From positions 1-64,000 of the forward strand of contig JAPLGP010000055.1 of assembly GCA_026390075.1 (NCBI GenBank): a stretch of 64,000 nucleotides of DNA, given 5' to 3'. This document shows, piece by piece, positions 1-64,000 of the stretch; the first letter of the stretch is position 1, and the number at the start of each line of letters is the position of its first letter. The stretch is from Campylobacterales bacterium (GTDB taxonomy: Bacteria; Campylobacterota; Campylobacteria; Campylobacterales; Sulfurimonadaceae). The position numbers were made by a program, and so were the translations under genes. The notes beneath the pieces are model-generated. The model saw only the letters and a program-made list of their open reading frames with translations. It searched no databases and was not told where the DNA came from.

Positions 1-11
1 AGTGCCATAAA

Positions 12-752
12 ATGATAGAGATACTTTTAGTTCCAATTCTCTTGGTTGTCATTTTAGTAATGATGAATGCATGGTTTGGAGCAAGGATTTTACAAAAGGG
101 AATTATTTTTACAGACCTAGCCATAGCACAGTTTGCTGCTCTTGGTTCGGCTGTGAGTCTTGGCTATTTTCATGGAGCATATTTTTATCTTTTAACACTC
201 TCTTTTGCTCTTTTGAGTGCTTTTTTAATTGCCATTGCTTCACAAAGAAATATCAAATTAGAAGCGTTTATCGGGCTTTTGTATGTGTTAGGTGCGAGTG
301 GAATTATGATGGTTCTTTCAAACTCATCGGAGGGAATGGAGCATTTTAAATCACTTTTAGCAAGTGATATACTTTTTACGCCGATGCGTGATGTGCTCAA
401 AAGTGGAGCTATTTATGCTCTTATTGCACTTGCAATTTGGAAGATTTATCCAAGACTCGAAGGTTTCTATAAGGAGCTTTTGTTCTTCTCACTTTTGGCA
501 CTTACAGTTACTTCATCCGTACATTTAGCGGGAGTGTTAGTTGTGTTTGTTTTACTTATAGCACCTGCTCTCATGGCGACAGCGCTCTCCTTTAAAAATC
601 CACTCATCGCAAGTTTTGCTATTGGGTGGTTTTTTAGCATAACTGCAATTGTTTTATCCTACTACTATGATTTACCCACTGGATATACCATAGTATTTTT
701 AGGCGCACTTCTTAGTTCGGTTATCGTTTTATTTAGTTCCAAAAAGGCTTAA
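12..752 (+). CDS. ABC-3 family metal ion transporter permease (ZnuB/MntB-like)
   Basis: A 246-aa integral membrane protein with about seven hydrophobic segments and few charged residues. It matches the ABC-3 permease family, which forms the inner-membrane channel of Zn/Mn/Fe uptake systems. Family-like features are the N-terminal MMNAWFGARILQKGIIFTDLAIAQFAALG region and a late helix with LAGVLVVFVLLIAPALMA. ABC-3 permeases usually have about 260-280 residues, so this is slightly short but complete. The ATPase and the substrate-binding protein would be expected upstream, outside the window. The metal cannot be told from the permease alone. Confidence 0.85.
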   Translation: MIEILLVPILLVVILVMMNAWFGARILQKGIIFTDLAIAQFAALGSAVSLGYFHGAYFYLLTLSFALLSAFLIAIASQRNIKLEAFIGLLYVLGASGIMMVLSNSSEGMEHFKSLLASDILFTPMRDVLKSGAIYALIALAIWKIYPRLEGFYKELLFFSLLALTVTSSVHLAGVLVVFVLLIAPALMATALSFKNPLIASFAIGWFFSITAIVLSYYYDLPTGYTIVFLGALLSSVIVLFSSKKA

Positions 753-768
753 ATAATTTGGTTAACTT

Positions 769-779
769 GGCATGTGGAA
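769..779 (+). repeat. GGCATGTGGAA motif copy, intergenic
   Basis: Exact 11-base copy between the convergent ends of the ABC permease and the SulP transporter. Confidence 0.85.
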
Positions 780-806
780 AGTAAAAAAATATTTATTACA
801 GCTTTT

Positions 807-3002
807 TTACACATCATATTCTGCACCAAGCTCTGTGCGTGCTAATTTAAGTCTCTCCGCCAACACTTTTGCCAAACTTTGCATAAAATGAAAAGATGCT
901 TTCTTGTGAAGGGATGAAAATTTTTCAAATGCTTCACTTGTAATCATATACAGATCCGTATCTGTTCCTGCAATGGCATTTGTATAGTGTGGGCTTCCAT
1001 GTAAAAATGAAAACTCTCCGAAAAAATTATTTTGACCAACAGTAGTAAGATGGACACTTTTCCTGTTTGCAAATGGAAGCATAATCCGAACTGAACCACG
1101 ACGAATGAGAAAAATCTCTCCCGTAGAATCTCCTTCATGGTATATTGTTTCCCCTTTTTTAACAAACCGACTCTCTACTAGGTTTTGAATTTCTTCTAAT
1201 GTATCTTGATTGCGCCCTTTAAAAATATCAAACTCTTCTAAATTTAAAAGCTGTTCATCCTCTTTTTTAATAAGTCCATCTTTGATAATAATATTTTCAG
1301 TCCATTCAATGGCATCATCTAAATCGTCAAAGGCTTTAATCGGACTTAAGTGTTTGAGTAGTCCGACATGATTGAAATAATTTTCTAAATCATCTCCCGT
1401 TGGCAGTTTATGTGGTAAACGACATAAGACCAAATAACCACCTTTTTCATGGAGAATATCTTTGATTTGAAGCAGAATATGCGCAGCAGTTAGGTCAACT
1501 GTTTGCACTCGTTTTAAATCCATAATAATGTATTTTTTATTTGCTAAATCTTCTTGAAGAATTGAATAGAGTTGATTTGCTGTTCCAAAAAAGAGACTAC
1601 CGTGCAATTCATAAACTGAAAAGCAACTCTCTTTATCATGCAAAAGCGCTAACTCCTCTTTTGAACGCGCTATTTTACTATAGACATCCAATCCATCTGT
1701 ATGGTTGTATATGACAGATGTACGAATTTGCTGTGCCATGTACAACACGATTGCTAAAAACAATCCAACTCCAGCTGCAGAAATAAGACTAATGGACAGC
1801 GCAGTGATGGCAACTGCTACAATGATAAAAAAATCAAGCGCAGTTTTACTAGATCTAAGCAGTTCTATGCTGTGTTTATCAATCATTCTAAGACCAATAA
1901 TAATCAAAATTCCTGCGAGTGCAGAAACTGGTATCCATGCGATAAAATTCCCTAAAACTAGGAATGCAATAATTGCCATGACTCCTTCGATGAGACTTGA
2001 GACATTTGTTGATGCACCACTGGAGAGATTTACCATTGTTGCACCCATCGTTCCAGACCCTGGCATTCCGCCGATAATTGCAGAAGCGATATTGCTTGAG
2101 CCTTGGGCTATGAGTTCTTTGTTTGGATTGTGAAATGAGTGCGTGATTGAATCAAGAATGACGCAAGTTTTAAGTGTATCGATTGAGAGAAGTGCTGCTA
2201 AAGTTAAGGCAGGAAAAAAAAGAGTTGCAAAGATTTCCCAAGGTAAATTTGACACTCCTTCAAAGCGTCGCATAAAAAGTTGAGTAAAATCAACACCCTC
2301 ACTTCCACCAAGTGCTCCAATAATAAATCTATTATTCGCCTCTAGAAGAGTAGGGTCAATGAGTGTTAATAAAAAATAAGTTCCAACGCCGATACTTAAT
2401 GCGGAAATGACAGCAGGAACTAGACGAAATATTTTATCAGCAAATAACATCGCAATCATCGTAACTAAACCAATGGAGATACTTTGCCACTGCCATAATA
2501 ATGGGTTTTGAACACTTTGGAAAAAATGCAATCCATTAGGTACACCTAAAAATTTTGGCATTTGCGAAGCGACAATATAGAGTCCAACTCCGCTAAGATA
2601 TCCGCTAACGACGGGAAACGGCATATATTTAATAAGTCGTCCCAATCCGATAACACCAAAAAGGATTTGAAATATACCAGCGAGGAGTGCTACAACCATA
2701 AGCAAGATAAATATACTATCAGCATTGATACCACGCGACATATATTCAAGAGCAAAAGCAGATAAAACGGCGGCGGCAGGAGCACTTGGAGCAGAAATGA
2801 GCTTACTTGTTCCACCCATCAAAGCGACAACAATCCCAATCGTAGCAACCCCTAAAATACCAGCTATCGCACCATAAGCACTATAATGTCCCCCAATAGG
2901 TGCATAAATAGACACACCATATGCAATTGCCGAAGGAAGTGCTACGAGCATAGCTGCTGTTCCACCCCAAAAATCACCTGATAAGTTTTTTATTTTAATC
3001 AT
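807..3002 (-). CDS. SulP-family anion transporter with STAS and cyclic-nucleotide-binding domains
   Basis: A 731-aa three-part protein. Roughly residues 1-430 are a polytopic SulP (SLC26) domain (GDFWGGTAAMLVALPSAIAYG near the start), predicted to carry an inorganic anion such as sulfate or bicarbonate across the inner membrane. A STAS domain follows (about 450-560). A CRP-type cyclic-nucleotide-binding fold (about 600-715) is visible as FVKKGETIYHEGD and FFGEFSFLHGS. This last fusion suggests gating by a small ligand, but no nucleotide was identified. The start at 3002 is preferred over an upstream ATG at 3020 because an AGGA lies 9 bases before it, while the upstream ATG has no visible ribosome-binding site. 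Confidence 0.88.
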   Translation of the reverse strand: MIKIKNLSGDFWGGTAAMLVALPSAIAYGVSIYAPIGGHYSAYGAIAGILGVATIGIVVALMGGTSKLISAPSAPAAAVLSAFALEYMSRGINADSIFILLMVVALLAGIFQILFGVIGLGRLIKYMPFPVVSGYLSGVGLYIVASQMPKFLGVPNGLHFFQSVQNPLLWQWQSISIGLVTMIAMLFADKIFRLVPAVISALSIGVGTYFLLTLIDPTLLEANNRFIIGALGGSEGVDFTQLFMRRFEGVSNLPWEIFATLFFPALTLAALLSIDTLKTCVILDSITHSFHNPNKELIAQGSSNIASAIIGGMPGSGTMGATMVNLSSGASTNVSSLIEGVMAIIAFLVLGNFIAWIPVSALAGILIIIGLRMIDKHSIELLRSSKTALDFFIIVAVAITALSISLISAAGVGLFLAIVLYMAQQIRTSVIYNHTDGLDVYSKIARSKEELALLHDKESCFSVYELHGSLFFGTANQLYSILQEDLANKKYIIMDLKRVQTVDLTAAHILLQIKDILHEKGGYLVLCRLPHKLPTGDDLENYFNHVGLLKHLSPIKAFDDLDDAIEWTENIIIKDGLIKKEDEQLLNLEEFDIFKGRNQDTLEEIQNLVESRFVKKGETIYHEGDSTGEIFLIRRGSVRIMLPFANRKSVHLTTVGQNNFFGEFSFLHGSPHYTNAIAGTDTDLYMITSEAFEKFSSLHKKASFHFMQSLAKVLAERLKLARTELGAEYDV

Positions 3003-3076
3003 AAGAACAATTCCTAACATCTGTTTTAAATAAGAAGTGAATTTATTGTAGCAGAAAAATTATGAATTTGGAGAGT

Positions 3077-3100
3077 TTCCACATGCCGTGGCATGTGGAA
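3077..3100. repeat. Inverted pair of the GGCATGTGGAA motif (2-base spacer)
   Basis: TTCCACATGCC at 3077-3087 and GGCATGTGGAA at 3090-3100 face each other and form a near-perfect palindrome. The pair lies between the 3' end of the desaturase gene and the start of the SulP gene, both on the minus strand. It could fold as a terminator hairpin for the desaturase transcript, although the loop would be minimal and there is no clear U-tract. Confidence 0.85.
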
Positions 3101-3140
3101 AATATTTTGAAGCAGTTTGAAATATTATGTAGAGCGAGAG

Positions 3141-4307
3141 TTAAATCCCATCTACTCGAAGAAGTTTTGCATTTCCTACCATAAGTTCTATGGTCATGTA
3201 TGCTCTTTTAAAAACACTCTCTTGACGGTATTCTAAGTTATGTTTTTTACAAACTTCTTTTACAATCGGCTGCATTTTTTGGTACTGAGAAAGTGGCAAA
3301 TTTGGAAAAAGGTGGTGTTCTACTTGGTAGTTTAACCAGCCATGTGCAAAATCTATAAGGTCTGAACCTGTGTTGTAGTTTACGCTTCCCATAATCTGTC
3401 TGAGATAAAACTCACCTTGACTTTTATGAGGCTCGTTAAACATGTAGATATCTTCAGCAGAATGGTTTGGTACTATCACTAAAAAAGAGTGTATATTTGC
3501 TATAAATTCAGCCATAACAAGAATAATAAAAGCATTCAATATAGCCTCCATTCCAAGTGGGAAAAATAACAATGGAAGAATAACAAATTTAACAATACCA
3601 TAAGGCAGATAGAAATTTTTCCATAGTTCTAAACCATTTTGAGTAAATGGGCTAAATTCATAGTGAAAAGTTTCCTCTTCTTTTCGTTTGCGTCTCTCTT
3701 TATTTTCTAGTATTCGTAAAGTGTTAGGTGCATAATAGGTAAATTTCCAAGTTCCAGCAAATAGATAAACAAATAGATATCTTAGCCACATAGGCGCTTT
3801 AGACTGAATAAGCCACTGAAGATTTTGCTCAACATTATCTGGATCATCCACCTCACCTAAATGATAGTGATGCATAATGTTATGCTCGTACTCCCAAGCT
3901 TCTGGTTTTATCCAGTCAAGCCAATGGAAATATCTATTTACTCCTCGTGCGTAGCCTGCTTTTGTATATTTATAGGGAATATTAGGAACTTTGTCATACG
4001 CTCCGTGAAGAATCGGGTGTGTTGTATTTGCCCATCGTGATACATTTCCAATGCCTATGAGAGTAGCCGCTAAAACAGCAATACTCCAAAACTCTAAAGA
4101 GGATATGGCATGTGTAACTTCTAAGTAACTCACTAGGATGATAAGTAAAAAGCCAACGATAGTAGAAGCTCTCCCCCAACTTTGCAGTTTAAGAAGATGC
4201 TGAAAATCTTCTTCTGTTGGCGCACCAATGGTTTCTTTTATTTTTTCTATATCTATTTGAAGTTGTTCTTTATCTATATCTTGATAGTTTGCATATTTTT
4301 GTGTCAA
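3141..4307 (-). CDS. Membrane fatty acid desaturase (acyl-lipid desaturase type)
   Basis: A 388-aa membrane protein with the three histidine boxes of the di-iron fatty acid desaturases: HPILH near residue 98, HNIMHH near 143, and the QVEHH box near 333 followed by LFPNLP. Hydrophobic stretches lie between the boxes, as usual for this inner-membrane family. The QxxHH third box is typical of acyl-lipid and front-end desaturases. It should insert a double bond into membrane lipid acyl chains and so tune fluidity. It is transcribed alone, with about 230 bp of AT-rich upstream DNA shared divergently with ilvE. The position of the double bond cannot be predicted. Confidence 0.88.
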   Translation of the reverse strand: MTQKYANYQDIDKEQLQIDIEKIKETIGAPTEEDFQHLLKLQSWGRASTIVGFLLIILVSYLEVTHAISSLEFWSIAVLAATLIGIGNVSRWANTTHPILHGAYDKVPNIPYKYTKAGYARGVNRYFHWLDWIKPEAWEYEHNIMHHYHLGEVDDPDNVEQNLQWLIQSKAPMWLRYLFVYLFAGTWKFTYYAPNTLRILENKERRKRKEEETFHYEFSPFTQNGLELWKNFYLPYGIVKFVILPLLFFPLGMEAILNAFIILVMAEFIANIHSFLVIVPNHSAEDIYMFNEPHKSQGEFYLRQIMGSVNYNTGSDLIDFAHGWLNYQVEHHLFPNLPLSQYQKMQPIVKEVCKKHNLEYRQESVFKRAYMTIELMVGNAKLLRVDGI

Positions 4308-4540
4308 TTTTTATCCTATTACCTTAAAAATCAAAGATGTGAATTATATATAATTTAACTTAAGAAATAACATAACAAGAACAAATTAAGATTTATAAAA
4401 AACAAATAATTAAATTTAACATTTAGTGTGAATAAAGTGAGGAAATAATCTTGGGGGATACAAAGATTATTAATACAATATAAATATCATTTTAGATAAA
4501 ATGCCCAACTTTATAAATATAATAATTGTCGGAGATTTTT

Positions 4541-5461
4541 ATGGATGCTGCTAAATATATTTGGATGAATGGCGAGTTTAAGGGCTGGTTTGATGCTCAA
4601 ACTCATGTATTGTCTCATACACTTCACTATGGAAATGGTGTTATTGAAGGAACAAAAGCATATAAAACTGCAAAAGGGTATGCGATTTTTCGCCTTAACG
4701 ATCATACTGTGAGACTTAAAGAGTCTGCAAAAATGACTCTAATGGATATTCCATACAGCGTTGAAGAGTTGAATGCTGCTCAAATTGAACTCATCAGAAA
4801 AAATGAGTTTCAAGGGGACAATGTTTATTTGCGTCCTTTGGCATTTTTGGGTTATGGTGTTATGGGTGTTTATCATAAAGGTGCTCCAGTTGAAACGGTT
4901 GTAGCTGCTTGGGAGTGGGGTGCTTATCTCGGTGAAGAGGGGATGAAAAAAGGCATTAAGCTAAAAATCGCTTCAATGACTCGTCCAGCAAATACTTCAA
5001 ATATGGGTAAAGCAAAAGCAACAGCAAACTACTTAAACTCTCAAATGGCAAAATTTGAAGCGATTGATTGCGGATACGATGAAGCTCTTTTACTTGATGA
5101 TCAAGGGTATGTAGCAGAAGCAAGTGGAGCGAGTTTTTTCATGGTTAAAAATGGAAAACTAATAACACCTCCAAATGATAACTCTTTAGAATCAATCACT
5201 CAAAAAACAGTTATAGAAATGGCTGAAAATCTTGGCATCGTAGTTGAGCGTCGCCGTATTACAAGAGAAGAAGTCTATATTGCAGACGAAGCATTTTTAA
5301 CGGGAACAGCAGCAGAAATAACACCTGTTCGTATCGTTGATGCGAGAGAGATAGGTTGTGGTTCTCGTGGTGCAATGACAGAAAAACTGCAAACACTTTA
5401 CTTTGATATAGTGTTTGGACGCAATAAAGAGTATGAGCATTATCTAACTTATGTCAATTAA
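4541..5461 (+). CDS. ilvE: Branched-chain amino acid aminotransferase
   Basis: A 306-aa fold-type IV PLP enzyme that interconverts Val/Leu/Ile and their 2-oxo acids in the cytoplasm. Visible family marks are HYGNGVIEGTKAY near the start, an AKATANYLNSQMAKFEA segment carrying the PLP lysine, DEALLLDDQGYVAEASGASFF, and a late TGTAAEITPV loop. Length is normal for IlvE. The ATG at 4541 is preferred over a TTG at 4526 because a GGAG lies about six bases upstream of it. It appears to be a single-gene unit, divergent from the desaturase. Confidence 0.92.
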   Translation: MDAAKYIWMNGEFKGWFDAQTHVLSHTLHYGNGVIEGTKAYKTAKGYAIFRLNDHTVRLKESAKMTLMDIPYSVEELNAAQIELIRKNEFQGDNVYLRPLAFLGYGVMGVYHKGAPVETVVAAWEWGAYLGEEGMKKGIKLKIASMTRPANTSNMGKAKATANYLNSQMAKFEAIDCGYDEALLLDDQGYVAEASGASFFMVKNGKLITPPNDNSLESITQKTVIEMAENLGIVVERRRITREEVYIADEAFLTGTAAEITPVRIVDAREIGCGSRGAMTEKLQTLYFDIVFGRNKEYEHYLTYVN

Positions 5462-5482
5462 TGAATAATCTTCATATCCTAT

Positions 5483-5493
5483 GGCATGTGGAA
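5483..5493 (+). repeat. GGCATGTGGAA motif copy, intergenic
   Basis: Exact 11-base copy in the 81-bp gap between ilvE and the SPFH gene. Confidence 0.85.
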
Positions 5494-5542
5494 ATCCAAC
5501 TCTTAAAGTAAAACGAGAGAAATAAAATTAAGGAAATATAAA

Positions 5543-6637
5543 ATGGCATCAGATATGAATGACTATTTCAACAAAAAGAAAAGTGAAAACAGTAACTTTG
5601 GAAAAAAACCAAATGAGGGTGGCAATGGTGGCGGTATGCCACAAATGCCAAAAATAGATTTGAATTTTGGTGGTGGCAAAGCTGGTATTACTTATTTTGT
5701 TGTTGCCATAATTGTACTTTTAGTTTTGGCAAAACCTTTTATTATTATTGAAGAGGGAGAGAGAGGTATTTTAAGTACAAATGGTAAGTATCAAGACCAA
5801 GCACTTCTTCCAGGACTTCATTTTATTTTACCAGTCATTCAAAAAGTTTATACAGTAGATACTAAAGTGCGTATCATAAACTATGCATCCAACACAGAAA
5901 TAGGCACTGGTAATGCTGCGGGAATCACAGTAAAACCTGAAATTACCGTTCTTGACAAACGAGGTCTTCCAGTTTCAATCGAGATTACTGTTCAGTACAG
6001 ACTAAACGCACAGTTTGCTGCTCAAACCATCTCAAACTGGGGATTTAGCTGGGAAGATAAAATCATTAATCCCGTTGTAAGAGATGTTGTTCGTAATGTT
6101 GTTGGCAATTATGATGCAGAGTTACTTCCACAAATGAGAAATCCTATTGCTCTTGCTATTGAAACGCAGGTGAGAGAGAGTGTTGGAAATTTAAAAAATA
6201 CACCTGCTGAACTTCAGTCAGTACAGCTCCGTGAAATCATTTTACCTGTAAAAGTAAAAGAACAAATTGAGAGTGTTCAAATAGCAAAACAACAAGTTCA
6301 AAAAGCCGAACAAGATGTTCAAAGAGCAGAACAAGAAGCACTTAAGAGAGCTGCTGAATCAAGAGGTATAGCTGAAAAAGCAAGAATTGAAGCGCAAGGT
6401 TTAGCGGACGCTGTGACAATTGATGCGGATGCAAAATCTAAAGCCAACTATTTGATTTCAAAATCATTAACTACTGAACTTTTACAACTAGAGCAGATAA
6501 AAGTTCAAGGTCAGTTTAACGATGCACTGAGAGAAAATAAAGATGCTAAAATTTTCTTAACCCCTGGTGGTTCAACGCCAAATATTTGGGTGGATATGAA
6601 AGATGCTAAACAAAGAACTTCTATAGACAAAAAGTAA
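5543..6637 (+). CDS. SPFH/prohibitin-family membrane protein (HflK-like)
   Basis: A 364-aa protein. Residues 1-45 are a cytoplasmic, Gly/Asn-rich leader. One transmembrane helix follows (about 51-70), then an SPFH domain (EEGERGILSTNGKYQ, PGLHFILPVIQKVYTVDTKV), then an Ala/Glu/Gln-rich coiled coil (about 245-310, QVQKAEQDVQRAEQEALKRAAE). Family members build membrane-anchored rings that organise proteases such as FtsH. No FtsH or HflC gene is next to it. A four-base gap separates it from hisIE, so the two may be co-transcribed. Confidence 0.85.
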   Translation: MASDMNDYFNKKKSENSNFGKKPNEGGNGGGMPQMPKIDLNFGGGKAGITYFVVAIIVLLVLAKPFIIIEEGERGILSTNGKYQDQALLPGLHFILPVIQKVYTVDTKVRIINYASNTEIGTGNAAGITVKPEITVLDKRGLPVSIEITVQYRLNAQFAAQTISNWGFSWEDKIINPVVRDVVRNVVGNYDAELLPQMRNPIALAIETQVRESVGNLKNTPAELQSVQLREIILPVKVKEQIESVQIAKQQVQKAEQDVQRAEQEALKRAAESRGIAEKARIEAQGLADAVTIDADAKSKANYLISKSLTTELLQLEQIKVQGQFNDALRENKDAKIFLTPGGSTPNIWVDMKDAKQRTSIDKK

Positions 6638-6641
6638 AAAT

Positions 6642-7322
6642 ATGCAAAAAATTATAGATAAAATAGACTGGCAGAAAATTGACCTTTTGCCAGTTATAGT
6701 TCAAGATATTCAAAATAATGAAGTTTTGATGATGGCATATATGGATAAAGAAGCCCTTGAACTCTCACTCACTACAAAAATAGCACACTATTTTTCTCGT
6801 TCAAAACAACGCATTTGGAAAAAAGGCGAGAGTAGTGGACACACGCAAGAAATTCACTCTTTTTATATCGACTGCGACAATGACACGCTTCTGATAAAAG
6901 TTACTCAAAATGGTGTTGCTTGTCATACGGGCAGACATTCATGCTTTTTTACGGAGCTACAAAGTGGTAATGCTATATCTGAAGTACAGATAAATTCAGA
7001 GGAGATGTATGGCGTGATAGATACACTTTATCACACCATTCAAGAGCGAAAACTCTCTGACCCAGAATCTTCATGGACAGCAAAACTTTTTGCAAAAGGT
7101 GCTAACACAATTTTAAAGAAAGTTGTAGAAGAAGCGGGAGAGTTTTGTTTTGCATATAAAGACAATGATGAAGCAGAGATGGTATATGAGGCAGCAGATT
7201 TAACCTATCACATGCTTGTTGCTCTTGCGGCAAAAAATATCGCACCAGATAGAGTCAAACAAGAACTTTCTCGAAGATTTAACATGAGTGGTATCGCTGA
7301 AAAGAGTGCAAGAGAGTCATAA
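6642..7322 (+). CDS. hisIE: Bifunctional phosphoribosyl-AMP cyclohydrolase / phosphoribosyl-ATP pyrophosphatase
   Basis: A 226-aa fusion catalysing the second and third steps of histidine biosynthesis. The HisI half (about 1-115) shows MMAYMDKEALELSL, the zinc-site stretch HSFYIDCDNDT and the GVACHTGRHSCFF motif. The HisE half (about 125-226) shows WTAKLFAKG, the helix KKVVEEAGEFCFAYK and EAADLTYHMLV, which carries its acidic metal ligands. The HisI-HisE order is the usual one for bacterial fusions. The stop codon overlaps the start of the next small ORF by one base (TAATG), so the two are probably translationally coupled. Confidence 0.95.
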   Translation: MQKIIDKIDWQKIDLLPVIVQDIQNNEVLMMAYMDKEALELSLTTKIAHYFSRSKQRIWKKGESSGHTQEIHSFYIDCDNDTLLIKVTQNGVACHTGRHSCFFTELQSGNAISEVQINSEEMYGVIDTLYHTIQERKLSDPESSWTAKLFAKGANTILKKVVEEAGEFCFAYKDNDEAEMVYEAADLTYHMLVALAAKNIAPDRVKQELSRRFNMSGIAEKSARES

Positions 7323-7453
7323 TGAAAGAAAATATAAAAGTTTTCATAGAAGGGCTCATTCAATTTGATTACATTCTATTTGGTAGCTCTTTCGTACTTT
7401 TTATACTTTTAATTATTTTAGCCATTCTCCTTAGAAAACCCTTGGATATATAA
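7322..7453 (+). CDS. Small membrane protein, possible N-terminal piece of a split DUF2393 gene
   Basis: A 43-aa ORF starting in the hisIE stop codon. It has an amphipathic N-terminus (MKENIKVFIEGLIQFDY) and one strong transmembrane helix (about 18-37), ending RKPLDI. Intact DUF2393 proteins of epsilonproteobacteria, as I remember them, have this kind of N-terminal helix, a second helix, and then a soluble domain like the next ORF. Here the second helix seems to be missing, so this may be a remnant of a deletion. A genuine two-gene arrangement is possible. Confidence 0.5.
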   Translation: MKENIKVFIEGLIQFDYILFGSSFVLFILLIILAILLRKPLDI

Positions 7454-7455
7454 AA

Positions 7456-7773
7456 ATGCATGAATATCTTTTTAAAAACAATACACAACTTCTTTCTCAG
7501 CAAAAACTTATTTTTACTGAAGCTGTTGTTGTGAAAGGAACTTTGAGTAATGAGTCAAAATTTAATTTTAAAGTTTGTAAAATTACAGCAAGTATTTACA
7601 AAGTGACAGGCAATAAAGTAAAAGATTTTATATTTCCATTTAACCCATTTCAAAAGATGTTGATTGAAGAAGCAGATATAAAAATAGGCGAAACAAGAGA
7701 TTTTAAAATGATTATCGAGCCTTTTACATACGCAAACGATTATAATGTTTCTGTAAAAGCGGATTGTAAATGA
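7456..7773 (+). CDS. DUF2393-like protein (soluble domain only)
   Basis: A 105-aa protein starting MHEYLFKN, two bases after the preceding 43-aa ORF. It has alternating beta-type segments (FTEAVVVKGTLSNESKFNFKVCKITASIY, IKIGETRDFKMIIEPFTY) and ends with a single Cys. The pattern resembles the conserved C-terminal part of DUF2393 proteins, which are of unknown function and found in Campylobacterota. It has no signal peptide or helix of its own, so without the upstream anchor it would probably be cytoplasmic and perhaps non-functional. The family assignment is from memory. Confidence 0.5.
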   Translation: MHEYLFKNNTQLLSQQKLIFTEAVVVKGTLSNESKFNFKVCKITASIYKVTGNKVKDFIFPFNPFQKMLIEEADIKIGETRDFKMIIEPFTYANDYNVSVKADCK

Positions 7774-7778
7774 TGTTG

Positions 7779-8609
7779 TTACAGGAGATTTGCTTCTTCT
7801 AGTTTTTGTTTTATTCTTTTTGCAGTTTTTTCAAATCTAGCAGAGTCATAACCAAAGGATTCTGCTAAAAGCGTTGCTTTTTGTATGCTTTCTTCAGTTA
7901 AAAAACTGTTTACATTTACTGCTGCATGTACAACTTGTATAGCATTTGCATACTCTTGCAAGTATCTTTTTTCTTCATTAGGATTTTCTAAATATTCCAT
8001 GATATCAACAAACATTTCATCAAAATTCCAATGTTTATAGAGAAGCACATTCACAGCCTCTGTTGTTGTACCTGTGTACATTTTTTCGACTTCGCTTATG
8101 TTATCACTTTCTTTAATCTCTTTTTGAAATATAGTTGTATATTCACCATCATTTAATTCATTCGCTATAAGAATTTTCCCCATTTCTGATAAAAAAACTA
8201 AAGGTATTAAAATTTTTGTTTTACTAATATCGACACTCATATACCATTGGAACATCAGCATGGATTGCAAGTTACACATATTTGAATAGTCTGCATTGCT
8301 TAACCCATAGGGTTGAAAATTGAGTTTAAAATTTTTTTGAGTGGATGATGCGAGGGCTAAGGAACGAATAGCAGATGTTCCAAGAAGTGTAATGACTTGT
8401 TGTACTGCAATTATTTTTTTTGAAAAACTATGCAGAGGTGAATTCGCCTCTGCCAAAATATCGCTCGTTAAAATTGGGTCAGCTTCTATGATTTTAACTA
8501 ATAAATGAATGTCTGGGTCACCAGAGACATAAAGCTTCTGAATTTCTACAACTGATTTAGGCAGAGGAGGAAGAGATTTGATTGTAGAGATTATTGACTC
8601 AAAATTCAT
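7779..8609 (-). CDS. HDOD domain protein
   Basis: A 276-aa all-helical protein with the HDOD signature at its N-terminus (LPPLPKSVVEIQKL, then IIEADPILTSDILAEANSPLHSF and ITLLGTSAIRSLALASS). HDOD domains are degenerate HD folds lacking most metal ligands and act as protein-interaction modules in signalling. No GGDEF, EAL or receiver domain is attached. It converges on the DUF2393-like gene with a five-base gap. Its target is unknown. Confidence 0.85.
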   Translation of the reverse strand: MNFESIISTIKSLPPLPKSVVEIQKLYVSGDPDIHLLVKIIEADPILTSDILAEANSPLHSFSKKIIAVQQVITLLGTSAIRSLALASSTQKNFKLNFQPYGLSNADYSNMCNLQSMLMFQWYMSVDISKTKILIPLVFLSEMGKILIANELNDGEYTTIFQKEIKESDNISEVEKMYTGTTTEAVNVLLYKHWNFDEMFVDIMEYLENPNEEKRYLQEYANAIQVVHAAVNVNSFLTEESIQKATLLAESFGYDSARFEKTAKRIKQKLEEANLL

Positions 8610-8634
8610 TAAAAAACCTTTTTTTTAATTTTGT

Positions 8635-9594
8635 CTAGTATTTTAGCCCTATTTTTCTTAGTGCTTTATTTATATTTTTAATTTGAGTATTCTTATTTCT
8701 ACACCAATTTGGCGCAAGTAGTGAATCATCATCTATCCCTGCTGTTACTCTTTGTACTGAAACATGCTTTGGTTTCATCTTAATTGATTTTACTAACACA
8801 TCTAAATACTCTTCTTCACTGATAGGAGTAAAAGTGCTATTAGCAAAATCATTTGCAAGTGCAGTTTTCTTGACAACATATAAAGGATGATACTTTACCG
8901 AGTTTATTCCCCACTCATAAGCTTGTTTAGAAGTCTCAAGCATCATCTCTTGGCTTTCAGCAGGTAATCCAAAGATAAGATGTCCACAAACATTTAAACC
9001 TTTACTTTTTGCTTTATTTATCCACTCTTTCACATTTGCACTATCATGACCGCGATTGATTTTTTTTAAAGTTTCATCATATACTGACTGAATTCCAAAC
9101 TCTATCCAAATCTCTTTCTCTTCACTCAATTTTGCGAGATAATCAAGTGTTTCTTCAGTGATACTATCGGAGCGAGTGCCAATACTAAGACCCACAACAT
9201 CAGGAAATGAGAGAGCTTTTTCATAAAGAGCTTTAAGTGTTTCAAATGGAGCATAAGTATTTGTAAAAGATTGGAAATAGACGATAAATTTTTGAGCACC
9301 ATACGCATCTTTTTGTCTGTTACTTATGGCATTAAATTGAATGGAGAGTTGTTGGAGCTGTTTTTCTAGGAATGGATTTTCTTTTGAATGAAGGTTTAAA
9401 TGAAAACCTTTTAGTTCTTGTATTTGATTTGTACTCGCACTAAAAGAGTCGTTTTCACAAAAAGTGCATCCACCTTTTGCGACTGTTCCATCTATATTTG
9501 GACAAGTAAAACCAGAGATATTTATGCCTACTTTATAGACTTTGCAACCAAATTTATTACTAAGATAGTTGCCGTAGGTATAAATTTGTTCCAT
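8635..9594 (-). CDS. Radical SAM protein, TIGR01212/YhcC-like family
   Basis: A 319-aa iron-sulfur enzyme. The cluster motif sits in CPNIDGTVAKGGCTFC (about residues 30-45), with the final CxxC typical of this subfamily. A TIM-barrel region follows (FQSFTNTYAPFETLK, EFGIQSVYDETLKKINRGHD, HLIFGLPAE). The family is conserved and of poorly defined function. The ATG at 9594 (MEQIYTYGNYL) is chosen because it begins two bases after the purF stop and matches the family N-terminus; an ORF start at 9633 would overlap purF. It probably forms one transcript with purF. Confidence 0.85.
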   Translation of the reverse strand: MEQIYTYGNYLSNKFGCKVYKVGINISGFTCPNIDGTVAKGGCTFCENDSFSASTNQIQELKGFHLNLHSKENPFLEKQLQQLSIQFNAISNRQKDAYGAQKFIVYFQSFTNTYAPFETLKALYEKALSFPDVVGLSIGTRSDSITEETLDYLAKLSEEKEIWIEFGIQSVYDETLKKINRGHDSANVKEWINKAKSKGLNVCGHLIFGLPAESQEMMLETSKQAYEWGINSVKYHPLYVVKKTALANDFANSTFTPISEEEYLDVLVKSIKMKPKHVSVQRVTAGIDDDSLLAPNWCRNKNTQIKNINKALRKIGLKY

Positions 9595-9596
9595 AT

Positions 9597-10940
9597 TTAA
9601 ACTATGTATTCGCCTGTAAAACAAGCAGTACAATAATCATTTGATGTGTTGTTTACACTTCTTAAAAGTCCAGCAGGATCAAGATATGCTAAAGAATCTG
9701 CTTCAATAAATTCACAAATTTCATCTACTGTCATATTTGCAGCAATAAGTTTTTCTTTGTCAGGCGTGTCAACACCATAAAAACAAGGGTCTGTGGTCGG
9801 TGGGCTTGATATTCGCATGTGAACTTCACTTGCACCCGCTTCTTTTAACATCTTTACGATGCGTCTTGAAGTCGTTCCACGAACAATAGAATCATCGATA
9901 ACTATGATTTTTTTACCTTTTATAGTGTCTGTCATAGGAGAGAGTTTCATCTTCACTTTTAAGTCTCGCATCTCTTGTGTTGGCTCAATAAATGTTCTTC
10001 CGATGTAGTGATTTCTCATAATTCCCATTTCATAAGGAATGCCACTCGCTTGAGAATATCCAATAGCCGCAGGAACACCGCCATCTGGAACAGGTATAAC
10101 CATATCTGCTTCGACAGGTTTTATTTTTGCAAGTTCGATACCCATGTTTTTTCTCATCTGATATACACTCTGACCAAATACTTTTGAATCAGGTCTAGCA
10201 AAATAAACATATTCAAAAATACATCTTTTTGGAGTCGGCTCAAAAACTTTTATAGATATTGGCGCTTTGTCTTCTTCAAAAATCAGAAGTTCTCCAGGTT
10301 CTACATCACGAATAAAAGTAGCACCGATTAAATCAAAGGCACATGTTTCACTCGCTACGACATAACCGCCATTTGCAATGCGACCAAGACTTAGAGGACG
10401 AAAACCGTGACGGTCACGCATAGCAAACATTTTTGTTCTGCTTAAAAATACTAATGAAAAAGCACCCTCAATTCTGTTCACAGCATCTATAATTCTATCG
10501 ATGAGTTTCTCTTTTTCACTTTTTGCTATGAGGTGAATAAGATTTTCTGTATCCATAAATGTTTGAAAAATTGCACCTTTTTTGATAAGTGCATCACGAA
10601 CTTCTTGAGCGTTTGTTAAGTTTCCATTGTGAACAATGGCCATTTCGCCTAAGTCATACCTTGCAAAAACAGGCTGTGCATCAAGGATTGAGTCATCTCC
10701 TGCTGTTGAGTAGCGTGTATGACCGATGGCACTTGTTCCACTGAGTGTTTTGAGTTTTTGTTCATTAAAAACTCGCATTACTAAACCACGGTTTTTGATA
10801 GTATGAAGTTTAACTCCATCAGAAGAGCTTATACCAGCTGCCTCTTGACCACGGTGTTGCAGAGCGTGAAGAGAAAAATAAGCAAGTTTAGAAGCTTCTT
10901 TGTGTCCAAATATACCGACAACTGCACACTTTTCATTCAT
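9597..10940 (-). CDS. purF: Amidophosphoribosyltransferase
   Basis: A 447-aa enzyme for the first committed step of purine synthesis (PRPP + glutamine to phosphoribosylamine). The N-terminal Ntn-type glutaminase domain begins MNEKCAVVGIFGH, so Cys5 would be the nucleophile after removal of a four-residue propeptide. GHTRYSTAG and HNGNLTNA follow. The phosphoribosyltransferase domain has the PRPP loop VIDDSIVRGTTSRR (near 345). The start at 10940 is chosen because the upstream ATG at 11006 would put 22 extra residues before the nucleophile Cys. Confidence 0.95.
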   Translation of the reverse strand: MNEKCAVVGIFGHKEASKLAYFSLHALQHRGQEAAGISSSDGVKLHTIKNRGLVMRVFNEQKLKTLSGTSAIGHTRYSTAGDDSILDAQPVFARYDLGEMAIVHNGNLTNAQEVRDALIKKGAIFQTFMDTENLIHLIAKSEKEKLIDRIIDAVNRIEGAFSLVFLSRTKMFAMRDRHGFRPLSLGRIANGGYVVASETCAFDLIGATFIRDVEPGELLIFEEDKAPISIKVFEPTPKRCIFEYVYFARPDSKVFGQSVYQMRKNMGIELAKIKPVEADMVIPVPDGGVPAAIGYSQASGIPYEMGIMRNHYIGRTFIEPTQEMRDLKVKMKLSPMTDTIKGKKIIVIDDSIVRGTTSRRIVKMLKEAGASEVHMRISSPPTTDPCFYGVDTPDKEKLIAANMTVDEICEFIEADSLAYLDPAGLLRSVNNTSNDYCTACFTGEYIV

Positions 10941-11184
10941 ATTTTCAAGCAATTTGTATATCCTTAGAAGAGATAGATAAGTAAAATAATTCGCAATTAT
11001 ACTCACTAAAACCTATATAAAACTTATGATATTTATTTGAATAAGAAAAGAAAGGTAGTTTGCACATGCCAACTCTTTGAGAATTATTTTCCACATGCCA
11101 AACAATTATTCGGCATGTGGAAATATAAAAGTGGAACTTGTTTTGCTTAATCACAGTAAAAAATATCCAAACAAGGTAGGTGAT
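10941..11184. other. Divergent intergenic region purF / J-domain gene
   Basis: A 244-bp AT-rich stretch holding both promoters. I see no unambiguous -10/-35 pair. It contains an inverted pair of the GGCATGTGGAA motif and, just upstream, a one-mismatch copy at about 11060-11070 (TTGCACATGCC). Confidence 0.6.
11089..11122. repeat. Inverted pair of the GGCATGTGGAA motif (12-base spacer)
   Basis: TTCCACATGCC at 11089-11099 and GGCATGTGGAA at 11112-11122. The pair lies between two divergent genes, where a transcription terminator is not expected. This argues that the motif has a role other than termination. Confidence 0.85.
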
Positions 11185-11988
11185 ATGGAAATTGTTTTAC
11201 GCAATAATCTTATTCTTATCACGACGGGATTCGATACTTTAAATACGAAATGGATGACAGATTTTTTAAATCATCACGCTCGTGGTATGCTATTTTTACC
11301 AAAGGCTGTTTTAGTCTTTAGAAATGAAACACTTAAAGAAATCAGAGAAGAATTTTTACACGAACTGAGTGCTTTTCATGCTAAAACACATGATTTTTCG
11401 CATGAGTTTTTTCTTCGTTCTATGCTTCGTTATGGAACGCAACCTATCAAAATAGAGCTTGACAAACTTCAAGAGCCTGAAAATGTTAAAGTGCATCTTT
11501 ATGCCTACGATAAAGACACCGTTCTTATCTCATTGGACTCTCCAAATTTATGGGTTTTAAACTATCTTCGTTCACAACTTGAAGTCTATGTTGAGCGAGG
11601 AACTGACCAATCTTTGGTGATTGATGTGTCCGATTATAAAGCAAAAGCACGGCTTGAGAGAGCTTTAAACAAACGGCATATTTTACACTATCAGATTCAA
11701 TATACTTACGACAACCATTTTATGAGTAAGTTGTATTCAGATTTTGCAAGTTTTAGTTTTGGTGATTTGTGTAAAAATCAAGAAGAGGATGAGACTGTTC
11801 AGTTTTACACAGTTCTTGAATGTCCAGTGGGTGCGAGTCAAGATGCACTGAAGAAGAGCTACAAAAAACTAACAAAAGTCTATCATCCTGATAAAATATT
11901 TAATGAAAAGCCCCACATGGTGCAACACTATACGCAGAAATTTCAGCTTTTACAAGAGGCATATACGGCACTCCGCATAGTTTCATAA
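11185..11988 (+). CDS. J-domain (DnaJ-like) protein with a large N-terminal region
   Basis: A 267-aa protein. The C-terminal 65 residues form a J domain: QFYTVLECPVGASQDALKKSYK, then YHPDKIF with the HPD tripeptide that stimulates DnaK. The first 200 residues match no domain I recognise; they contain a plausible alpha/beta fold (LILITTGFDTLNTKWM, VLISLDSPNLWVLNYLRS). A C-terminal J domain is the reverse of canonical DnaJ and suggests a specialised co-chaperone. The ATG at 11185 follows AGGTAGG; an ORF start at 11077 would run through the inverted motif pair and is unlikely. Confidence 0.8.
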   Translation: MEIVLRNNLILITTGFDTLNTKWMTDFLNHHARGMLFLPKAVLVFRNETLKEIREEFLHELSAFHAKTHDFSHEFFLRSMLRYGTQPIKIELDKLQEPENVKVHLYAYDKDTVLISLDSPNLWVLNYLRSQLEVYVERGTDQSLVIDVSDYKAKARLERALNKRHILHYQIQYTYDNHFMSKLYSDFASFSFGDLCKNQEEDETVQFYTVLECPVGASQDALKKSYKKLTKVYHPDKIFNEKPHMVQHYTQKFQLLQEAYTALRIVS

Positions 11989-11996
11989 ATAGCCTT

Positions 11997-12941
11997 TTAG
12001 AGAGTAAAAAAATCTTCAATCAGCTCATTCTTGGAGCTAAGTTTTACAAGTGCGCTAAACTCTTTTGAGCTGTAAAGTGCCAAATTTTTTCCTGCAAGTG
12101 TTTCAAGCTCTTTTGAAAATCCTCTTTTTGAAAAAAGTACAATTTGTGTAGGCTCAATACCCAGCTTGTCACATTTTTGCTCCAACTTATGCAACTCTTT
12201 TTTATTGACTAAATGATTTGTCCATTTGCACTCTGCGACATACACTTTTTCATTACTCGTGAGTGTCAAGATATCTATCTCAACCTTCGCATCCCAATAA
12301 CTTCCAGAGCTTATAATTTGTGAATCTCTAAGATGATAATTGAGCAAAATTTCGGAAAGCTCTTCAAAAACTAAACTTGTATAGCTGTTATTTTTACTTT
12401 CAAAATTTTTGAGAATATTTACAAATTTTTTTTCTTCTATCTCTTTTGTAAAAGGTGCAATAAAATAGAACCAAAACCTTAAAAAAGGCTGTGTAAAAAG
12501 AACTTTGTGTGAAATTCTATGTCTTGCTACTTCTCTTTTGAGTTTGCCATTTGGATTTAAACTTCTCGCTGGTTCTTCTCTGGAATACTCTATTTGAATA
12601 AGACCTTTTTCTTGCAGAAAGTTGAGTGCTGCTCCGCCATTTGCGTTATTGAGATGTGCTCTGTTAAAGGCTGAAAATATTTTTCTATCTCCAATAGCAA
12701 GGGCTCTTAAAAGTCGTTTGTTATTTTTATTGCCAAGGGTGAGTTGCTCTATTTTTGCGTTTAACATGTCAAAATTTTGAAGGATTAACTTTTCAACAAG
12801 AAGTGCGATAGGTTTACTTGTATTTATTTCCCAGCCAAGTCCGCCAAAGACAGAAAAATATTCTATCTGAAGCTCCATATCATCAGGATAATTTTTAAAA
12901 TAAAAAGAACGAAATTGATCTATGAGTTTGCTATTTGTCAT
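11997..12941 (-). CDS. DUF234-like protein with PD-(D/E)xK nuclease-type fold
   Basis: A 314-aa protein. The C-terminal third holds VEIDILTL followed by VYVAECKW, the D...ExK arrangement of PD-(D/E)xK nuclease-like domains, as in the DUF234 region of some archaeal-type ATPases. The middle looks like a winged helix (FNRAHLNNANGGAALNFLQEKGLIQIEY). No P-loop ATPase domain is present, so this is a stand-alone C-terminal module or a distinct relative. Eight bases separate it from the convergent J-domain gene. Nuclease activity is inferred only from the motif. Confidence 0.65.
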   Translation of the reverse strand: MTNSKLIDQFRSFYFKNYPDDMELQIEYFSVFGGLGWEINTSKPIALLVEKLILQNFDMLNAKIEQLTLGNKNNKRLLRALAIGDRKIFSAFNRAHLNNANGGAALNFLQEKGLIQIEYSREEPARSLNPNGKLKREVARHRISHKVLFTQPFLRFWFYFIAPFTKEIEEKKFVNILKNFESKNNSYTSLVFEELSEILLNYHLRDSQIISSGSYWDAKVEIDILTLTSNEKVYVAECKWTNHLVNKKELHKLEQKCDKLGIEPTQIVLFSKRGFSKELETLAGKNLALYSSKEFSALVKLSSKNELIEDFFTL

Positions 12942-12950
12942 GTGGAAATT

Positions 12951-14222
12951 CTAGCATAATTCGCTTCCCCATTTCAATGTATCGATGCCATATTTCTCTT
13001 TTAGCTTTTGAGAGAAATCTGTCAGCTTTTTCATCTTTTGCTCCTCAGCAAATCCTATGAGTGAAAGCTCTTTTTTGGAGTCTCTTGTGAAGCTTGAGCA
13101 GTTTATGCTTAGCCTGATGACGCAAAGTCGCCTTTGATTATCCGCTTCATTAAAAAGAGCCAAACATAAAGAGTCAAACTTTTTTTCTGTAAATATTTCA
13201 CATAGAGAGATGTTTTTATGCGATTTTTGGTTCATCTCATAGTCTATGCTGAGATGAAAAACAGTAGGAATGACTTCAAGTTTTAAAATCGCAAAACTAA
13301 GATGGCGTGCCAAAATATGCACTCTTCGACGCAGTTCGGCTCTCTCGTACAGAGGGTCAAAAGTACGAGATATTCCTATGGATTTTCTTTGGTGTGAGGT
13401 TTGAATGGGTGCATCGCTCAGACCGCTTACTCTTTTGTACAGCTCTTTTGCATACGCTCCCCATGACTCAACTGTGCCTCTTCGTGCCTTTAAATCGCCT
13501 AAAGTATGGATTTGAGCAGATTTGAGTTTTTTACTCATCCTTCGTCCGATTCCTGCAAAAGCATCTACTTTTATGGAATTTACAAAGATGTTCTCGGCAT
13601 GTGGATAGATGGTTTTGCATCCAAAAGGTTTGGCGTAAGTTGTTGCTAGTTTTGCGATGTAGCGTGTGTTTGCTGCACCGATGGAGACGGGGAGTTTTAG
13701 CTCTTTTTTTATCTCATGGCGGAGATTATCGATAAAGTGAGGAATGTCCTCATCCTCTATCCATCCGCTCAAATCTCCATAAAATTCATCAATACTTGCC
13801 TGTTCAATGAGTGGAATTTTCGTTTGTAAAAATGCATGAAGTTCATGAGAGAGTTTTTGGTAAAGTGACATATTGGGTGCTTTGATGATGAGTTGCGGGC
13901 ACAAACTCAGGGCTTCTTTGATACTCATAGCAGTTTTTACACCATACTTTCTTGCTTCATAACTTGAAGTAGTGAGAATCCCTCGAATGCGTCCGTCACT
14001 ATCTCTAAAAGCATCTTTGTCATCACTCTCTTCATAAGTTTTGAAAAAAGTTGGCACAAAAGAGCCAGAATTTTCTAAATTGATGCTCTGATTTTTCGCC
14101 TCTTTGTTAAAAATCTGCGTATCACTTCTTCCACCAATAGCAACGGGCTTATGTTCGAGAGAAGGGTCAACAATTCTTGCACAAGAGACAAAAAAACAGT
14201 CGATATCTATATGTATTTTCAT
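12951..14222 (-). CDS. Y-family DNA polymerase (DinB/ImuB-like)
   Basis: A 423-aa translesion polymerase. It starts MKIHIDIDCFF with the first catalytic Asp. SSYEARKYGVKTAM, QASIDEFYGDLS (second Asp and Glu) and a helix-hairpin-helix region (FAGIGRRMSKKLKSAQIHTLGDLK) follow. Between the first strand and SSYEAR is an insertion of roughly 35 residues that canonical DinB lacks. I see no clear QLxLF-type sliding-clamp motif at the C-terminus. The start at 14222 is preferred over 14270 because the family begins at MKIHIDID and the upstream stretch contains an intergenic motif copy. One copy of that motif also lies inside the gene, at 13596. Confidence 0.85.
   Translation of the reverse strand: MKIHIDIDCFFVSCARIVDPSLEHKPVAIGGRSDTQIFNKEAKNQSINLENSGSFVPTFFKTYEESDDKDAFRDSDGRIRGILTTSSYEARKYGVKTAMSIKEALSLCPQLIIKAPNMSLYQKLSHELHAFLQTKIPLIEQASIDEFYGDLSGWIEDEDIPHFIDNLRHEIKKELKLPVSIGAANTRYIAKLATTYAKPFGCKTIYPHAENIFVNSIKVDAFAGIGRRMSKKLKSAQIHTLGDLKARRGTVESWGAYAKELYKRVSGLSDAPIQTSHQRKSIGISRTFDPLYERAELRRRVHILARHLSFAILKLEVIPTVFHLSIDYEMNQKSHKNISLCEIFTEKKFDSLCLALFNEADNQRRLCVIRLSINCSSFTRDSKKELSLIGFAEEQKMKKLTDFSQKLKEKYGIDTLKWGSELC
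13596..13605 (+). repeat. GGCATGTGGA motif copy inside the Y-family polymerase gene
   Basis: Exact 10-base copy. It is read on the gene strand as Pro-His-Ala. Confidence 0.85.
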
Positions 14223-14240
14223 AGTTTGGATTATACATAG

Positions 14241-14251
14241 TTCCACATGCC
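14241..14251 (-). repeat. GGCATGTGGAA motif copy, intergenic
   Basis: Exact 11-base copy (TTCCACATGCC on the plus strand), 19 bases upstream of the polymerase start codon. Confidence 0.85.
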
Positions 14252-14300
14252 GAGGGTAAAAACTTGGCAAAATGAAAAATATTTTTCAATTTATTATTTT

Positions 14301-14346
14301 ATATGTATAAAAAATATGTATGTTATAATACTCATCAATCAAGGAG
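14301..14346 (+). promoter_or_regulatory. Probable promoter, operator and RBS of the toxin-antitoxin operon
   Basis: A perfect TATAAT (14324-14329) stands 24 bases before the antitoxin ATG. Immediately upstream are two direct copies of ATATGTAT (14301-14308 and 14314-14321, 13 bases apart) overlapping the -35 position. This is a plausible operator for the RHH antitoxin, since such proteins usually repress their own operon. An AAGGAG ribosome-binding site lies at 14341-14346. The operator role is inference. Confidence 0.6.
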
Positions 14347-14352
14347 TATGAC

Positions 14353-14586
14353 ATGACAATCAGAAAAAACTTTTTACTCGATGAAGAGATAGCAGAGCAT
14401 TTGGAAAAAATGGCGAAACAAAAAGGCATTACGCAGACTGAGGTCGTGAAAAACCTTATAGAACAAGAATATGAAGAGTATTCTAAAGAGGAAAAACTTG
14501 AAGCTATTTATCAGTTTGCAGGAAGTGGTTCTGGACTTTGGGGTGATTTGACTATTCAAGAAGTAAAGGCAAATTGGGATGTTTAA
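14353..14586 (+). CDS. Ribbon-helix-helix antitoxin
   Basis: A 77-aa protein. Its N-terminal 45 residues fit a ribbon-helix-helix DNA-binding fold (MTIRKNFLLDEEIAEHLEKMAKQKG, then TQTEVVKNLIEQEY). The acidic C-terminal tail, ending SGLWGDLTIQEVKANWDV, would wrap and inhibit the toxin. It overlaps the PIN-domain gene by eight bases, the usual sign of a coupled toxin-antitoxin pair. It would be a cytoplasmic DNA-binding dimer that represses its own promoter. Confidence 0.85.
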   Translation: MTIRKNFLLDEEIAEHLEKMAKQKGITQTEVVKNLIEQEYEEYSKEEKLEAIYQFAGSGSGLWGDLTIQEVKANWDV

Positions 14587-15019
14587 GAGTATTTTTTTGG
14601 ACGCCAATATTTTTATAGATGCAAATGATGAGGCAAGAGTAACTTACGAAAAAAGTTTGTCTCTTCTTGTATATCTTGCAGATAAACAGATAAAAATGTA
14701 CACAAGCTGTGACCTCATAACCACAATCTACTACATTCTTTCAAAAAAAGATAAACAAAAAGCACTGAGCAGTATCGAGCAGATAAACAAATTTTGTAAA
14801 GTCATAGAGTTTTCAAACAAAGAGATTGAAAAAACTTGTTTGCTTATGAGAGAAAACCCACAGTATAGTGATTTTGAAGACACTTTGCAATATGTATTGG
14901 CGAAAAAACAAAATTGCGAACTTATTATCTCTAATGACAAAAATTTTCATAGCGATGATTTGCCACTTATAAGCAGTGAAGATTTTTATAAAAAAGAGAT
15001 AGAAGGAAAAAATAGATGA
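14579..15019 (+). CDS. PIN-domain toxin (VapC-like ribonuclease)
   Basis: A 146-aa protein with the acidic residues of PIN nucleases: FLDANIFIDAND at the start, an Asp/Glu pair in YSDFEDTLQYVLA, and ISNDKNF late. VapC-type toxins cleave tRNA or rRNA when their antitoxin is degraded. The partner just upstream overlaps it by eight bases. Length is typical. The RNA target is unknown. Confidence 0.85.
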   Translation: MFKSIFLDANIFIDANDEARVTYEKSLSLLVYLADKQIKMYTSCDLITTIYYILSKKDKQKALSSIEQINKFCKVIEFSNKEIEKTCLLMRENPQYSDFEDTLQYVLAKKQNCELIISNDKNFHSDDLPLISSEDFYKKEIEGKNR

Positions 15020-15615
15020 TAAAGATATCTTATTTATTAGACTTCTTTCAAAACTCACTTGTTAGATTGCTTCACTGCGTTCGCAATGACAATCACTGCG
15101 TTCGCAATGACGGTCATTGCGAGGAGGAACGACGAAGCAATCTGAATCTTGCAAGTAGTTTATTAATTGTCATGCTTTTTTTTAGCGCATGTAGTGTGAA
15201 AAATTATGAGCAAACAAAAACAAAAGTTATCATCATAAAATCGCCGAAAATCAAGTTTGCAGATACTGGTTATGTGCGAAATAGTGATGAGAAAATCGAA
15301 CTTGAACTCTTTATGGCTGGGAAATGTATCGAAAAAATCAGCGTCAACCATCTTATCTGTGTGAGTGATGGGTGTATGAGCAAGTCTAGTTTTAACAAAG
15401 ATTATTTAAGTGCTTATTATGATGAAGATATTTTACAAAATATACTTTTAGGAACACCGATTTATGGCGGTAAAAATAGGGTAAAAACAGAAGATGGTTT
15501 TGAGCAAAACATAAAAGACGAGCATGTGGAAATAAGTTATAAAGTAATTCCACATGCCATACTATTTAAAGATAAAAAGAATAATATTATTTTTAATATA
15601 AAAGATACAGAGTAA
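15016..15615 (+). CDS. Lipoprotein with a palindromic repeat element inserted in its N-terminal coding region
   Basis: A 199-aa ORF whose start overlaps the PIN gene stop (ATGA). A hydrophobic segment (about 45-58) ends in LFFSAC, a lipobox with Cys59, so the mature part should be a lipid-anchored envelope protein. The stretch before the signal sequence (about residues 17-43) is coded by a repeat element and reads LLHCVRND...HCEEERRSN. The element is 78 bp, a multiple of three, and keeps the frame open. With so long and charged a leader it is unclear whether export still works. No other in-frame start with a usable signal sequence follows the element. The function of the mature domain is unknown. 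Confidence 0.65.
15065..15142. repeat. Palindromic repetitive element (REP/RPE-like) inside a coding region
   Basis: Ends are inverted: GATTGCTTC (15065-15073) and GAAGCAATC (15134-15142). Inside are two direct copies of CACTGCGTTCGCAATGAC (15073-15090 and 15094-15111, 21-bp period) followed by an inverted GTCATTGCGA (15113-15122). The same sequence class, translated as HCEE..SDEAI or HCVRND, is widespread as dispersed palindromic elements in many bacteria. This copy has inserted in the lipoprotein gene without breaking its frame. Confidence 0.85.
15548..15558 (-). repeat. GGCATGTGGAA motif copy near the 3' end of the lipoprotein gene
   Basis: Exact copy (TTCCACATGCC on the plus strand), read as Pro-His-Ala. 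A one-mismatch inverted partner (AGCATGTGGAA) lies 6 bases upstream at 15531-15541. Confidence 0.85.
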
Positions 15616-15623
15616 GGAAAACA

Positions 15624-16475
15624 ATGAGCAATAAGTTCGTAGGAGCACACACAAGTGCGAGTGGTGGAGTTTTTAATGCAGTGACAAATGCAGTGGCAAT
15701 CGGTGCAAAAGCATTTGCACTCTTTACAAAAAATCAAAGACAATGGAACGCTAAACCGCTGGATTCAGAGACGATTGATAAGTTTAAAAAAGCTTTAGAA
15801 GTAAGCAAAATTTTGCCAAAACACATACTTCCACATGACAGCTATTTGATAAATTTAGGGCATCCAGAAGATGAGGCAAGAGAGAAATCAATGGATGCTT
15901 TTTTGGATGAGGTGCAAAGATGTGAGCTTTTAGGGCTTGATAGACTTAACTTTCACCCTGGAAGTCATCTTAAAAAGATAAGCGAAGATGAGTGTTTGAG
16001 TAAAATTGCTGAGGCGATGAATGTTACTTTGGACAAAACAAGCGGAGTGAGTTTAGTGCTTGAAAACACCGCTGGTCAAGGAAGTAATCTTGGCTGGAGG
16101 TTTGAGCATCTCGCACAAATCATAGACAAAATCGAAGATAAATCTCGCGTGGGTGTCTGCATCGACACATGCCATATGTTTACTGCGGGGTATGACATAC
16201 GAACAAAAGAGGCGTATGATAAAACTTGGGCAGAGTTTGAGGGCATTGTCGGATTTAAGTATCTGATGGGAATGCACATCAACGATTCTAAGCCAGATTT
16301 GGGAAGCCATGTGGATAGACACCACTCTCTAGGACAGGGAAAAATAGGATTAGATGCTTTTAGATTTATTATGAATGATACACGAATGGATGATATTCCG
16401 CTTATACTCGAGACAATTGATGAAAGTATTTGGAGTGATGAAATAAAACTGTTATACTCCTTTGTTACGCACTAA
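15624..16475 (+). CDS. nfo: Endonuclease IV (AP endonuclease)
   Basis: A 283-aa TIM-barrel enzyme that nicks DNA at abasic sites in base excision repair. It begins [11 protein letters not shown]. The metal-ligand signatures are present: [30 protein letters not shown] and [25 protein letters not shown]. Length is normal. It lies eight bases after the lipoprotein gene with an AAGGA before the ATG, so it may share that transcript. Two hairpins follow its end. Confidence 0.95.
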
Positions 16476-16516
16476 AATGAGTGAAACCCATTTTAGTGGC
16501 AGGGACAAAAGTCCCT
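16471..16516 (+). terminator. Two adjacent hairpins after nfo
   Basis: ACTAAAATG (16471-16479) pairs with CATTTTAGT (16489-16497), a perfect 9-bp stem that includes the nfo stop codon. AGGGAC (16501-16506) then pairs with GTCCCT (16511-16516) across an AAAA loop. No long U-tract follows, so termination efficiency is uncertain. Confidence 0.5.
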
Positions 16517-16579
16517 ACAACCCCCTAAAGCTACATAAAACAAGTTTTATGAGATTTATATGAAAAAAAAAGGAAATTT

Positions 16580-18316
16580 TTGAAAACATTAGTGAATTTT
16601 TTATCGCAAAAGAAGATTGAAGAGTCGGAAATATTTGTACATTTAAAATGTAGCAATGATGAAGCACTTATACTTCAATCGTTGGCAAAAAAATATGTTG
16701 AAGGTCAAGATGATATTTTGATTTTAGACCTTCTTCAAGAGTTGTATCCAACGGATAAATATAAACATTTGAGCCATCTAAAAGAGGTCAAAAATCTCTT
16801 AGAACTTGGCTGGTTACATCAGCAGAGTTTTACGCCGATGAAAATGTCAGAAGTGACTCCGCTAGAGCTTTTAAATACCGCAGTTGGGCTTACTCCATCC
16901 TTTTTAAAACTTCTGCAAGAAGGAACGCTTGAGACAGCTTTACCAGACATTAAACCTTATGGCGACCATTTGGAATACCTTCAAGACCAGTTTTTTAGGA
17001 TTGATCTTTATCAAAAAATGAGTGTTATCCGCCAAAACACGCATGAACACTCTTTGGGAATAGATAGAGTGCAAACTAAATTGCAACTCCTAGAAAAACG
17101 CATACAAGAGCGCATCGCCCAAACTCCAGAGAGCTTAGTTTTGGACAAATTTTTTAAACAAAAGAAGATGAGTAATTACGAACAAGTCATCTTTATAGCA
17201 CTTCTTCGTGAGGAGTACAGTGCGACGGATTCATCACTTCGGGAGATGAACACGCTTATAGATTTGATATCTTTAGATGAATATGAACGCATTAAGAACC
17301 GTTCACTTTTAGAGGATGGTTCAAACCTTATAAGCTCAGGGATTATTGATTACGAGGAGATGCTGAACCCGTTTGGTGGGATTTCTCGTGCTTTTTACAT
17401 CGTAGATGAGGTTCTTCAAAATATTATTCATCCGCAAAAAAGTAAAAAAGTTCGTAAATTGAAGTTAAATGCAATTATGGATGAGCAAGATATATTTGAA
17501 CTTATCGAACCTGAAACATCCCTCTCGGATGTAGTGTTAAACAAAAAAACAGAAGAGACTTTAGAAAATTTAATGCGTCAAGTGGATAAAGAGGTTATCA
17601 ATCGTCTCGTAGAATGGGGAGTGAAAGATAAAAAGAGTGGAATTGATGCAAGGATTATTTTTTATGGAGCGGCTGGAACGGGTAAAACTATGACAGCGTA
17701 TTCCCTTGCAAAATCGTTAAAAAGACAAGTTTTGGCATTTGACTGTTCCAAAATTTTATCTATGTATGTAGGTGAGAGTGAAAAAAATGTTCGTAAAATT
17801 TTTGACACTTTTTACGATTTATGTGAAAAAACAAAAACAGAACCAATCTTACTTTTAAATGAAGCAGACCAGTTTTTAAGTTCTCGTTCAAGCGGTATAA
17901 GCTCAAGCGCCGATCAGATGCACAACCAGATGCAAAACATTTTTTTAGAACAGATAGAAAAATTTAAAGGGATGTTGATAGCGACGACAAACCTCCTTGA
18001 AAACATCGATAAAGCCTTTTCAAGAAGATTTAACTACAAGATAGAGTTTAAAAAACCAGACGAGCTTCAAAGAGTTGAACTTTGGAAGAAAATGTTACCG
18101 ATTGATGCACCGTATGAAAAAGATTTTGATGCATCGCCTTTGTCCAAATACTCTCTAACAGGTGGGCAAATTAACCTTATAATCAAAAATACAGCCTATA
18201 AAGTAGCGGTGAGAAAGAATCCTATTTTTACTTTAAAAGATTTTGTTGAAGAGATTAGCAGAGAAAAAGATGCTTCTTTTGATAGCGAAAAATCTATGGG
18301 GTTTTTGAATAAGTAA
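16580..18316 (+). CDS. AAA+ ATPase with an unusual Asn in Walker B
   Basis: A 578-aa cytoplasmic protein. The first 330 residues are mostly helical and match nothing I recognise. The AAA module follows: Walker A GAAGTGKT (about 366), a LLLNEADQFL segment at the Walker B position with Asn-Glu in place of Asp-Glu, a sensor/SRH region (ATTNLLENIDKAFSRRFNY), and a C-terminal helical lid. The hhhhNEAD variant occurs in some bacterial AAA proteins, so it may be natural. The start is a TTG at 16580, chosen for the AAGGA about seven bases upstream. No substrate is apparent from its neighbours. Confidence 0.75.
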   Translation: MKTLVNFLSQKKIEESEIFVHLKCSNDEALILQSLAKKYVEGQDDILILDLLQELYPTDKYKHLSHLKEVKNLLELGWLHQQSFTPMKMSEVTPLELLNTAVGLTPSFLKLLQEGTLETALPDIKPYGDHLEYLQDQFFRIDLYQKMSVIRQNTHEHSLGIDRVQTKLQLLEKRIQERIAQTPESLVLDKFFKQKKMSNYEQVIFIALLREEYSATDSSLREMNTLIDLISLDEYERIKNRSLLEDGSNLISSGIIDYEEMLNPFGGISRAFYIVDEVLQNIIHPQKSKKVRKLKLNAIMDEQDIFELIEPETSLSDVVLNKKTEETLENLMRQVDKEVINRLVEWGVKDKKSGIDARIIFYGAAGTGKTMTAYSLAKSLKRQVLAFDCSKILSMYVGESEKNVRKIFDTFYDLCEKTKTEPILLLNEADQFLSSRSSGISSSADQMHNQMQNIFLEQIEKFKGMLIATTNLLENIDKAFSRRFNYKIEFKKPDELQRVELWKKMLPIDAPYEKDFDASPLSKYSLTGGQINLIIKNTAYKVAVRKNPIFTLKDFVEEISREKDASFDSEKSMGFLNK

Positions 18317-18321
18317 AAAAA

Positions 18322-18435
18322 TCCACATGCCATGATTTTATTTTGTTCGTAAGGGTGGCATGTGGAAATAAAACCATTTTTTATACAGAAAATAAAAGCA
18401 AACATTACCATTCTACACACTCATTTCCACATGCC
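18322..18435. repeat. Three GGCATGTGGAW motif copies downstream of the AAA+ gene
   Basis: TCCACATGCC at 18322-18331 and GGCATGTGGAA at 18357-18367 form an inverted pair (25-base spacer). A third copy, TTCCACATGCC, is at 18425-18435. The first pair starts six bases after the AAA+ stop codon and could act as a terminator stem. This is the densest intergenic cluster in the window. Confidence 0.85.
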
Positions 18436-18507
18436 GTAGAGTGTTGCGATTTGTGACATTTTCTATTTCTTAATATCCGTAACTCTTATATTTAATACTC
18501 TTTTTGT

Positions 18508-18513
18508 TATAGT
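18508..18513 (+). promoter_or_regulatory. Possible -10 element of the nuo operon
   Basis: TATAGT preceded by a T-rich stretch, about 100 bases before nuoA. There is no convincing -35. Epsilonproteobacterial sigma-70 promoters often lack one and show T-rich upstream DNA instead. This is tentative. Confidence 0.35.
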
Positions 18514-18613
18514 GCAGTAACTGTTTTTTCTGATACTTTTTGGTATTTGAAAACAAATATATTAAATAGTTGCATTTTAAGGAATGTGATTGTTAGATTT
18601 AAAGGTAGATTAT

Positions 18614-19003
18614 ATGGAACATATTGCTACAGCAAATCCGTATTTTGGTGTATTTGTACTTTTTGTAATAACATTTGGTGCATTTACAGCAACAACGATA
18701 ATTGCTCGTCTGGCTTCTCGTGCATTAGCCGCTAAAGATAGCGAAAAAATTAGGTTATCAGTGTATGAATGTGGACCTGAGATAACGAAACAACCAAATA
18801 GAATTTCGCCTCAGTTTTATCTTTTTGCACTTCTTTTCTTATTGTTTGATGTAGAAATCGTTTTTATGTTCCCGTGGGCAGTTGATTTTAAAGCACTTGG
18901 CTGGTTTGGTTTTGCTGAGATGCTTATGTTTATCTTATTACTTACAATCGGTTTTGTATATGCATGGAAAAAAGGAGCGCTTGAATGGCACAACATAAAA
19001 TAA
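18614..19003 (+). CDS. nuoA: NADH-quinone oxidoreductase subunit A
   Basis: A 129-aa inner-membrane subunit of complex I with three transmembrane helices. The conserved motif [38 protein letters not shown] is characteristic of NuoA. Two starts are possible: ATG 18614 with AAGGT upstream ([14 protein letters not shown]), chosen for its match to family length, or TTG 18590 with an AAGGA. It overlaps nuoB by 19 bases and opens the nuoA-N operon. Confidence 0.93.
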
Positions 19004-19494
19004 ATTACACGCAAGATGGTGGTTTACCAGTTGCACTTACAAGTATAGATAAAATCGTAAACTGGGGTCGTTCAAACTCTCTTTGGGCTTTGACTTATGG
19101 TTTGGCATGTTGTGGTATCGAGATGATGGCTTCAGGTGCATCAAGATTTGACTTTGACCGTTATGGAACGATTTTTCGCGCTTCTCCTCGTCAAGCGGAT
19201 GTTATGATAGTAGCGGGAACGCTCACAAAAAAACATGCTGAGTTTATCAAAAGACTTTATGACCAGATGACTGAACCACGATGGGTTATTTCAATGGGTT
19301 CATGCGCAAATACAGGCGGTATGTTTAACACTTACGCAACTGTTCAAGGTGTAGATAGAATTATTCCAGTGGATTTGTATCTTCCAGGTTGTGCGCCTCG
19401 TCCTGAGACACTTCAGTATGGTGTAATGTTACTCCAGAAAAAAATCCGTGCGAACAAAGCTGGTAATGCACAAAAACCAAAAAGGTTGATGTAA
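18985..19494 (+). CDS. nuoB: NADH-quinone oxidoreductase subunit B
   Basis: A 169-aa peripheral-arm subunit that binds cluster N2, the last iron-sulfur centre before quinone. The ligands are visible in [11 protein letters not shown] (paired Cys), [12 protein letters not shown] and [11 protein letters not shown]. The stop codon overlaps the nuoC start (TAATG), which suggests coupled translation. Confidence 0.96.
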
Positions 19495-20300
19495 TGAGAG
19501 CTTATACACCCAAAGATAATGTACAAGCAAAACCGTACTATACAGATAGATTTTATGTAGCCCCTCAGGTTCCAAAACAAGCTGTTGAGAGTGATGAAGT
19601 TTTTGCAGCAGATTTAGAAGCAATCAAAGCAAAGTTTGAAGTAAGTGACGCTTATATTCAAGTCGGACAAATGGTTGTTTATATCCATGCAAAAGATAAT
19701 TATGGTGTTTTAGAACTTTTGAAAGATGAACTTCAATATACGCAACTAACCGAAATGAGTGCTATTGACTGGTTGGCAAAAGAGAATAAGTTTGAGATTT
19801 TTTATCAAATGTTAAGCATGAATAAACGCAAAAGAGTTCGTATAAAAATGTTTATAGAGAATGGTCAAGCAGTAAATTCAGTAGAAAAACTTTTCCGCTC
19901 GGCTGATTGGTCTGAGCGTGAAATGTTTGACATGTTCGGTATTGAGGCAAATGGGCATCCATTTATGAAAAGAATTCTTATGCCTTATGATTGGCAAGGA
20001 CATCCACTTCTTAAAACTTACCCTTTACAAGGCGATGAGTTTGCTGCTTGGTATGAAGTAGATAAAATTTATGGAAAAGAAGCAAGAGATATTATTGGGC
20101 CTGAACTTCGTGATCCTGCAAGAGTTGATAGATATGACTCAGATAGATTTGCAAGATTAGGACATGAAGTTCCTAAGGGCACAGTAATTACTGGTGATGA
20201 GCCAAAAATAGAACAAAGCTACCAAGAAGAGGGCGGTGTGTTCATGATTAAAAAATTTGATAAAGAGTCGTCAGTAGTTATTGATGATCCTCAAAGATAG
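19494..20300 (+). CDS. nuoC: NADH-quinone oxidoreductase subunit C
   Basis: A 268-aa hydrophilic subunit of the quinone-reducing module. The conserved [22 protein letters not shown] and [18 protein letters not shown] segments are diagnostic. The N-terminal 60 residues are variable and family-typical for Campylobacterota. NuoC and NuoD are separate proteins here, unlike the NuoCD fusion of E. coli. Confidence 0.95.
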
Positions 20301-20311
20301 GGTGGTAAAAT

Positions 20312-21553
20312 ATGGCACAAATAAAAAATAGATTAACACCGTTTTTTGAAAATATCTCATTCGATAGAGAAGACAATGAGCTTATCTTAAACTTCGGTCC
20401 TCAACACCCTTCGGCGCATGGACAACTTCGTTTGATGCTTCATTTGCAACAAGAACAAATTACAAAAGCGCATCCAGATATTGGATATCTTCACCGTGGT
20501 ATGGAGAAGATGGCTGAAAATATGATTTATAACGAGTTTATGCCAACAACAGACCGTATGGATTATATTGCTTCTTCTTCAAACAATTATGGATTTGCAT
20601 TAGCAGTTGAGAAACTTGTAGGTTTAGAAGTTCCTCGTCGTGCGAAAGTTATTCGTATGATGTTGCTTGAGATTAATCGCATAATGAGTCACCTTTTTTG
20701 GTTGGCTACAACGGCACTTGATATCGGAGCTATGACAGTTTTCCTTTTTGCATTTCGTGAGAGAGAGTACTTAATGGACATTATTGAGGGCTATTGTGGA
20801 GCAAGACTTACGCACTCCGCTATTCGTATCGGTGGTGTTCCACTTGATATTCAAGATAGTTTCTTATTGCAGTTAAAAACTTTCTTAGATAAATTACCTC
20901 AAAATATTAAAGATTATGAAGATTTACTAGACACGAACCGTATTTGGTTGATGAGAATGGAAGAGGTTGGACATATCTCTAAAGAGCTTTCTTTATCATG
21001 GGGATGTACTGGCCCGATGCTCAGAGCAAGTGGAACAGCATGGGATATTCGTAAGGAAGAGCCTTATGAGTTGTATGATGAAGTAGAGTTTAGTGTACCA
21101 TTTTCAGATAAGGGCGATAACTTTGCAAGATACCGTGTTTATATGCAAGAGATGAGAGAGAGTGCAAAAATTCTTTATCAAACAATAGATATGTATTGGG
21201 CATGTGTAAAAAATAATCAAACTGAGTTAATGGCACACGCACCAAAATATATCTCAGCTCCAAAGTTAGATATCATGACGCAAAACTACTCTTTGATGCA
21301 ACACTTTGTGCTTGTAACACAAGGTATGAGACCGCCTGTTGGTGAAGTTTATGTGGCAACAGAATCACCAAAAGGTGAACTCGGGTTTTACATAAATTCT
21401 CAAGGTGGACCATACCCATATAGACTGAAGCTTCGCGCACCATCTTTTTGGCACACAGGAATTTTAACTGACCTTTTACCAGGGCATTATATTCCAGATG
21501 TTGTTTCTATTATTGGTACAACTAACATCGTATTTGGAGAGGTTGACAGATAA
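20312..21553 (+). CDS. nuoD: NADH-quinone oxidoreductase subunit D
   Basis: A 413-aa subunit that with NuoB forms the quinone-binding pocket. Signatures include [29 protein letters not shown] and the late [15 protein letters not shown] and [18 protein letters not shown]. Length is full. Its stop overlaps the start of the small nuoE-like gene (TAATG). Confidence 0.96.
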
Positions 21554-21774
21554 TGAAAAGATATGATTTAAGACATTTAAAAAGCGAATTTGAACCTAAG
21601 ATGAAAGAAATTTTGGGTTTGCATAAAGCGGGTGAAGTAGCAATCTTTTTATTTGAAATTGGTGATTTTTCACCAATTCAAAAATCAGCAGATTTGGTAA
21701 AAGAGTGTGGTTATGAGTTGATGAACTCTTTAAAGTTTAACGAAGTCGATTGGACTATCGTAACAAAAAAATAG
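21553..21774 (+). CDS. Small complex I accessory protein in the nuoE position (HP1264/Cj1575-like)
   Basis: A 73-aa soluble protein without cysteines, so it cannot bind the [2Fe-2S] cluster of canonical NuoE. In Helicobacter and Campylobacter, small proteins of the same size occupy this place in nuo operons that lack NuoE/NuoF and do not use NADH. The sequence ([21 protein letters not shown]...) fits that group by length and position; I cannot align it here. It is probably structural or an adaptor for the alternative electron-input module. Confidence 0.75.
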   Translation: MKRYDLRHLKSEFEPKMKEILGLHKAGEVAIFLFEIGDFSPIQKSADLVKECGYELMNSLKFNEVDWTIVTKK

Positions 21775-21787
21775 GCGGGGTTTGATT

Positions 21788-23782
21788 TTGAGTAAAGTCT
21801 ATTTTTCTACTTGGAATGGTGAGTTGGTAAACAATGTCAATAAGCCTAAAGAAGAGTGGCAAGAATCAGCTTATGACCTACCTGCACAATATGACTCTCA
21901 CCGTGAGTCAAAAGCTTTTATAGGCTGGGACGGTGTTTCGTTGTTTAGTGAAGATGTAGATGTAATTCGTCTTGCGATGGAGTATGCTGCACAGTACCAA
22001 GAGTATTCTGAGGCATGTGGAAGATGTGCACCTGGAAGATGGGGTGGCAGAATTCTATATGACCAACTCGATAAAATTGCTCGTGGTGAGGGGTCTATTT
22101 CTGATTTGAATCACTTAAAAGAGATTGGTAAAAGTATGCAAATTACTTCTAAATGTGAGATTGGAAAAACAGTTCCAAATCCTATTTTAGATTTGATGAC
22201 GCATTTTGAAGATGAGTTTATGGCTTGTATAAATGAGCAAAAAACTTCAAAACATTACCATGAAAGCGTTGGCTACATTGCAAAAATTACAGCTCCATGT
22301 ACGGATGCTTGTCCTGCGCATGTGGATATTCCTGCCTATATTGAGGGTGTAAGAGATTTAAGATTTGATGATTCGCTTACGGCAACGCGTCAAACAATGC
22401 CACTTGCTCATGTTTGTGGTCGTGTTTGTCCACATCCTTGTGAAGAGGCGTGTAGAAGAACAAATCTTGATGAACCTATTTCTATCATGGCACTCAAACG
22501 CCTTGGTGCGGATTGGGAAACAGATCATGGCTATAGCTTTTTTCATCCTATGGAGAAAAAGCCAAGCACTGGCAAAAAAGTAGCAGTTATTGGTGCAGGT
22601 CCTGCAGGGCTTACAACAGCGTACTATTTAGCGGCTGAGGGCGTAGAAGTAGATGTTTATGAAGAGCTTCCAGTTTTAGGCGGTGAAGTTGCAGTAGGTG
22701 TTCCAGAATACCGTATGCCGATAGGAAAATATAACCAAGATATTGAATGTGTTCGGGATATGGGTGTGAATTTTCTTACAAATAGAAAAATCAATGCAGA
22801 CGACATGAGACGATTTGAGAATGAGTATGATGCAACAATGGTAGCAACAGGAACGCGTATCTCTAAAAAAGTATATTGTGACAATGAAAGATTTGAGATT
22901 AAAGGCTACTGGTCAGCGATCGAGATGCTTGATCAGATTAATCTTTGGGATAAATACGGCATTGGCGAGAGAGTTGACTTAACTGGCAAAACAGTTGTTT
23001 GTGTTGGTGGTGGATTTACTTCTATGGATGTTGTGCGTTGTGCAATTCGTGCAAATGCGAAAAAAGTGTATATGATTTATCGCCGTGATGAAAAAACAAT
23101 TATTAGAAATACGACCTATGAAGAGTATCATGAAGCTGTAGAAGAGGGTGTTGAGTTCTTATTTCATTCAGCAGTTGCTAAAATGAATGATGAAGAGGAT
23201 GTACTCAAATCTCTTTTAGTAGATAAGTTTGAGTTAGTTCCAGACCCAAATGGCGGGCGTGCTGAACTTGTAAAAGTCGAGGGCGAATCGTATGTGATTG
23301 AGACTGATTTTTTAGTTCCTGCGGTATCTCAAGCAGCTGATTTGAAGCTTTTGCCAGAAGAGTGGGAGATAGAAAAAACTTCATGGGGAACTATTAAGAC
23401 AAATGGTAAAGATTATATGACTTCCAAGAAGGGTATTTTTGCTTCAGGAGATTGTGAATATGGTCCTATGACTATTGTAAATGCAGTTGGACAAGCTAAA
23501 CGCGCATCTTCTGTTATGAGTAGATATTTACAAACGGGCGAAATAACTCTTAGTGATGATGAGATTATGGAAGACCACCTTCGTAAACTCCGTGTTTATG
23601 ATAAAAAAGAGAAAATCACTGGCTGGTTACCAGGTTTAGCAAGAGAACAGAGTGAAGTTCTGGATGTTGATGTGCGAAAAGATAACAACAAAGAAGTAAA
23701 TTTAGGTTTTACTCAAGAACAAGCGATTAGTGAAGCTGACCGTTGTATGCGTTGTTATTACATCGCTATGGTTGCGGTTTAG
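21788..23782 (+). CDS. Hybrid NuoF-like / GltD-like flavoprotein in the nuoF position
   Basis: A 664-aa protein replacing canonical NuoF. The N-terminal part (about 1-150) resembles the NuoF cluster-N3 region: EACGRCAPGRWGG and, about 43 residues later, TSKCEIGKTVPNPI. The usual CxxCxxC is here CxxCxxG. Residues about 160-650 resemble the glutamate synthase small subunit: an N-terminal Cys-rich region (CTDACPAHVDIPAYI, CGRVCPHPCEEACRR), FAD loop GAGPAGL and NAD(P) loop VGGGFTSMD. It could feed electrons from NAD(P)H or ferredoxin into complex I; the donor is not known. The TTG start at 21788 lies seven bases after GCGGGG; a TTG at 21782 is too close. Confidence 0.8.
   Translation: MSKVYFSTWNGELVNNVNKPKEEWQESAYDLPAQYDSHRESKAFIGWDGVSLFSEDVDVIRLAMEYAAQYQEYSEACGRCAPGRWGGRILYDQLDKIARGEGSISDLNHLKEIGKSMQITSKCEIGKTVPNPILDLMTHFEDEFMACINEQKTSKHYHESVGYIAKITAPCTDACPAHVDIPAYIEGVRDLRFDDSLTATRQTMPLAHVCGRVCPHPCEEACRRTNLDEPISIMALKRLGADWETDHGYSFFHPMEKKPSTGKKVAVIGAGPAGLTTAYYLAAEGVEVDVYEELPVLGGEVAVGVPEYRMPIGKYNQDIECVRDMGVNFLTNRKINADDMRRFENEYDATMVATGTRISKKVYCDNERFEIKGYWSAIEMLDQINLWDKYGIGERVDLTGKTVVCVGGGFTSMDVVRCAIRANAKKVYMIYRRDEKTIIRNTTYEEYHEAVEEGVEFLFHSAVAKMNDEEDVLKSLLVDKFELVPDPNGGRAELVKVEGESYVIETDFLVPAVSQAADLKLLPEEWEIEKTSWGTIKTNGKDYMTSKKGIFASGDCEYGPMTIVNAVGQAKRASSVMSRYLQTGEITLSDDEIMEDHLRKLRVYDKKEKITGWLPGLAREQSEVLDVDVRKDNNKEVNLGFTQEQAISEADRCMRCYYIAMVAV
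22012..22022 (+). repeat. GGCATGTGGAA motif copy in the nuoF-like gene
   Basis: Exact 11-base copy coding Ala-Cys-Gly in the EACGRC iron-sulfur motif. Confidence 0.85.
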
Positions 23783-23793
23783 GAGGTATGGAG

Positions 23794-26088
23794 ATGGAAA
23801 AATTAATACATTTTACAATTGACGGTATCTCTGTAGAAGCTAAAAAAGGCGAAACTATTTTAACCGTAGCTCGCAAAAATGATATCTACATACCTACTAT
23901 GTGTTATATCTCTAAAACAACTCCTTGTGCATCATGTCGCATGTGTGTTGTAGAAGTCAAAGGCGTTGAAGGGTTTGTGCTTAGTTGTAATACGCCTCCA
24001 GTTGAGGGCATTGAAATAACAACAAATACAAAAGAACTTGAAAATGAGCGAACAAACATCATGAAGCTTTATGATGTAAACCATCCTCTAGAGTGTGGTG
24101 TTTGTGATAAATCAGGCGAATGTGACCATCCTCTAGAGTGTGGTGTTTGTGATAAATCAGGCGAATGTGACTTGCAAAATAAAACTTTAGAATTTGGTGT
24201 TTCACAGCAAAACTTTAGTGCGCGTGACCAAGCTCGTAAAATAGAGCATTGGGGGTTAATTAATTATGACCCATCTTTGTGTATTTTATGTGAAAAGTGT
24301 GTGCATGTTTGTAATGAAGTGATAGGCGATGATGCTATAGAAGTGAAGTTTGGCGGATATAGCTCGACTATTATTCCTAAAAACAGTGATACTTTAGATT
24401 GTACTTTTTGTGGAGAGTGTATCGCAGTTTGTCCTGTGGGTGCATTGGTTAGCTCAGATTTCAAATATAGTGCGAATGCTTGGGAACTTAGTCGTGTACC
24501 CGCTACATGCGCACACTGTTCTGGCGGATGTTCATTAGAGTATGAAACTCGGCATGTGGGAATCAATGGGAATGCTTCAATTTATAGAGTAAAAAATAAT
24601 TTTGAATTTTCATCACTCTGTGGAGCTGGTCGTTTTGGTTTTGACTTTGACAACCATGCACTCAGAGATGAACACGCATTTCTTTTAGCTATCAAAGCAA
24701 TTCAAAGTGCAAAAGCAATTCGTTTTTCATCGATGATAACAAATGAAGAGACGCATATTTTACAACTTTTAAAAGAAAAACTTGGTATCAAATTATTTAA
24801 CGAAGATGCAAGAGTGTATCAAGAATTTATGAAAGCATACAGTTCTATAAGTGGTAAAAAACATCACAGTGGTTCACTTGATGCAATTAAACTCTCCGAT
24901 GCAGCCATTATAATTGGGAGTAGAATTGCAACGGATAATCCAGCTGTGCGATATGCTCTCACAACTGCTGCTAAACATAATGGTGCAAAAGTTGTTTATG
25001 CGCATCCGATAGAAGATGCTCTAATACAAAATACAGTGACGCAGTTTATGAAGTATGAAGTAGGCACAGAAGAGGGCGTTATGGCACTTTTGGCAAATGC
25101 AATACTTAAAGATGCTGATTTGTCTCAGGAAGAGAGAGCTTTTTTTGATGCACTCGATTTAGGGTATCTTGAAGCTGAAAGCAACATTGGACATGAAGAA
25201 ATTTCTTTGATGATGCACTCATTTGCAAGAGCCAAAAATCGTGTACTTATCATAGGAAATGATTTAATAGCGCACGAGAGAGCTTTAAACATTGCTAAAT
25301 TATCTGCTTTGATTGAAAAATATAGCGACTTCTCTTTAGTTATTGTGCCAAATGAAGTGAATACTTTAGGCGTATCATTAATCGCTGATTTGGATAAAGA
25401 TGAAGATATCATTGATGTCGTTGGATATAACGCAAAAGGTAATTTTATAATCTCATCTTTAAAGTTTGCGAATCTGGCAGTTGCATCTTTGAATCAGCAA
25501 GAAGGAACTTTTGTAAGTATCGATAACAGAGTGCTTCCTACAAATGTTGCAGTTGCCTTTAACGGATATACACTCAATGAATTAGCTTCGGCATGTGGAA
25601 TTGTGAGTCAAAACAGTATTGATTATACGACTAAGTTAAATAAAAATTCAGGATTTAAAAATATTGGTTTTGATTTTTTAGAAAATTTCTTATCTCCACA
25701 TGGAGATGATAATCGAGGTTATCTTCTTGATGAAGTAACATGTAAAATGAACGGTGCGATAGAATCAGTAGAGGATTTACCAGAATTTAATGGTACGGTA
25801 ATTTACCATTCAAATCCAGTTTTACAGTTTAATGCTTATACAAACATAGCAAAACAGCTTGAAAAGGATAATGCTCTAAGAGGTTCAGCTCAGTTTGCAG
25901 CGGCAGCAAAAATTTCTGATGGAGATAGGATTGAGATACAATTTGGTTCTAAAATGATTGCTAGAGAGTTTAAACTAGATAGCACTTTAAAAGGTACAAT
26001 AGCACTCAATCCTGTGTTTGATGATGTTGTAGATGCTAGTAGATATAAATTTGAAAAATCCAAAATAATGAGAGTATCACATGAGTGA
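23794..26088 (+). CDS. nuoG1: NADH-quinone oxidoreductase subunit G, first copy, with duplicated Fe-S motif
   Basis: A 764-aa iron-sulfur subunit of the peripheral arm. Order of motifs: [2Fe-2S] cysteines in CYISKTTPCASCRMCVVE (about 30-45), the His/Cys motif HPLECGVCDKSGEC present twice in tandem (residues 97-111 and 112-126), two [4Fe-4S] motifs (CILCEKCVHVC, CTFCGECIAVCP), and CAHCSGGC, followed by a molybdopterin-oxidoreductase-like body. The start at 23794 is set by AGGAGG at 23781-23786; the ATG at 23788 is only one base away and an earlier ORF start lies inside nuoF. It overlaps nuoG2 by eight bases. Confidence 0.92.
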   Translation: MEKLIHFTIDGISVEAKKGETILTVARKNDIYIPTMCYISKTTPCASCRMCVVEVKGVEGFVLSCNTPPVEGIEITTNTKELENERTNIMKLYDVNHPLECGVCDKSGECDHPLECGVCDKSGECDLQNKTLEFGVSQQNFSARDQARKIEHWGLINYDPSLCILCEKCVHVCNEVIGDDAIEVKFGGYSSTIIPKNSDTLDCTFCGECIAVCPVGALVSSDFKYSANAWELSRVPATCAHCSGGCSLEYETRHVGINGNASIYRVKNNFEFSSLCGAGRFGFDFDNHALRDEHAFLLAIKAIQSAKAIRFSSMITNEETHILQLLKEKLGIKLFNEDARVYQEFMKAYSSISGKKHHSGSLDAIKLSDAAIIIGSRIATDNPAVRYALTTAAKHNGAKVVYAHPIEDALIQNTVTQFMKYEVGTEEGVMALLANAILKDADLSQEERAFFDALDLGYLEAESNIGHEEISLMMHSFARAKNRVLIIGNDLIAHERALNIAKLSALIEKYSDFSLVIVPNEVNTLGVSLIADLDKDEDIIDVVGYNAKGNFIISSLKFANLAVASLNQQEGTFVSIDNRVLPTNVAVAFNGYTLNELASACGIVSQNSIDYTTKLNKNSGFKNIGFDFLENFLSPHGDDNRGYLLDEVTCKMNGAIESVEDLPEFNGTVIYHSNPVLQFNAYTNIAKQLEKDNALRGSAQFAAAAKISDGDRIEIQFGSKMIAREFKLDSTLKGTIALNPVFDDVVDASRYKFEKSKIMRVSHE
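24082..24171 (+). repeat. Perfect 45-bp tandem duplication inside nuoG1
   Basis: Two identical 45-bp units (24082-24126 and 24127-24171), each coding the 15 residues HPLECGVCDKSGECD. The frame is kept. NuoG2 and other NuoG proteins have one unit. Complete identity suggests the duplication is very recent or a sequencing/assembly artefact. Confidence 0.95.
24551..24559 (+). repeat. GGCATGTGG motif core in nuoG1
   Basis: Nine-base core followed by GAA in place of AA. It codes His-Val-Gly on the gene strand. Confidence 0.7.
25590..25600 (+). repeat. GGCATGTGGAA motif copy in nuoG1
   Basis: Exact 11-base copy coding Ala-Cys-Gly. Confidence 0.85.
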
Positions 26089-28495
26089 AATTACTATAAA
26101 TATTGATGGAAAAGAGATAAAAACGCAAGAGGGCGAGTATCTGTTAAATGCTGCTCGTGCGAATGATATTTTTATTCCTGCAATATGTTATTTAACGAGA
26201 TGTAGCCCAACATTAGCTTGTCGTATTTGTCTTGTTGAAGTGGATGGAAAACAGGTGTATGCTTGTAATGCAAAAGCTAAAGATGGGATGAATATCACAA
26301 CAACTACGGATGCAATTAAGTCAGAGAGACGCGCTATCATGGAAGTTTATGATGTGAATCATCCTCTTCAATGTGGTGTTTGTGACCAGTCGGGTGAATG
26401 TGAACTACAAAACTATACTTTAGAAATGGGTGTCGATTCTCAAAGCTACAGCATCAAAGATGTTGAAAGAAAAGATAAGGATTGGGGACATATTCACTAC
26501 AATCCAGGTCTTTGTATTGTTTGTGAGCGATGTGTCACTGTTTGTAAAGATATGATTGGAGATAACTCTCTAAAAACTGTTCCTCGTGGTGGAGATGCAC
26601 TTGACGCTGAGTATAAAGATTCTATGCCAAAAGATGCATACAGCATGTGGAATAAACTCAATAAATCTCTTATTGGTTTGACATCAGGTGAAGAGATGTT
26701 GGATTGTACTTCGTGTGGAGAGTGTGCTTCTGTCTGTCCAGTTGGTGCTTTAGTAGATACACATTTTATATATAAATCGAATTCATGGGAACTCAAACAA
26801 ATTCCAGCAACTTGTGGACATTGTAGCGCGGGATGCCAAATCTCTTATGATGTGAAACATGCAAGTATTGCAAATCCTGAAGATAAAATCTATCGTGTTA
26901 TGAACGAATGGAACTATGTTTCACTTTGTGGTGCTGGAAGATACGGATTTGATTATGAAAATGCAAATGTAACAAAAGATGAAGTCGCATTTCATAAAGC
27001 AGTTGAGGCATTTAAAAAAGCGGATACAATCAAATTTACTTCAACTATTACGAATGAAGAAGCGTTGATTTTAGAAAAACTAAAAGAGAACTTTGGCTAT
27101 AAACTTGTAAATAACGAAGCATTGGCATTTCAAACATTTTTGAAAGATTATTCACAAATCAGCGGGACTTCTCTTTATGGAAGTAATTTAAAAGAAATTG
27201 CTCAGAGTAACTTTATAGTTTCAGTTGGAACTGCAATTAAAAGTGACAATCCTAATGCAAGATATTCACTCAATAACTCATTAACTGTAAATAAAGGTGC
27301 AGCTCTTCAAGAAGAGAGCGTTTTATATCTTTTACTTGATTTGTTCGCAGATAAAGAGAAATTGCCATCAGAAATAAGTGCGTATTTAAAAACATTTCAC
27401 GCAACTAAAACTATAACTGTTGAAGAGACTATCAAAGAAACAATCATTGAAATAGTAAAAACTATGAAAATGAATGAAGAAACAGGACTTGAAGAAGAAG
27501 TTGAAGAAGAAAAATCTAAAATAGTTCCTAAAAAAATCTCTAAAGAGGTAGAAGTGGATGATAACAAACTCTTTGAACTTGTTGGAGCACCGAAAGATTT
27601 TAGTGAAACTTTAGAGAAATTACTTGCTAAAAAAGACTCCTTTTCTTTGGTTGTTGGAGCTGATTTATACGCACATCCACATGCCAAGAATTTGGCGCGT
27701 TTAGTGGCTTTGATTGAAAAATATAGTGAATTTAAACTTGTTATGATTCCATCTTTAACAAATTCGTTAGGTGTTGCGCTTATAAATGAATTATCTAGTG
27801 ATGAAGGTAAATATTCTATCGGTTATAACACAAAAGGCGATTTCACACTCTCCGCTTTAGGCGATGGAGATTTCCACATGCCAGCTATGAACCAGCAAGA
27901 GGGAACTTTAACTTCGATTAATAAGCGTGTAAACCCAACAAATGCTGCACTTTCTTATGGTGGGTATGAGTTAAATGATATCGCTTCTGTTCTTGGAATT
28001 GTTGCGAAAAATACTATTGATTATACTCGTGAGCTTCCAACGGCAAAAGGCTTTAAAGCCCAAAAGTTTGACACATTGCCAAATCATTATACAAATTCAG
28101 GTGAAGAAGTTCGTGGGTATGAGCTAGAAAATCTAGCAGTTCCACATGCCGAAGATGAGAGTGTGGAAAAAATCGATAGTTCTTTATCTCTGGGAGAGAG
28201 TTTGATTTATCTTGTAAATCCTGTACGACAATTCAGTGTGTTTACAAATAAAGCTACCAATCTTGATGAGGTAAGCGGTGTTTATATGAGTGAAGAATTT
28301 TTAAGTAAATCTGATTTCAATGAGGGTGAAAGTGTGCGTATCAAAAGCGATAAAGGCGAGTTAGTTGCTACAATCGTGAGTGATAATAAAATAGCTGGTA
28401 ACATAGTATGTATGCCAACTTTTGATAGTAAATTAAATTCAGAGGTTCTGTTTAGCGGGTATCGCTTTACTTCAGCTTCGATAGAAAGGGTGTAA
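26081..28495 (+). CDS. nuoG2: NADH-quinone oxidoreductase subunit G, second copy
   Basis: An 804-aa paralogue of the preceding gene with a single His/Cys motif (HPLQCGVCDQSGECE). It has [2Fe-2S] cysteines (CYLTRCSPTLACRICLVE), two [4Fe-4S] motifs (CIVCERCVTVC, CTSCGECASVCP) and CGHCSAGC. A highly charged segment of about 55 residues (about 437-495, rich in Glu/Lys, containing GLEEEVEEEKSK) interrupts the body and is absent from nuoG1. Paired nuoG genes are known in Sulfurimonas-type complex I, and both products probably belong to one extended electron-input arm. Three motif copies lie in its 3' third. Confidence 0.92.
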   Translation: MSEITINIDGKEIKTQEGEYLLNAARANDIFIPAICYLTRCSPTLACRICLVEVDGKQVYACNAKAKDGMNITTTTDAIKSERRAIMEVYDVNHPLQCGVCDQSGECELQNYTLEMGVDSQSYSIKDVERKDKDWGHIHYNPGLCIVCERCVTVCKDMIGDNSLKTVPRGGDALDAEYKDSMPKDAYSMWNKLNKSLIGLTSGEEMLDCTSCGECASVCPVGALVDTHFIYKSNSWELKQIPATCGHCSAGCQISYDVKHASIANPEDKIYRVMNEWNYVSLCGAGRYGFDYENANVTKDEVAFHKAVEAFKKADTIKFTSTITNEEALILEKLKENFGYKLVNNEALAFQTFLKDYSQISGTSLYGSNLKEIAQSNFIVSVGTAIKSDNPNARYSLNNSLTVNKGAALQEESVLYLLLDLFADKEKLPSEISAYLKTFHATKTITVEETIKETIIEIVKTMKMNEETGLEEEVEEEKSKIVPKKISKEVEVDDNKLFELVGAPKDFSETLEKLLAKKDSFSLVVGADLYAHPHAKNLARLVALIEKYSEFKLVMIPSLTNSLGVALINELSSDEGKYSIGYNTKGDFTLSALGDGDFHMPAMNQQEGTLTSINKRVNPTNAALSYGGYELNDIASVLGIVAKNTIDYTRELPTAKGFKAQKFDTLPNHYTNSGEEVRGYELENLAVPHAEDESVEKIDSSLSLGESLIYLVNPVRQFSVFTNKATNLDEVSGVYMSEEFLSKSDFNEGESVRIKSDKGELVATIVSDNKIAGNIVCMPTFDSKLNSEVLFSGYRFTSASIERV
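27676..28150 (-). repeat. Three GGCATGTGGAW motif copies in the 3' third of nuoG2
   Basis: Copies in minus orientation at 27676-27685 (read Pro-His-Ala), 27872-27882 (Phe-His-Met-Pro) and 28140-28150 (Pro-His-Ala). The next copy downstream is more than 10 kb away. Confidence 0.85.
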
Positions 28496-28496
28496 T

Positions 28497-29486
28497 ATGG
28501 ATATAGCATATTTAATAGAAACGGTTATTAAAGTCGTTGTAGTTTTACTTATATTTTCTGCTTTAGCAGGAATAGGAACTTATTTCGAGAGAAAAGTTCT
28601 TGCTTTTATGCAGCGTCGTTTAGGACCGATGAATGTTGGACCTTATGGACTATTACAAGTTGCAGCAGATGGTGTGAAGCTTTTTACAAAAGAGGATATT
28701 ATCCCTGCAAATGTAGTGCCTAATATCTTTAAGATTGCGCCAGTAATAACTGCTGCTACTGCTTTTATGGCAGCTGCCGCTATACCTTTTTTACCAGAAT
28801 TTACACTCCTTGGTTACACGGTTCATCCAATTGTGGCTGATATCAATATAGGTATTTTGTATATTCTAGGAATTATGGGTGTTGGTTTGTATGGACCACT
28901 TCTAGGCGGTATGGCATCTGCAAACAAGTTTTCACTTCTCTCAGCTGCTCGTGGGGCTGCTGTATTTATCTCTTATGAGGTTGTTACTGGTTTGTCTATT
29001 CTTGCTCCGATTATGATGGTTGGTTCACTTTCACTTATTGACTTTAATAAGTATCAGGCTGGTGGTATTGGTGATTGGGTAGTATGGTCACAGCCAGTTG
29101 CATTTGTTCTTTTTTGGATTGCTGCTTTTGCTGAGACTGGACGAACACCATTTCACCTTATTGCAAATGACCATGAGATTATTGATGGATTTGGTACAGA
29201 ATATTCAGGTATGCGATGGGGACTTTTCTTTATTGGTGAGTATGCAAATATGTTTTTTATATCATTTGTAATTCCATTACTTTTCTTAGGTGGATATGGA
29301 GATGGAAGTTTACTTGGTGCTTTAGGTTTACTTGCTAAAATGGCATTTTTCTTTTTCTTTTTCTTATGGACAAGAGCCGCTTGGCCAGATATAAGACCTG
29401 ACCAATTAATGTGGTTATGTTGGAAAGTACTTATGCCAATAGCTGTGATTAACATCGTAATCACTGGCTTTGTGATGATGTTTTAA
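28497..29486 (+). CDS. nuoH: NADH-quinone oxidoreductase subunit H
   Basis: A 329-aa membrane subunit joining the quinone site to the proton-pumping arm, with about eight transmembrane helices. Signatures include YFERKVLAFMQRRLGPMNVGPYG, LLQVAADGVKLFTKED and the acidic loop AFAETGRTPFHLIANDHEIIDGFGTEYSGMRWG. It begins one base after the nuoG2 stop. Confidence 0.96.
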   Translation: MDIAYLIETVIKVVVVLLIFSALAGIGTYFERKVLAFMQRRLGPMNVGPYGLLQVAADGVKLFTKEDIIPANVVPNIFKIAPVITAATAFMAAAAIPFLPEFTLLGYTVHPIVADINIGILYILGIMGVGLYGPLLGGMASANKFSLLSAARGAAVFISYEVVTGLSILAPIMMVGSLSLIDFNKYQAGGIGDWVVWSQPVAFVLFWIAAFAETGRTPFHLIANDHEIIDGFGTEYSGMRWGLFFIGEYANMFFISFVIPLLFLGGYGDGSLLGALGLLAKMAFFFFFFLWTRAAWPDIRPDQLMWLCWKVLMPIAVINIVITGFVMMF

Positions 29487-29496
29487 GGGGATATGA

Positions 29497-30111
29497 ATGC
29501 ATAATGAGCAATTTAATAACAGAAATGTTAGTGAGAGCTACTTTTTAGTAGATATAGAAGATTATCCAACGGATGGTTGGGGTAGATTTAAGAGAGTTGT
29601 AAAAAGAACTTTCAGGGGCGAACTTTTTGTTGGTCTTTGGGTGGTTCTTCGTGAGATGATTAAGTTTGATATTCATACTATTCAGTACCCACAAGAAAAA
29701 ATGCCAATTGGTCCAAGATACCGTGCTGTTCATGAGATGAAGAGATTATGGGAATCAGGTACTGAGAGATGTATTGGTTGTGGACTTTGTGAAAAAATAT
29801 GTATCTCAGACTGTATAAGAATAGACACTAAAATTGATGAAAATTCTCGTAAAGAAGTTAGCGAATATAGCATTAATTTGGGTCGTTGTATTTTTTGTGG
29901 CTACTGTGCTGAAGTTTGTCCAGAGCTTGCAATTACACATGGCGGTCGCTATGAGAATGCAAGTGAGCAAAGAGAACACTTTGTAATGTTTGAAGATATG
30001 TTAACACCGATTGATGCTCTTAAAGCTGGTAAACAGTTAGAGTTTGAAGGTTTTGGTGCTATCACACCACATGAAGATGAGCGTGTTAAAAAAACACCTC
30101 TCTCATATTAA
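29497..30111 (+). CDS. nuoI: NADH-quinone oxidoreductase subunit I
   Basis: A 204-aa peripheral subunit carrying clusters N6a and N6b. The two ferredoxin-type motifs are CIGCGLCEKICISDC and CIFCGYCAEVCPE. GPRYRAVHEMKR before the first is typical of NuoI. An AAGGGG ribosome-binding site precedes the ATG. Confidence 0.96.
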   Translation: MHNEQFNNRNVSESYFLVDIEDYPTDGWGRFKRVVKRTFRGELFVGLWVVLREMIKFDIHTIQYPQEKMPIGPRYRAVHEMKRLWESGTERCIGCGLCEKICISDCIRIDTKIDENSRKEVSEYSINLGRCIFCGYCAEVCPELAITHGGRYENASEQREHFVMFEDMLTPIDALKAGKQLEFEGFGAITPHEDERVKKTPLSY

Positions 30112-30122
30112 GGAGTTTAGTT

Positions 30123-30698
30123 ATGTTTGAAGCGATTGCTTTTTATCTGTTTGCTTTTTTAACAACTTTGATGTTTTTTATTACGGTAACAACATCACAG
30201 GCGTTGCACGCACTTACAGCGTTAGCAGCAGGAATGATATTTATATCAGCATTTTTCTTTATTCTAGGTGCTGACTTTTTAGGTGCGATTCAAATCGTTG
30301 TTTATTCTGGTGCAGTCATGGCTCTTTATGCTTTTGGTATGATGTTTTTTGACACAACAAGAGAAGTGAAAGAGAAGAATGGAAATAAGTACATTGTTTT
30401 TGGATTAAGTATTATTTCTGCTGTTTTGGTAGTTGTTATATTCGCTGCTCCAATAGTTACAAATAATATTAAAGCTCTCTATCCAATGGTTAAAGGTGCC
30501 GGCAATACTCAAGAACTTGGGATGGTTTTATTTACTAAATACCTTGTTCCATTTGAAGTTGCCGCTGTAATGTTACTTGTAGCAATGATTGCAGGAATTG
30601 TTTTAGCTGGTAAAAAAATGGATTTATCTCTAACTCTTATGAGTGATGCAGAAATAATAGATGCTAAAAAAGAAAAAACTAAAAAGGTACTTCAATGA
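30123..30698 (+). CDS. nuoJ: NADH-quinone oxidoreductase subunit J
   Basis: A 191-aa membrane subunit with five predicted helices. Family features are the ALHALTALAAGMIFISAFFFILGADFLGAIQIVVYSGAVMALYAFGMMF core, containing the pi-bulge helix region. It overlaps nuoK by four bases. Confidence 0.94.
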   Translation: MFEAIAFYLFAFLTTLMFFITVTTSQALHALTALAAGMIFISAFFFILGADFLGAIQIVVYSGAVMALYAFGMMFFDTTREVKEKNGNKYIVFGLSIISAVLVVVIFAAPIVTNNIKALYPMVKGAGNTQELGMVLFTKYLVPFEVAAVMLLVAMIAGIVLAGKKMDLSLTLMSDAEIIDAKKEKTKKVLQ

Positions 30699-31003
30699 TG
30701 GAAATAGGACTTAATCACTACCTTGTACTCTCAACAATCCTTTTTGCTATTGGATTGATTGGAGTAATGCGTAGAAAGAACCTTCTTTTACTGTTTTTCG
30801 CAACTGAGATATTACTCAACTCTGTAAATATCGCTTTTGCTGCGATTTCACACTACTATGGTGATTTAACTGGTCAGCTTTTTGTATTTTTTGTAATTGC
30901 AATTGCTGCTTCAGAAGTAGCCGTAGGACTTGGTTTATTGATTGTATGGCATAAACGCCATGGTAATATTGACCTAGATCATATGTCAACGATGAGAGGG
31001 TAG
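30695..31003 (+). CDS. nuoK: NADH-quinone oxidoreductase subunit K
   Basis: A 102-aa, three-helix antiporter-like subunit. The two buried Glu residues expected in NuoK are present in FFATEILLNSVNIAF and IAASEVAVGLGLLI. Two adjacent ATG codons (30695 and 30698) are possible starts; the first overlaps the nuoJ stop. Confidence 0.95.
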   Translation: MMEIGLNHYLVLSTILFAIGLIGVMRRKNLLLLFFATEILLNSVNIAFAAISHYYGDLTGQLFVFFVIAIAASEVAVGLGLLIVWHKRHGNIDLDHMSTMRG

Positions 31004-31007
31004 AAGC

Positions 31008-32930
31008 ATGGAAATATATTTATATATAGCACTATTTTCACCACTGGTTGGTTCTTTGTTTGCTGGGCTATTTGGTGCAAGTCCAAGAACTAAAATAGCT
31101 GGGATTGTTCCAAGTTTGCTGTTGTTTACATCTTTTTTGAGTAGTACAGTTCTTTTAGTTTATATACTGGGTGGCGGCGAAAAAGTACATGTGGAAATGA
31201 TGACATGGATGGCCGCGGGTGATTTGTATATACCTTTTGGATTTGTAGTAGATCAAGTTTCTGTGACAATGATGATGGTTGTTACTTTGGTATCAACAAT
31301 TGTACACATTTACTCAATTGGTTATATGGATCACGATAAAGGTTTCAATAGATTTTTCTCATACCTCTCAGCATTCGTTTTTTCGATGATGATTCTTGTT
31401 ATGAGTGATAACTTTGCTGGTCTCTTTATTGGTTGGGAAGGTGTTGGTCTTTGTTCATGGTTGCTTATTGGGTTCTGGTACCATAAAGAGAGTGCAACTT
31501 GGGCAGCGAATGAGGCATTTATTATGAATCGTATCGCTGACCTTGGGATGTTAATTGGAATATTTTTGGTGTATTGGAGTACTGGAACACTTCAGTATGA
31601 GCAAGCATTTGCAGCAATGTCAGGACTTGATAAAGAAGTATTAACTTGGATTGGCATCTTCTTATTTATCGGTGCTATGGGTAAATCAGCACAGTTTCCA
31701 CTTCACACATGGCTTGCAGATGCGATGGAAGGCCCAACTCCTGTTTCTGCACTTATCCATGCTGCAACGATGGTAACCGCTGGTGTTTATCTTGTTGTTC
31801 GTGCAAATCCTTTATATGATTTAATTCCACATGTCGGATTATTTATAGCTTCTCTTGGTGCATTTGTTGCACTCTTTGCCGCTTCAATGGCACTTGTAAA
31901 TCGTGATATGAAGAGAATTATTGCGTATTCAACACTTTCACAACTAGGTTATATGTTTGTTGCAGCTGGGTTGGGTGCGTATTGGGTTGCTCTATTTCAC
32001 CTCATGGCGCATGCATTTTTTAAGGCACTTCTATTTTTGGGTGCAGGAAATGTTATGCACGCAATGCACAATGAGCTTGATCCATTTAAAATGGGGGGAT
32101 TACGCAAGGTCATGAAGGGTACATTTATTATGATGACTCTTGCATCTGTTGCTCTTGCTGGTATCTATCCATTTGCAGGATTTTTCTCGAAAGATTTAAT
32201 TTTAGAAGTTGCTTTTGTTGAACAGCACTATATTATTTATTCGGTATTACTTTTTACTGCTGGTTTAACAGCATTTTACTCATTTAGACTTGTCGCACTC
32301 ATTTTTCATGGTGAAGAGAGATATAAAATATTTGGTATTCATCCACATGAAGCATATAAGTTTATGTTAGTCGCTATGAGTCCGCTTTTATTGTTAGCAA
32401 TAATTGCAGGTTCATTTAAAATGACATACTTTGAGATGGTAACAGCAATGCTTCCTGCTACTGAGTATCATCTTCACAGTGTAGTAACATACTGGATAAT
32501 GACAATAGGTACACAACTCTTTGTAATTTTAGCAATAGCTTTTGCATATAAAAAATATGCTAATAATAAAGTGAAAGTTCCAGATGGAACATCTAAAATT
32601 GAAAACAATCTATGTTACAAAGTTTTGAGTAATCAATACTATATTCCTTATATTTATGAAGAGTACTTAGTAAAACCTTATAGAGAACTCTCTAGTGTAT
32701 TTTGGAAAGAAGTAGATATGAAAGTTGTGGATGCAACTGTGGATGGCATTGCTGGTATTATATACTCAAGCGGTGAGAAAACAAGAGTAATGCAAAGTGG
32801 TAACCTTTCTACAATGCTTAAATGGATGGTTACAGGTGTAATAATCTTGTTGTCATTAGCTGTGGTTTTTGGACTTACAGCAAGATATTCTGGTGAAATT
32901 AAAGCAATTTTATCAGGTTTAGGAGTTTAG
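31008..32930 (+). CDS. nuoL: NADH-quinone oxidoreductase subunit L
   Basis: A 640-aa antiporter-like proton pump at the tip of the membrane arm, with many helices and a long amphipathic C-terminal helix region. Signatures are FIGWEGVGLCSWLLIGFWY, the LHTWLADAMEGPTPVSALIHAATMV motif and AGIYPFAGFFSKD. Length is full. Confidence 0.96.
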   Translation: MEIYLYIALFSPLVGSLFAGLFGASPRTKIAGIVPSLLLFTSFLSSTVLLVYILGGGEKVHVEMMTWMAAGDLYIPFGFVVDQVSVTMMMVVTLVSTIVHIYSIGYMDHDKGFNRFFSYLSAFVFSMMILVMSDNFAGLFIGWEGVGLCSWLLIGFWYHKESATWAANEAFIMNRIADLGMLIGIFLVYWSTGTLQYEQAFAAMSGLDKEVLTWIGIFLFIGAMGKSAQFPLHTWLADAMEGPTPVSALIHAATMVTAGVYLVVRANPLYDLIPHVGLFIASLGAFVALFAASMALVNRDMKRIIAYSTLSQLGYMFVAAGLGAYWVALFHLMAHAFFKALLFLGAGNVMHAMHNELDPFKMGGLRKVMKGTFIMMTLASVALAGIYPFAGFFSKDLILEVAFVEQHYIIYSVLLFTAGLTAFYSFRLVALIFHGEERYKIFGIHPHEAYKFMLVAMSPLLLLAIIAGSFKMTYFEMVTAMLPATEYHLHSVVTYWIMTIGTQLFVILAIAFAYKKYANNKVKVPDGTSKIENNLCYKVLSNQYYIPYIYEEYLVKPYRELSSVFWKEVDMKVVDATVDGIAGIIYSSGEKTRVMQSGNLSTMLKWMVTGVIILLSLAVVFGLTARYSGEIKAILSGLGV

Positions 32931-32933
32931 TAG

Positions 32934-34484
32934 ATGATAGATCATATTTTATCAATTTTAATTTTCTTTCCTGCGTTAGCAGCAATGCTTGGGTTCATTA
33001 TTCATAAAGATAGTATTCGTGCTTATGGAGTGGCAATAGCAACAATAGAGTTTGCACTCTCTTTATGGCTCTGGTTTCTTTTTGATTCAAATGTATCTGG
33101 TATGCAATTTATGGAACAGCTCCCATTAGTTCCATCGTTTGGGATTAATTATATACTAGGTGTGGATGGAATTTCACTTTTCATTGTTATCTTGGCATCA
33201 TTTTTTACTATGATAGGTTTAGCATCTTTAACGGATACTAAAAATATTAAAAACATGATTATTACGCTTTTATTTTTACAAATGACAATGGTTGGTGTAT
33301 TTGTTGCCCTTGACGCAATCGTGTTTTATGTATTTTGGGAATTATCACTTGTTCCGATGCTTTATATCATTGGTGCATGGGGTGGACCTTTAAGAATATA
33401 TGCTTCTGTAAAGTTCTTTTTATATACTTTTACAGGTTCTCTTGTTATGCTTGTTGGTATGCTTTTTATGGCGTATTATTACTATCAAGCGACTGGAACA
33501 TGGAGTTTCGCAATACTTGAGTGGTATCGTTTGATTTTACCTGAAGCATTCCAGCTTTGGTTATTTGTAGCATTTTTTATAGGTTTTGCTATCAAAGTCC
33601 CTATGTTTCCATTTCATACATGGTTGCCATACGCACACGGACAAGCACCTACTATAGGTTCTGTAATTCTTGCGGCTATTTTACTTAAAATGGGTACATA
33701 CGCATTTATTCGTTTTTCATTGCCAATGTTTCCAGATGCGTCAGTATTTTTTATGTTTCCAATAGCGATACTTGCTATTATCATGATTATATACACAGCG
33801 ATGGTTGCTTATGCTCAAGAGGATATAAAGCAAGTTGTTGCGTATAGTTCTGTGTCGCACATGGGTGTTATCATTCTTGGTACATTTGCATTAAATGTTG
33901 AAGGTATTACAGGGTCAATCTTTTTGATGATTGCGCATGGTGTTGTTTCAGGCGCTCTATTCTTACTTGTTGGTGTTATTTATGACAGACGACATACGAA
34001 GATGATGAGTGAGTTTGGCGGATTGGCGCATGTGATGCCTAGATATGCAACTATCTTTGGACTTATGTTGATGGCTTCTGTTGGTATGCCTTTAACAATT
34101 AACTTTGTTGGTGAGTTTTTAAGTTTATTAGGATTTTATAAACAGTCACATATATTAACAATTTTAGCAGGAACTGCCATTATTGTAGGTGCAATATATA
34201 TGTTGACAGCTTACAAAAAAATGTTCTTTGGAAATGTTACAAATGAAGAGAATAGAAATCTTCCTGATGTAAGTAAAAGAGAGCTATTAGCTTTAATACC
34301 ATTAGCAATTATTACTGTTTGGTTAGGTATATATCCGAAGCCAATTTTAGTTCCGATTAACAATAGTGTTGCATCTATAGTGCAATTAATGCATGATAAA
34401 TCGACAACAGAAGAAGCAAAAAAAAGAATTCCTAACCTTGTAAAAGGTGAAGATGTTAAAACTTTAGAGAAGGAGGCACACTAA
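32934..34484 (+). CDS. nuoM: NADH-quinone oxidoreductase subunit M
   Basis: A 516-aa antiporter-like proton pump. Diagnostic segments are FYVFWELSLVPMLYIIGAWGG (with the catalytic Glu), KVPMFPFHTWLPYAHGQAPT and the SVSHMG motif. It starts three bases after nuoL and its stop overlaps nuoN (TAATG). Confidence 0.96.
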   Translation: MIDHILSILIFFPALAAMLGFIIHKDSIRAYGVAIATIEFALSLWLWFLFDSNVSGMQFMEQLPLVPSFGINYILGVDGISLFIVILASFFTMIGLASLTDTKNIKNMIITLLFLQMTMVGVFVALDAIVFYVFWELSLVPMLYIIGAWGGPLRIYASVKFFLYTFTGSLVMLVGMLFMAYYYYQATGTWSFAILEWYRLILPEAFQLWLFVAFFIGFAIKVPMFPFHTWLPYAHGQAPTIGSVILAAILLKMGTYAFIRFSLPMFPDASVFFMFPIAILAIIMIIYTAMVAYAQEDIKQVVAYSSVSHMGVIILGTFALNVEGITGSIFLMIAHGVVSGALFLLVGVIYDRRHTKMMSEFGGLAHVMPRYATIFGLMLMASVGMPLTINFVGEFLSLLGFYKQSHILTILAGTAIIVGAIYMLTAYKKMFFGNVTNEENRNLPDVSKRELLALIPLAIITVWLGIYPKPILVPINNSVASIVQLMHDKSTTEEAKKRIPNLVKGEDVKTLEKEAH

Positions 34485-35992
34485 TGATAGAGCCAGTAAA
34501 TGTTTCTTTAGGGTCATTAAACCTAATTACTTTAGCACCAATGCTAATTCCAATCATTGGGGCACTGTTAATTCTAGTTATTGATATTTTTAAAGGTGGA
34601 CTTGATAAAACTTTATTTGTTGTTATAAGTCTTCTTTTCTTGTTAATGGATTTTAGTGCACTTATAGACTCTGCCGGTATTTTTTCTCAAGGTGGCACTG
34701 TGATGGGTGTTTTCAATGTAATGCTTATTGATGGTTTGGCAATTTTGTCTCAATTTATTATTGTTGTGGCTTCAATGTTGTTTATACCTTTAGCATTAAC
34801 ACATAAAAGATTTCATGAATTTTCATACCCAGAGTTTTTCGCACTATTTTTATTTATGATTGCTGGCTTCCAGTTTATGGTTGCGACAGACAACTTAATA
34901 CTTGTTTTTGTTGGATTAGAAACTTCTTCTTTAGCACTTTACACTTTAGTGGCAATGCACAATCGTGATAAATCATTTGAAGCTGCTGTTAAATACTTTA
35001 CAATGGGTGCTCTTGCAGCTGGTTTTTACAGTTTTGGTGCAATGGTGTTTTATGCACTTACAGGTTCAGTTGAAATCAACCAAATAGCAACAGTACTAGC
35101 AGCAAATAAATATGCCGATATCGCTTATGTCTTAATTGGTGTAGTTTTTATGTTAGCTTCTTTTGGATTTAAACTTTCTCTTGTTCCATTCCATACTTGG
35201 GCACCTGATGTTTATGAAGGTGCAAGCGCTTCTATGGCTGGATTTATGTCAATTGTTCCAAAAATAGCTGCTTTTGTTGTGGCGATGCGACTTTTTGAGT
35301 TTTTAATTCACAGTGGTGTTGTATGGCTAGAAATAGTACTTTACATTTTCGTTGTAGTAACTATGACTGCAGCCAATATTTGGGCATTGGTTCAAACGGA
35401 TGTTAAAAGAATGTTAGCGTACAGTTCAGTTTCACATGCTGGTTTTGTAATGGCAGCAATTTTAATAGGTACAACTCAGTCAAACAGTGCCTTGTTTTTA
35501 TACTGGATACTTTTTAGCTTTACAAATTTAGGTTCATTTAGTATGCTTTGGATTTCTCGTCAAAAACATCTTCCAGAACACCAAAGATCAGACCATACTT
35601 ATGATAAATTTGCTGGAATGGTTCAAACATCGCCAGTAGCGGCATCAATAATGGGTCTTTTTATGTTGAGTCTTGCAGGTATTCCACCGTTTGCACTTTT
35701 TTGGGGTAAACTATATTTAATATCATCTGCTGTTACTGCTGGATATACAATATTAGCATTTATTATGGTACTTAATTCCGCAATATCTGGATACTACTAC
35801 TTAAAATTAATAGTTTATATGTTTATGAAAGAACCATTAATGGGGAATGATGGACATGTATATGTTTCAAATGCTACAACAGCATTAAAATCTATTATAG
35901 GATTTGCAGCAATAGGAACTATATTTGCTTTTATAGCATTAAATCCACTTTTAGAGTTTATTACAGCATTTATATATAACAGTGGGTACTAA
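34484..35992 (+). CDS. nuoN: NADH-quinone oxidoreductase subunit N
   Basis: A 502-aa antiporter-like proton pump, last of the nuo genes. It shows LVFVGLETSSLALYTLVAMHNRDKSFEAAVKYF, LVPFHTWAPDVYEGAS and MLSLAGIPPFALFWGK. The pflA gene begins 30 bases downstream, an arrangement shared with Campylobacter and Helicobacter. Confidence 0.96.
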   Translation: MIEPVNVSLGSLNLITLAPMLIPIIGALLILVIDIFKGGLDKTLFVVISLLFLLMDFSALIDSAGIFSQGGTVMGVFNVMLIDGLAILSQFIIVVASMLFIPLALTHKRFHEFSYPEFFALFLFMIAGFQFMVATDNLILVFVGLETSSLALYTLVAMHNRDKSFEAAVKYFTMGALAAGFYSFGAMVFYALTGSVEINQIATVLAANKYADIAYVLIGVVFMLASFGFKLSLVPFHTWAPDVYEGASASMAGFMSIVPKIAAFVVAMRLFEFLIHSGVVWLEIVLYIFVVVTMTAANIWALVQTDVKRMLAYSSVSHAGFVMAAILIGTTQSNSALFLYWILFSFTNLGSFSMLWISRQKHLPEHQRSDHTYDKFAGMVQTSPVAASIMGLFMLSLAGIPPFALFWGKLYLISSAVTAGYTILAFIMVLNSAISGYYYLKLIVYMFMKEPLMGNDGHVYVSNATTALKSIIGFAAIGTIFAFIALNPLLEFITAFIYNSGY

Positions 35993-36022
35993 CATATAAA
36001 AAGATTAACAGGGGAAGAGAAT

Positions 36023-38395
36023 TTGTTTAAATGGGTACTCTTATCTCTGTTTCTTATAAATATCTTTGAAACACCTCTGTTTGCACTTGAAATTTCACTC
36101 TCAGGTGCAAAAAAGAACTTCCAAAACTATTCAACACTTCATATAAAAGACTCAGAAGAGTTTTTATGCCAAGAGATGAAAAATGACTTTGATGTAGTCA
36201 CGCAAATTGTTTGTGCTTTTTCAAAACCGCCAACTAAACAAATAAAAAACCTTCAAAATGATTTTTTTAAAATTGAAACACAAATGAAAAATGAAACATA
36301 TTTTATAGTAATAACTCCATTTTATAAAATAAAGCAATATCCTATAATTTTTAATTTAAACCAAGAAGATAGTGTGTATCAAGGAAATGTAAAGTTATCA
36401 AAACATTGGATAATGGTAGGCTATAAAGATGTATTGCCTTATATAAAAAGTGAAAAAAATTCAGATAAAGCAATAAATTTTCCATATTTCTCAAACAAGG
36501 ACATGCTTCCTTTTGTTGGAGGACTCGATTTTGATGGAAAACCAGTCCATATTACAAAAGTACAAGATGTAACAGATTATCTTAAAATAAAAGAAGCATA
36601 TAAAGAGAAAAAATACGATTTATGTTTAGAGCTTATTAATAATATTCAAGCAGAATATCCAAATTCACTCTTTAATGCGGAACTTCTTTTTTATAAAATT
36701 AAAGTGAATAAAGAACTTAAACGCTATGACAATGTTATAGAATTATCAAAAATATATTTAAGAGAATACTCATCGGATGAAAATATTCCTGAAGTGTTAG
36801 CGCTAGTTGCAAAAGCATATGCAATAGCTGGAATGAATACAGATTCTGATTACTTTTTTGATAGATTATTTAGTGAACATGAATCTTCCCCTTACGCTAA
36901 ATTGGGATACATTTATAAAGGAGAGACTCTTGAAGTCTCGGGGATTACATCTAAAGTTTCTTATTATTATGAAAAAGCTTTAAGTGAATCGGATGACTTG
37001 GATATTGCAGCCTCCGCAGCATATCACTTGGCAAGATTTCAAATAACAATGTCTAAAAAGAAAGAGGCTGCGGTGCATATTATGAAACTCATAAATGCAA
37101 AGCCAACTGTTTTTATGGAAGAGTTAGCAATGTCTATGGACATGATGTATTCTTTAGCAGAAGGTGAAGATTTTGTAACCGCAGCTGCAATGGCAAAAGT
37201 AATATTGGACAAAACAGAACAAAAAAGCGATGAATATGAGAAGCTTTTAAAAGATAGAGGTATATGGCTCTCAAAAACGAATAAAAAACAAGAAGCATTA
37301 GCGGTATTAAATGAGTATATTCAATTACTGCCGGAGGGATCTCATATAAAAGAGATAGAGACTGCAAAAGATTCACTTTTCTTTGATACTAGCGATAGTA
37401 ATACTTCAGCAAGATTAATTGAGTATGATGCGTTAATTAATACATATAAAAATGATACGATAGGCACTCGTGCAACCTATGAAAAAGCAAAACTACTTTT
37501 ACAGAATGAAAGATATGGCGATGTATTGGCTTTTAAAGATGCCATTCTAAAATTAAGTAGAGAATCTTACCCTGACGCGCCAGAAATAGTAAAAGAAGCA
37601 GCTATTGGAGTCATGAAAGTCTCTTTAAAAGACAAAGAGTGTCATGAGGTTTTAAATTTATCATCTGACTATAATATTACGCTTTCAAATGAGTGGGATG
37701 ATGGTATTTATGAGTGTGCGATGAAAGGTGGAGACTATTTACTCTCTAAAAAAATAGCAAGTAAAAATTTAAAATCAAAAGATTTAGAGTTACGAAAAAA
37801 ATGGCTCTACAGATATATCAAAGTTGATTTTGCAACAGGAAATTACAGCGATGTTGTTGAAGCGTCAAAAGAGTTGATAACTTTAATACAAAATGATAAA
37901 AATTCAGAATATAAAGAAGTGTATAGATCCTTGTTTGACACCTACCAAAGACTTGAACAAAATGATAAACTAGTAGATGCTATTGTTGCTTTAGAAAAAG
38001 CATACGGCTTAGATTATAAAGATATAGATAGATATGTGGCGATGATGAGTATTGGTAGCAAAAATAAAGATGATAATGTGGTCATAAAATATGGTACGCA
38101 AGTTGTAAATGTACAAAAAAAATCCAACTCATTTGCTCAGAGTCCGTTTGTAGAATTTACACTCTATCAAGCGTATCTAAATAAAGGTAATTTTAACTCA
38201 GCATTTGAAATCATAAAGTCACTAGACACAGTCGAGTTGACAAACGCAAAAAGAGCAAGACAAAAATATCTTCTAGGTACAAGTTATGGTAAGTTACAAA
38301 AAAATGAAGATGCAAAAAAAGCGTATCAAGAAGCTATCGATGCTGACCCATCTTCTTCGTGGGCTAAGTTAGCTAAAGACGCGCAAAAATTGTAA
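36023..38395 (+). CDS. pflA: Flagellar motor scaffold protein PflA
   Basis: A 790-aa TPR-rich protein with an N-terminal signal peptide (MFKWVLLSLFLINIFETPLFA). Helical repeats run from about residue 190 to the C-terminus, ending in KNEDAKKAYQEAIDADPSSSWAKLA. The assignment rests on three points: length close to C. jejuni PflA (about 790 aa), periplasmic TPR architecture, and position directly after nuoN, as in Campylobacter and Helicobacter. PflA helps build the periplasmic scaffold that recruits stators around the flagellar motor. The start is a TTG at 36023 after GGGGAAG. No motif copy lies in this gene. Confidence 0.85.
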   Translation: MFKWVLLSLFLINIFETPLFALEISLSGAKKNFQNYSTLHIKDSEEFLCQEMKNDFDVVTQIVCAFSKPPTKQIKNLQNDFFKIETQMKNETYFIVITPFYKIKQYPIIFNLNQEDSVYQGNVKLSKHWIMVGYKDVLPYIKSEKNSDKAINFPYFSNKDMLPFVGGLDFDGKPVHITKVQDVTDYLKIKEAYKEKKYDLCLELINNIQAEYPNSLFNAELLFYKIKVNKELKRYDNVIELSKIYLREYSSDENIPEVLALVAKAYAIAGMNTDSDYFFDRLFSEHESSPYAKLGYIYKGETLEVSGITSKVSYYYEKALSESDDLDIAASAAYHLARFQITMSKKKEAAVHIMKLINAKPTVFMEELAMSMDMMYSLAEGEDFVTAAAMAKVILDKTEQKSDEYEKLLKDRGIWLSKTNKKQEALAVLNEYIQLLPEGSHIKEIETAKDSLFFDTSDSNTSARLIEYDALINTYKNDTIGTRATYEKAKLLLQNERYGDVLAFKDAILKLSRESYPDAPEIVKEAAIGVMKVSLKDKECHEVLNLSSDYNITLSNEWDDGIYECAMKGGDYLLSKKIASKNLKSKDLELRKKWLYRYIKVDFATGNYSDVVEASKELITLIQNDKNSEYKEVYRSLFDTYQRLEQNDKLVDAIVALEKAYGLDYKDIDRYVAMMSIGSKNKDDNVVIKYGTQVVNVQKKSNSFAQSPFVEFTLYQAYLNKGNFNSAFEIIKSLDTVELTNAKRARQKYLLGTSYGKLQKNEDAKKAYQEAIDADPSSSWAKLAKDAQKL

Positions 38396-38396
38396 G

Positions 38397-38485
38397 TTCC
38401 ACATGCCGAGTTTATTCACTTTGCACTCCAAGGATATTTCCACTTATGCACTCGCAGGGCATGTGAAAATAAAATTCCACATGCC
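38397..38485. repeat. Motif cluster between convergent pflA and dapB
   Basis: Exact TTCCACATGCC at 38397-38407 and 38475-38485, with a one-mismatch opposed copy GGCATGTGAAA at 38458-38468. GGCATGTG (38458-38465) and CACATGCC (38478-38485) form an 8-bp stem. The pair could serve as a bidirectional terminator for the two converging genes. Confidence 0.8.
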
Positions 38486-38497
38486 AAGAGTTATAGA

Positions 38498-39268
38498 TTA
38501 GAGTTCTAAACAATCACTTATAGTATAAAGTCCAGCTTCTTTGTTTACAAGCCATTTACCAGCTCTTAGCGCACCTTTACTAAATGTACTTCTTGAAGTT
38601 GCTGTGTGATTAAGTTCGATAAATTCGCCGTCATTGTAAAAACCAACCGTATGGCGTCCAACTATGTCGCCACCTCGCAGAGCCATAACAGCAATTTCAT
38701 CTTTTGTTCTCTCGCCTATATTTCCATCTCTTCCACTTATGCGAACTTTATCCAAATCAAGCCCACGACCCGCAGCAGCTGATTCACTCAGAGTAAGCGC
38801 CGTGCCACTAGGAGCATCTTTTTTGTGTTTGTGGTGCATTTCTACGATTTCGATGTCAAAGCCTTCAAGAACCGCCGAAGCTTGATATACGAGCTTATTT
38901 AGGAGTGCAACACCTAGAGACATATTTGTAGCATAGAGAATTGGCATGATTTCACTTGCTTGTTTTAGAAGATTGAGCTGGTGTGTGTTTAAACCTGTCG
39001 TGCCAATCACTAAAGGCTTTGGTGTTGTTTTCATAGCAGTTTCCAAAAGAGTTTCACATGCCTCAGGCAGGGAAAAATCAATCACAATATCACATGCGTT
39101 CAAAAATGATTTCATATCTGAAGATACAAGTACAGATGGGTCAATCGAAAAATCCAAGCTATTTCGAACATAAACAGAACTAAGACTCATGTTTGGAGTA
39201 GATTTTAAATCCTCAACCAAAAGTTTACCAACTCTACCATTTGCGCCAAATACACCAACTTTAATCAT
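38498..39268 (-). CDS. dapB: 4-hydroxy-tetrahydrodipicolinate reductase
   Basis: A 256-aa NAD(P)H-dependent enzyme of lysine and diaminopimelate synthesis. The nucleotide loop [11 protein letters not shown] opens the protein; VIGTTGLN and the catalytic [15 protein letters not shown] follow. It lies ten bases downstream of trxB on the same strand, so the two are likely co-transcribed. Confidence 0.95.
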
Positions 39269-39278
39269 CTCATTTTCC

Positions 39279-40220
39279 TTAATGGTTTAATAATTCATCT
39301 ACATAAGATATAGCTTGGAGGGCTGCAACAGCACCATCTCCAGCTGCACTTATTACCTGCTTTGGAGCAGCTATTCTCATGTCGCCAGTTGCAAAGAGAC
39401 CAGCAACTGAAGTTCTCATGCTGATATCTACTATAACTTCGCCTTTCTCATTCATGTCACACAAAAAGCTGCCATCTTCTTGAAGAAGAGCTTGATTGTT
39501 TACATCGTTGCCTACAAAAGTGAATATACCTAGAACGCTTATCTTTCGGATTTCCCCAGAATTATTTTTTACTTTTAAGCCAGTAACACCCATCGCATCG
39601 CCATATACTTCTTCTGGAAATGAGTTCAAAATGAGTTCTATGTTTGGAGTTCTTTTTACTCTCTCAACAGTGTTTGGCGCGGAGCGAAATGTGTCTCGTC
39701 TATGGATGAGATACACCTTCGTACATATTTTTGCTAAGTAAAGTGCTTCTTCAAGGGCAGTATTGCCACCGCCTACAACAGCGACCTCTTTACCTCTATA
39801 AAAAAAGCCATCGCATGTTGCACAAGTGCTTACCCCGCGACCTAAAAATTTATCTTCACCTGTAAATCCTGCACGACGAGGGCTTGAACCTGTCCCTATA
39901 ATAACGCTATGCGCTTCTTCTACAGTTCCATCGCCTTTGTGGATTTTAAAAATATCACCCTCTTTACTTACGCGTGTTACTTCTATCATTTCATGTTTTA
40001 GACCAAACTTTTGACACTGTTCTGGCCATGGCATCATCAAATCCATACCGCTGATTTCCCCAGATACGCCAGGATAATTTTCTATCTCAGAACTTGAAGT
40101 AATCTGACCACCTGGCATACCTTTTTCAAACATTGTCACATTTTCTAAGCCACCGCGAGTAGTATAAAGTCCAGCAGTAAGCCCAGCTGGTCCACCACCG
40201 ACTATTGCACAATCTAACAT
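39279..40220 (-). CDS. trxB: Thioredoxin reductase
   Basis: A 313-aa flavoprotein that reduces thioredoxin with NADPH. Seen: FAD loop [12 protein letters not shown], the redox pair in [11 protein letters not shown] (CATC), the NAD(P) loop [15 protein letters not shown] and the C-terminal [27 protein letters not shown]. Length is normal. trxA lies upstream on the same strand after a 155-bp gap with a hairpin. Confidence 0.95.
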
Positions 40221-40333
40221 ATTTGTTCCTTATAAAATATCTAATTCGGGTATATTACTCTATTGTTTATAAAGAGACTCTTTTTGATTTTTTTATGTTT
40301 GTGGTTTTAAGGTTGAGAAGAAAAGAAGTGTTG

Positions 40334-40360
40334 AGCCAAAGAGAGTTAAGCTCTTTGGCT
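40334..40360 (-). terminator. Hairpin between trxA and trxB
   Basis: AGCCAAAGAG (40334-40343) and CTCTTTGGCT (40351-40360) form a perfect 10-bp stem with a 7-base loop. It lies 16 bases past the trxA stop on the minus strand. The following U-tract is weak in this direction, so it may be a terminator or a processing/attenuation structure. Confidence 0.55.
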
Positions 40361-40375
40361 AAAGATTTTTTAGGG

Positions 40376-40696
40376 TTACGCTAAATGAGCGTTGATTTTT
40401 TCAGCGAGAGCTTGTTTTGACTGAGCTCCAACAACTTGATCTACCATCTTTCCATTCTTGAAGAACATGATAGTAGGAATTGAGCGAATGCCAAACTTTA
40501 CAGCAATATCTTGCTCTTCATCTGTATTTACTTTACAAATTTTAGCTTTGCCATCAAAGTCAGCTGCTAACTCTTCAATTACAGGAGCAATCATACGACA
40601 AGGTCCACACCAAGGAGCCCAAAAGTCCACTAAAGATACGCCTTCTGCGAGAGTTGCTTCAAAATTAGCACCCGTTAATTCTATGTATTTTCCCAT
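40376..40696 (-). CDS. trxA: Thioredoxin
   Basis: A 106-aa cytoplasmic disulfide reductase with the active site WAPWCGPCRM (Cys pair near 30-33) and the cis-Pro region IRSIPTIMFF. It is reduced by TrxB, coded just downstream. Confidence 0.97.
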   Translation of the reverse strand: MGKYIELTGANFEATLAEGVSLVDFWAPWCGPCRMIAPVIEELAADFDGKAKICKVNTDEEQDIAVKFGIRSIPTIMFFKNGKMVDQVVGAQSKQALAEKINAHLA

Positions 40697-40759
40697 TTAA
40701 GTATTCCTTGAATAATTTTATATGTGGACATTATACAAATCTAACCTTTAAACAAATCT

Positions 40760-41992
40760 TTATAGTTTTATTTTTAATATTTTATTAATCACAAAAACAA
40801 ATATGAATGCCCCAGCCATTAAAAGTGTAATTCCACTGTAATAAATATACAGATTTTGAGAGACTAAACCCACCGAAGATACAATAAGTCCAAGCGCCGA
40901 AAAAAGCCACTGTAAAGAAGTTGATTTTTCTGGAAGTAACTCGTGTAACATCGGTACTGCTCTCTCTTCTATAAGGGGTGCGTAGATTTGAAACCAGACT
41001 AAAAAAGGAATTATTTTATAAAAATTACCGATAATTAAAAAGCCAAAAAAACCAACCAGTAAAATCCACATGCCAAGCTTTAAAACTAATTCGTTTTCGT
41101 TCAACAAATAGGAAACCAATAAAATAAAAGCGATAACAAAAGAGCTAAATCCAACATACATCGATTTTGCCCAAATATCGTGGATGACTTTAGCTCTTGA
41201 AGAAGTCATTTTAAAAAGTTGGTAAAGATATAAAAGAGTTGCAATGATTGTTAGGGCATAAGCTATATTTTTAAGGTACTGTGTTAAAAAAAGTGGTGAG
41301 AGCATCATAAGAGTGACACCCAAACTAAGAGTAAAAAAACTCTTTGAAAATTCGTTGTCGCTGATGCGTTTAGCATTGCCAAACATGGGGATGAGGATGA
41401 TAGAAATACCCATAATAAGAAGTATCACAAAGCCAACAACAAGACCAAAAGTATGTGTTAAAAGTATGGCATGTGGATTTATGTCTATGAAACCATTCAA
41501 GCTAAGCGCCATCACAATTCCGCTCATTATGCCAAGAAGTAAAAAGAAATTACTCATTTTCATAGCTTTTGTGATGCTTGTTTTTCTTTTGCTCTGTTTT
41601 AAAGTGAGTAGAAATTCTATGGCGTAGATGCTCATGGCAATGAGTATAAAAACTCCGCCAAAGAGTAAAAAAAGTGTTTGGATATAAAATCCTATAAGCA
41701 TCAAAACAAGCCCAAAAAGTAGAAAAATCCATACAAATTTGAAGATATTTACATTGACATGTTTTGTTTCAACAACAACTGCTCCAAGTTGTACCATTGC
41801 GGAAAAAATCGCCAACATTACAAAGCCAATCATATAAAGATGTACCCAGCCAACTATTTGAAAATCGTTTATGTCGGCATGTGGATTTATGAAAAAAAGC
41901 CAAATCATACTTGTGAGATAAAAAAAAGCAGAAAATAAAAAATAGGGTTTCATCAATTTTATCGATGGAGATAAATCGGGAGAAACATTCAT
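40760..41992 (-). CDS. Polytopic membrane protein, possibly heme-copper-oxidase subunit I-like or NnrS-like
   Basis: A 410-aa protein with about 12 transmembrane helices. Scattered membrane histidines (GWVHLYMIGFVMLAIFSA, LLTHTFGLVVGF) and a late GNFYKIIPFLVWFQIY resemble heme-copper-oxidase-like or NnrS-type membrane proteins. The full set of copper and heme histidines of a working terminal oxidase is not seen. A role with haem or nitric oxide would fit the truncated haemoglobin gene that starts 95 bases away on the other strand, but this is inference. Three motif copies lie inside the gene. Confidence 0.5.
   Translation of the reverse strand: MNVSPDLSPSIKLMKPYFLFSAFFYLTSMIWLFFINPHADINDFQIVGWVHLYMIGFVMLAIFSAMVQLGAVVVETKHVNVNIFKFVWIFLLFGLVLMLIGFYIQTLFLLFGGVFILIAMSIYAIEFLLTLKQSKRKTSITKAMKMSNFFLLLGIMSGIVMALSLNGFIDINPHAILLTHTFGLVVGFVILLIMGISIILIPMFGNAKRISDNEFSKSFFTLSLGVTLMMLSPLFLTQYLKNIAYALTIIATLLYLYQLFKMTSSRAKVIHDIWAKSMYVGFSSFVIAFILLVSYLLNENELVLKLGMWILLVGFFGFLIIGNFYKIIPFLVWFQIYAPLIEERAVPMLHELLPEKSTSLQWLFSALGLIVSSVGLVSQNLYIYYSGITLLMAGAFIFVFVINKILKIKL
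41065..41885. repeat. Three GGCATGTGGA motif copies in the polytopic membrane protein gene
   Basis: 41065-41074 (minus orientation, read Gly-Met-Trp), 41468-41477 and 41876-41885 (plus orientation, read Pro-His-Ala on the gene strand). Confidence 0.85.
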
Positions 41993-42086
41993 ATGTAGTT
42001 AAGCCTTATGATATATATTCGAGCATTTTATAGGAATGTAACAAATTTTCTTATAAAATCAGGAAAATATTTTGAAGGTATAGAAA

Positions 42087-42530
42087 ATGAAATTGATAAT
42101 TACAGAGGGTGAAATCGGAGTTCGACCGCCAGTGACTAAGCCACATCCTGGATTTTTACATGAAGTCGGTGAAGATAGATTTAAAAAGCTGGTGTATGAG
42201 CACTATGATTTGATAGAAAAAAGTGACATTGCATTTTTGTTTCCTGTGAATGATGAAGAGGATTTTGCAGAGGCTAAAAAACATGCTTTTGATTTTCTTA
42301 TCCAGATATCTGGTGGACCAGATTACTTTAATCAAACACGCGGAGCACCACAGATGGTAGGTCGTCATGCACCTTTTCGCATCGATGAAGCAGGGCGAAA
42401 AACTTGGTTAGCACTTTATGCACAACTTTTAGAGCCACTGAGTGATGAAGGTATTACGCCTGAATATATACAATCTTTTTGGGACTACTTAGATATTTTT
42501 TCGATGTGGCTTGTAAATACTAAAAGCTAA
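42087..42530 (+). CDS. Truncated haemoglobin (group II-like)
   Basis: A 147-aa globin. The segment ISGGPDYFNQTRGAPQMVGRHAPFRIDEAGRKTWL matches the conserved GGP...RGxPxxxxRHxPFxI...R..WL block of truncated globins, with the His of GRHAPF as the proximal haem ligand. The N-terminus carries an extra 20 residues (ITEGEIGVRPPVTKPHPGF). Such proteins bind O2 or NO and often protect against nitrosative stress. The 3' end overlaps the convergent hisJ fragment by 11 bases. Confidence 0.88.
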   Translation: MKLIITEGEIGVRPPVTKPHPGFLHEVGEDRFKKLVYEHYDLIEKSDIAFLFPVNDEEDFAEAKKHAFDFLIQISGGPDYFNQTRGAPQMVGRHAPFRIDEAGRKTWLALYAQLLEPLSDEGITPEYIQSFWDYLDIFSMWLVNTKS

Positions 42531-43152
42531 CAAATTCTCTTTTTCTGTTACGAAAAATGGCGCATTGTGTATATCCTACACTTTTTGCCATTGTTTGTAT
42601 TTCATTACTAAAAAGTCCAACTTGCTCTGGTTTGTGGGCATCTGAACCAAAAGTGATGGGAATATCTAAATTATACGCTTCTTGCAAAAGAGAAAGTGAT
42701 GGGTATGCCTCAGCTATTGGTTTTCTGTAGCCAGCCATATTTACTTCCAAAACCATATCTGCTTTTTTTATGGCAAGAAGTGCATTTTTGGCTATCTCAT
42801 TTATATCTTTTTTTGGCATAAATTTAAAAACTTTTATCAAATCCACATGCCCAACGATGTCAAATAATTTACTGTTAGCCATCTCTTCTATGGCATCAAA
42901 ATATTTTTGCCAAATCACATCGATGTCCTCGTGCTCATAGCGCCCGATGAACTCAGGATTGTCAAATCCCCAATCATCTATAAAATGAACAGAACCTATC
43001 AGATAATCGACATGTGGATGTAAAACTCGCTCATCCATATGACCTTTGAGATAGTCCACTTCATAGCCTAAAAGTATCTCTATTTTATCTTTGTATTTTT
43101 TTTTCATCTTTAAAACATCATTTTCGTATGTTTGCATCTGCTCAAAACTCAT
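42520..43152 (-). pseudogene. hisJ: 5'-truncated histidinol-phosphatase (PHP family, HisJ-like)
   Basis: A 210-aa ORF beginning MSFEQMQTYEND. Full HisJ proteins have about 45-50 residues before this point, with the DLHxH motif and a further His that bind catalytic metals. Upstream in the same frame, homology seems to extend three codons (KYR) and then becomes AT-rich intergenic DNA before the cheZ-like gene. Later ligands survive: DYLIGSVHF, DIVGHVDLIK and ITFGSDAHKP. Loss of the first metal ligands should abolish activity. Histidine synthesis would then need another phosphatase elsewhere. A functional shortened protein cannot be excluded. Confidence 0.75.
42842..42851 (-). repeat. GGCATGTGGAT motif copy in the hisJ fragment
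   Basis: Exact 10-base core with the A/T variant end (TCCACATGCC on the plus strand). On the gene strand it codes the His-Val-Asp of GHVDLIK, a likely metal-ligand site. Confidence 0.85.
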
Positions 43153-43247
43153 ACGATATTTATAAAAATTCTCATATATTAGATTATTTATGCTATTATA
43201 GTGACAAATAATTAATTTGGCGAATTATACAAATTGGAGAAGTTTTA

Positions 43248-43967
43248 ATGACTCAAGAAGAACTAGACGCTTTAATGAACGGTGATATGGATGATTTGGA
43301 TATAGAAGAAGAAATGGGTGTTGCGGATTCTGAAGAAGATTTTGAATTTGAAGAAGAAGAATCAGCTCCTGAATCTAAAAAGTCATCCAAATATGAAAAT
43401 TCGCCAGTAGGTTATAGTGATGAGACAGCGCATCAATGGCCACTTCCTGCAACGGATGAAAATAAAATGGTGCATCAACTTGATGATGTGACCAAAGAGA
43501 GTGAAGAAAAAGCAAGTCAAATTTTTGATATCATAGAAATTATTAGCACTGATTTGATGGACAAAGAGTCCAATGTACAAAATGTCATCGATGTTTTACA
43601 AAGCAATATAGACTTATTTACAACTCTCAATGAAAAATTCCCAGATGTAAAAGCTTTTGCAGAGCAACTCCAAAAAAATGAAGAAGCATTGAATGATGCA
43701 AATGAAACAGTTGAGATGATTCAAACAAGCGGTGATTCTATCATGAATGTAATGGATATTATGCAGTACCAAGATATTCACCGTCAAAAAATTGAGAGAG
43801 TTATCAATGTTATGCGTGCACTCTCTAAATATATGAATACGCTTTTTGAAGGTAGAATTGATGATGAAAAAAGAGTTTCCTCAGCTACACATATCGCAGG
43901 AGATACGCATAACGATTTAGCTTCAACGGATGATATCGAAGCACTCCTAGCTCAATTTGGAAAATAA
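43248..43967 (+). CDS. cheZ: CheZ-like CheY-P phosphatase
   Basis: A 239-aa helical protein. The core helix DIMQYQDIHRQKIERVINVM matches the DxxxQ catalytic pattern of CheZ-type phosphatases. Both termini carry similar short peptides: MTQEELDALMNG at the start, like the CheY-binding N-terminus of FliM/FliY, and TDDIEALLAQFG at the end, in the place of the CheZ C-terminal CheY-binding helix. Residues 14-50 are strongly acidic. In Campylobacter and Helicobacter the remote CheZ (HP0170/Cj0700) sits next to the same U32 peptidase, purE, DUF3972 and glyQ genes, which supports the call. It would end chemotaxis signals at the flagellar motor. Confidence 0.82.
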   Translation: MTQEELDALMNGDMDDLDIEEEMGVADSEEDFEFEEEESAPESKKSSKYENSPVGYSDETAHQWPLPATDENKMVHQLDDVTKESEEKASQIFDIIEIISTDLMDKESNVQNVIDVLQSNIDLFTTLNEKFPDVKAFAEQLQKNEEALNDANETVEMIQTSGDSIMNVMDIMQYQDIHRQKIERVINVMRALSKYMNTLFEGRIDDEKRVSSATHIAGDTHNDLASTDDIEALLAQFGK

Positions 43968-43974
43968 TTTTTAA

Positions 43975-43984
43975 TCCACATGCC
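43975..43984 (-). repeat. GGCATGTGGAT motif copy, intergenic
   Basis: TCCACATGCC, eight bases after the cheZ-like stop codon. Confidence 0.85.
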
Positions 43985-44058
43985 GACTCTCTCGACTCAA
44001 ACTTCAAACAAATTCACTTTAAGCTTTTTTGCTTAAAGTATTAAAACGAGAACTAAAA

Positions 44059-45351
44059 ATGCACAAAGTAGAACTTCTTTCTCCAGCAGGAACATTAGAA
44101 AAATTAAAAATAGCAATTGATTTTGGGGCTGATGCCGTTTATGGTGGTGTGAGTCACTTTTCCCTTCGTATTCGTTCTGGTAAAGAGTTCAGTATGGAAG
44201 AGTTTCAAGAGGGAATCGCATATGCACATGCCAGAGGCAAAAAAGTGTATGCTACTATTAATGGTTTTCCTTTTAACTCACAACTAAACCTTCTTAAAAA
44301 ACATATTTTGGCAATGGCGGAGTTAAAGCCTGATGCTTTCATCGTTGCAACTCCTGGGGTTCTTAAACTCGCTCACGAATTAGCTCCTCAGATTCCTCTG
44401 CATCTCTCAACTCAAGCAAATGTTATGAATGTTTTGGATGCTCAAGTTTACTATGATATGGGTGCAACGCGTATTATTACAGCTAGAGAAATTTCACTCA
44501 AAGACCTAAAAGAGATAAAAAAAGAGCTTCCTGCTTTGGAGCTAGAAGTGTTTGTTCATGGCTCAATGTGTTTTGCGTACAGTGGACGATGTCTTATCTC
44601 GACGCTTCAAAGCGGACGCGTTCCAAATCGTGGAAGTTGTGCAAATGATTGCAGATTTCCTTATGAAATGTATGCCGCAAATCCTGACACGGGAACACTC
44701 TTTAGGCTTGAAGAGGATGAGGGTGTTGGTACTTACATCATGAACTCAAAAGATTTAAACCTTGCTTCACACCTCAAAGAAATTTTAGACAGCGGTGCGG
44801 TGGATTCGATTAAAATAGAGGGGCGAACAAAAACGGCGTATTATGCTGCGACAACTGCAAAAGCGTATCGCATGGCGATTGATGACTACTATGCGGATAA
44901 AGTCGATGTGAGCAAATACCAATATGAACTGCAATCTTTACAAAATCGTGGATACACAGATGCGTATCTTGTATCTCGTCCCTTTGAAAAGCATGATACA
45001 CAAAGCCTTGATTTTTCAATGCAACTGGGAACGCATCAAGTAAGTGGAGTTGTAAATGAAGAGGGAACGCACTTTTTATGTAAATACAAAACACTTCCAC
45101 ATGACGAACTTGAAATTGTTGCACCGCTGAACTCTAAAATAGAGTTGGTTGACAACGAAATAGGGACAACTTATGAAAGAGACGGGCGTGTGTATTTGAA
45201 GCTCAAACAGTTATTGGCTGAAAATAAAAAAGTGTGGGATGAGGTGCATAGCGGAAATGTAAACCCGATAACATTACCTACAAAACTTCCACCTTATACT
45301 TTTTTACGGATACCTTCCTCCCCAGATATGGAAAATTATCCAAAGAGTTAA
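44059..45351 (+). CDS. Peptidase U32 family protein (tRNA hydroxylation TrhP-like)
   Basis: A 430-aa protein. The family signature EVFVHGSMCFAYSGRCLIS (near 165-185) is intact, and VELLSPAGTLEKLKIAIDFGADAVYGG opens it. U32 proteins of this kind act in prephenate-dependent tRNA uridine hydroxylation in several bacteria; older annotation calls them collagenase-like peptidases. The start at 44059 is used because the family begins at MHKVELLSPAG; an ORF start at 44029 adds ten unsupported residues. Confidence 0.9.
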   Translation: MHKVELLSPAGTLEKLKIAIDFGADAVYGGVSHFSLRIRSGKEFSMEEFQEGIAYAHARGKKVYATINGFPFNSQLNLLKKHILAMAELKPDAFIVATPGVLKLAHELAPQIPLHLSTQANVMNVLDAQVYYDMGATRIITAREISLKDLKEIKKELPALELEVFVHGSMCFAYSGRCLISTLQSGRVPNRGSCANDCRFPYEMYAANPDTGTLFRLEEDEGVGTYIMNSKDLNLASHLKEILDSGAVDSIKIEGRTKTAYYAATTAKAYRMAIDDYYADKVDVSKYQYELQSLQNRGYTDAYLVSRPFEKHDTQSLDFSMQLGTHQVSGVVNEEGTHFLCKYKTLPHDELEIVAPLNSKIELVDNEIGTTYERDGRVYLKLKQLLAENKKVWDEVHSGNVNPITLPTKLPPYTFLRIPSSPDMENYPKS

Positions 45352-45396
45352 AGAAAAAAAAATGTATAATCTAAAAAATAAAAGTAGGAAAATGAG

Positions 45397-45900
45397 ATGA
45401 AGTTTGTATCAATTGTTATTGGAAGTAAAAGCGATTATGAGGTTATGAAATATTGTTCAGACACGCTCGAAGCTTTTGGTGTGAGTTATGAGTTGATTAT
45501 CTCTTCAGCACACCGTTCACCTGAGAGAACAAAAGAGTACATAGAAACAGCGGAAAAAAAAGGGGCGCAAGTTTTCATCGCTGCTGCTGGTATGGCTGCA
45601 CATTTAGCGGGTGTTTTGTCTTCTAAAACAGTTAAACCAATCATCGGTGTGCCTATGAGCGCTTCAGCACTTAGCGGAATTGATGCACTCCTTTCAACTG
45701 TTCAAATGCCAGCTGGAATGCCAGTTGCTACAGTGGCAATAGGAAAAGCGGGAGCAATCAACTCGGCTTATTTGGCAATGCAAATTTTGGCACTTGATAA
45801 TGAAGAGTTATCGTATAAATTAAGAGAAGACCGCATTGCTAAGGCGAAACAAGTTGAAATGGATTCTTTAGAAATAGAGACAATCATAAGCGTCAAATAA
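45397..45900 (+). CDS. purE: N5-carboxyaminoimidazole ribonucleotide mutase
   Basis: A 167-aa class I PurE of purine synthesis, moving the carboxyl group of N5-CAIR to carbon. Seen: VIGSKSDYEVM, the catalytic SAHRSPERT, AGMAAHLAGV and GVPMSASALSGIDALLSTVQMP. Length is normal. Conserved neighbour of the U32 and DUF3972 genes in Campylobacterota. Confidence 0.96.
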   Translation: MKFVSIVIGSKSDYEVMKYCSDTLEAFGVSYELIISSAHRSPERTKEYIETAEKKGAQVFIAAAGMAAHLAGVLSSKTVKPIIGVPMSASALSGIDALLSTVQMPAGMPVATVAIGKAGAINSAYLAMQILALDNEELSYKLREDRIAKAKQVEMDSLEIETIISVK

Positions 45901-45925
45901 AACTTTTTATACCGAAGGGGTTACA

Positions 45926-46396
45926 ATGAAGTGGATGAGTGATGAAGAGTATAGTGAGTTAACGGGTTTAACTATTGCAGAGATTGATGATTTATGTGAG
46001 CGCGGGAAACTTACTATAAAAGTAGAAGATGGCGTAAGAATGATTGACCCATCTAAAGGCGCTCAGTCAGTAGTTCCTGCACAACTAAGAACTTTATCTG
46101 CTCATAACACTTCTGAGATGGTAGTAAACCCACAGTTTGTTGAAAAAACAATAGGTACTATCATCAACCTTCATGAAAAAGTTTTGGATGCCAAAGATGA
46201 GACAATCGCCTCTGTTAAGAATGAAAATGCGTTTTTAAGAGAAGCTCTTGCATCCCTTCAAGAGCTTTATGATGAAGATAGAAAAACCATAGCGACTTTA
46301 ACAGAACAGCTCAAGCTTTCTCAACAAGAAGTTGAATTTATGAGAAGAAAATATAAACTCATGTGGAATAAGGCTATAGAAGAACACACCAATTAA
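45926..46396 (+). CDS. DUF3972 family protein (helix-turn-helix plus coiled coil)
   Basis: A 156-aa protein. The N-terminus resembles a MerR-like or excisionase-type helix-turn-helix (MSDEEYSELTGLTIAEIDDLCERGKL). A coiled coil fills the second half (about 85-140, SVKNENAFLREALASLQELYDED...). The family is restricted to Campylobacterota and lies between purE and glyQ there too. Function is unknown. It overlaps the DUF89 gene by one base. Confidence 0.8.
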   Translation: MKWMSDEEYSELTGLTIAEIDDLCERGKLTIKVEDGVRMIDPSKGAQSVVPAQLRTLSAHNTSEMVVNPQFVEKTIGTIINLHEKVLDAKDETIASVKNENAFLREALASLQELYDEDRKTIATLTEQLKLSQQEVEFMRRKYKLMWNKAIEEHTN

Positions 46397-47253
46397 TGTT
46401 TATAGATGAGGCATGTATTGGCTGTATTATCAACCAAAGCGTCAAAGTTGCACATGCCATAGATGCTTCTGAATCTTTATCTTCTGAGTTAATTTCTACA
46501 GTTGAATCGATGAGTAAAGATTTCTCTTTTTTAAAAACTCCACCAGAAATTGCTTCCGATGTTTATGAAAAAATGGCACAAATCGCCAATAAAATCGACC
46601 TCTATGATAAAGTAAAAGAGTTCTCCACAAAAAAAGCACTCTCTTTTGTGCCACTTTTAAAAGAAAAACTTCTCTTAAGCCAAGATAAACTCTTAACCGC
46701 TACAAAAATCGCAGTTGCAGGAAATGTGATAGATTTAGCCGCCGAAGTAGAGTTTGATTTAGAAGAAGAGCTTGAAAAAATTTTTCATACAGAGTTCGCA
46801 TATAACGACTTTGCCCAGTTGCAAAATCAACTTCCACATGCCAAGAGTGTTCTCATAATCGGTGATAATGTCGGTGAACATATCTTTGATTATATGTTTG
46901 TTGAAACCCTTATAGAACTTTTTCCACATGCCAAGTATTATTATATGGTTCGAGGAAATCCCATCATCAATGATGTCACACTCAAAGATACATCGGCATG
47001 TGGATTTGACAAACTCTGCATGGTTGTGGACAGCGGAGTAAATACTCCCGGATTTGTTTACTCACGAGCAAATCCACATGCCAAAAAAATCTTTGATAGT
47101 GCGGATTTAGTGATAGCCAAAGGAATGGGAAACTACGAATGTTTGACTCCATCGCACAGAACTAACATCTTCTTTTTACTCAAAGTAAAATGCCAAGTCG
47201 TAGCCAACTCTCTTGGTAAAGAAATCGGCGATATTATTTGTAAGATGATTTAA
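46396..47253 (+). CDS. DUF89 protein (damage-control phosphatase ARMT1-like)
   Basis: A 285-aa protein with family hallmarks: N-terminal CIGCIINQ (CxxC), the metal site GDNVGEHIFD (near 155), and the late KGMGNYECL. DUF89 proteins are metal-dependent phosphatases proposed to clear damaged phosphometabolites. The gene is inserted between DUF3972 and glyQ, which are neighbours in Campylobacter. It has four copies of the GGCATGTGGAW motif within 251 bp, the highest density in the window. Confidence 0.82.
   Translation: MFIDEACIGCIINQSVKVAHAIDASESLSSELISTVESMSKDFSFLKTPPEIASDVYEKMAQIANKIDLYDKVKEFSTKKALSFVPLLKEKLLLSQDKLLTATKIAVAGNVIDLAAEVEFDLEEELEKIFHTEFAYNDFAQLQNQLPHAKSVLIIGDNVGEHIFDYMFVETLIELFPHAKYYYMVRGNPIINDVTLKDTSACGFDKLCMVVDSGVNTPGFVYSRANPHAKKIFDSADLVIAKGMGNYECLTPSHRTNIFFLLKVKCQVVANSLGKEIGDIICKMI
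46832..47082. repeat. Cluster of four GGCATGTGGAW motif copies in the DUF89 gene
   Basis: 46832-46842, 46922-46932 and 47073-47082 in minus orientation (each read Pro-His-Ala-Lys) and 46995-47004 in plus orientation (Ala-Cys-Gly). Three separate PHAK tetrapeptides in one protein are unusual and seem driven by the DNA motif. Confidence 0.88.
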
Positions 47254-47328
47254 GTTCTAGCCATATTCACCTAAGGTATAATTTCGCACTTATTTAGCTT
47301 CTAATAAAATAAAATTAAGGTAAAAAAT

Positions 47329-48210
47329 ATGATTACTTTTAGCGAAATGTTACTCAAACTGCAAGAATTTTGGATGAAACAAGGGTGTAATATCGTGCAG
47401 CCTTACGACATTCCAGCAGGTGCTGGAACATTTCATCCAGCTACTTTTCTTCGTTCACTCGATTCTACTCCGTGGTCGGTGGCGTATGTCGCACCGTCTC
47501 GTCGTCCAACAGATGGAAGATATGGAGAAAACCCGAATAGACTTGGAAGTTACTACCAGTTTCAAGCCCTCATCAAACCTTCTCCTGACAACATTCAAGA
47601 GCTTTATTTGAAATCTTTGGAGTATTTGGGGCTTGATGTTTCACAGCATGATATCCGTTTCGTAGAAGACAACTGGGAGTCTCCAACACTTGGTGCATGG
47701 GGACTAGGCTGGGAAGTTTGGCTCAACGGCATGGAAGTTACACAGTTTACTTACTTTCAACAAGTTGGCGGAATCGAGTGTAATCCTGTAGCTGTAGAAA
47801 TCACTTATGGAACAGAGCGACTTGCGATGTACCTTCAAGGCGTGGACAATGTTTTTGACATAGTTTGGAATATAAATGCGCATGGAACAACTCTGTACAA
47901 AGATGTGCATAAAGAGAGTGAAATAGAGTTTAGTAAATACAACTTTGAAGTCGCAGATGTAGAGATGCTGTTTGCAGAATTTAATGCAAAAAGTAAAGAG
48001 TGTTTACGCACCATCGAAGCAGGATTACCACTTCCAGCGTATGATTTATGTATGATGGCAGCAAACACTTTTAATGTCCTCGATGCAAGAAAAGCAATAA
48101 GTCAAACAGAGAGACAAAACTACATCCTAAAAATCCGCGAACTCTCAAAAGGGTGTGCAGAGCTTTATAAATCGCAAGAAGAAGAGCGAAATATGAGGGT
48201 GAAAGCGTAA
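47329..48210 (+). CDS. glyQ: Glycine-tRNA ligase alpha subunit
   Basis: A 293-aa catalytic subunit of the heterotetrameric glycyl-tRNA synthetase. Seen: [53 protein letters not shown] and [33 protein letters not shown]. Length is normal. The beta subunit (glyS) is not in the window. Confidence 0.97.
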
Positions 48211-48215
48211 AAAAG

Positions 48216-48395
48216 ATGAGAGATTTAAAACTTGAAATGAGTATTTTAAAAATTGCTTCAAAAGCAGTAAAAGAAGCTCAAAAAAAGAGTTTGGCAAACG
48301 GTGTCGCAAATGTTTATGGCAAGAATGGGACGATGTATTTTCAACTTCCAGATGGAACAATAACGCAGCAAATGCCAAAAGAGTATATGAGATAA
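48216..48395 (+). CDS. Small hypothetical protein (59 aa)
   Basis: An ORF six bases after glyQ: MRDLKLEMSILKIASKAVKEAQ, a basic middle (KKSLANGVANVYGKNG), then MYFQLPDGTITQQMPKEYMR. The first half is helical and the second beta-rich. The start lies in a purine-rich context (GTAAAAAAGATG) without a strong ribosome-binding site. It sits just before the nucleotidyltransferase gene, where a toxin or antitoxin might be, but I see no known fold. Confidence 0.5.
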   Translation: MRDLKLEMSILKIASKAVKEAQKKSLANGVANVYGKNGTMYFQLPDGTITQQMPKEYMR

Positions 48396-48408
48396 TGAGA
48401 GTAAAAAG

Positions 48409-48723
48409 ATGAGAGTCAGCAAGTCAAATATCATTCATTTTTTGCAAGAGATAAAAGCAGAACTCGGGTCTGATGGCATTGTGACATTCGGACTCTTTGG
48501 CAGTTTTGCAAGAGATGAAGCTGGGGTTTATAGCGATATAGACATAGCAATACAAAAAGAGAAAAACTACCTCACCCACAGAACAGCTTATGACTATTTT
48601 GATGAAATCTCAAAAATAAAAACGCTTATAAAGAAAAAGTTTCATAGAAATAGCGATATATTTGATTTGGATAGTAATTCTAGCATGAGGGATGAAATAA
48701 TGAAGGATTTGATTTATGTTTAG
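48409..48723 (+). CDS. MNT-type minimal nucleotidyltransferase (MntA-like)
   Basis: A 104-aa protein with the nucleotidyltransferase motif GSFARDEAGVYSDIDIAI (about 31-48): the GS pair and the DxD metal ligands. MNT proteins usually act as antitoxins that AMPylate a HEPN toxin coded alongside. No HEPN gene (RxxxxH motif) is adjacent here, so this may be an orphan or pair with a different neighbour. Confidence 0.8.
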   Translation: MRVSKSNIIHFLQEIKAELGSDGIVTFGLFGSFARDEAGVYSDIDIAIQKEKNYLTHRTAYDYFDEISKIKTLIKKKFHRNSDIFDLDSNSSMRDEIMKDLIYV

Positions 48724-48750
48724 TTCAAAAGCGTTAAGTAGAGGTATGTT

Positions 48751-48948
48751 ATGGATAATATAGTTATTGAAGTAGATGATACAGTGATTATCGGTTTTAT
48801 TAATTCGAAATCTGAATTAGAATATACACAGTATAAAGCTTGTGATGGTGGTGTAGTTGAACTTGAAAATATTGAAAAATATACTCAAGAAGAATTGACA
48901 GAGGTGTTATACACTGTTAACGGACTTCAAATAGATGACTATGTATAA
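48751..48948 (+). CDS. Small hypothetical acidic protein (65 aa)
   Basis: MDNIVIEVDDTVIIGFINSKSELEYTQYKA... with many Asp/Glu and beta-type spacing. An AGGT lies six bases before the ATG. It is not recognised. It lies just upstream of the restriction-modification genes, so a control or antirestriction-like role is possible but unsupported. Confidence 0.5.
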   Translation: MDNIVIEVDDTVIIGFINSKSELEYTQYKACDGGVVELENIEKYTQEELTEVLYTVNGLQIDDYV

Positions 48949-48970
48949 ATTATTTATAGCAAGGTAAGTT

Positions 48971-49840
48971 ATGACTGCTAGAATAAATATTCCTTTTCTT
49001 GAAAAATACCAGCCTTTTATAAAATGGGTTGGCGGCAAAAGAGGGTTGCTTTCTCAAATTATTCCACTTATTCCAGAAAAATTTAATAACTATTTTGAGC
49101 CTTTCGTCGGTGGTGGAGCTTTGTTTTTTGAACTTTATTCACTTGGGCTCTTGAGAGATAAAAAAGTTTATTTATTTGACATAAATGCGGAACTTATTAA
49201 TGCCTATAATGTTGTCAAAAACAATCCTACTGAACTTATAAAAAGCCTGAAAAAATTTCAAGAAAAACATTCAAAAGAGTTTTATTATGAAACCAGAGCT
49301 TTAGACAGAGAAGAAAATTTTTTGAAAAAGAGTGCTGTTTTTAGAGCTACAAGATTTATCTATCTCAACAAAACATGTTTCAATGGGCTTTACAGAGTAA
49401 ATAGCAAAGGCTACCACAATGTACCGATAGGAAGCTACAAAAATCCAAATATTTGTGATGAATCTGTAATTTATAACGCAAGCAAAGCCTTACAAAATGC
49501 AATCATCTCTAATACATCATACAAAGATGTTATGCTACATGCATCACAAGATGATTTCGTTTATTTTGACCCTCCCTACTATCCACTAACCATAACATCT
49601 AGCTTTACATCGTACAGTGAATTTTCATTTTTGGAAAAAGAGCAGATTGAGCTTTTTGAGGTTTTTAAAGAGCTAGATAAAATGAGCTGTAAAGTTATAC
49701 ACAGTAATTCTGATACAGATTTTATAAAAAAATTATATTCTGAGTTTTGTGTCGGAGAGATTCAAGCGAATAGATTTATAAATAGTAAGAGCAGTGGGCG
49801 TGGTAAAATTAGTGAAGTTTTGATTAAAGGAAAAATATGA
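48971..49840 (+). CDS. dpnM: Adenine DNA methyltransferase, DpnII/Dam type (GATC predicted)
   Basis: A 289-aa alpha-class N6-adenine methyltransferase. Motif I is FEPFVGGGALFFEL (near 41-54), preceded by KWVGGKRGLL. Motif IV is DPPYYPL (near 198). This is the layout of M.DpnIIA and Dam, which methylate GATC. It overlaps by four bases the gene for a DpnII-like endonuclease, which supports the specificity. It protects host DNA from the partner enzyme. Confidence 0.9.
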   Translation: MTARINIPFLEKYQPFIKWVGGKRGLLSQIIPLIPEKFNNYFEPFVGGGALFFELYSLGLLRDKKVYLFDINAELINAYNVVKNNPTELIKSLKKFQEKHSKEFYYETRALDREENFLKKSAVFRATRFIYLNKTCFNGLYRVNSKGYHNVPIGSYKNPNICDESVIYNASKALQNAIISNTSYKDVMLHASQDDFVYFDPPYYPLTITSSFTSYSEFSFLEKEQIELFEVFKELDKMSCKVIHSNSDTDFIKKLYSEFCVGEIQANRFINSKSSGRGKISEVLIKGKI

Positions 49841-50721
49841 AAGAGTTTGATGGTTTAAAAAGTACTTTGCAAGACTCAATTTTCACTTGGGATTATTTTA
49901 CAGATTTTGAGAAAGTAAAAAAGAATGTCAAAAAGATAGAAAAAGAGCTCAATCTTCTTAATTATCTCATCGGAAAAGAAAAGCTTGAGGAAGAGTTTTT
50001 ATCTTTGCTTGAAGAGTATCCAAAAGTGCGAAAGATACTTCCGATATTGATAGCTATTAGAGATGATAAATTATCTAGTACGCCAGTGATAACGGATATA
50101 GAAGCTTTGATACCGGAAAACAAAAAATATATATTTTATGATGCAATTGATGAAAATATTAAAAAAGAGCTATTGATATTTTTTAAGGAAAGTGGACTTA
50201 AAGATTTTTTTGAAAGTAAATCAGTAAAAAATCTGGTTGATTATTGTTTCGGGGTTGAAGTTGGTTTTGATACAAATGCGAGAAAAAATCGTACTGGCAC
50301 GATTATGGAAAATCTCGTTTTTAAATATCTTACAAGCTTTTGTCAAGAAAATGAAAATTTAGAATTTATAGAACAAGCAACTCAAAAAAGGATTAAAGAG
50401 TTTTTCAATTATGATATAGAAATCGATAAAAATAGTAGAAGATTTGATTTTGCTCTCTTTGATAAAACAAAAAATAAACTTTTTTTGATTGAAGTTAATT
50501 ATTATAGTGGTGGTGGCTCAAAACTTAAAGCTACAGCAGGTGAATATCAATATCTCAATAATTTTGTCAAATCTCAAAATATTGATTTTATTTGGATAAC
50601 TGACGGTAAAGGTTGGTTGACCGCACTTCGACCATTAGAAGAAACCTTTAATCATAATGATTATGTTATTAATTTAGATATGCTCAAAAATGGAATATTA
50701 AAAGAAATTTGTCAGAAATAA
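49837..50721 (+). CDS. dpnB: DpnII-type restriction endonuclease (GATC predicted)
   Basis: A 294-aa protein of the DpnII/MboI family. The conserved segment RFDFALFD...LFLIEVNYYSGGGSKLKATAGEYQ holds the likely nuclease centre (Asp, Glu-Val-Asn) and the substrate-recognition Gly/Ser loop. It is coupled to the methyltransferase by a four-base overlap. It cuts unmethylated GATC and so restricts incoming DNA. Confidence 0.88.
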   Translation: MKEFDGLKSTLQDSIFTWDYFTDFEKVKKNVKKIEKELNLLNYLIGKEKLEEEFLSLLEEYPKVRKILPILIAIRDDKLSSTPVITDIEALIPENKKYIFYDAIDENIKKELLIFFKESGLKDFFESKSVKNLVDYCFGVEVGFDTNARKNRTGTIMENLVFKYLTSFCQENENLEFIEQATQKRIKEFFNYDIEIDKNSRRFDFALFDKTKNKLFLIEVNYYSGGGSKLKATAGEYQYLNNFVKSQNIDFIWITDGKGWLTALRPLEETFNHNDYVINLDMLKNGILKEICQK

Positions 50722-50803
50722 CAATATTTATGACAAATAGCAATATATTTTAAACTTTATCATTCAATCTGCTATTATATTAGTAATTCAGCTTGAGGAT
50801 AAA

Positions 50804-51115
50804 ATGATGATAATGACTAAATACAAAAAACTTTATATAGCAGAAGATAGTGAATTAGTAACTGACTACATCATCGATAACTATATGGTTTGGTGTAGTA
50901 AACATTGGGAATGGTTTTATGAGCGAAAAGGTAGAACTTGTGAGTTTGAGACATTAGAGGACTATTCTCTTGTTTTTTGTGAATCAGATGAAGAGTTTGA
51001 AGAGATAGATAAAAAAATAGACCCTAAACATCCTGATGTATTTGACTATTCATTTGAATTTGATTATCCGAGTTTACTTATTAAAACAGAGTATTTAGAA
51101 TCATGTCTAAAATAA
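50804..51115 (+). CDS. Hypothetical acidic protein (103 aa)
   Basis: A protein rich in Glu, Asp, Tyr and Trp (MMIMTKYKKLYIAEDSELVTDYI..., NYMVWCSKHWEWFYERKG). I recognise no domain. The acidic, aromatic composition could suit a DNA mimic or anti-restriction protein, which is speculation. It overlaps the downstream methyltransferase by 13 bases, implying coupled expression. Confidence 0.6.
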   Translation: MMIMTKYKKLYIAEDSELVTDYIIDNYMVWCSKHWEWFYERKGRTCEFETLEDYSLVFCESDEEFEEIDKKIDPKHPDVFDYSFEFDYPSLLIKTEYLESCLK

Positions 51116-51852
51116 AAAAACTCCATCCTGAAAATTTCGAGCAAGAGTGTACAACAGTTTGGAGTTTTCCTCGTCGTGGAAATTGGGCGACACATAACTC
51201 AAAATATAGAGGAAATTGGGCTCCTGAAGTTGTGAGAAATCTTCTTTTGAGATACTCAAATGAAAGAGATTGTATTTTAGACCCGATGATCGGAGGCGGA
51301 ACAACTGCTGTTGAATGTAAACTTCTAAACCGTCATCTTTTGGCACTCGATATAAATCCACATGCCATAGAGCTTACAAAAAAAGCTTTGGATTTTGAAT
51401 GTGAGTTCAACTCTAAAATAAGGGTTGAGTTAAACGACGCAAGGGATTTATCACTTTTAAAAGATGAAACAATAGATTTTATTTTAAATCATCCTCCTTA
51501 TGTGGATATTATCAAATATTCAGAAAAGCAAATAGAAGAGGATTTGTCAAATATCCACGATTTAGAAAAGTTTTGTGAAGAGATGCAAAAGGTGGCGAAT
51601 GAGCTTTATAGAGTTTTAAAAAAAGATAAATATTGTGCCATTTTGATAGGCGATACACGAAGAAATAAAATGTATCAGCCACTCGCTTTTATGGTAATGC
51701 AAAGGTTCTTAAAAGCGGGTTTTGAGCTTAAAGAAGATATCATTAAACATCAACATAACTGCAAAGCTACTGGATTTTGGGTTAAAAAAAGTAAAGAAGC
51801 AAATTTTTTACTTATTATGCATGAGCATCTTTTTGTATTTAAAAAAAGTTAA
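51103..51852 (+). CDS. DNA methyltransferase (N4-cytosine or N6-adenine type)
   Basis: A 249-aa methyltransferase. TTVWSFPRRGNWATHNSKYRGNW starts the conserved region, then motif I DPMIGGGTTAVEC (near 66) and motif IV NHPPYVD (near 127). The SAM motif precedes the catalytic motif. No matching endonuclease is next to it, so it may be an orphan or part of the island. Target sequence is unknown. One motif copy lies inside it. Confidence 0.8.
   Translation: MSKIKKLHPENFEQECTTVWSFPRRGNWATHNSKYRGNWAPEVVRNLLLRYSNERDCILDPMIGGGTTAVECKLLNRHLLALDINPHAIELTKKALDFECEFNSKIRVELNDARDLSLLKDETIDFILNHPPYVDIIKYSEKQIEEDLSNIHDLEKFCEEMQKVANELYRVLKKDKYCAILIGDTRRNKMYQPLAFMVMQRFLKAGFELKEDIIKHQHNCKATGFWVKKSKEANFLLIMHEHLFVFKKS
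51357..51366 (-). repeat. GGCATGTGGAT motif copy in the DNA methyltransferase gene
   Basis: TCCACATGCC, read Pro-His-Ala just after motif I. It is the only copy between 47,083 and 52,115. Confidence 0.85.
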
Positions 51853-51881
51853 TATTTATTCATCACGGAAGGAACTCTTTT

Positions 51882-52865
51882 TTGTCAAAATCCCACCTTC
51901 AAAACACACAAAACAAACTTCTTGACTGGTACGAAATTCACGGTCGCAAGGATTTGCCTTGGCGTGATGCTTCGGATATTTATCATGTCTATGTGAGTGA
52001 AGTTATGCTTCAGCAAACGCAAGTGAAGCGGGTTTTGGAGGAGTATTATTTTCAGTTTTTAGAAAAGTTTCCTTCATTTCTTGCACTCGCACAAGCACCG
52101 CTTGAAGAGGTATTTGGCATGTGGAGTGGGCTTGGGTATTACAGACGGGCGAAGAATTTGCATGAGAGTGCGAAGCTTTGCGTGGACGCTTTTCCACAAG
52201 ATTTAAAATCTTTGCAAAAACTCCCTGGAGTTGGTCGTTATACTGCAAGTGCGATTTGTAGTTTTGGGTATCATCAGAGTGTGAGCGTTGTGGACACAAA
52301 TATCGCTCGGGTTTTGGCACGGTTTTTTGGCGAAGAAGATGCAAAAGAGGCTTATTTGTGGGAGTTGGCGGATAAGTTTTTAAATAGTTCAAACCCCACT
52401 TCTCATAATTTAGCTCTTATGGATTTGGGTGCGATGGTTTGTCTGCCGAAGAATCCGGCATGTGGAAAGTGTCCTTTCATTGCTAATTGTAAAGGTTCAA
52501 GTGAGCCTGATAAATACTACAAAACACAAAAGAAAAACTATGAGAACAAAAAACTTCATTTTGGAATTTGTGAGCGAGATGGCAAAATCGCTATGAATCG
52601 TTCGGGTGAAGGGATGTACAAAGATATGCTTGAACTTCCAAATATTGATTCCACATGGCATGTGGAAAACTTACTTGGCACATTTCCACATGCCGTGACA
52701 AAATATCGCTTAGAAGTAAATATTTATAGGGTGGACTTTGTAGAGGAAGATGTTTTCTGGATTGCACTGGATTCACTTGACGGTGCGGGGATTTCCTCAA
52801 TGACAAAAAAAGCTTTAAAACTCTATAATAGTGTCAAAATTTCTTCGCAGGGCGTACAAAATTGA
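51882..52865 (+). CDS. mutY: Adenine DNA glycosylase MutY
   Basis: A 327-aa base-excision repair enzyme that removes A opposite 8-oxoguanine. Seen: the N-terminal LPWRDASDIYHVYVSEVMLQQTQV, the helix-hairpin-helix LPGVGRYTASAI, the catalytic Asp in VVDTNIARV, and the iron-sulfur cysteines CLPKNPACGKCPFIANC. The C-terminal domain is shorter than in E. coli. The start is a TTG at 51882 with GGAAGGA upstream. Four motif copies lie within 580 bp, including a 19-base palindrome. Confidence 0.93.
   Translation: MSKSHLQNTQNKLLDWYEIHGRKDLPWRDASDIYHVYVSEVMLQQTQVKRVLEEYYFQFLEKFPSFLALAQAPLEEVFGMWSGLGYYRRAKNLHESAKLCVDAFPQDLKSLQKLPGVGRYTASAICSFGYHQSVSVVDTNIARVLARFFGEEDAKEAYLWELADKFLNSSNPTSHNLALMDLGAMVCLPKNPACGKCPFIANCKGSSEPDKYYKTQKKNYENKKLHFGICERDGKIAMNRSGEGMYKDMLELPNIDSTWHVENLLGTFPHAVTKYRLEVNIYRVDFVEEDVFWIALDSLDGAGISSMTKKALKLYNSVKISSQGVQN
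52116..52694. repeat. Four GGCATGTGGAW motif copies in mutY
   Basis: 52116-52125 (Gly-Met-Trp), 52457-52467 (Ala-Cys-Gly), 52657-52667 (His-Val-Glu) and 52684-52694 in the opposite orientation (Pro-His-Ala). The third is part of the palindrome TTCCACATGGCATGTGGAA at 52649-52667. Confidence 0.88.
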
Positions 52866-55099
52866 GCGAAACTCTCATAGGACAAATCGACAAAATCCTT
52901 TTTGAAGAGGATGGATTTTTTATCGCTGTTTTAAAAACAAAAGAGAAAATCAGCGGTACTTACTATGAGAGTGATGTCGCAAACCTCAAAGGCTCTGCCA
53001 TAACGCTCAAAGGTGTTTGGCAAGAGCATAAAAAACACGGAAAAACTTTCAAATTTGACTTTTTAAAGGTCAATCAAAATCAACTCTTTTTCTTCCTAAA
53101 CAAAATCATTAAAGGCTTTACAAAGAGTCTGACAAGTGAACTCATCGAGCATTTTGGAAATGAAAAACTGATTGATATTTTAGACAATGATATCGAAAGA
53201 CTTTTAGAGTTTAACGGCATCAAAGAAAAACGGCTCAAAAAGATTCAAGCATCTTGGAAACAGTTTCGCTCCATGCGAGAGTTTGGGGAGTTTTTGGCTC
53301 CTTACGATGTTTCTCCTGCAATGCTGACCACCATCGCAACCGCTATGAAAGATGTGGAAAATCCATGTGAAAAGATAAAAAACAATCCCTATATTTTGAC
53401 TTCCATAAACTCCATAGGCTTTAAAAGAGCGGACGAGTTGGCTCTTAAAATGGGCGTGGAGAGAGAAAATGAGGGTCGCATAAGTTCTGCTATGGATTTT
53501 GTGCTTTTGAACTATTGCGAACAGCAGGGCAACAGTTGTGTGGCGAAAGAGGTTCTTTTTTCTGGGTTGAATGAGCTTTTAGGTTTTAGCGGTAAAAATC
53601 ATCTTTATGAGGTGGCACTCATCGAGAGAGTTGCCGAGCAAAGTATAGTTATTATGAAAAATGAGCGAGTTTCTCCTGCGAGACTTTACGATGCGGAAAA
53701 GTTTTTGTACGATACTTTTAAAGCAAGAGCAAAGATGGACAGCGGCGGTTTTGTAAAAGATTTGGATGCATTCTTGGCATGTGGAAATCTTCAACTCGGC
53801 GAACAGCAAAAAGAGGCGGTTGCGATTATAAACAACGGTGCATCTTTGCTTTTTTTGGTCGGTTACGCGGGAACGGGGAAAAGCACAACATCTAAAACTA
53901 TCCTTGATTTACTCAACACCAGATATGAAAAACAAGAGATTATGACTTGTGCTTTGAGTGGCATTGCTTCACAACGCATTGCCGATACGACGGGGTATGA
54001 GAGTGCAACGATACAGTCGCTTTTGGTAAAACATGAATCTCGTGATACTTTTCCCTACTCGGTCATGCTCATAGATGAAGCGTCGATGATAAACTCTTCT
54101 CTTTTTGCACGGCTTTTGGCGAAAGTGAGTAAAAGTGCAATCCTCATCATAGTCGGCGATGATGCCCAACTCCCGCCAATAGGGGCTGGAAATGTTTTGA
54201 GTGACGCCTTGACGCTTCAAATCGCTCCCATAGTTAAGCTTACAAAAATTTATAGACAGAGTGAAGACCAAGCTATAACACTCATCGCAAATGAGATTCG
54301 CCTTGGAAATGTTCCTGAATATAGAAAAAAATATGAAGACTTTGAGTTTATAGATGTCTCCATTCAAAACTATTATGGACTTAAAAATCAGCTCTCATCA
54401 AACGAGTTGCAAGAACTAAGAGAAGAGAATTCAAACGCAATAGTTTCTGAGATAATGCATAAGGTTTTAGAAAACATTGAAAAAGCAAGATACAGACTCA
54501 AAAACAAAGAGATAAAAGAGTATCTTAACTATTTTCAAGTGATAACGCCCATGAAAGGCGGAGTTTTAGGCTCAAACAATCTCAATAGTGTTTTGCAGGA
54601 GTATTTCAACCCAAACCCTAAAAAGTTCGTAAAAAAGGGCGGTGCAGAGTTTCGGCTGATGGATAAAGTGGTGCATACCAAAAATGAGAACATGACTTCG
54701 TGGAGTGGTGAAGGCTTTAAGATGGGCGAAGATTCGGCACAAAGACGCATCTTTAACGGCATGAGCGGACTGCTTTTTAATATTGAAGAGGAGGATGAAC
54801 AGGTTTTTGTTTTTTATCCGAGTGAGGATATCGTGGTTGTTTATGAGTATGAGGAGATTAAGTCTTATTTGATGCTCTCTTACGCTTTGACAATCCATAA
54901 AGTGCAGGGAATGGAGTATGACATCGTCGTTATTCCGATGAGTTTTACGCACTTTATTATGCATAACACAAAGCTTATTTATACGGCAATTACAAGGGCA
55001 AAACATAAGTGTATCCTCATAGGAGAGGGAAGTGCATTTGAGAGTGCCTGTCGCAAGTTTGAAGTCACACGGCGAGATACCGTGCTTTTGGAGTTGTAA
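52862..55099 (+). CDS. recD2: RecD2-like superfamily 1B helicase
   Basis: A 745-aa ATP-dependent DNA helicase. The N-terminal region (about 1-290) has an OB-like start and helix-hairpin-helix repeats (LEFNGIKEKRLKKI, SINSIGFKRADELA). Helicase motifs follow: Walker A GYAGTGKSTT (near 340), MLIDEASMI, VGDDAQLPPIG and, late, YALTIHKVQGMEYDIVVIP. RecD2 proteins act without RecBC in DNA repair and replication. The start is a TTG at 52862 overlapping the mutY end by four bases, so the two are coupled. One motif copy is inside. Confidence 0.9.
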   Translation: MSETLIGQIDKILFEEDGFFIAVLKTKEKISGTYYESDVANLKGSAITLKGVWQEHKKHGKTFKFDFLKVNQNQLFFFLNKIIKGFTKSLTSELIEHFGNEKLIDILDNDIERLLEFNGIKEKRLKKIQASWKQFRSMREFGEFLAPYDVSPAMLTTIATAMKDVENPCEKIKNNPYILTSINSIGFKRADELALKMGVERENEGRISSAMDFVLLNYCEQQGNSCVAKEVLFSGLNELLGFSGKNHLYEVALIERVAEQSIVIMKNERVSPARLYDAEKFLYDTFKARAKMDSGGFVKDLDAFLACGNLQLGEQQKEAVAIINNGASLLFLVGYAGTGKSTTSKTILDLLNTRYEKQEIMTCALSGIASQRIADTTGYESATIQSLLVKHESRDTFPYSVMLIDEASMINSSLFARLLAKVSKSAILIIVGDDAQLPPIGAGNVLSDALTLQIAPIVKLTKIYRQSEDQAITLIANEIRLGNVPEYRKKYEDFEFIDVSIQNYYGLKNQLSSNELQELREENSNAIVSEIMHKVLENIEKARYRLKNKEIKEYLNYFQVITPMKGGVLGSNNLNSVLQEYFNPNPKKFVKKGGAEFRLMDKVVHTKNENMTSWSGEGFKMGEDSAQRRIFNGMSGLLFNIEEEDEQVFVFYPSEDIVVVYEYEEIKSYLMLSYALTIHKVQGMEYDIVVIPMSFTHFIMHNTKLIYTAITRAKHKCILIGEGSAFESACRKFEVTRRDTVLLEL
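53776..53786 (+). repeat. GGCATGTGGAA motif copy in the recD2-like gene
   Basis: Exact copy, read Ala-Cys-Gly. Confidence 0.85.
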
Positions 55100-55104
55100 G
55101 TTTT

Positions 55105-55458
55105 TTAAAGAACTGTTATGCAGTCTTCAGCTTTTGGAACAAGACATAAAAAACTATAACTCTCCTCTCCTAAAGTTTCATAGGCATGTGGAATATTTGC
55201 GGGAATAAGTAAAACATCCCCCGCAACTGCTTCAAAACTAGTATCGCCAATAATCACTTTTGCACGACCACTCAAAACATACTGCTCATGTTCTATGATA
55301 TTTGTATGAAGTGGCATATGTCCACCTGCTTCGATTGTGAAGTTTCGCATTGCAAAGTTTGGCGACTCTTCTGGTGAGAGAAGCATCTTCATAGCAACCC
55401 CTTTTCCAGCTTTTTGAGGCATTGCCTCTACAGTACTGATTTTTTTATGGATAAACAT
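55105..55458 (-). CDS. Cupin-domain protein
   Basis: A 117-aa single-domain cupin. Metal-binding motif 1 is HMPLHTNIIEHEQYVLSG and motif 2 is PANIPHAYETLG. Small cupins of this type bind a divalent metal; substrates vary and none is suggested by context. It converges on the recD2-like gene. One motif copy codes part of motif 2. Confidence 0.85.
   Translation of the reverse strand: MFIHKKISTVEAMPQKAGKGVAMKMLLSPEESPNFAMRNFTIEAGGHMPLHTNIIEHEQYVLSGRAKVIIGDTSFEAVAGDVLLIPANIPHAYETLGEESYSFLCLVPKAEDCITVL
55183..55193 (+). repeat. GGCATGTGGAA motif copy in the cupin gene
   Basis: Exact copy, coding Pro-His-Ala on the gene strand at cupin motif 2, where the His is expected. Confidence 0.85.
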
Positions 55459-55561
55459 TTTGAACCTCTTGATAGTATAAAATTTAATTTATAGTACCAT
55501 AATTTTCTTTGACTTTTTTTATGCTAAAGTAACACTTCTTAATCTTATAAAAAGAGTTTGT

Positions 55562-56434
55562 ATGTATTTTCATCGTATTCATATTGAAGTGACTAATATT
55601 TGTGGTCTTTCATGTAGTTTTTGTCCGCCAAAACTACAACCAACAAAAACAATGTCACTTCCTTTTTTTGAAAAAGTACTTCAAGAGCTTCGCCCCTTTA
55701 CAAAATCTTTGGCTTTTCATGTTATGGGCGACCCTCTTACGCTCTCAAATCTTTGGGAGTATTTAAACATTGCACAGACTTATGGCTTTGAAGTGGAACT
55801 TACTACAAGCGGATATTATCTTAGTAAAACTTCTGTAGATGTGTTGTTTCACAAGGCTGTGCGACAACTCAACATTTCACTGAACGCTTACAATAAAAAT
55901 AGTTTAAATCTTAGTTTTGATGCGTATATGAATGGTGTATTTATGGCATGTGGAAATAAGTTGCAAGACTTTCCAAAACCATTTATAAATCTGCGAGTTT
56001 GGAATCTTGACGAGGAATTTTCTGAGATCGAGTTTAATAGACTTTTATTTTTAAAATTAGAAAATTATTTTGATGTGAAAATAGATACAGAGGTGATTTA
56101 TAAAAACAAAATAAAATCTCTTCGTCTTGCTTCAAAAATACTCCTTCATTTTGATAACTATTTTGAGTGGCCATCGTTAAAAAGTACACATGAGAGCGAT
56201 GCACCTTGTTATGGTTTGAAATCGCATATAGGCATATTGGCGGATGGAACTGCTGTGCCGTGTTGTCTTGATGGAGAAGGTGTTATAAATCTTGGTAATT
56301 TACACAAGAGCTCACTTGCAGAGGTACTTCATTCTGGGAGAGCAAAGGCTATGATTGAGGGATTTGCACATGGCAAAGCTGTTGAAGAGCTTTGCCGAAA
56401 ATGTAGTTATAAAGAGCGTTTTAAAACAATATAG
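55562..56434 (+). CDS. Radical SAM/SPASM protein
   Basis: A 290-aa protein. The radical SAM cluster motif is CGLSCSFC (CxxxCxxC, about 14-21). A C-terminal SPASM-like region has CYGLKSHIGILADGTAVPCC and a final ELCRKCSY. SPASM proteins modify peptides, proteins or small molecules and bind auxiliary clusters. No substrate peptide is adjacent, so it is more likely metabolic. One motif copy lies inside. Confidence 0.85.
   Translation: MYFHRIHIEVTNICGLSCSFCPPKLQPTKTMSLPFFEKVLQELRPFTKSLAFHVMGDPLTLSNLWEYLNIAQTYGFEVELTTSGYYLSKTSVDVLFHKAVRQLNISLNAYNKNSLNLSFDAYMNGVFMACGNKLQDFPKPFINLRVWNLDEEFSEIEFNRLLFLKLENYFDVKIDTEVIYKNKIKSLRLASKILLHFDNYFEWPSLKSTHESDAPCYGLKSHIGILADGTAVPCCLDGEGVINLGNLHKSSLAEVLHSGRAKAMIEGFAHGKAVEELCRKCSYKERFKTI
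55945..55955 (+). repeat. GGCATGTGGAA motif copy in the radical SAM/SPASM gene
   Basis: Exact copy, read Ala-Cys-Gly. It is the last copy in the window; the following 8 kb has none. Confidence 0.85.
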
Positions 56435-58192
56435 TCATGAGTCATGATGCGTCTCTGGTGCTATTGCACTCACATCCATATGTTCTATATTTATACCCTT
56501 TCCATCGATACATTCAGGGCAGATAGCTTTTGCTCGAGACATAAGAACAGGAATATAAAAGAGTGAAACAAGTGTAGAAGCGATACTTCCAAAGATGAGG
56601 GCAATACCAAGTCCACCAAAAATTGGGTCAGTTGCGAGGAGTAAACTTCCTAAAATAATTGCGACAGCCGTGAGTAAAATCGGTTTTGCCCTTGTGGATG
56701 TTGATATGGCGATAGCTCTGTTTTTTTCTATACCGCTTTCAATGAGTGACCTTGTAAAATCTATGAGAAGCAGTGAACTTCTAGCACTAATTCCCATGAG
56801 TGAGATGAACCCAATAAGTGATGTAGCAGTGAGATAGAAGTGCACATCTGTAAGTATGAGAGCAATGATATCTGTTATAAAATGCCCAATAATTACCCCG
56901 ATGATGGATAAAAAACTTCCTACTAAAACTATGCCACTCAGTGCAAAAGATTTATAATAAACAACCATTAAAAGGAACATAAGAACCAAAGCAGAGATGA
57001 ACGCTCCGCCTAAATCTCTAAATGTATCAAGAGAAACCTTCATCTCTCCATCCCAGCGCACCAAAACTTTTTCTTTTGTCTCTTTGTGAACCAACTCTAA
57101 GTCAAACATATAGGTACTCATGCCAGTTAATCTTGTGATATTAAAATCTCTTGAGAGTTTTTCTATCATTTTTTCTCTTGCATCCATAAGCGGATACACT
57201 TGGGATACTAAGTCACATTCAGCTGTTACTGAAACCATATTTCTCATATTTTTTTTAAAAATAGTTGGGTCGGCAACTGTAGGAACTATATCTACAACCT
57301 CTTTCATTGGAACCATTATTCCAGCCATATTTATTAGTTTTAATCTTGATAATTTTAATTCAAGCTCTTCTTTAGAAGGGTGTTCTAAAATCCTAGTTTC
57401 ATCTGTTAAACTGACAAAAATTGGAATTTGGTCTTGTTGTAAACCTGAATTTTTTATAGCAACAACGCTTCCCTTAAATGCCATATATAAGATATTACTC
57501 ACTTGCTCCACACTTAAATCACTGCCTATAATTTTTTCAACATTTGGAAGTACTTCAAATCTTGTATAAACATCATCTTGTAAAACATCAATATCTACGA
57601 GTCCTTCAGTCTCTTTGAGTGCATCATACACAACTTTGGAAGTTTCTCTTAAAAGTAAATTATCTTTACCAAATAAATTAACAACTATGGTTGCAAATGT
57701 CGGTGGACCTGAGGGCATTTCTATGAATTTTACTGTAGCACCTTTATAAACACTTTCACATTTTTGTTGAATAATAGGTCTTATTCTATGTATCATCATG
57801 TAAGATGCTTCATCTCGTCCATGTTTATCGGTTAAATTTACAACGATTTCTGCTTGGCTTTTTAAACTCTTAAAAGAACTCCCCTTTACGAGCCCTGCAT
57901 AATCAAGCGGAGCACCTTGCGCTAAAAACATCTCTATATTTAAAATCTCTTTTTCTTGCTTTAAGTTATCTAAAACACACTCAACAACTTCTTTTGTCTG
58001 ATTGATAGTGCTGTTGGTTGCAGTATCAACATAAATACTGAAAGTATTTGCACTTTTTCCAGGTAACATTTTTGCAAGAACTATTCTCGTTGGTATCATC
58101 ATAAGAGAGAAAATCAAAAGTCCTAAGACTATAAATCCGATTTTTCTTTGCTCTTTTCTATCACTAGCAATTTTATATATATACTCTTCCAT
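56435..58192 (-). CDS. RND efflux transporter, C-terminal half (in-frame split)
   Basis: A 585-aa protein equal to the second half of an AcrB-type RND pump. It opens with the TM7-like helix (about 18-38), has a large periplasmic porter domain (about 45-375) and then five helices, including ATSLIGFISLMGISARSSLLLIDF. Its ATG is in the same frame as the N-terminal half, just after that half's TAG stop and one codon. An AAGGA lies 12 bases upstream, so reinitiation is conceivable. Whether the two halves form a working split pump or a pump lost to an amber mutation is open. Confidence 0.8.
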   Translation of the reverse strand: MEEYIYKIASDRKEQRKIGFIVLGLLIFSLMMIPTRIVLAKMLPGKSANTFSIYVDTATNSTINQTKEVVECVLDNLKQEKEILNIEMFLAQGAPLDYAGLVKGSSFKSLKSQAEIVVNLTDKHGRDEASYMMIHRIRPIIQQKCESVYKGATVKFIEMPSGPPTFATIVVNLFGKDNLLLRETSKVVYDALKETEGLVDIDVLQDDVYTRFEVLPNVEKIIGSDLSVEQVSNILYMAFKGSVVAIKNSGLQQDQIPIFVSLTDETRILEHPSKEELELKLSRLKLINMAGIMVPMKEVVDIVPTVADPTIFKKNMRNMVSVTAECDLVSQVYPLMDAREKMIEKLSRDFNITRLTGMSTYMFDLELVHKETKEKVLVRWDGEMKVSLDTFRDLGGAFISALVLMFLLMVVYYKSFALSGIVLVGSFLSIIGVIIGHFITDIIALILTDVHFYLTATSLIGFISLMGISARSSLLLIDFTRSLIESGIEKNRAIAISTSTRAKPILLTAVAIILGSLLLATDPIFGGLGIALIFGSIASTLVSLFYIPVLMSRAKAICPECIDGKGINIEHMDVSAIAPETHHDS

Positions 58193-58195
58193 AAT

Positions 58196-59770
58196 CTAAT
58201 GATGTCCTTTAACTTGTTTGACTAATTTTTTTGCTAAATAAGGAGTAAACACATAGGCTACAAATAAAGATACAGCAAGAGCAACAGGAACATTGAGTGG
58301 AATTGGTAGCATAAATTGCCCCATCATTCCACCAACAAAAGCCATAGGTATCATTGTAAGCATAATAGCAATCGTTGCTATGTTTGTGGATGGACCTATT
58401 TCATCGGTAGCTTCAATAATTATTTGGTCAAAATCTTTATGCGCAGATTCTTTTAAGTGCATTCGCCTATGTATATTTTCAATAACAATAATTGCATCAT
58501 CCACGATAAGACCAAGACTAAGTAAAAATGCAAAAAGAGTAATTCTGTTAATAGTTTGGTCAGTCATAAGTGCTATGAAAAGAGTAGCAGCAAGTATCAT
58601 GGGAACTGCAATTGTTACAACAAGAGACTCTCTCCATCCTAAAAAAGGAATAAGTATAAGTGAAATGATAGCGATTGTAAGAACAAGGTGATGCACTAAC
58701 TCATTTACGGCTTCATTGGCTCTTTCTCCATAGTTTCTTGTTATGATGTATCCAAGACCATGTTTGCTCAGCTCTTCTTCACTCTCTTTAAGTGTTTCTG
58801 TAATACTCTCGGCTAAATGAACGGCGTTTGTTCCCTTAAGTTTGGAGATAGTCATTGTAACTTGGTCTTGTGCGTCCGTAAAAGGTGCACCATCTGCTTG
58901 ATAGCTAATAAGTGCATCTTGATAGTTTTGTATGTCATAAAAATATTGCACATCTGCTATATCTTTAAGATATATAAGTGAGTCCATGTATTTGGCAACA
59001 ATCAAATTTTGGAGGTCTTCTATGTCATTAATAGCATTCTTTACACCAAATACGATGAGCGTATTGTCCTTTGTAGGCAGATCAACTTCTGGAGAATTTT
59101 TTGCAATAGCTTGGATTGATTGAACAACTTGACCGATGGATATATGATAACCAGAGAGTTTGTCTAGGTCTAAGAGAACATTAAATTGTGGTTTTTTTGC
59201 ACCTTTTAAAGTAGTTTTTGAAATATGTTCTATAGAATTTATCTCTTGTTGAATATCTTTTATCTGTTTATATAAAACAATATGATCAATACCTTTTTCT
59301 TCTTTTTTGTAAAAAGCTACTGTAACTATCGGAACATCAATATCAATGTCAAAAGGCTTTACAAGTGGCATCATGGTTCCGCCTGGGAGTGCATCCATAT
59401 TTTGCATAACTTTATCATAGAGTTTTAAGTTTGATGACTCTCTATCTTCACCAATGTCGTATTGTATGTTTAACATACCAACATTGTGCATTGCCGTAGA
59501 GTAAATATCCTTTATGCCCTTTATTTCACTTATTCTTCGCTCTAGTGGTTTTAAAATTGCATTGTTAATCTCATCTGGCGAAGCGCCTGGCATAGGAACG
59601 ATTATAGAACCACCACTTACTGCAATCTGAGGGTCTTCTTCTCTGGGCATAATTTCTAAAGATATATAACCTAATGAAAGTATAGAAAATGCAAGAATAG
59701 CAGTTAACGGATTATTTAAAAAAGCTTTTGCCAGATAACCTGCAATATTGTTAATTTTGTATGGTTTCAT
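58196..59770 (-). CDS. RND efflux transporter, N-terminal half (in-frame split)
   Basis: A 524-aa protein: TM1 (about 19-37), porter domains (IMPREEDPQIAVSGGSIIVPMPGASPDEI), then TM2-TM6 with LSLGLIVDDAIIVIENIHRRM, which holds the Asp pair of the proton relay in RND pumps. It ends VKQVKGHH followed by TAG. The C-terminal half resumes one codon later in the same frame; together they make about 1,111 residues, the size of a complete pump. The start overlaps the upstream membrane-protein gene by four bases. No periplasmic adaptor or TolC gene is adjacent. Confidence 0.82.
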   Translation of the reverse strand: MKPYKINNIAGYLAKAFLNNPLTAILAFSILSLGYISLEIMPREEDPQIAVSGGSIIVPMPGASPDEINNAILKPLERRISEIKGIKDIYSTAMHNVGMLNIQYDIGEDRESSNLKLYDKVMQNMDALPGGTMMPLVKPFDIDIDVPIVTVAFYKKEEKGIDHIVLYKQIKDIQQEINSIEHISKTTLKGAKKPQFNVLLDLDKLSGYHISIGQVVQSIQAIAKNSPEVDLPTKDNTLIVFGVKNAINDIEDLQNLIVAKYMDSLIYLKDIADVQYFYDIQNYQDALISYQADGAPFTDAQDQVTMTISKLKGTNAVHLAESITETLKESEEELSKHGLGYIITRNYGERANEAVNELVHHLVLTIAIISLILIPFLGWRESLVVTIAVPMILAATLFIALMTDQTINRITLFAFLLSLGLIVDDAIIVIENIHRRMHLKESAHKDFDQIIIEATDEIGPSTNIATIAIMLTMIPMAFVGGMMGQFMLPIPLNVPVALAVSLFVAYVFTPYLAKKLVKQVKGHH

Positions 59771-60471
59771 TTTATTCCTGAATATTTATCATATGAACTT
59801 TTTAGAGAGTCGATAACAGTACTAATTTCACTTTTATCTAATATTGTTTCTGCAGTAGTTGAGTCTATATTTTTTAAAAAATCGCTCTCTTTTTGTCCAA
59901 CACCAAGTAATGCAATATTTGTAACAAGCCAATCATTCTTTTTAAGTTTAGCACGGTCTATAACGGTATTTACAAAATCTTCTCTATTTGTAAAGGATTG
60001 GTCTTGTAGTTTTAAAAGATTTTGGTATTGGTAATCATCTATGCCATAAGTTTTTAGGGTACCTAACATGTGTGGATTTACTTTGAAGTTTGTTGGTAGC
60101 TTGACATATCTTTTTGATTGAAATAGGTTTATTTTTTCATTATCAAACATCATATAGGCATCAATTTTTATGTCATAAAAATCGCTTTTTTTGCTTATCT
60201 CTAAGATTTTTTCAATTTTTGATATTTCATTTATATCAAAATGTGTTGAATATTTACGATTCATATCTTCGCTCTTGTCTTGAGAGAGAGTTGCTATGTA
60301 ATCCACTCTTGAATTAATGTATTTGATTTGAGCTAAATTGATTTTTTTATTATCATGCTCATAAAAATTTACTAGTTTTGTATCAATCGCTTTTAAGCAC
60401 AATAACCCCAATATTACAGTTGCAAGTATTGATAGCAATAATAATACTTTTACATTCTCTGTAAGTTTCAT
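59767..60471 (-). CDS. Membrane-anchored periplasmic protein of unknown function
   Basis: A 234-aa protein with one N-terminal transmembrane segment (about 9-28, VLLLLSILATVILGLLCL) and a hydrophilic, mostly helical remainder. I recognise no domain; it lacks the lipoyl/hairpin signature of a periplasmic adaptor. It overlaps the RND gene by four bases and is first in the operon, so it is probably an accessory subunit or regulator of that pump. Confidence 0.6.
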   Translation of the reverse strand: MKLTENVKVLLLLSILATVILGLLCLKAIDTKLVNFYEHDNKKINLAQIKYINSRVDYIATLSQDKSEDMNRKYSTHFDINEISKIEKILEISKKSDFYDIKIDAYMMFDNEKINLFQSKRYVKLPTNFKVNPHMLGTLKTYGIDDYQYQNLLKLQDQSFTNREDFVNTVIDRAKLKKNDWLVTNIALLGVGQKESDFLKNIDSTTAETILDKSEISTVIDSLKSSYDKYSGIK

Positions 60472-60656
60472 TTGTATCCTTTTTTTTGAGTAGTTTAATA
60501 AGAAGATTTTATATCATTAAAGCATAAAAAAACAATACTATTTATTTGTTATAGAAATATTAATACTATTTCTTACTTTATTACACAAAGTTACTATAAA
60601 TAATAAAAAATAATACCTTTCTAAAGCAGATATATTAAATAAGTTGATATGCTTAT

Positions 60657-60680
60657 GCTTATAAAATAAAGAAAGGGTGT
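60657..60680 (+). promoter_or_regulatory. Possible extended -10 promoter and RBS before the MORN-like gene
   Basis: TGCTTATAAA (60656-60665) looks like an extended -10, followed by a GAAAGGGTG ribosome-binding region. It is close to the ATG at 60684, so the leader would be very short. The 212-bp gap from 60472 is very AT-rich and otherwise shows nothing clear. Confidence 0.35.
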
Positions 60681-60683
60681 TTA

Positions 60684-61307
60684 ATGAAAAATGTATTATT
60701 TGTAACTATTTTAATGCTTGGATTGAGTTTAACTCTTAATGCAAGAGATATAGATGGAAATATAATTGTTGTAAAAAACGGTTTATCGTATGAAAAAGAT
60801 CAAAAAGAAGTTTTTACAGGGAATGCATATTTCTTTTTTGAAAATGGTAAAACAAAAAAAATCGTTCCTTATTATCAAGGATTAATGGATGGAAGATTGA
60901 CGGAATGGCGTAGCACAGGAGATATAAAAACGGTTGCTTACTTTAGAAAAGGAAAACAAGATGGTGAGTATATAGCTAATTATGAGAATGATAAAAAGGC
61001 GATAGTAGCTTATTTTAAAAATGGTTTACAAGATGGGGAAGTAAATACATGGCATGAAAATGGTAGAAAAAAAAGTAGTTCTTATTTTAAAAATGATCTT
61101 CAAGATGGTGAATCTAAAACTTGGTATGATAGTGGCAACCTTGCATCTCAAGGTAATTATATAAATGGTAAAAAAGATGGCATTCATAAAAAATGGCATG
61201 AAAACGGACAGTTAGGGTATAAAGCCTTTTTTGCTAATGACAAGGTAGTTGGAGAAATTGATATTTGGGATCAAAATGGTGTTTATGTACCAAAAAAGAG
61301 TATATAA
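60684..61307 (+). CDS. Exported MORN-like repeat protein (YwqK-type)
   Basis: A 207-aa protein with a signal peptide (MKNVLFVTILMLGLSLTLNA). Five or so repeats of about 22 residues follow, of the form YFKNGLQDGEVNTWHENGRKK, the MORN variant found in YwqK-family proteins. Such repeats form beta-hairpins that often bind membranes or partner proteins. Despite the antitoxin label of some YwqK proteins, an exported form is more likely structural. It lies 33 bases before the MotA-like gene and is probably in its operon. Confidence 0.8.
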   Translation: MKNVLFVTILMLGLSLTLNARDIDGNIIVVKNGLSYEKDQKEVFTGNAYFFFENGKTKKIVPYYQGLMDGRLTEWRSTGDIKTVAYFRKGKQDGEYIANYENDKKAIVAYFKNGLQDGEVNTWHENGRKKSSSYFKNDLQDGESKTWYDSGNLASQGNYINGKKDGIHKKWHENGQLGYKAFFANDKVVGEIDIWDQNGVYVPKKSI

Positions 61308-61340
61308 TTTCACTTTTTATCTAACATTTTAGGAACAAAT

Positions 61341-62471
61341 ATGCCATCTTCAAAAAGCACTTCGTTATGTTCTGCAAATTTTATTGTAATATCTATGATT
61401 CCTACACTATTTTTTATCGCGATAGTGTTGGGATATACAAGCATAATTCCACTTAATGTACCTCTATCTTCTGTGTTTATTATTGGATTTATTTTGCTTA
61501 CATTTTTGATGTTTGCAAAACATAATGCGAACTATAGTATTTGTAAAATGCGTTCTTCTTATATAAAAATGGAAGAAATGCTTAAAGACAAACTTGAATT
61601 AAATTCTTTGGTTATCAATAGTGAAAGAAAATCTATTCTGGATATAGATGATTTTTTAAATAACTACTATTCAGAGATTAGAAATAACAACTTTGTAGCT
61701 GTTGCTGCTTCTATATTTCCTATGCTTGGAATTTTAGGTACATTTTTGGCAATTTCTATCTCTATGCCTACTTTTTCTGTTTCAGATACAACAGCATTGG
61801 ATAATGATATATCAATTCTTCTAAGTGGTATTGGTTCTGCTTTTTATGCTTCTATCTACGGTATTTTACTTTCCTTAATATGGACATATTTTGAAAAAAG
61901 TGGTCTTAGTAAAATTGATCATTATTTTGCAACTCTTAAAACAAGATTTAAAGCAGAATTATGGTCAAAAGATGAATTAACAATATATAAATATTCACAA
62001 TATGAGCTAAAAGATAATAGATTTGTAACGGCTTTAAGAGAAACATTTAATCTTGATTTTGTTCAAACTTTGAATGAACAGCATCTATCAAGTTTCAAAC
62101 AAATTATGCATGAAAGCAATCATAATTTTACGCAAATAGCAAATTATCTTCAATTTGCATCTAAAGAGCTAAAAGATACTCTTTCAATGATGGATAATAA
62201 TTCAAATGCGCAAGAAGCTAAAAATCAGATAGAAAAAAATCTATTGGACTTCACTTATGCAACAAGAAGCTTTGAAAAAACTACTAAAGTTTTTAATGCA
62301 CATCTTACTGCATCTTTAGATAAAACATTTGAAAAGATTGATACTGAAATAGGTAGTATTGTGATTAAATTAGCTGATTTTGCAACACATGTTAGCTTGG
62401 AAAGCAAGGAAGTTCAAGACAGCATAAAAAGATATCACCAGATGATTGCTACTCATATAAAAGAAAGATAG
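61341..62471 (+). CDS. MotA/TolQ/ExbB-like proton channel protein (ZorA-like)
   Basis: A 376-aa protein. Two N-terminal helices (about 13-33 and 40-60) come first. The channel helices are SIFPMLGILGTFLAISISMP (near 128-147) and the LLSGIGSAFYASIYGILLSLIW stretch (about 159-183), the pattern shared by MotA, TolQ, ExbB and ZorA. A long helical cytoplasmic tail (about 190-376) follows. The adjacent MotB-like gene starts directly after its stop. The tail is longer than in TolQ/ExbB and recalls ZorA of Zorya defence systems, but is far shorter than the long ZorA tails. Confidence 0.78.
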   Translation: MPSSKSTSLCSANFIVISMIPTLFFIAIVLGYTSIIPLNVPLSSVFIIGFILLTFLMFAKHNANYSICKMRSSYIKMEEMLKDKLELNSLVINSERKSILDIDDFLNNYYSEIRNNNFVAVAASIFPMLGILGTFLAISISMPTFSVSDTTALDNDISILLSGIGSAFYASIYGILLSLIWTYFEKSGLSKIDHYFATLKTRFKAELWSKDELTIYKYSQYELKDNRFVTALRETFNLDFVQTLNEQHLSSFKQIMHESNHNFTQIANYLQFASKELKDTLSMMDNNSNAQEAKNQIEKNLLDFTYATRSFEKTTKVFNAHLTASLDKTFEKIDTEIGSIVIKLADFATHVSLESKEVQDSIKRYHQMIATHIKER

Positions 62472-63584
62472 ATGTTTTATAAAAATGACAAAGATGATAA
62501 CACAAACTTCTGGATATCTTATGCCGATCTTATGGCAGGATTGCTCTTTGTTTTTATTCTTTTGATTGGTGCGATAGTCGTAAAATCTATTGTACTTAAA
62601 TCAAATTTAGATAATAAAGAAAGTTCTTTGGAAAGTTCTATGAAGATGTTACTCTTAAGAGATTCGGAAGTACAAAAGTTAAAAAAATTGTTGGATGATA
62701 GAGCCAATGAACTCAAAGAATCACAAGATACTTTAATCATTACAAAAGATGCATTAAAATTAAAAACTGAAGAAATAGTTAACTTAAATAATATCTTATT
62801 GTCTCAAAATATGAAAATTGACGATTTTAATTCGAAGATTATTATAATACAAAATTTATTTAATGAAGCAAATACAAGCTTAAATACGCAAAATAAAAAG
62901 ATACAAGATTATGAAAGTAAAGTTTTAATACTTTCAAATGAGTTAAGTAATAAAAATGATATATTAAAATTAAAAGATAAAGAACTTTTAGATTTGTTGC
63001 GTTCAATTGAAGAGAGACAAAGTAAATATGATGTATTAATAGCTAAACTTCAAGCGCAAAAAGCTAAAATAAAAGACCTTACAGGTATTAAAATAAAAGT
63101 TATTTCTGAATTAAAACAGAGCCTAGGTGGTAATGTCAAGATTGACCCTAAAAGTGGTTCTCTAAGATTAGCATCTAATATATTGTTTGATAAAGGAAGT
63201 TCAGAGTTAAAAGAGTCAGCAAAAATAGAACTTCAAAATGTATTTATTAATTATGTTGGGGCATTAATATCAAATAAAAGCATACGAGCACAACTTGATA
63301 GAGTCGTTATAGAAGGTCATACTGATAGTGATGGTGGCTATTTATATAATTTAAATTTATCGCAGCAAAGAGCTTACGCTGTAATGAATTATCTTTTAAC
63401 ACTTGATTTTACGAGTGACAATAATATAAAGCCTTTATTGGTTGCGAGCGGTCGTTCATATCTTGATACCATATATAAAGATAATTTAGAAGACAAAGAT
63501 GCCTCAAGAAGAATTGAAATTAAATTTAGTTTGAGAAATGATGATGCTATGAATGAAATAGAAAGGATTTTAGACTTTGAATAG
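62472..63584 (+). CDS. MotB/OmpA-like peptidoglycan-binding protein (ZorB-like)
   Basis: A 370-aa protein. One transmembrane helix (about 14-37) contains the proton-relay Asp in SYADLMAGLLFVFILL. A coiled-coil region of about 170 residues follows, then a C-terminal OmpA/MotB domain: LASNILFDKGSSELKE, VVIEGHTDSDG, YNLNLSQQRAYAVMNYLL and DASRRIEIKF. It starts one base after the MotA-like stop. The pair should form a stator-like motor anchored in the cell wall. The coiled coil is longer than in flagellar MotB. Confidence 0.82.
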   Translation: MFYKNDKDDNTNFWISYADLMAGLLFVFILLIGAIVVKSIVLKSNLDNKESSLESSMKMLLLRDSEVQKLKKLLDDRANELKESQDTLIITKDALKLKTEEIVNLNNILLSQNMKIDDFNSKIIIIQNLFNEANTSLNTQNKKIQDYESKVLILSNELSNKNDILKLKDKELLDLLRSIEERQSKYDVLIAKLQAQKAKIKDLTGIKIKVISELKQSLGGNVKIDPKSGSLRLASNILFDKGSSELKESAKIELQNVFINYVGALISNKSIRAQLDRVVIEGHTDSDGGYLYNLNLSQQRAYAVMNYLLTLDFTSDNNIKPLLVASGRSYLDTIYKDNLEDKDASRRIEIKFSLRNDDAMNEIERILDFE

Positions 63585-63750
63585 ATTTGAAGCAAAGAAT
63601 ATTCACATAGCATCAGAGTATTTGCAAAATAAGTTAAATATATTTAAACAAGTTGAGCGTAAAGAGAGCAGTAGTAAAAACATTTACACAGTTGAAAAGA
63701 GAAGAGAATCCCTATTTAAAAGATTTATAAACTCTTTATTTAAATATTAA
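63577..63750 (+). CDS. Small basic protein coupled to the MotB-like gene (57 aa)
   Basis: An ORF starting with TTG at 63577, overlapping the MotB-like stop by eight bases, with AAAGGA nine bases upstream. The product (MNRFEAKNIHIASEYLQNKLNIFK..., ending FKRFINSLFKY) is basic, helical and has no membrane segment. It is not recognised. Overlap and ribosome-binding site make it likely a real third member of the operon. Confidence 0.55.
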   Translation: MNRFEAKNIHIASEYLQNKLNIFKQVERKESSSKNIYTVEKRRESLFKRFINSLFKY

Positions 63751-63752
63751 AT

Positions 63753-64000
63753 TTACAATAATTGAAGAATATAGCCATTTTCTGTATTCTTCATTGTGTA
63801 TTTATAGCTTCCGTCCAATTCAATTACAACTCTGTAGTATCCATCATGATTTCCAATTCGTATTTTTGTAACAATATTTTCAGTAATGTTTTGTTCTTGA
63901 GTATCTAAACTGCTGTTTTTTTCAAAATCAATAACAATTCTATGTGGCTGAACAAGTAAAAAATTTCTTATAGCTTTATCATTGGTAACTATTTTTAGAT
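63753..64000 (-). CDS. AMIN-domain protein, 3' end only
   Basis: The last 81-82 codons of a gene that runs off the window. The translation contains QPHRIVIDFEKN, IRIGNHDGYYRVVIELDG and YTMKNTENGYILQLL, the pattern of AMIN domains, which target periplasmic proteins such as cell-wall amidases to peptidoglycan or to the septum. It converges on the MotB-like operon with two bases between stops. Confidence 0.7.
   Translation of the reverse strand, partial: LKIVTNDKAIRNFLLVQPHRIVIDFEKNSSLDTQEQNITENIVTKIRIGNHDGYYRVVIELDGSYKYTMKNTENGYILQLL

Follow-up and report, generated by a model that had tools for sequence, protein, structure and literature searches.

The stretch of DNA analysed here, called the window, comprises 64,000 nucleotides and is part of contig C37 (109,862 bp) of the draft genome of a Sulfurimonas-type bacterium (2.40 Mb in 61 contigs). 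Between 18.6 and 36.0 kb the window carries a nuo operon, which consists of nuoA, nuoB, nuoC, nuoD, a gene for a NuoF-GltD-like protein, nuoG1, nuoG2 and nuoH to nuoN. At the position of nuoE and nuoF there is one protein, in which a NuoF-type 4Fe-4S domain is fused to a GltD-like flavoprotein. Two nuoG genes are also present in other Sulfurimonas. NuoG1 matched the NCBIfam equivalog NF006305 with 916 bits (cut-off 591) and its domains, all above curated cut-offs, follow each other in the order N-terminal 2Fe-2S domain, N5 region and ferredoxin-like dicluster (Pfam Fer2_4, NADH-G_4Fe-4S_3 and Fer4_Nqo3; PF13510, PF10588 and PF22117).

Within nuoG1, Tandem Repeats Finder detected a perfect repeat (period 45, 2.0 copies, 100% matches, 0% indels), which was also found by an exact finder and is visible directly in the sequence. 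The doubled unit is in frame and encodes HPLECGVCDKSGECD, of the form HxxxCxxCxxxxxC. The two units show no base difference, and both retain all four ligands and the reading frame. The exact match exceeds two units by 2 bases (AC), which makes the true breakpoint ambiguous by 2 bp; the repeat is flanked by GATGTAAACCATCC on the left and GAATGTGACTTGCAAAAT on the right. Chance is excluded as the origin of such a match, about 1e-18 occurrences being expected in 64 kb. Copy 2 is part of the best Pfam NADH-G_4Fe-4S_3 stretch (residues 111-139). In E. coli NuoG, HxxxCxxCxxxxxC is the proven ligand set of cluster N5 (Nakamaru-Ogiso et al. 2008, PMC2533800). NuoG1 has two tandem N5 motifs, against one in each related NuoG1 read. 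An earlier note on this DNA had described a perfect in-frame 45-bp doubling, containing the His and three Cys ligands of a complex I cluster, with one unit only in NuoG2. All of this is confirmed: the interval 24082-24171 corresponds to this repeat, set in codon register, the ligands are those of N5, and NuoG2 has the single motif HPLQCGVCDQSGEC.

Table 1. Coordinates of the features discussed. Positions are those of the window unless a contig or a locus (L) is given.
Feature	Position	Strand	Basis
NuoF-type 4Fe-4S/GltD-like fusion protein, 666 aa	21782-23782
nuoG1, complex I subunit G, 764 aa (ATG at 23794), first of two tandem nuoG	23794..26088	+	NCBIfam NF006305, Pfam
45-bp unit present twice in tandem without mismatch; match continues for 2 further bases (92 bp)	24080..24171	+	Tandem Repeats Finder, exact finder
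Copy 1 in codon register, residues 97-111, N5 ligand motif	24082..24126	+	sequence/translation
Copy 2 in codon register, residues 112-126, same residues as copy 1, then the usual LQNKTLEF	24127..24171	+	sequence/translation; Pfam
nuoG2, second NuoG, 804 aa	26081..28495	+	NCBIfam NF006305 at 1118 bits
Single N5 motif of NuoG2	26360..26401	+	sequence
Acetate kinase gene (ackA), 60-bp duplication, in frame, doubles AIGHRVVHGGEEFKNATVIN, over GHRVVHGG	contig C52, L167 1024-1143
PBP1A gene, 66-bp duplication, in frame, doubles 22 residues in GT51 glycosyltransferase domain	contig C40, L155 9945-10077
dCache-HAMP-GGDEF protein gene, 23-bp duplication, frameshift	contig C31, L146 3161-3207
Adhesin-like repeat protein gene, 65-bp duplication, frameshift	contig C15, L130 15481-15610
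N5 motif with in-frame TAG, sister species (genome G004)	L020 1786-1845
Dispersed palindromes	L131 7918; L143 6568; L147 15889; L149 6423 and 16954; L155 1549; L169 14771; L219 6611; L227 3540; L229 13196
Partial palindrome units as short arrays	L157 19025; L136 13815
Dispersed intergenic repeats, in places as short tandem arrays	15072-15111; L127 10549-10686; L148 8032-8135

Using a degenerate DNA pattern, we found the doubled junction in 1 of 135 genus genomes and in 1 of 397 phylum genomes, each time only in the window's own, which leaves 0 of 134 other Sulfurimonas and 0 of 396 others in the phylum. The sole doubled motif among 109 loci from relatives was again the window's own, every NuoG1 read having one unit, and neither a diverged nor a conserved counterpart was found anywhere in the genus genomes, phylum genomes and relatives' loci searched. 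The nuoG1 doubling is private to one assembly. Unit and flanks are strongly conserved: the nearest single-copy relative differs from the unit at one of 45 bases, and an alignment of 37 sequences shows hardly any variation in the second copy and its flank. The exception in form among the relatives is locus L020 of genome G004, from a sister species, in which an in-frame TAG stands at the codon before the first Cys of the N5 motif (HPL*CGVC). Its ackA match likewise has an in-frame TAA, and given these two stops the consensus sequence of this genome may be poor.

We sampled 1.44 Mb of the 2.40-Mb assembly in stretches for perfect tandem pairs, low-complexity arrays and dispersed intergenic repeats being left out of the duplication set. 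In this sample five genes, nuoG1 included, each have a perfect tandem duplication of 23 to 66 bp in exactly two copies (hence at least five in the assembly). None of the five repeats is as long as 141 bp. Three keep the reading frame (P = 0.21 if there is no selection) and two break it; the 23-bp duplication cuts the GGDEF domain short at position 114 of a 161-position profile. PF00912 (GT51) is represented in this genome by the PBP1A gene alone, and the duplication in that gene lies inside the PF00912 domain. Aligned genus sequences, the genome's own included, showed a clean 20-residue insertion in AckA (20 sequences) and a clean 22-residue insertion in PBP1A (25 sequences) only here and the single form otherwise; solved structures of AckA and PBP1A homologues likewise have the single form. 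The 65-bp duplication of the adhesin-like gene sits within natural 192-bp repeats and is the least clean of the five. The nuoG1 doubling is not a special case: such duplications are scattered regardless of gene or frame. The option, listed in the earlier note, that the subunit gained spare ligands is unsupported, the doubling being private, with no counterpart, and one of at least five duplications of which two destroy the frame.

As controls we used 1.51 Mb of other Sulfurimonas DNA, made up of sequence from four other Sulfurimonas genomes (0.69 Mb), of nuo loci (0.62 Mb) and of loci with ackA or the PBP1A gene (0.21 Mb). These contained no perfect two-copy tandem pair with a period of 20 bp or more. 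The comparison of five duplications in the assembly with none in the controls gave p = 0.028, or p = 0.057 (four against none) when the adhesin case was omitted, suggesting a modest excess of duplications over the controls.

Other repeats were seen in this genome. Perfect palindromes with the half-site TTCCACATGCC/GGCATGTGGAA are dispersed across it in two arrangements (e.g. TTCCACATGCCATGGCATGTGGAA) and are absent from the controls; partial units form short arrays, and the palindromes may be a REP-like element. Intergenic repeats of the TTCGCAATGAC / TCATTGCGAGG type are also dispersed and form short tandem arrays in places. Many contigs break in copies of one repeat (ATCAGGAATCATCAATTCAGACATTTATAAG...), at the ends or starts of C4, C6, C12, C22, C26, C29, C36, C45, C46, C55 and C56, and this repeat is probably a multicopy mobile element.

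The junctions of the five duplications were then considered together with candidate causes. The extra match at the junctions is 2, 0, 1, 0 and 1 bp, the level expected without any homology. Replication slippage between short repeats requires about 3 bp or more, and since the ends share only 0 to 2 bp, ordinary slippage does not explain the set. Loss of the 5' nuclease of DNA polymerase I leads to short duplications; this mutator is unsupported here, as the 5' nuclease domain of PolA matched its Pfam family almost from end to end and is not interrupted by a stop codon. Crosstalk of nuoG1 with nuoG2 or with other parts of the genome was discarded, since the matches of the nuoG1 region to the rest of the sample do not exceed 15 bp. 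Inverted chimeras of the MDA type were discarded as well, since there is no excess of long inverted repeats except for the dispersed palindrome, of 24-27 bp. The three short N runs (8, 22 and 38 N) do not coincide with any duplication, which argues against scaffolder joins at N gaps. It is unlikely that the lineage has an active process making tandem duplications of about 20 to 70 bp without junction homology and hitting core genes (nuoG1, ackA and the PBP1A gene); if it existed, such a process would be a mutator unlike ordinary slippage.

The assembly itself bears marks of its making. Contig ends overlap by exactly 141 bp at many places, and by 99 bp in one pair, and these 141-base overlaps indicate a short-read de Bruijn assembly. 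Both 141 and 99 are default k values of MEGAHIT, and several sister contigs are named in the k141_ style of MEGAHIT; the assembler was probably MEGAHIT and the draft genome is possibly a metagenome bin. We give a probability of about 0.55 to the reading that the 45-bp doubling arose as an artefact, during short-read assembly or library making, and is absent from the chromosome of the organism. The junctions would then stem from a wrong path, taken for instance in a step of local assembly or through chimeric reads, and the true nuoG1 would have one N5 site and encode a NuoG1 working like its relatives. This reading is favoured by the occurrence of similar events, all private, elsewhere in the same assembly regardless of frame, and by the nature of the affected genes, which are conserved or single-copy (AckA, PBP1A, NuoG1) with the single form in all relatives; junction homology at the chance level and the overlaps of 141 and 99 bp between contig ends also speak for it. 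Against it, the excess over the controls is modest, the contig is unbroken at the nuoG1 repeat and, the repeats being shorter than 141 bp, a true duplication could have been represented intact in the final graph. An assembler step inventing the junctions is only a candidate, and our literature searches for a published description of exactly such an assembler artefact found nothing specific.

It is quite possible, at rather under even odds, that the doubling is instead a genuine fresh tandem duplication in the strain or population, undiverged, neutral or harmful, with other fresh ones elsewhere in the genome. NuoG1 would then build one N5 cluster with one of its two loops, or be impaired. The identity and the frame of the copies fit such an event, the proportion of in-frame cases (three of five) is compatible with it, and honest reads would assemble a 92-bp repeat at k=141. 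Moreover, perfect short in-frame tandem duplications arise in bacteria within a selection experiment, as in Neisseria rpmH (PMC8758062). However, several independent fixations would be required, in genes that are conserved or occur once, among them the one that encodes the only PF00912 glycosyltransferase domain, the junctions lack the microhomology of the usual slippage route, the PolA nuclease domain appears complete and uninterrupted, and no other searched Campylobacterota genome has the doubling. A functional gain, with both HxxxCxxCxxxxxC loops in use, either for a second [4Fe-4S] site or to give N5 alternative ligands, and with selection for the doubling, is very improbable. The four ligands and the frame are kept in both units, and the motif is the one proven for N5 in E. 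coli (PMC2533800), yet the doubling is found in no relative, the copies are identical to the base and hence give no sign of selection, and equal duplications, some frame-breaking, occur in unrelated genes of the same assembly. Structure prediction did not speak in its favour either: AlphaFold2 gave a pLDDT below 50 for the Fe-S region in the doubled NuoG1 and in a single-copy relative alike, with no confident placement in either form. An assembly error or a passing mutation is more likely than a spare-ligand enzyme because at least four similar fresh doublings lie in unrelated genes, some of which they break. Most likely, then, the nuoG1 doubling is either an artefact or an unselected fresh duplication; the earlier note was right to list an assembly error and a fresh copy-number variant among its options.

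If the doubling is real, a second complete loop is inserted between the helix ending in YDVN and the LQNKTLEF segment. Our modest expectation would be one cluster on either loop, the other loop staying idle; if it were also functional, NuoG1 would offer a natural test of an extra or alternative N5 site in complex I. Should the duplications as a set be real, the genome would be a lead on a homology-free duplication process. As the evidence stands, the case is a warning that private, perfect in-frame tandem duplications in conserved enzymes of a draft genome need checking against the same assembly. The rest of that assembly should be checked first because such a duplication may be one of many.

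Compared with known systems, NuoG1 resembles the NuoG / Nqo3 / 75-kDa subunit of complex I in domain order, operon position and ligand motif, and differs in carrying the N5 motif twice back to back, where all relatives carry it once. In the epsilon-Nuo of Campylobacterota nuoEF is replaced (PMC6682613); the operon described here is likewise without classical nuoE and nuoF, and differs in having the NuoF-GltD-like protein at that place together with two nuoG genes. Misassembled contigs hold a higher share of short tandem repeats according to metaMIC (PMC9661791); exactly this class of error is not described there. The duplications of Neisseria rpmH (PMC8758062) are, like that of nuoG1, short, in frame and in tandem; those were confirmed by Sanger sequencing and transformation and have a selective cause, whereas the nuoG1 doubling is known from the assembly alone.
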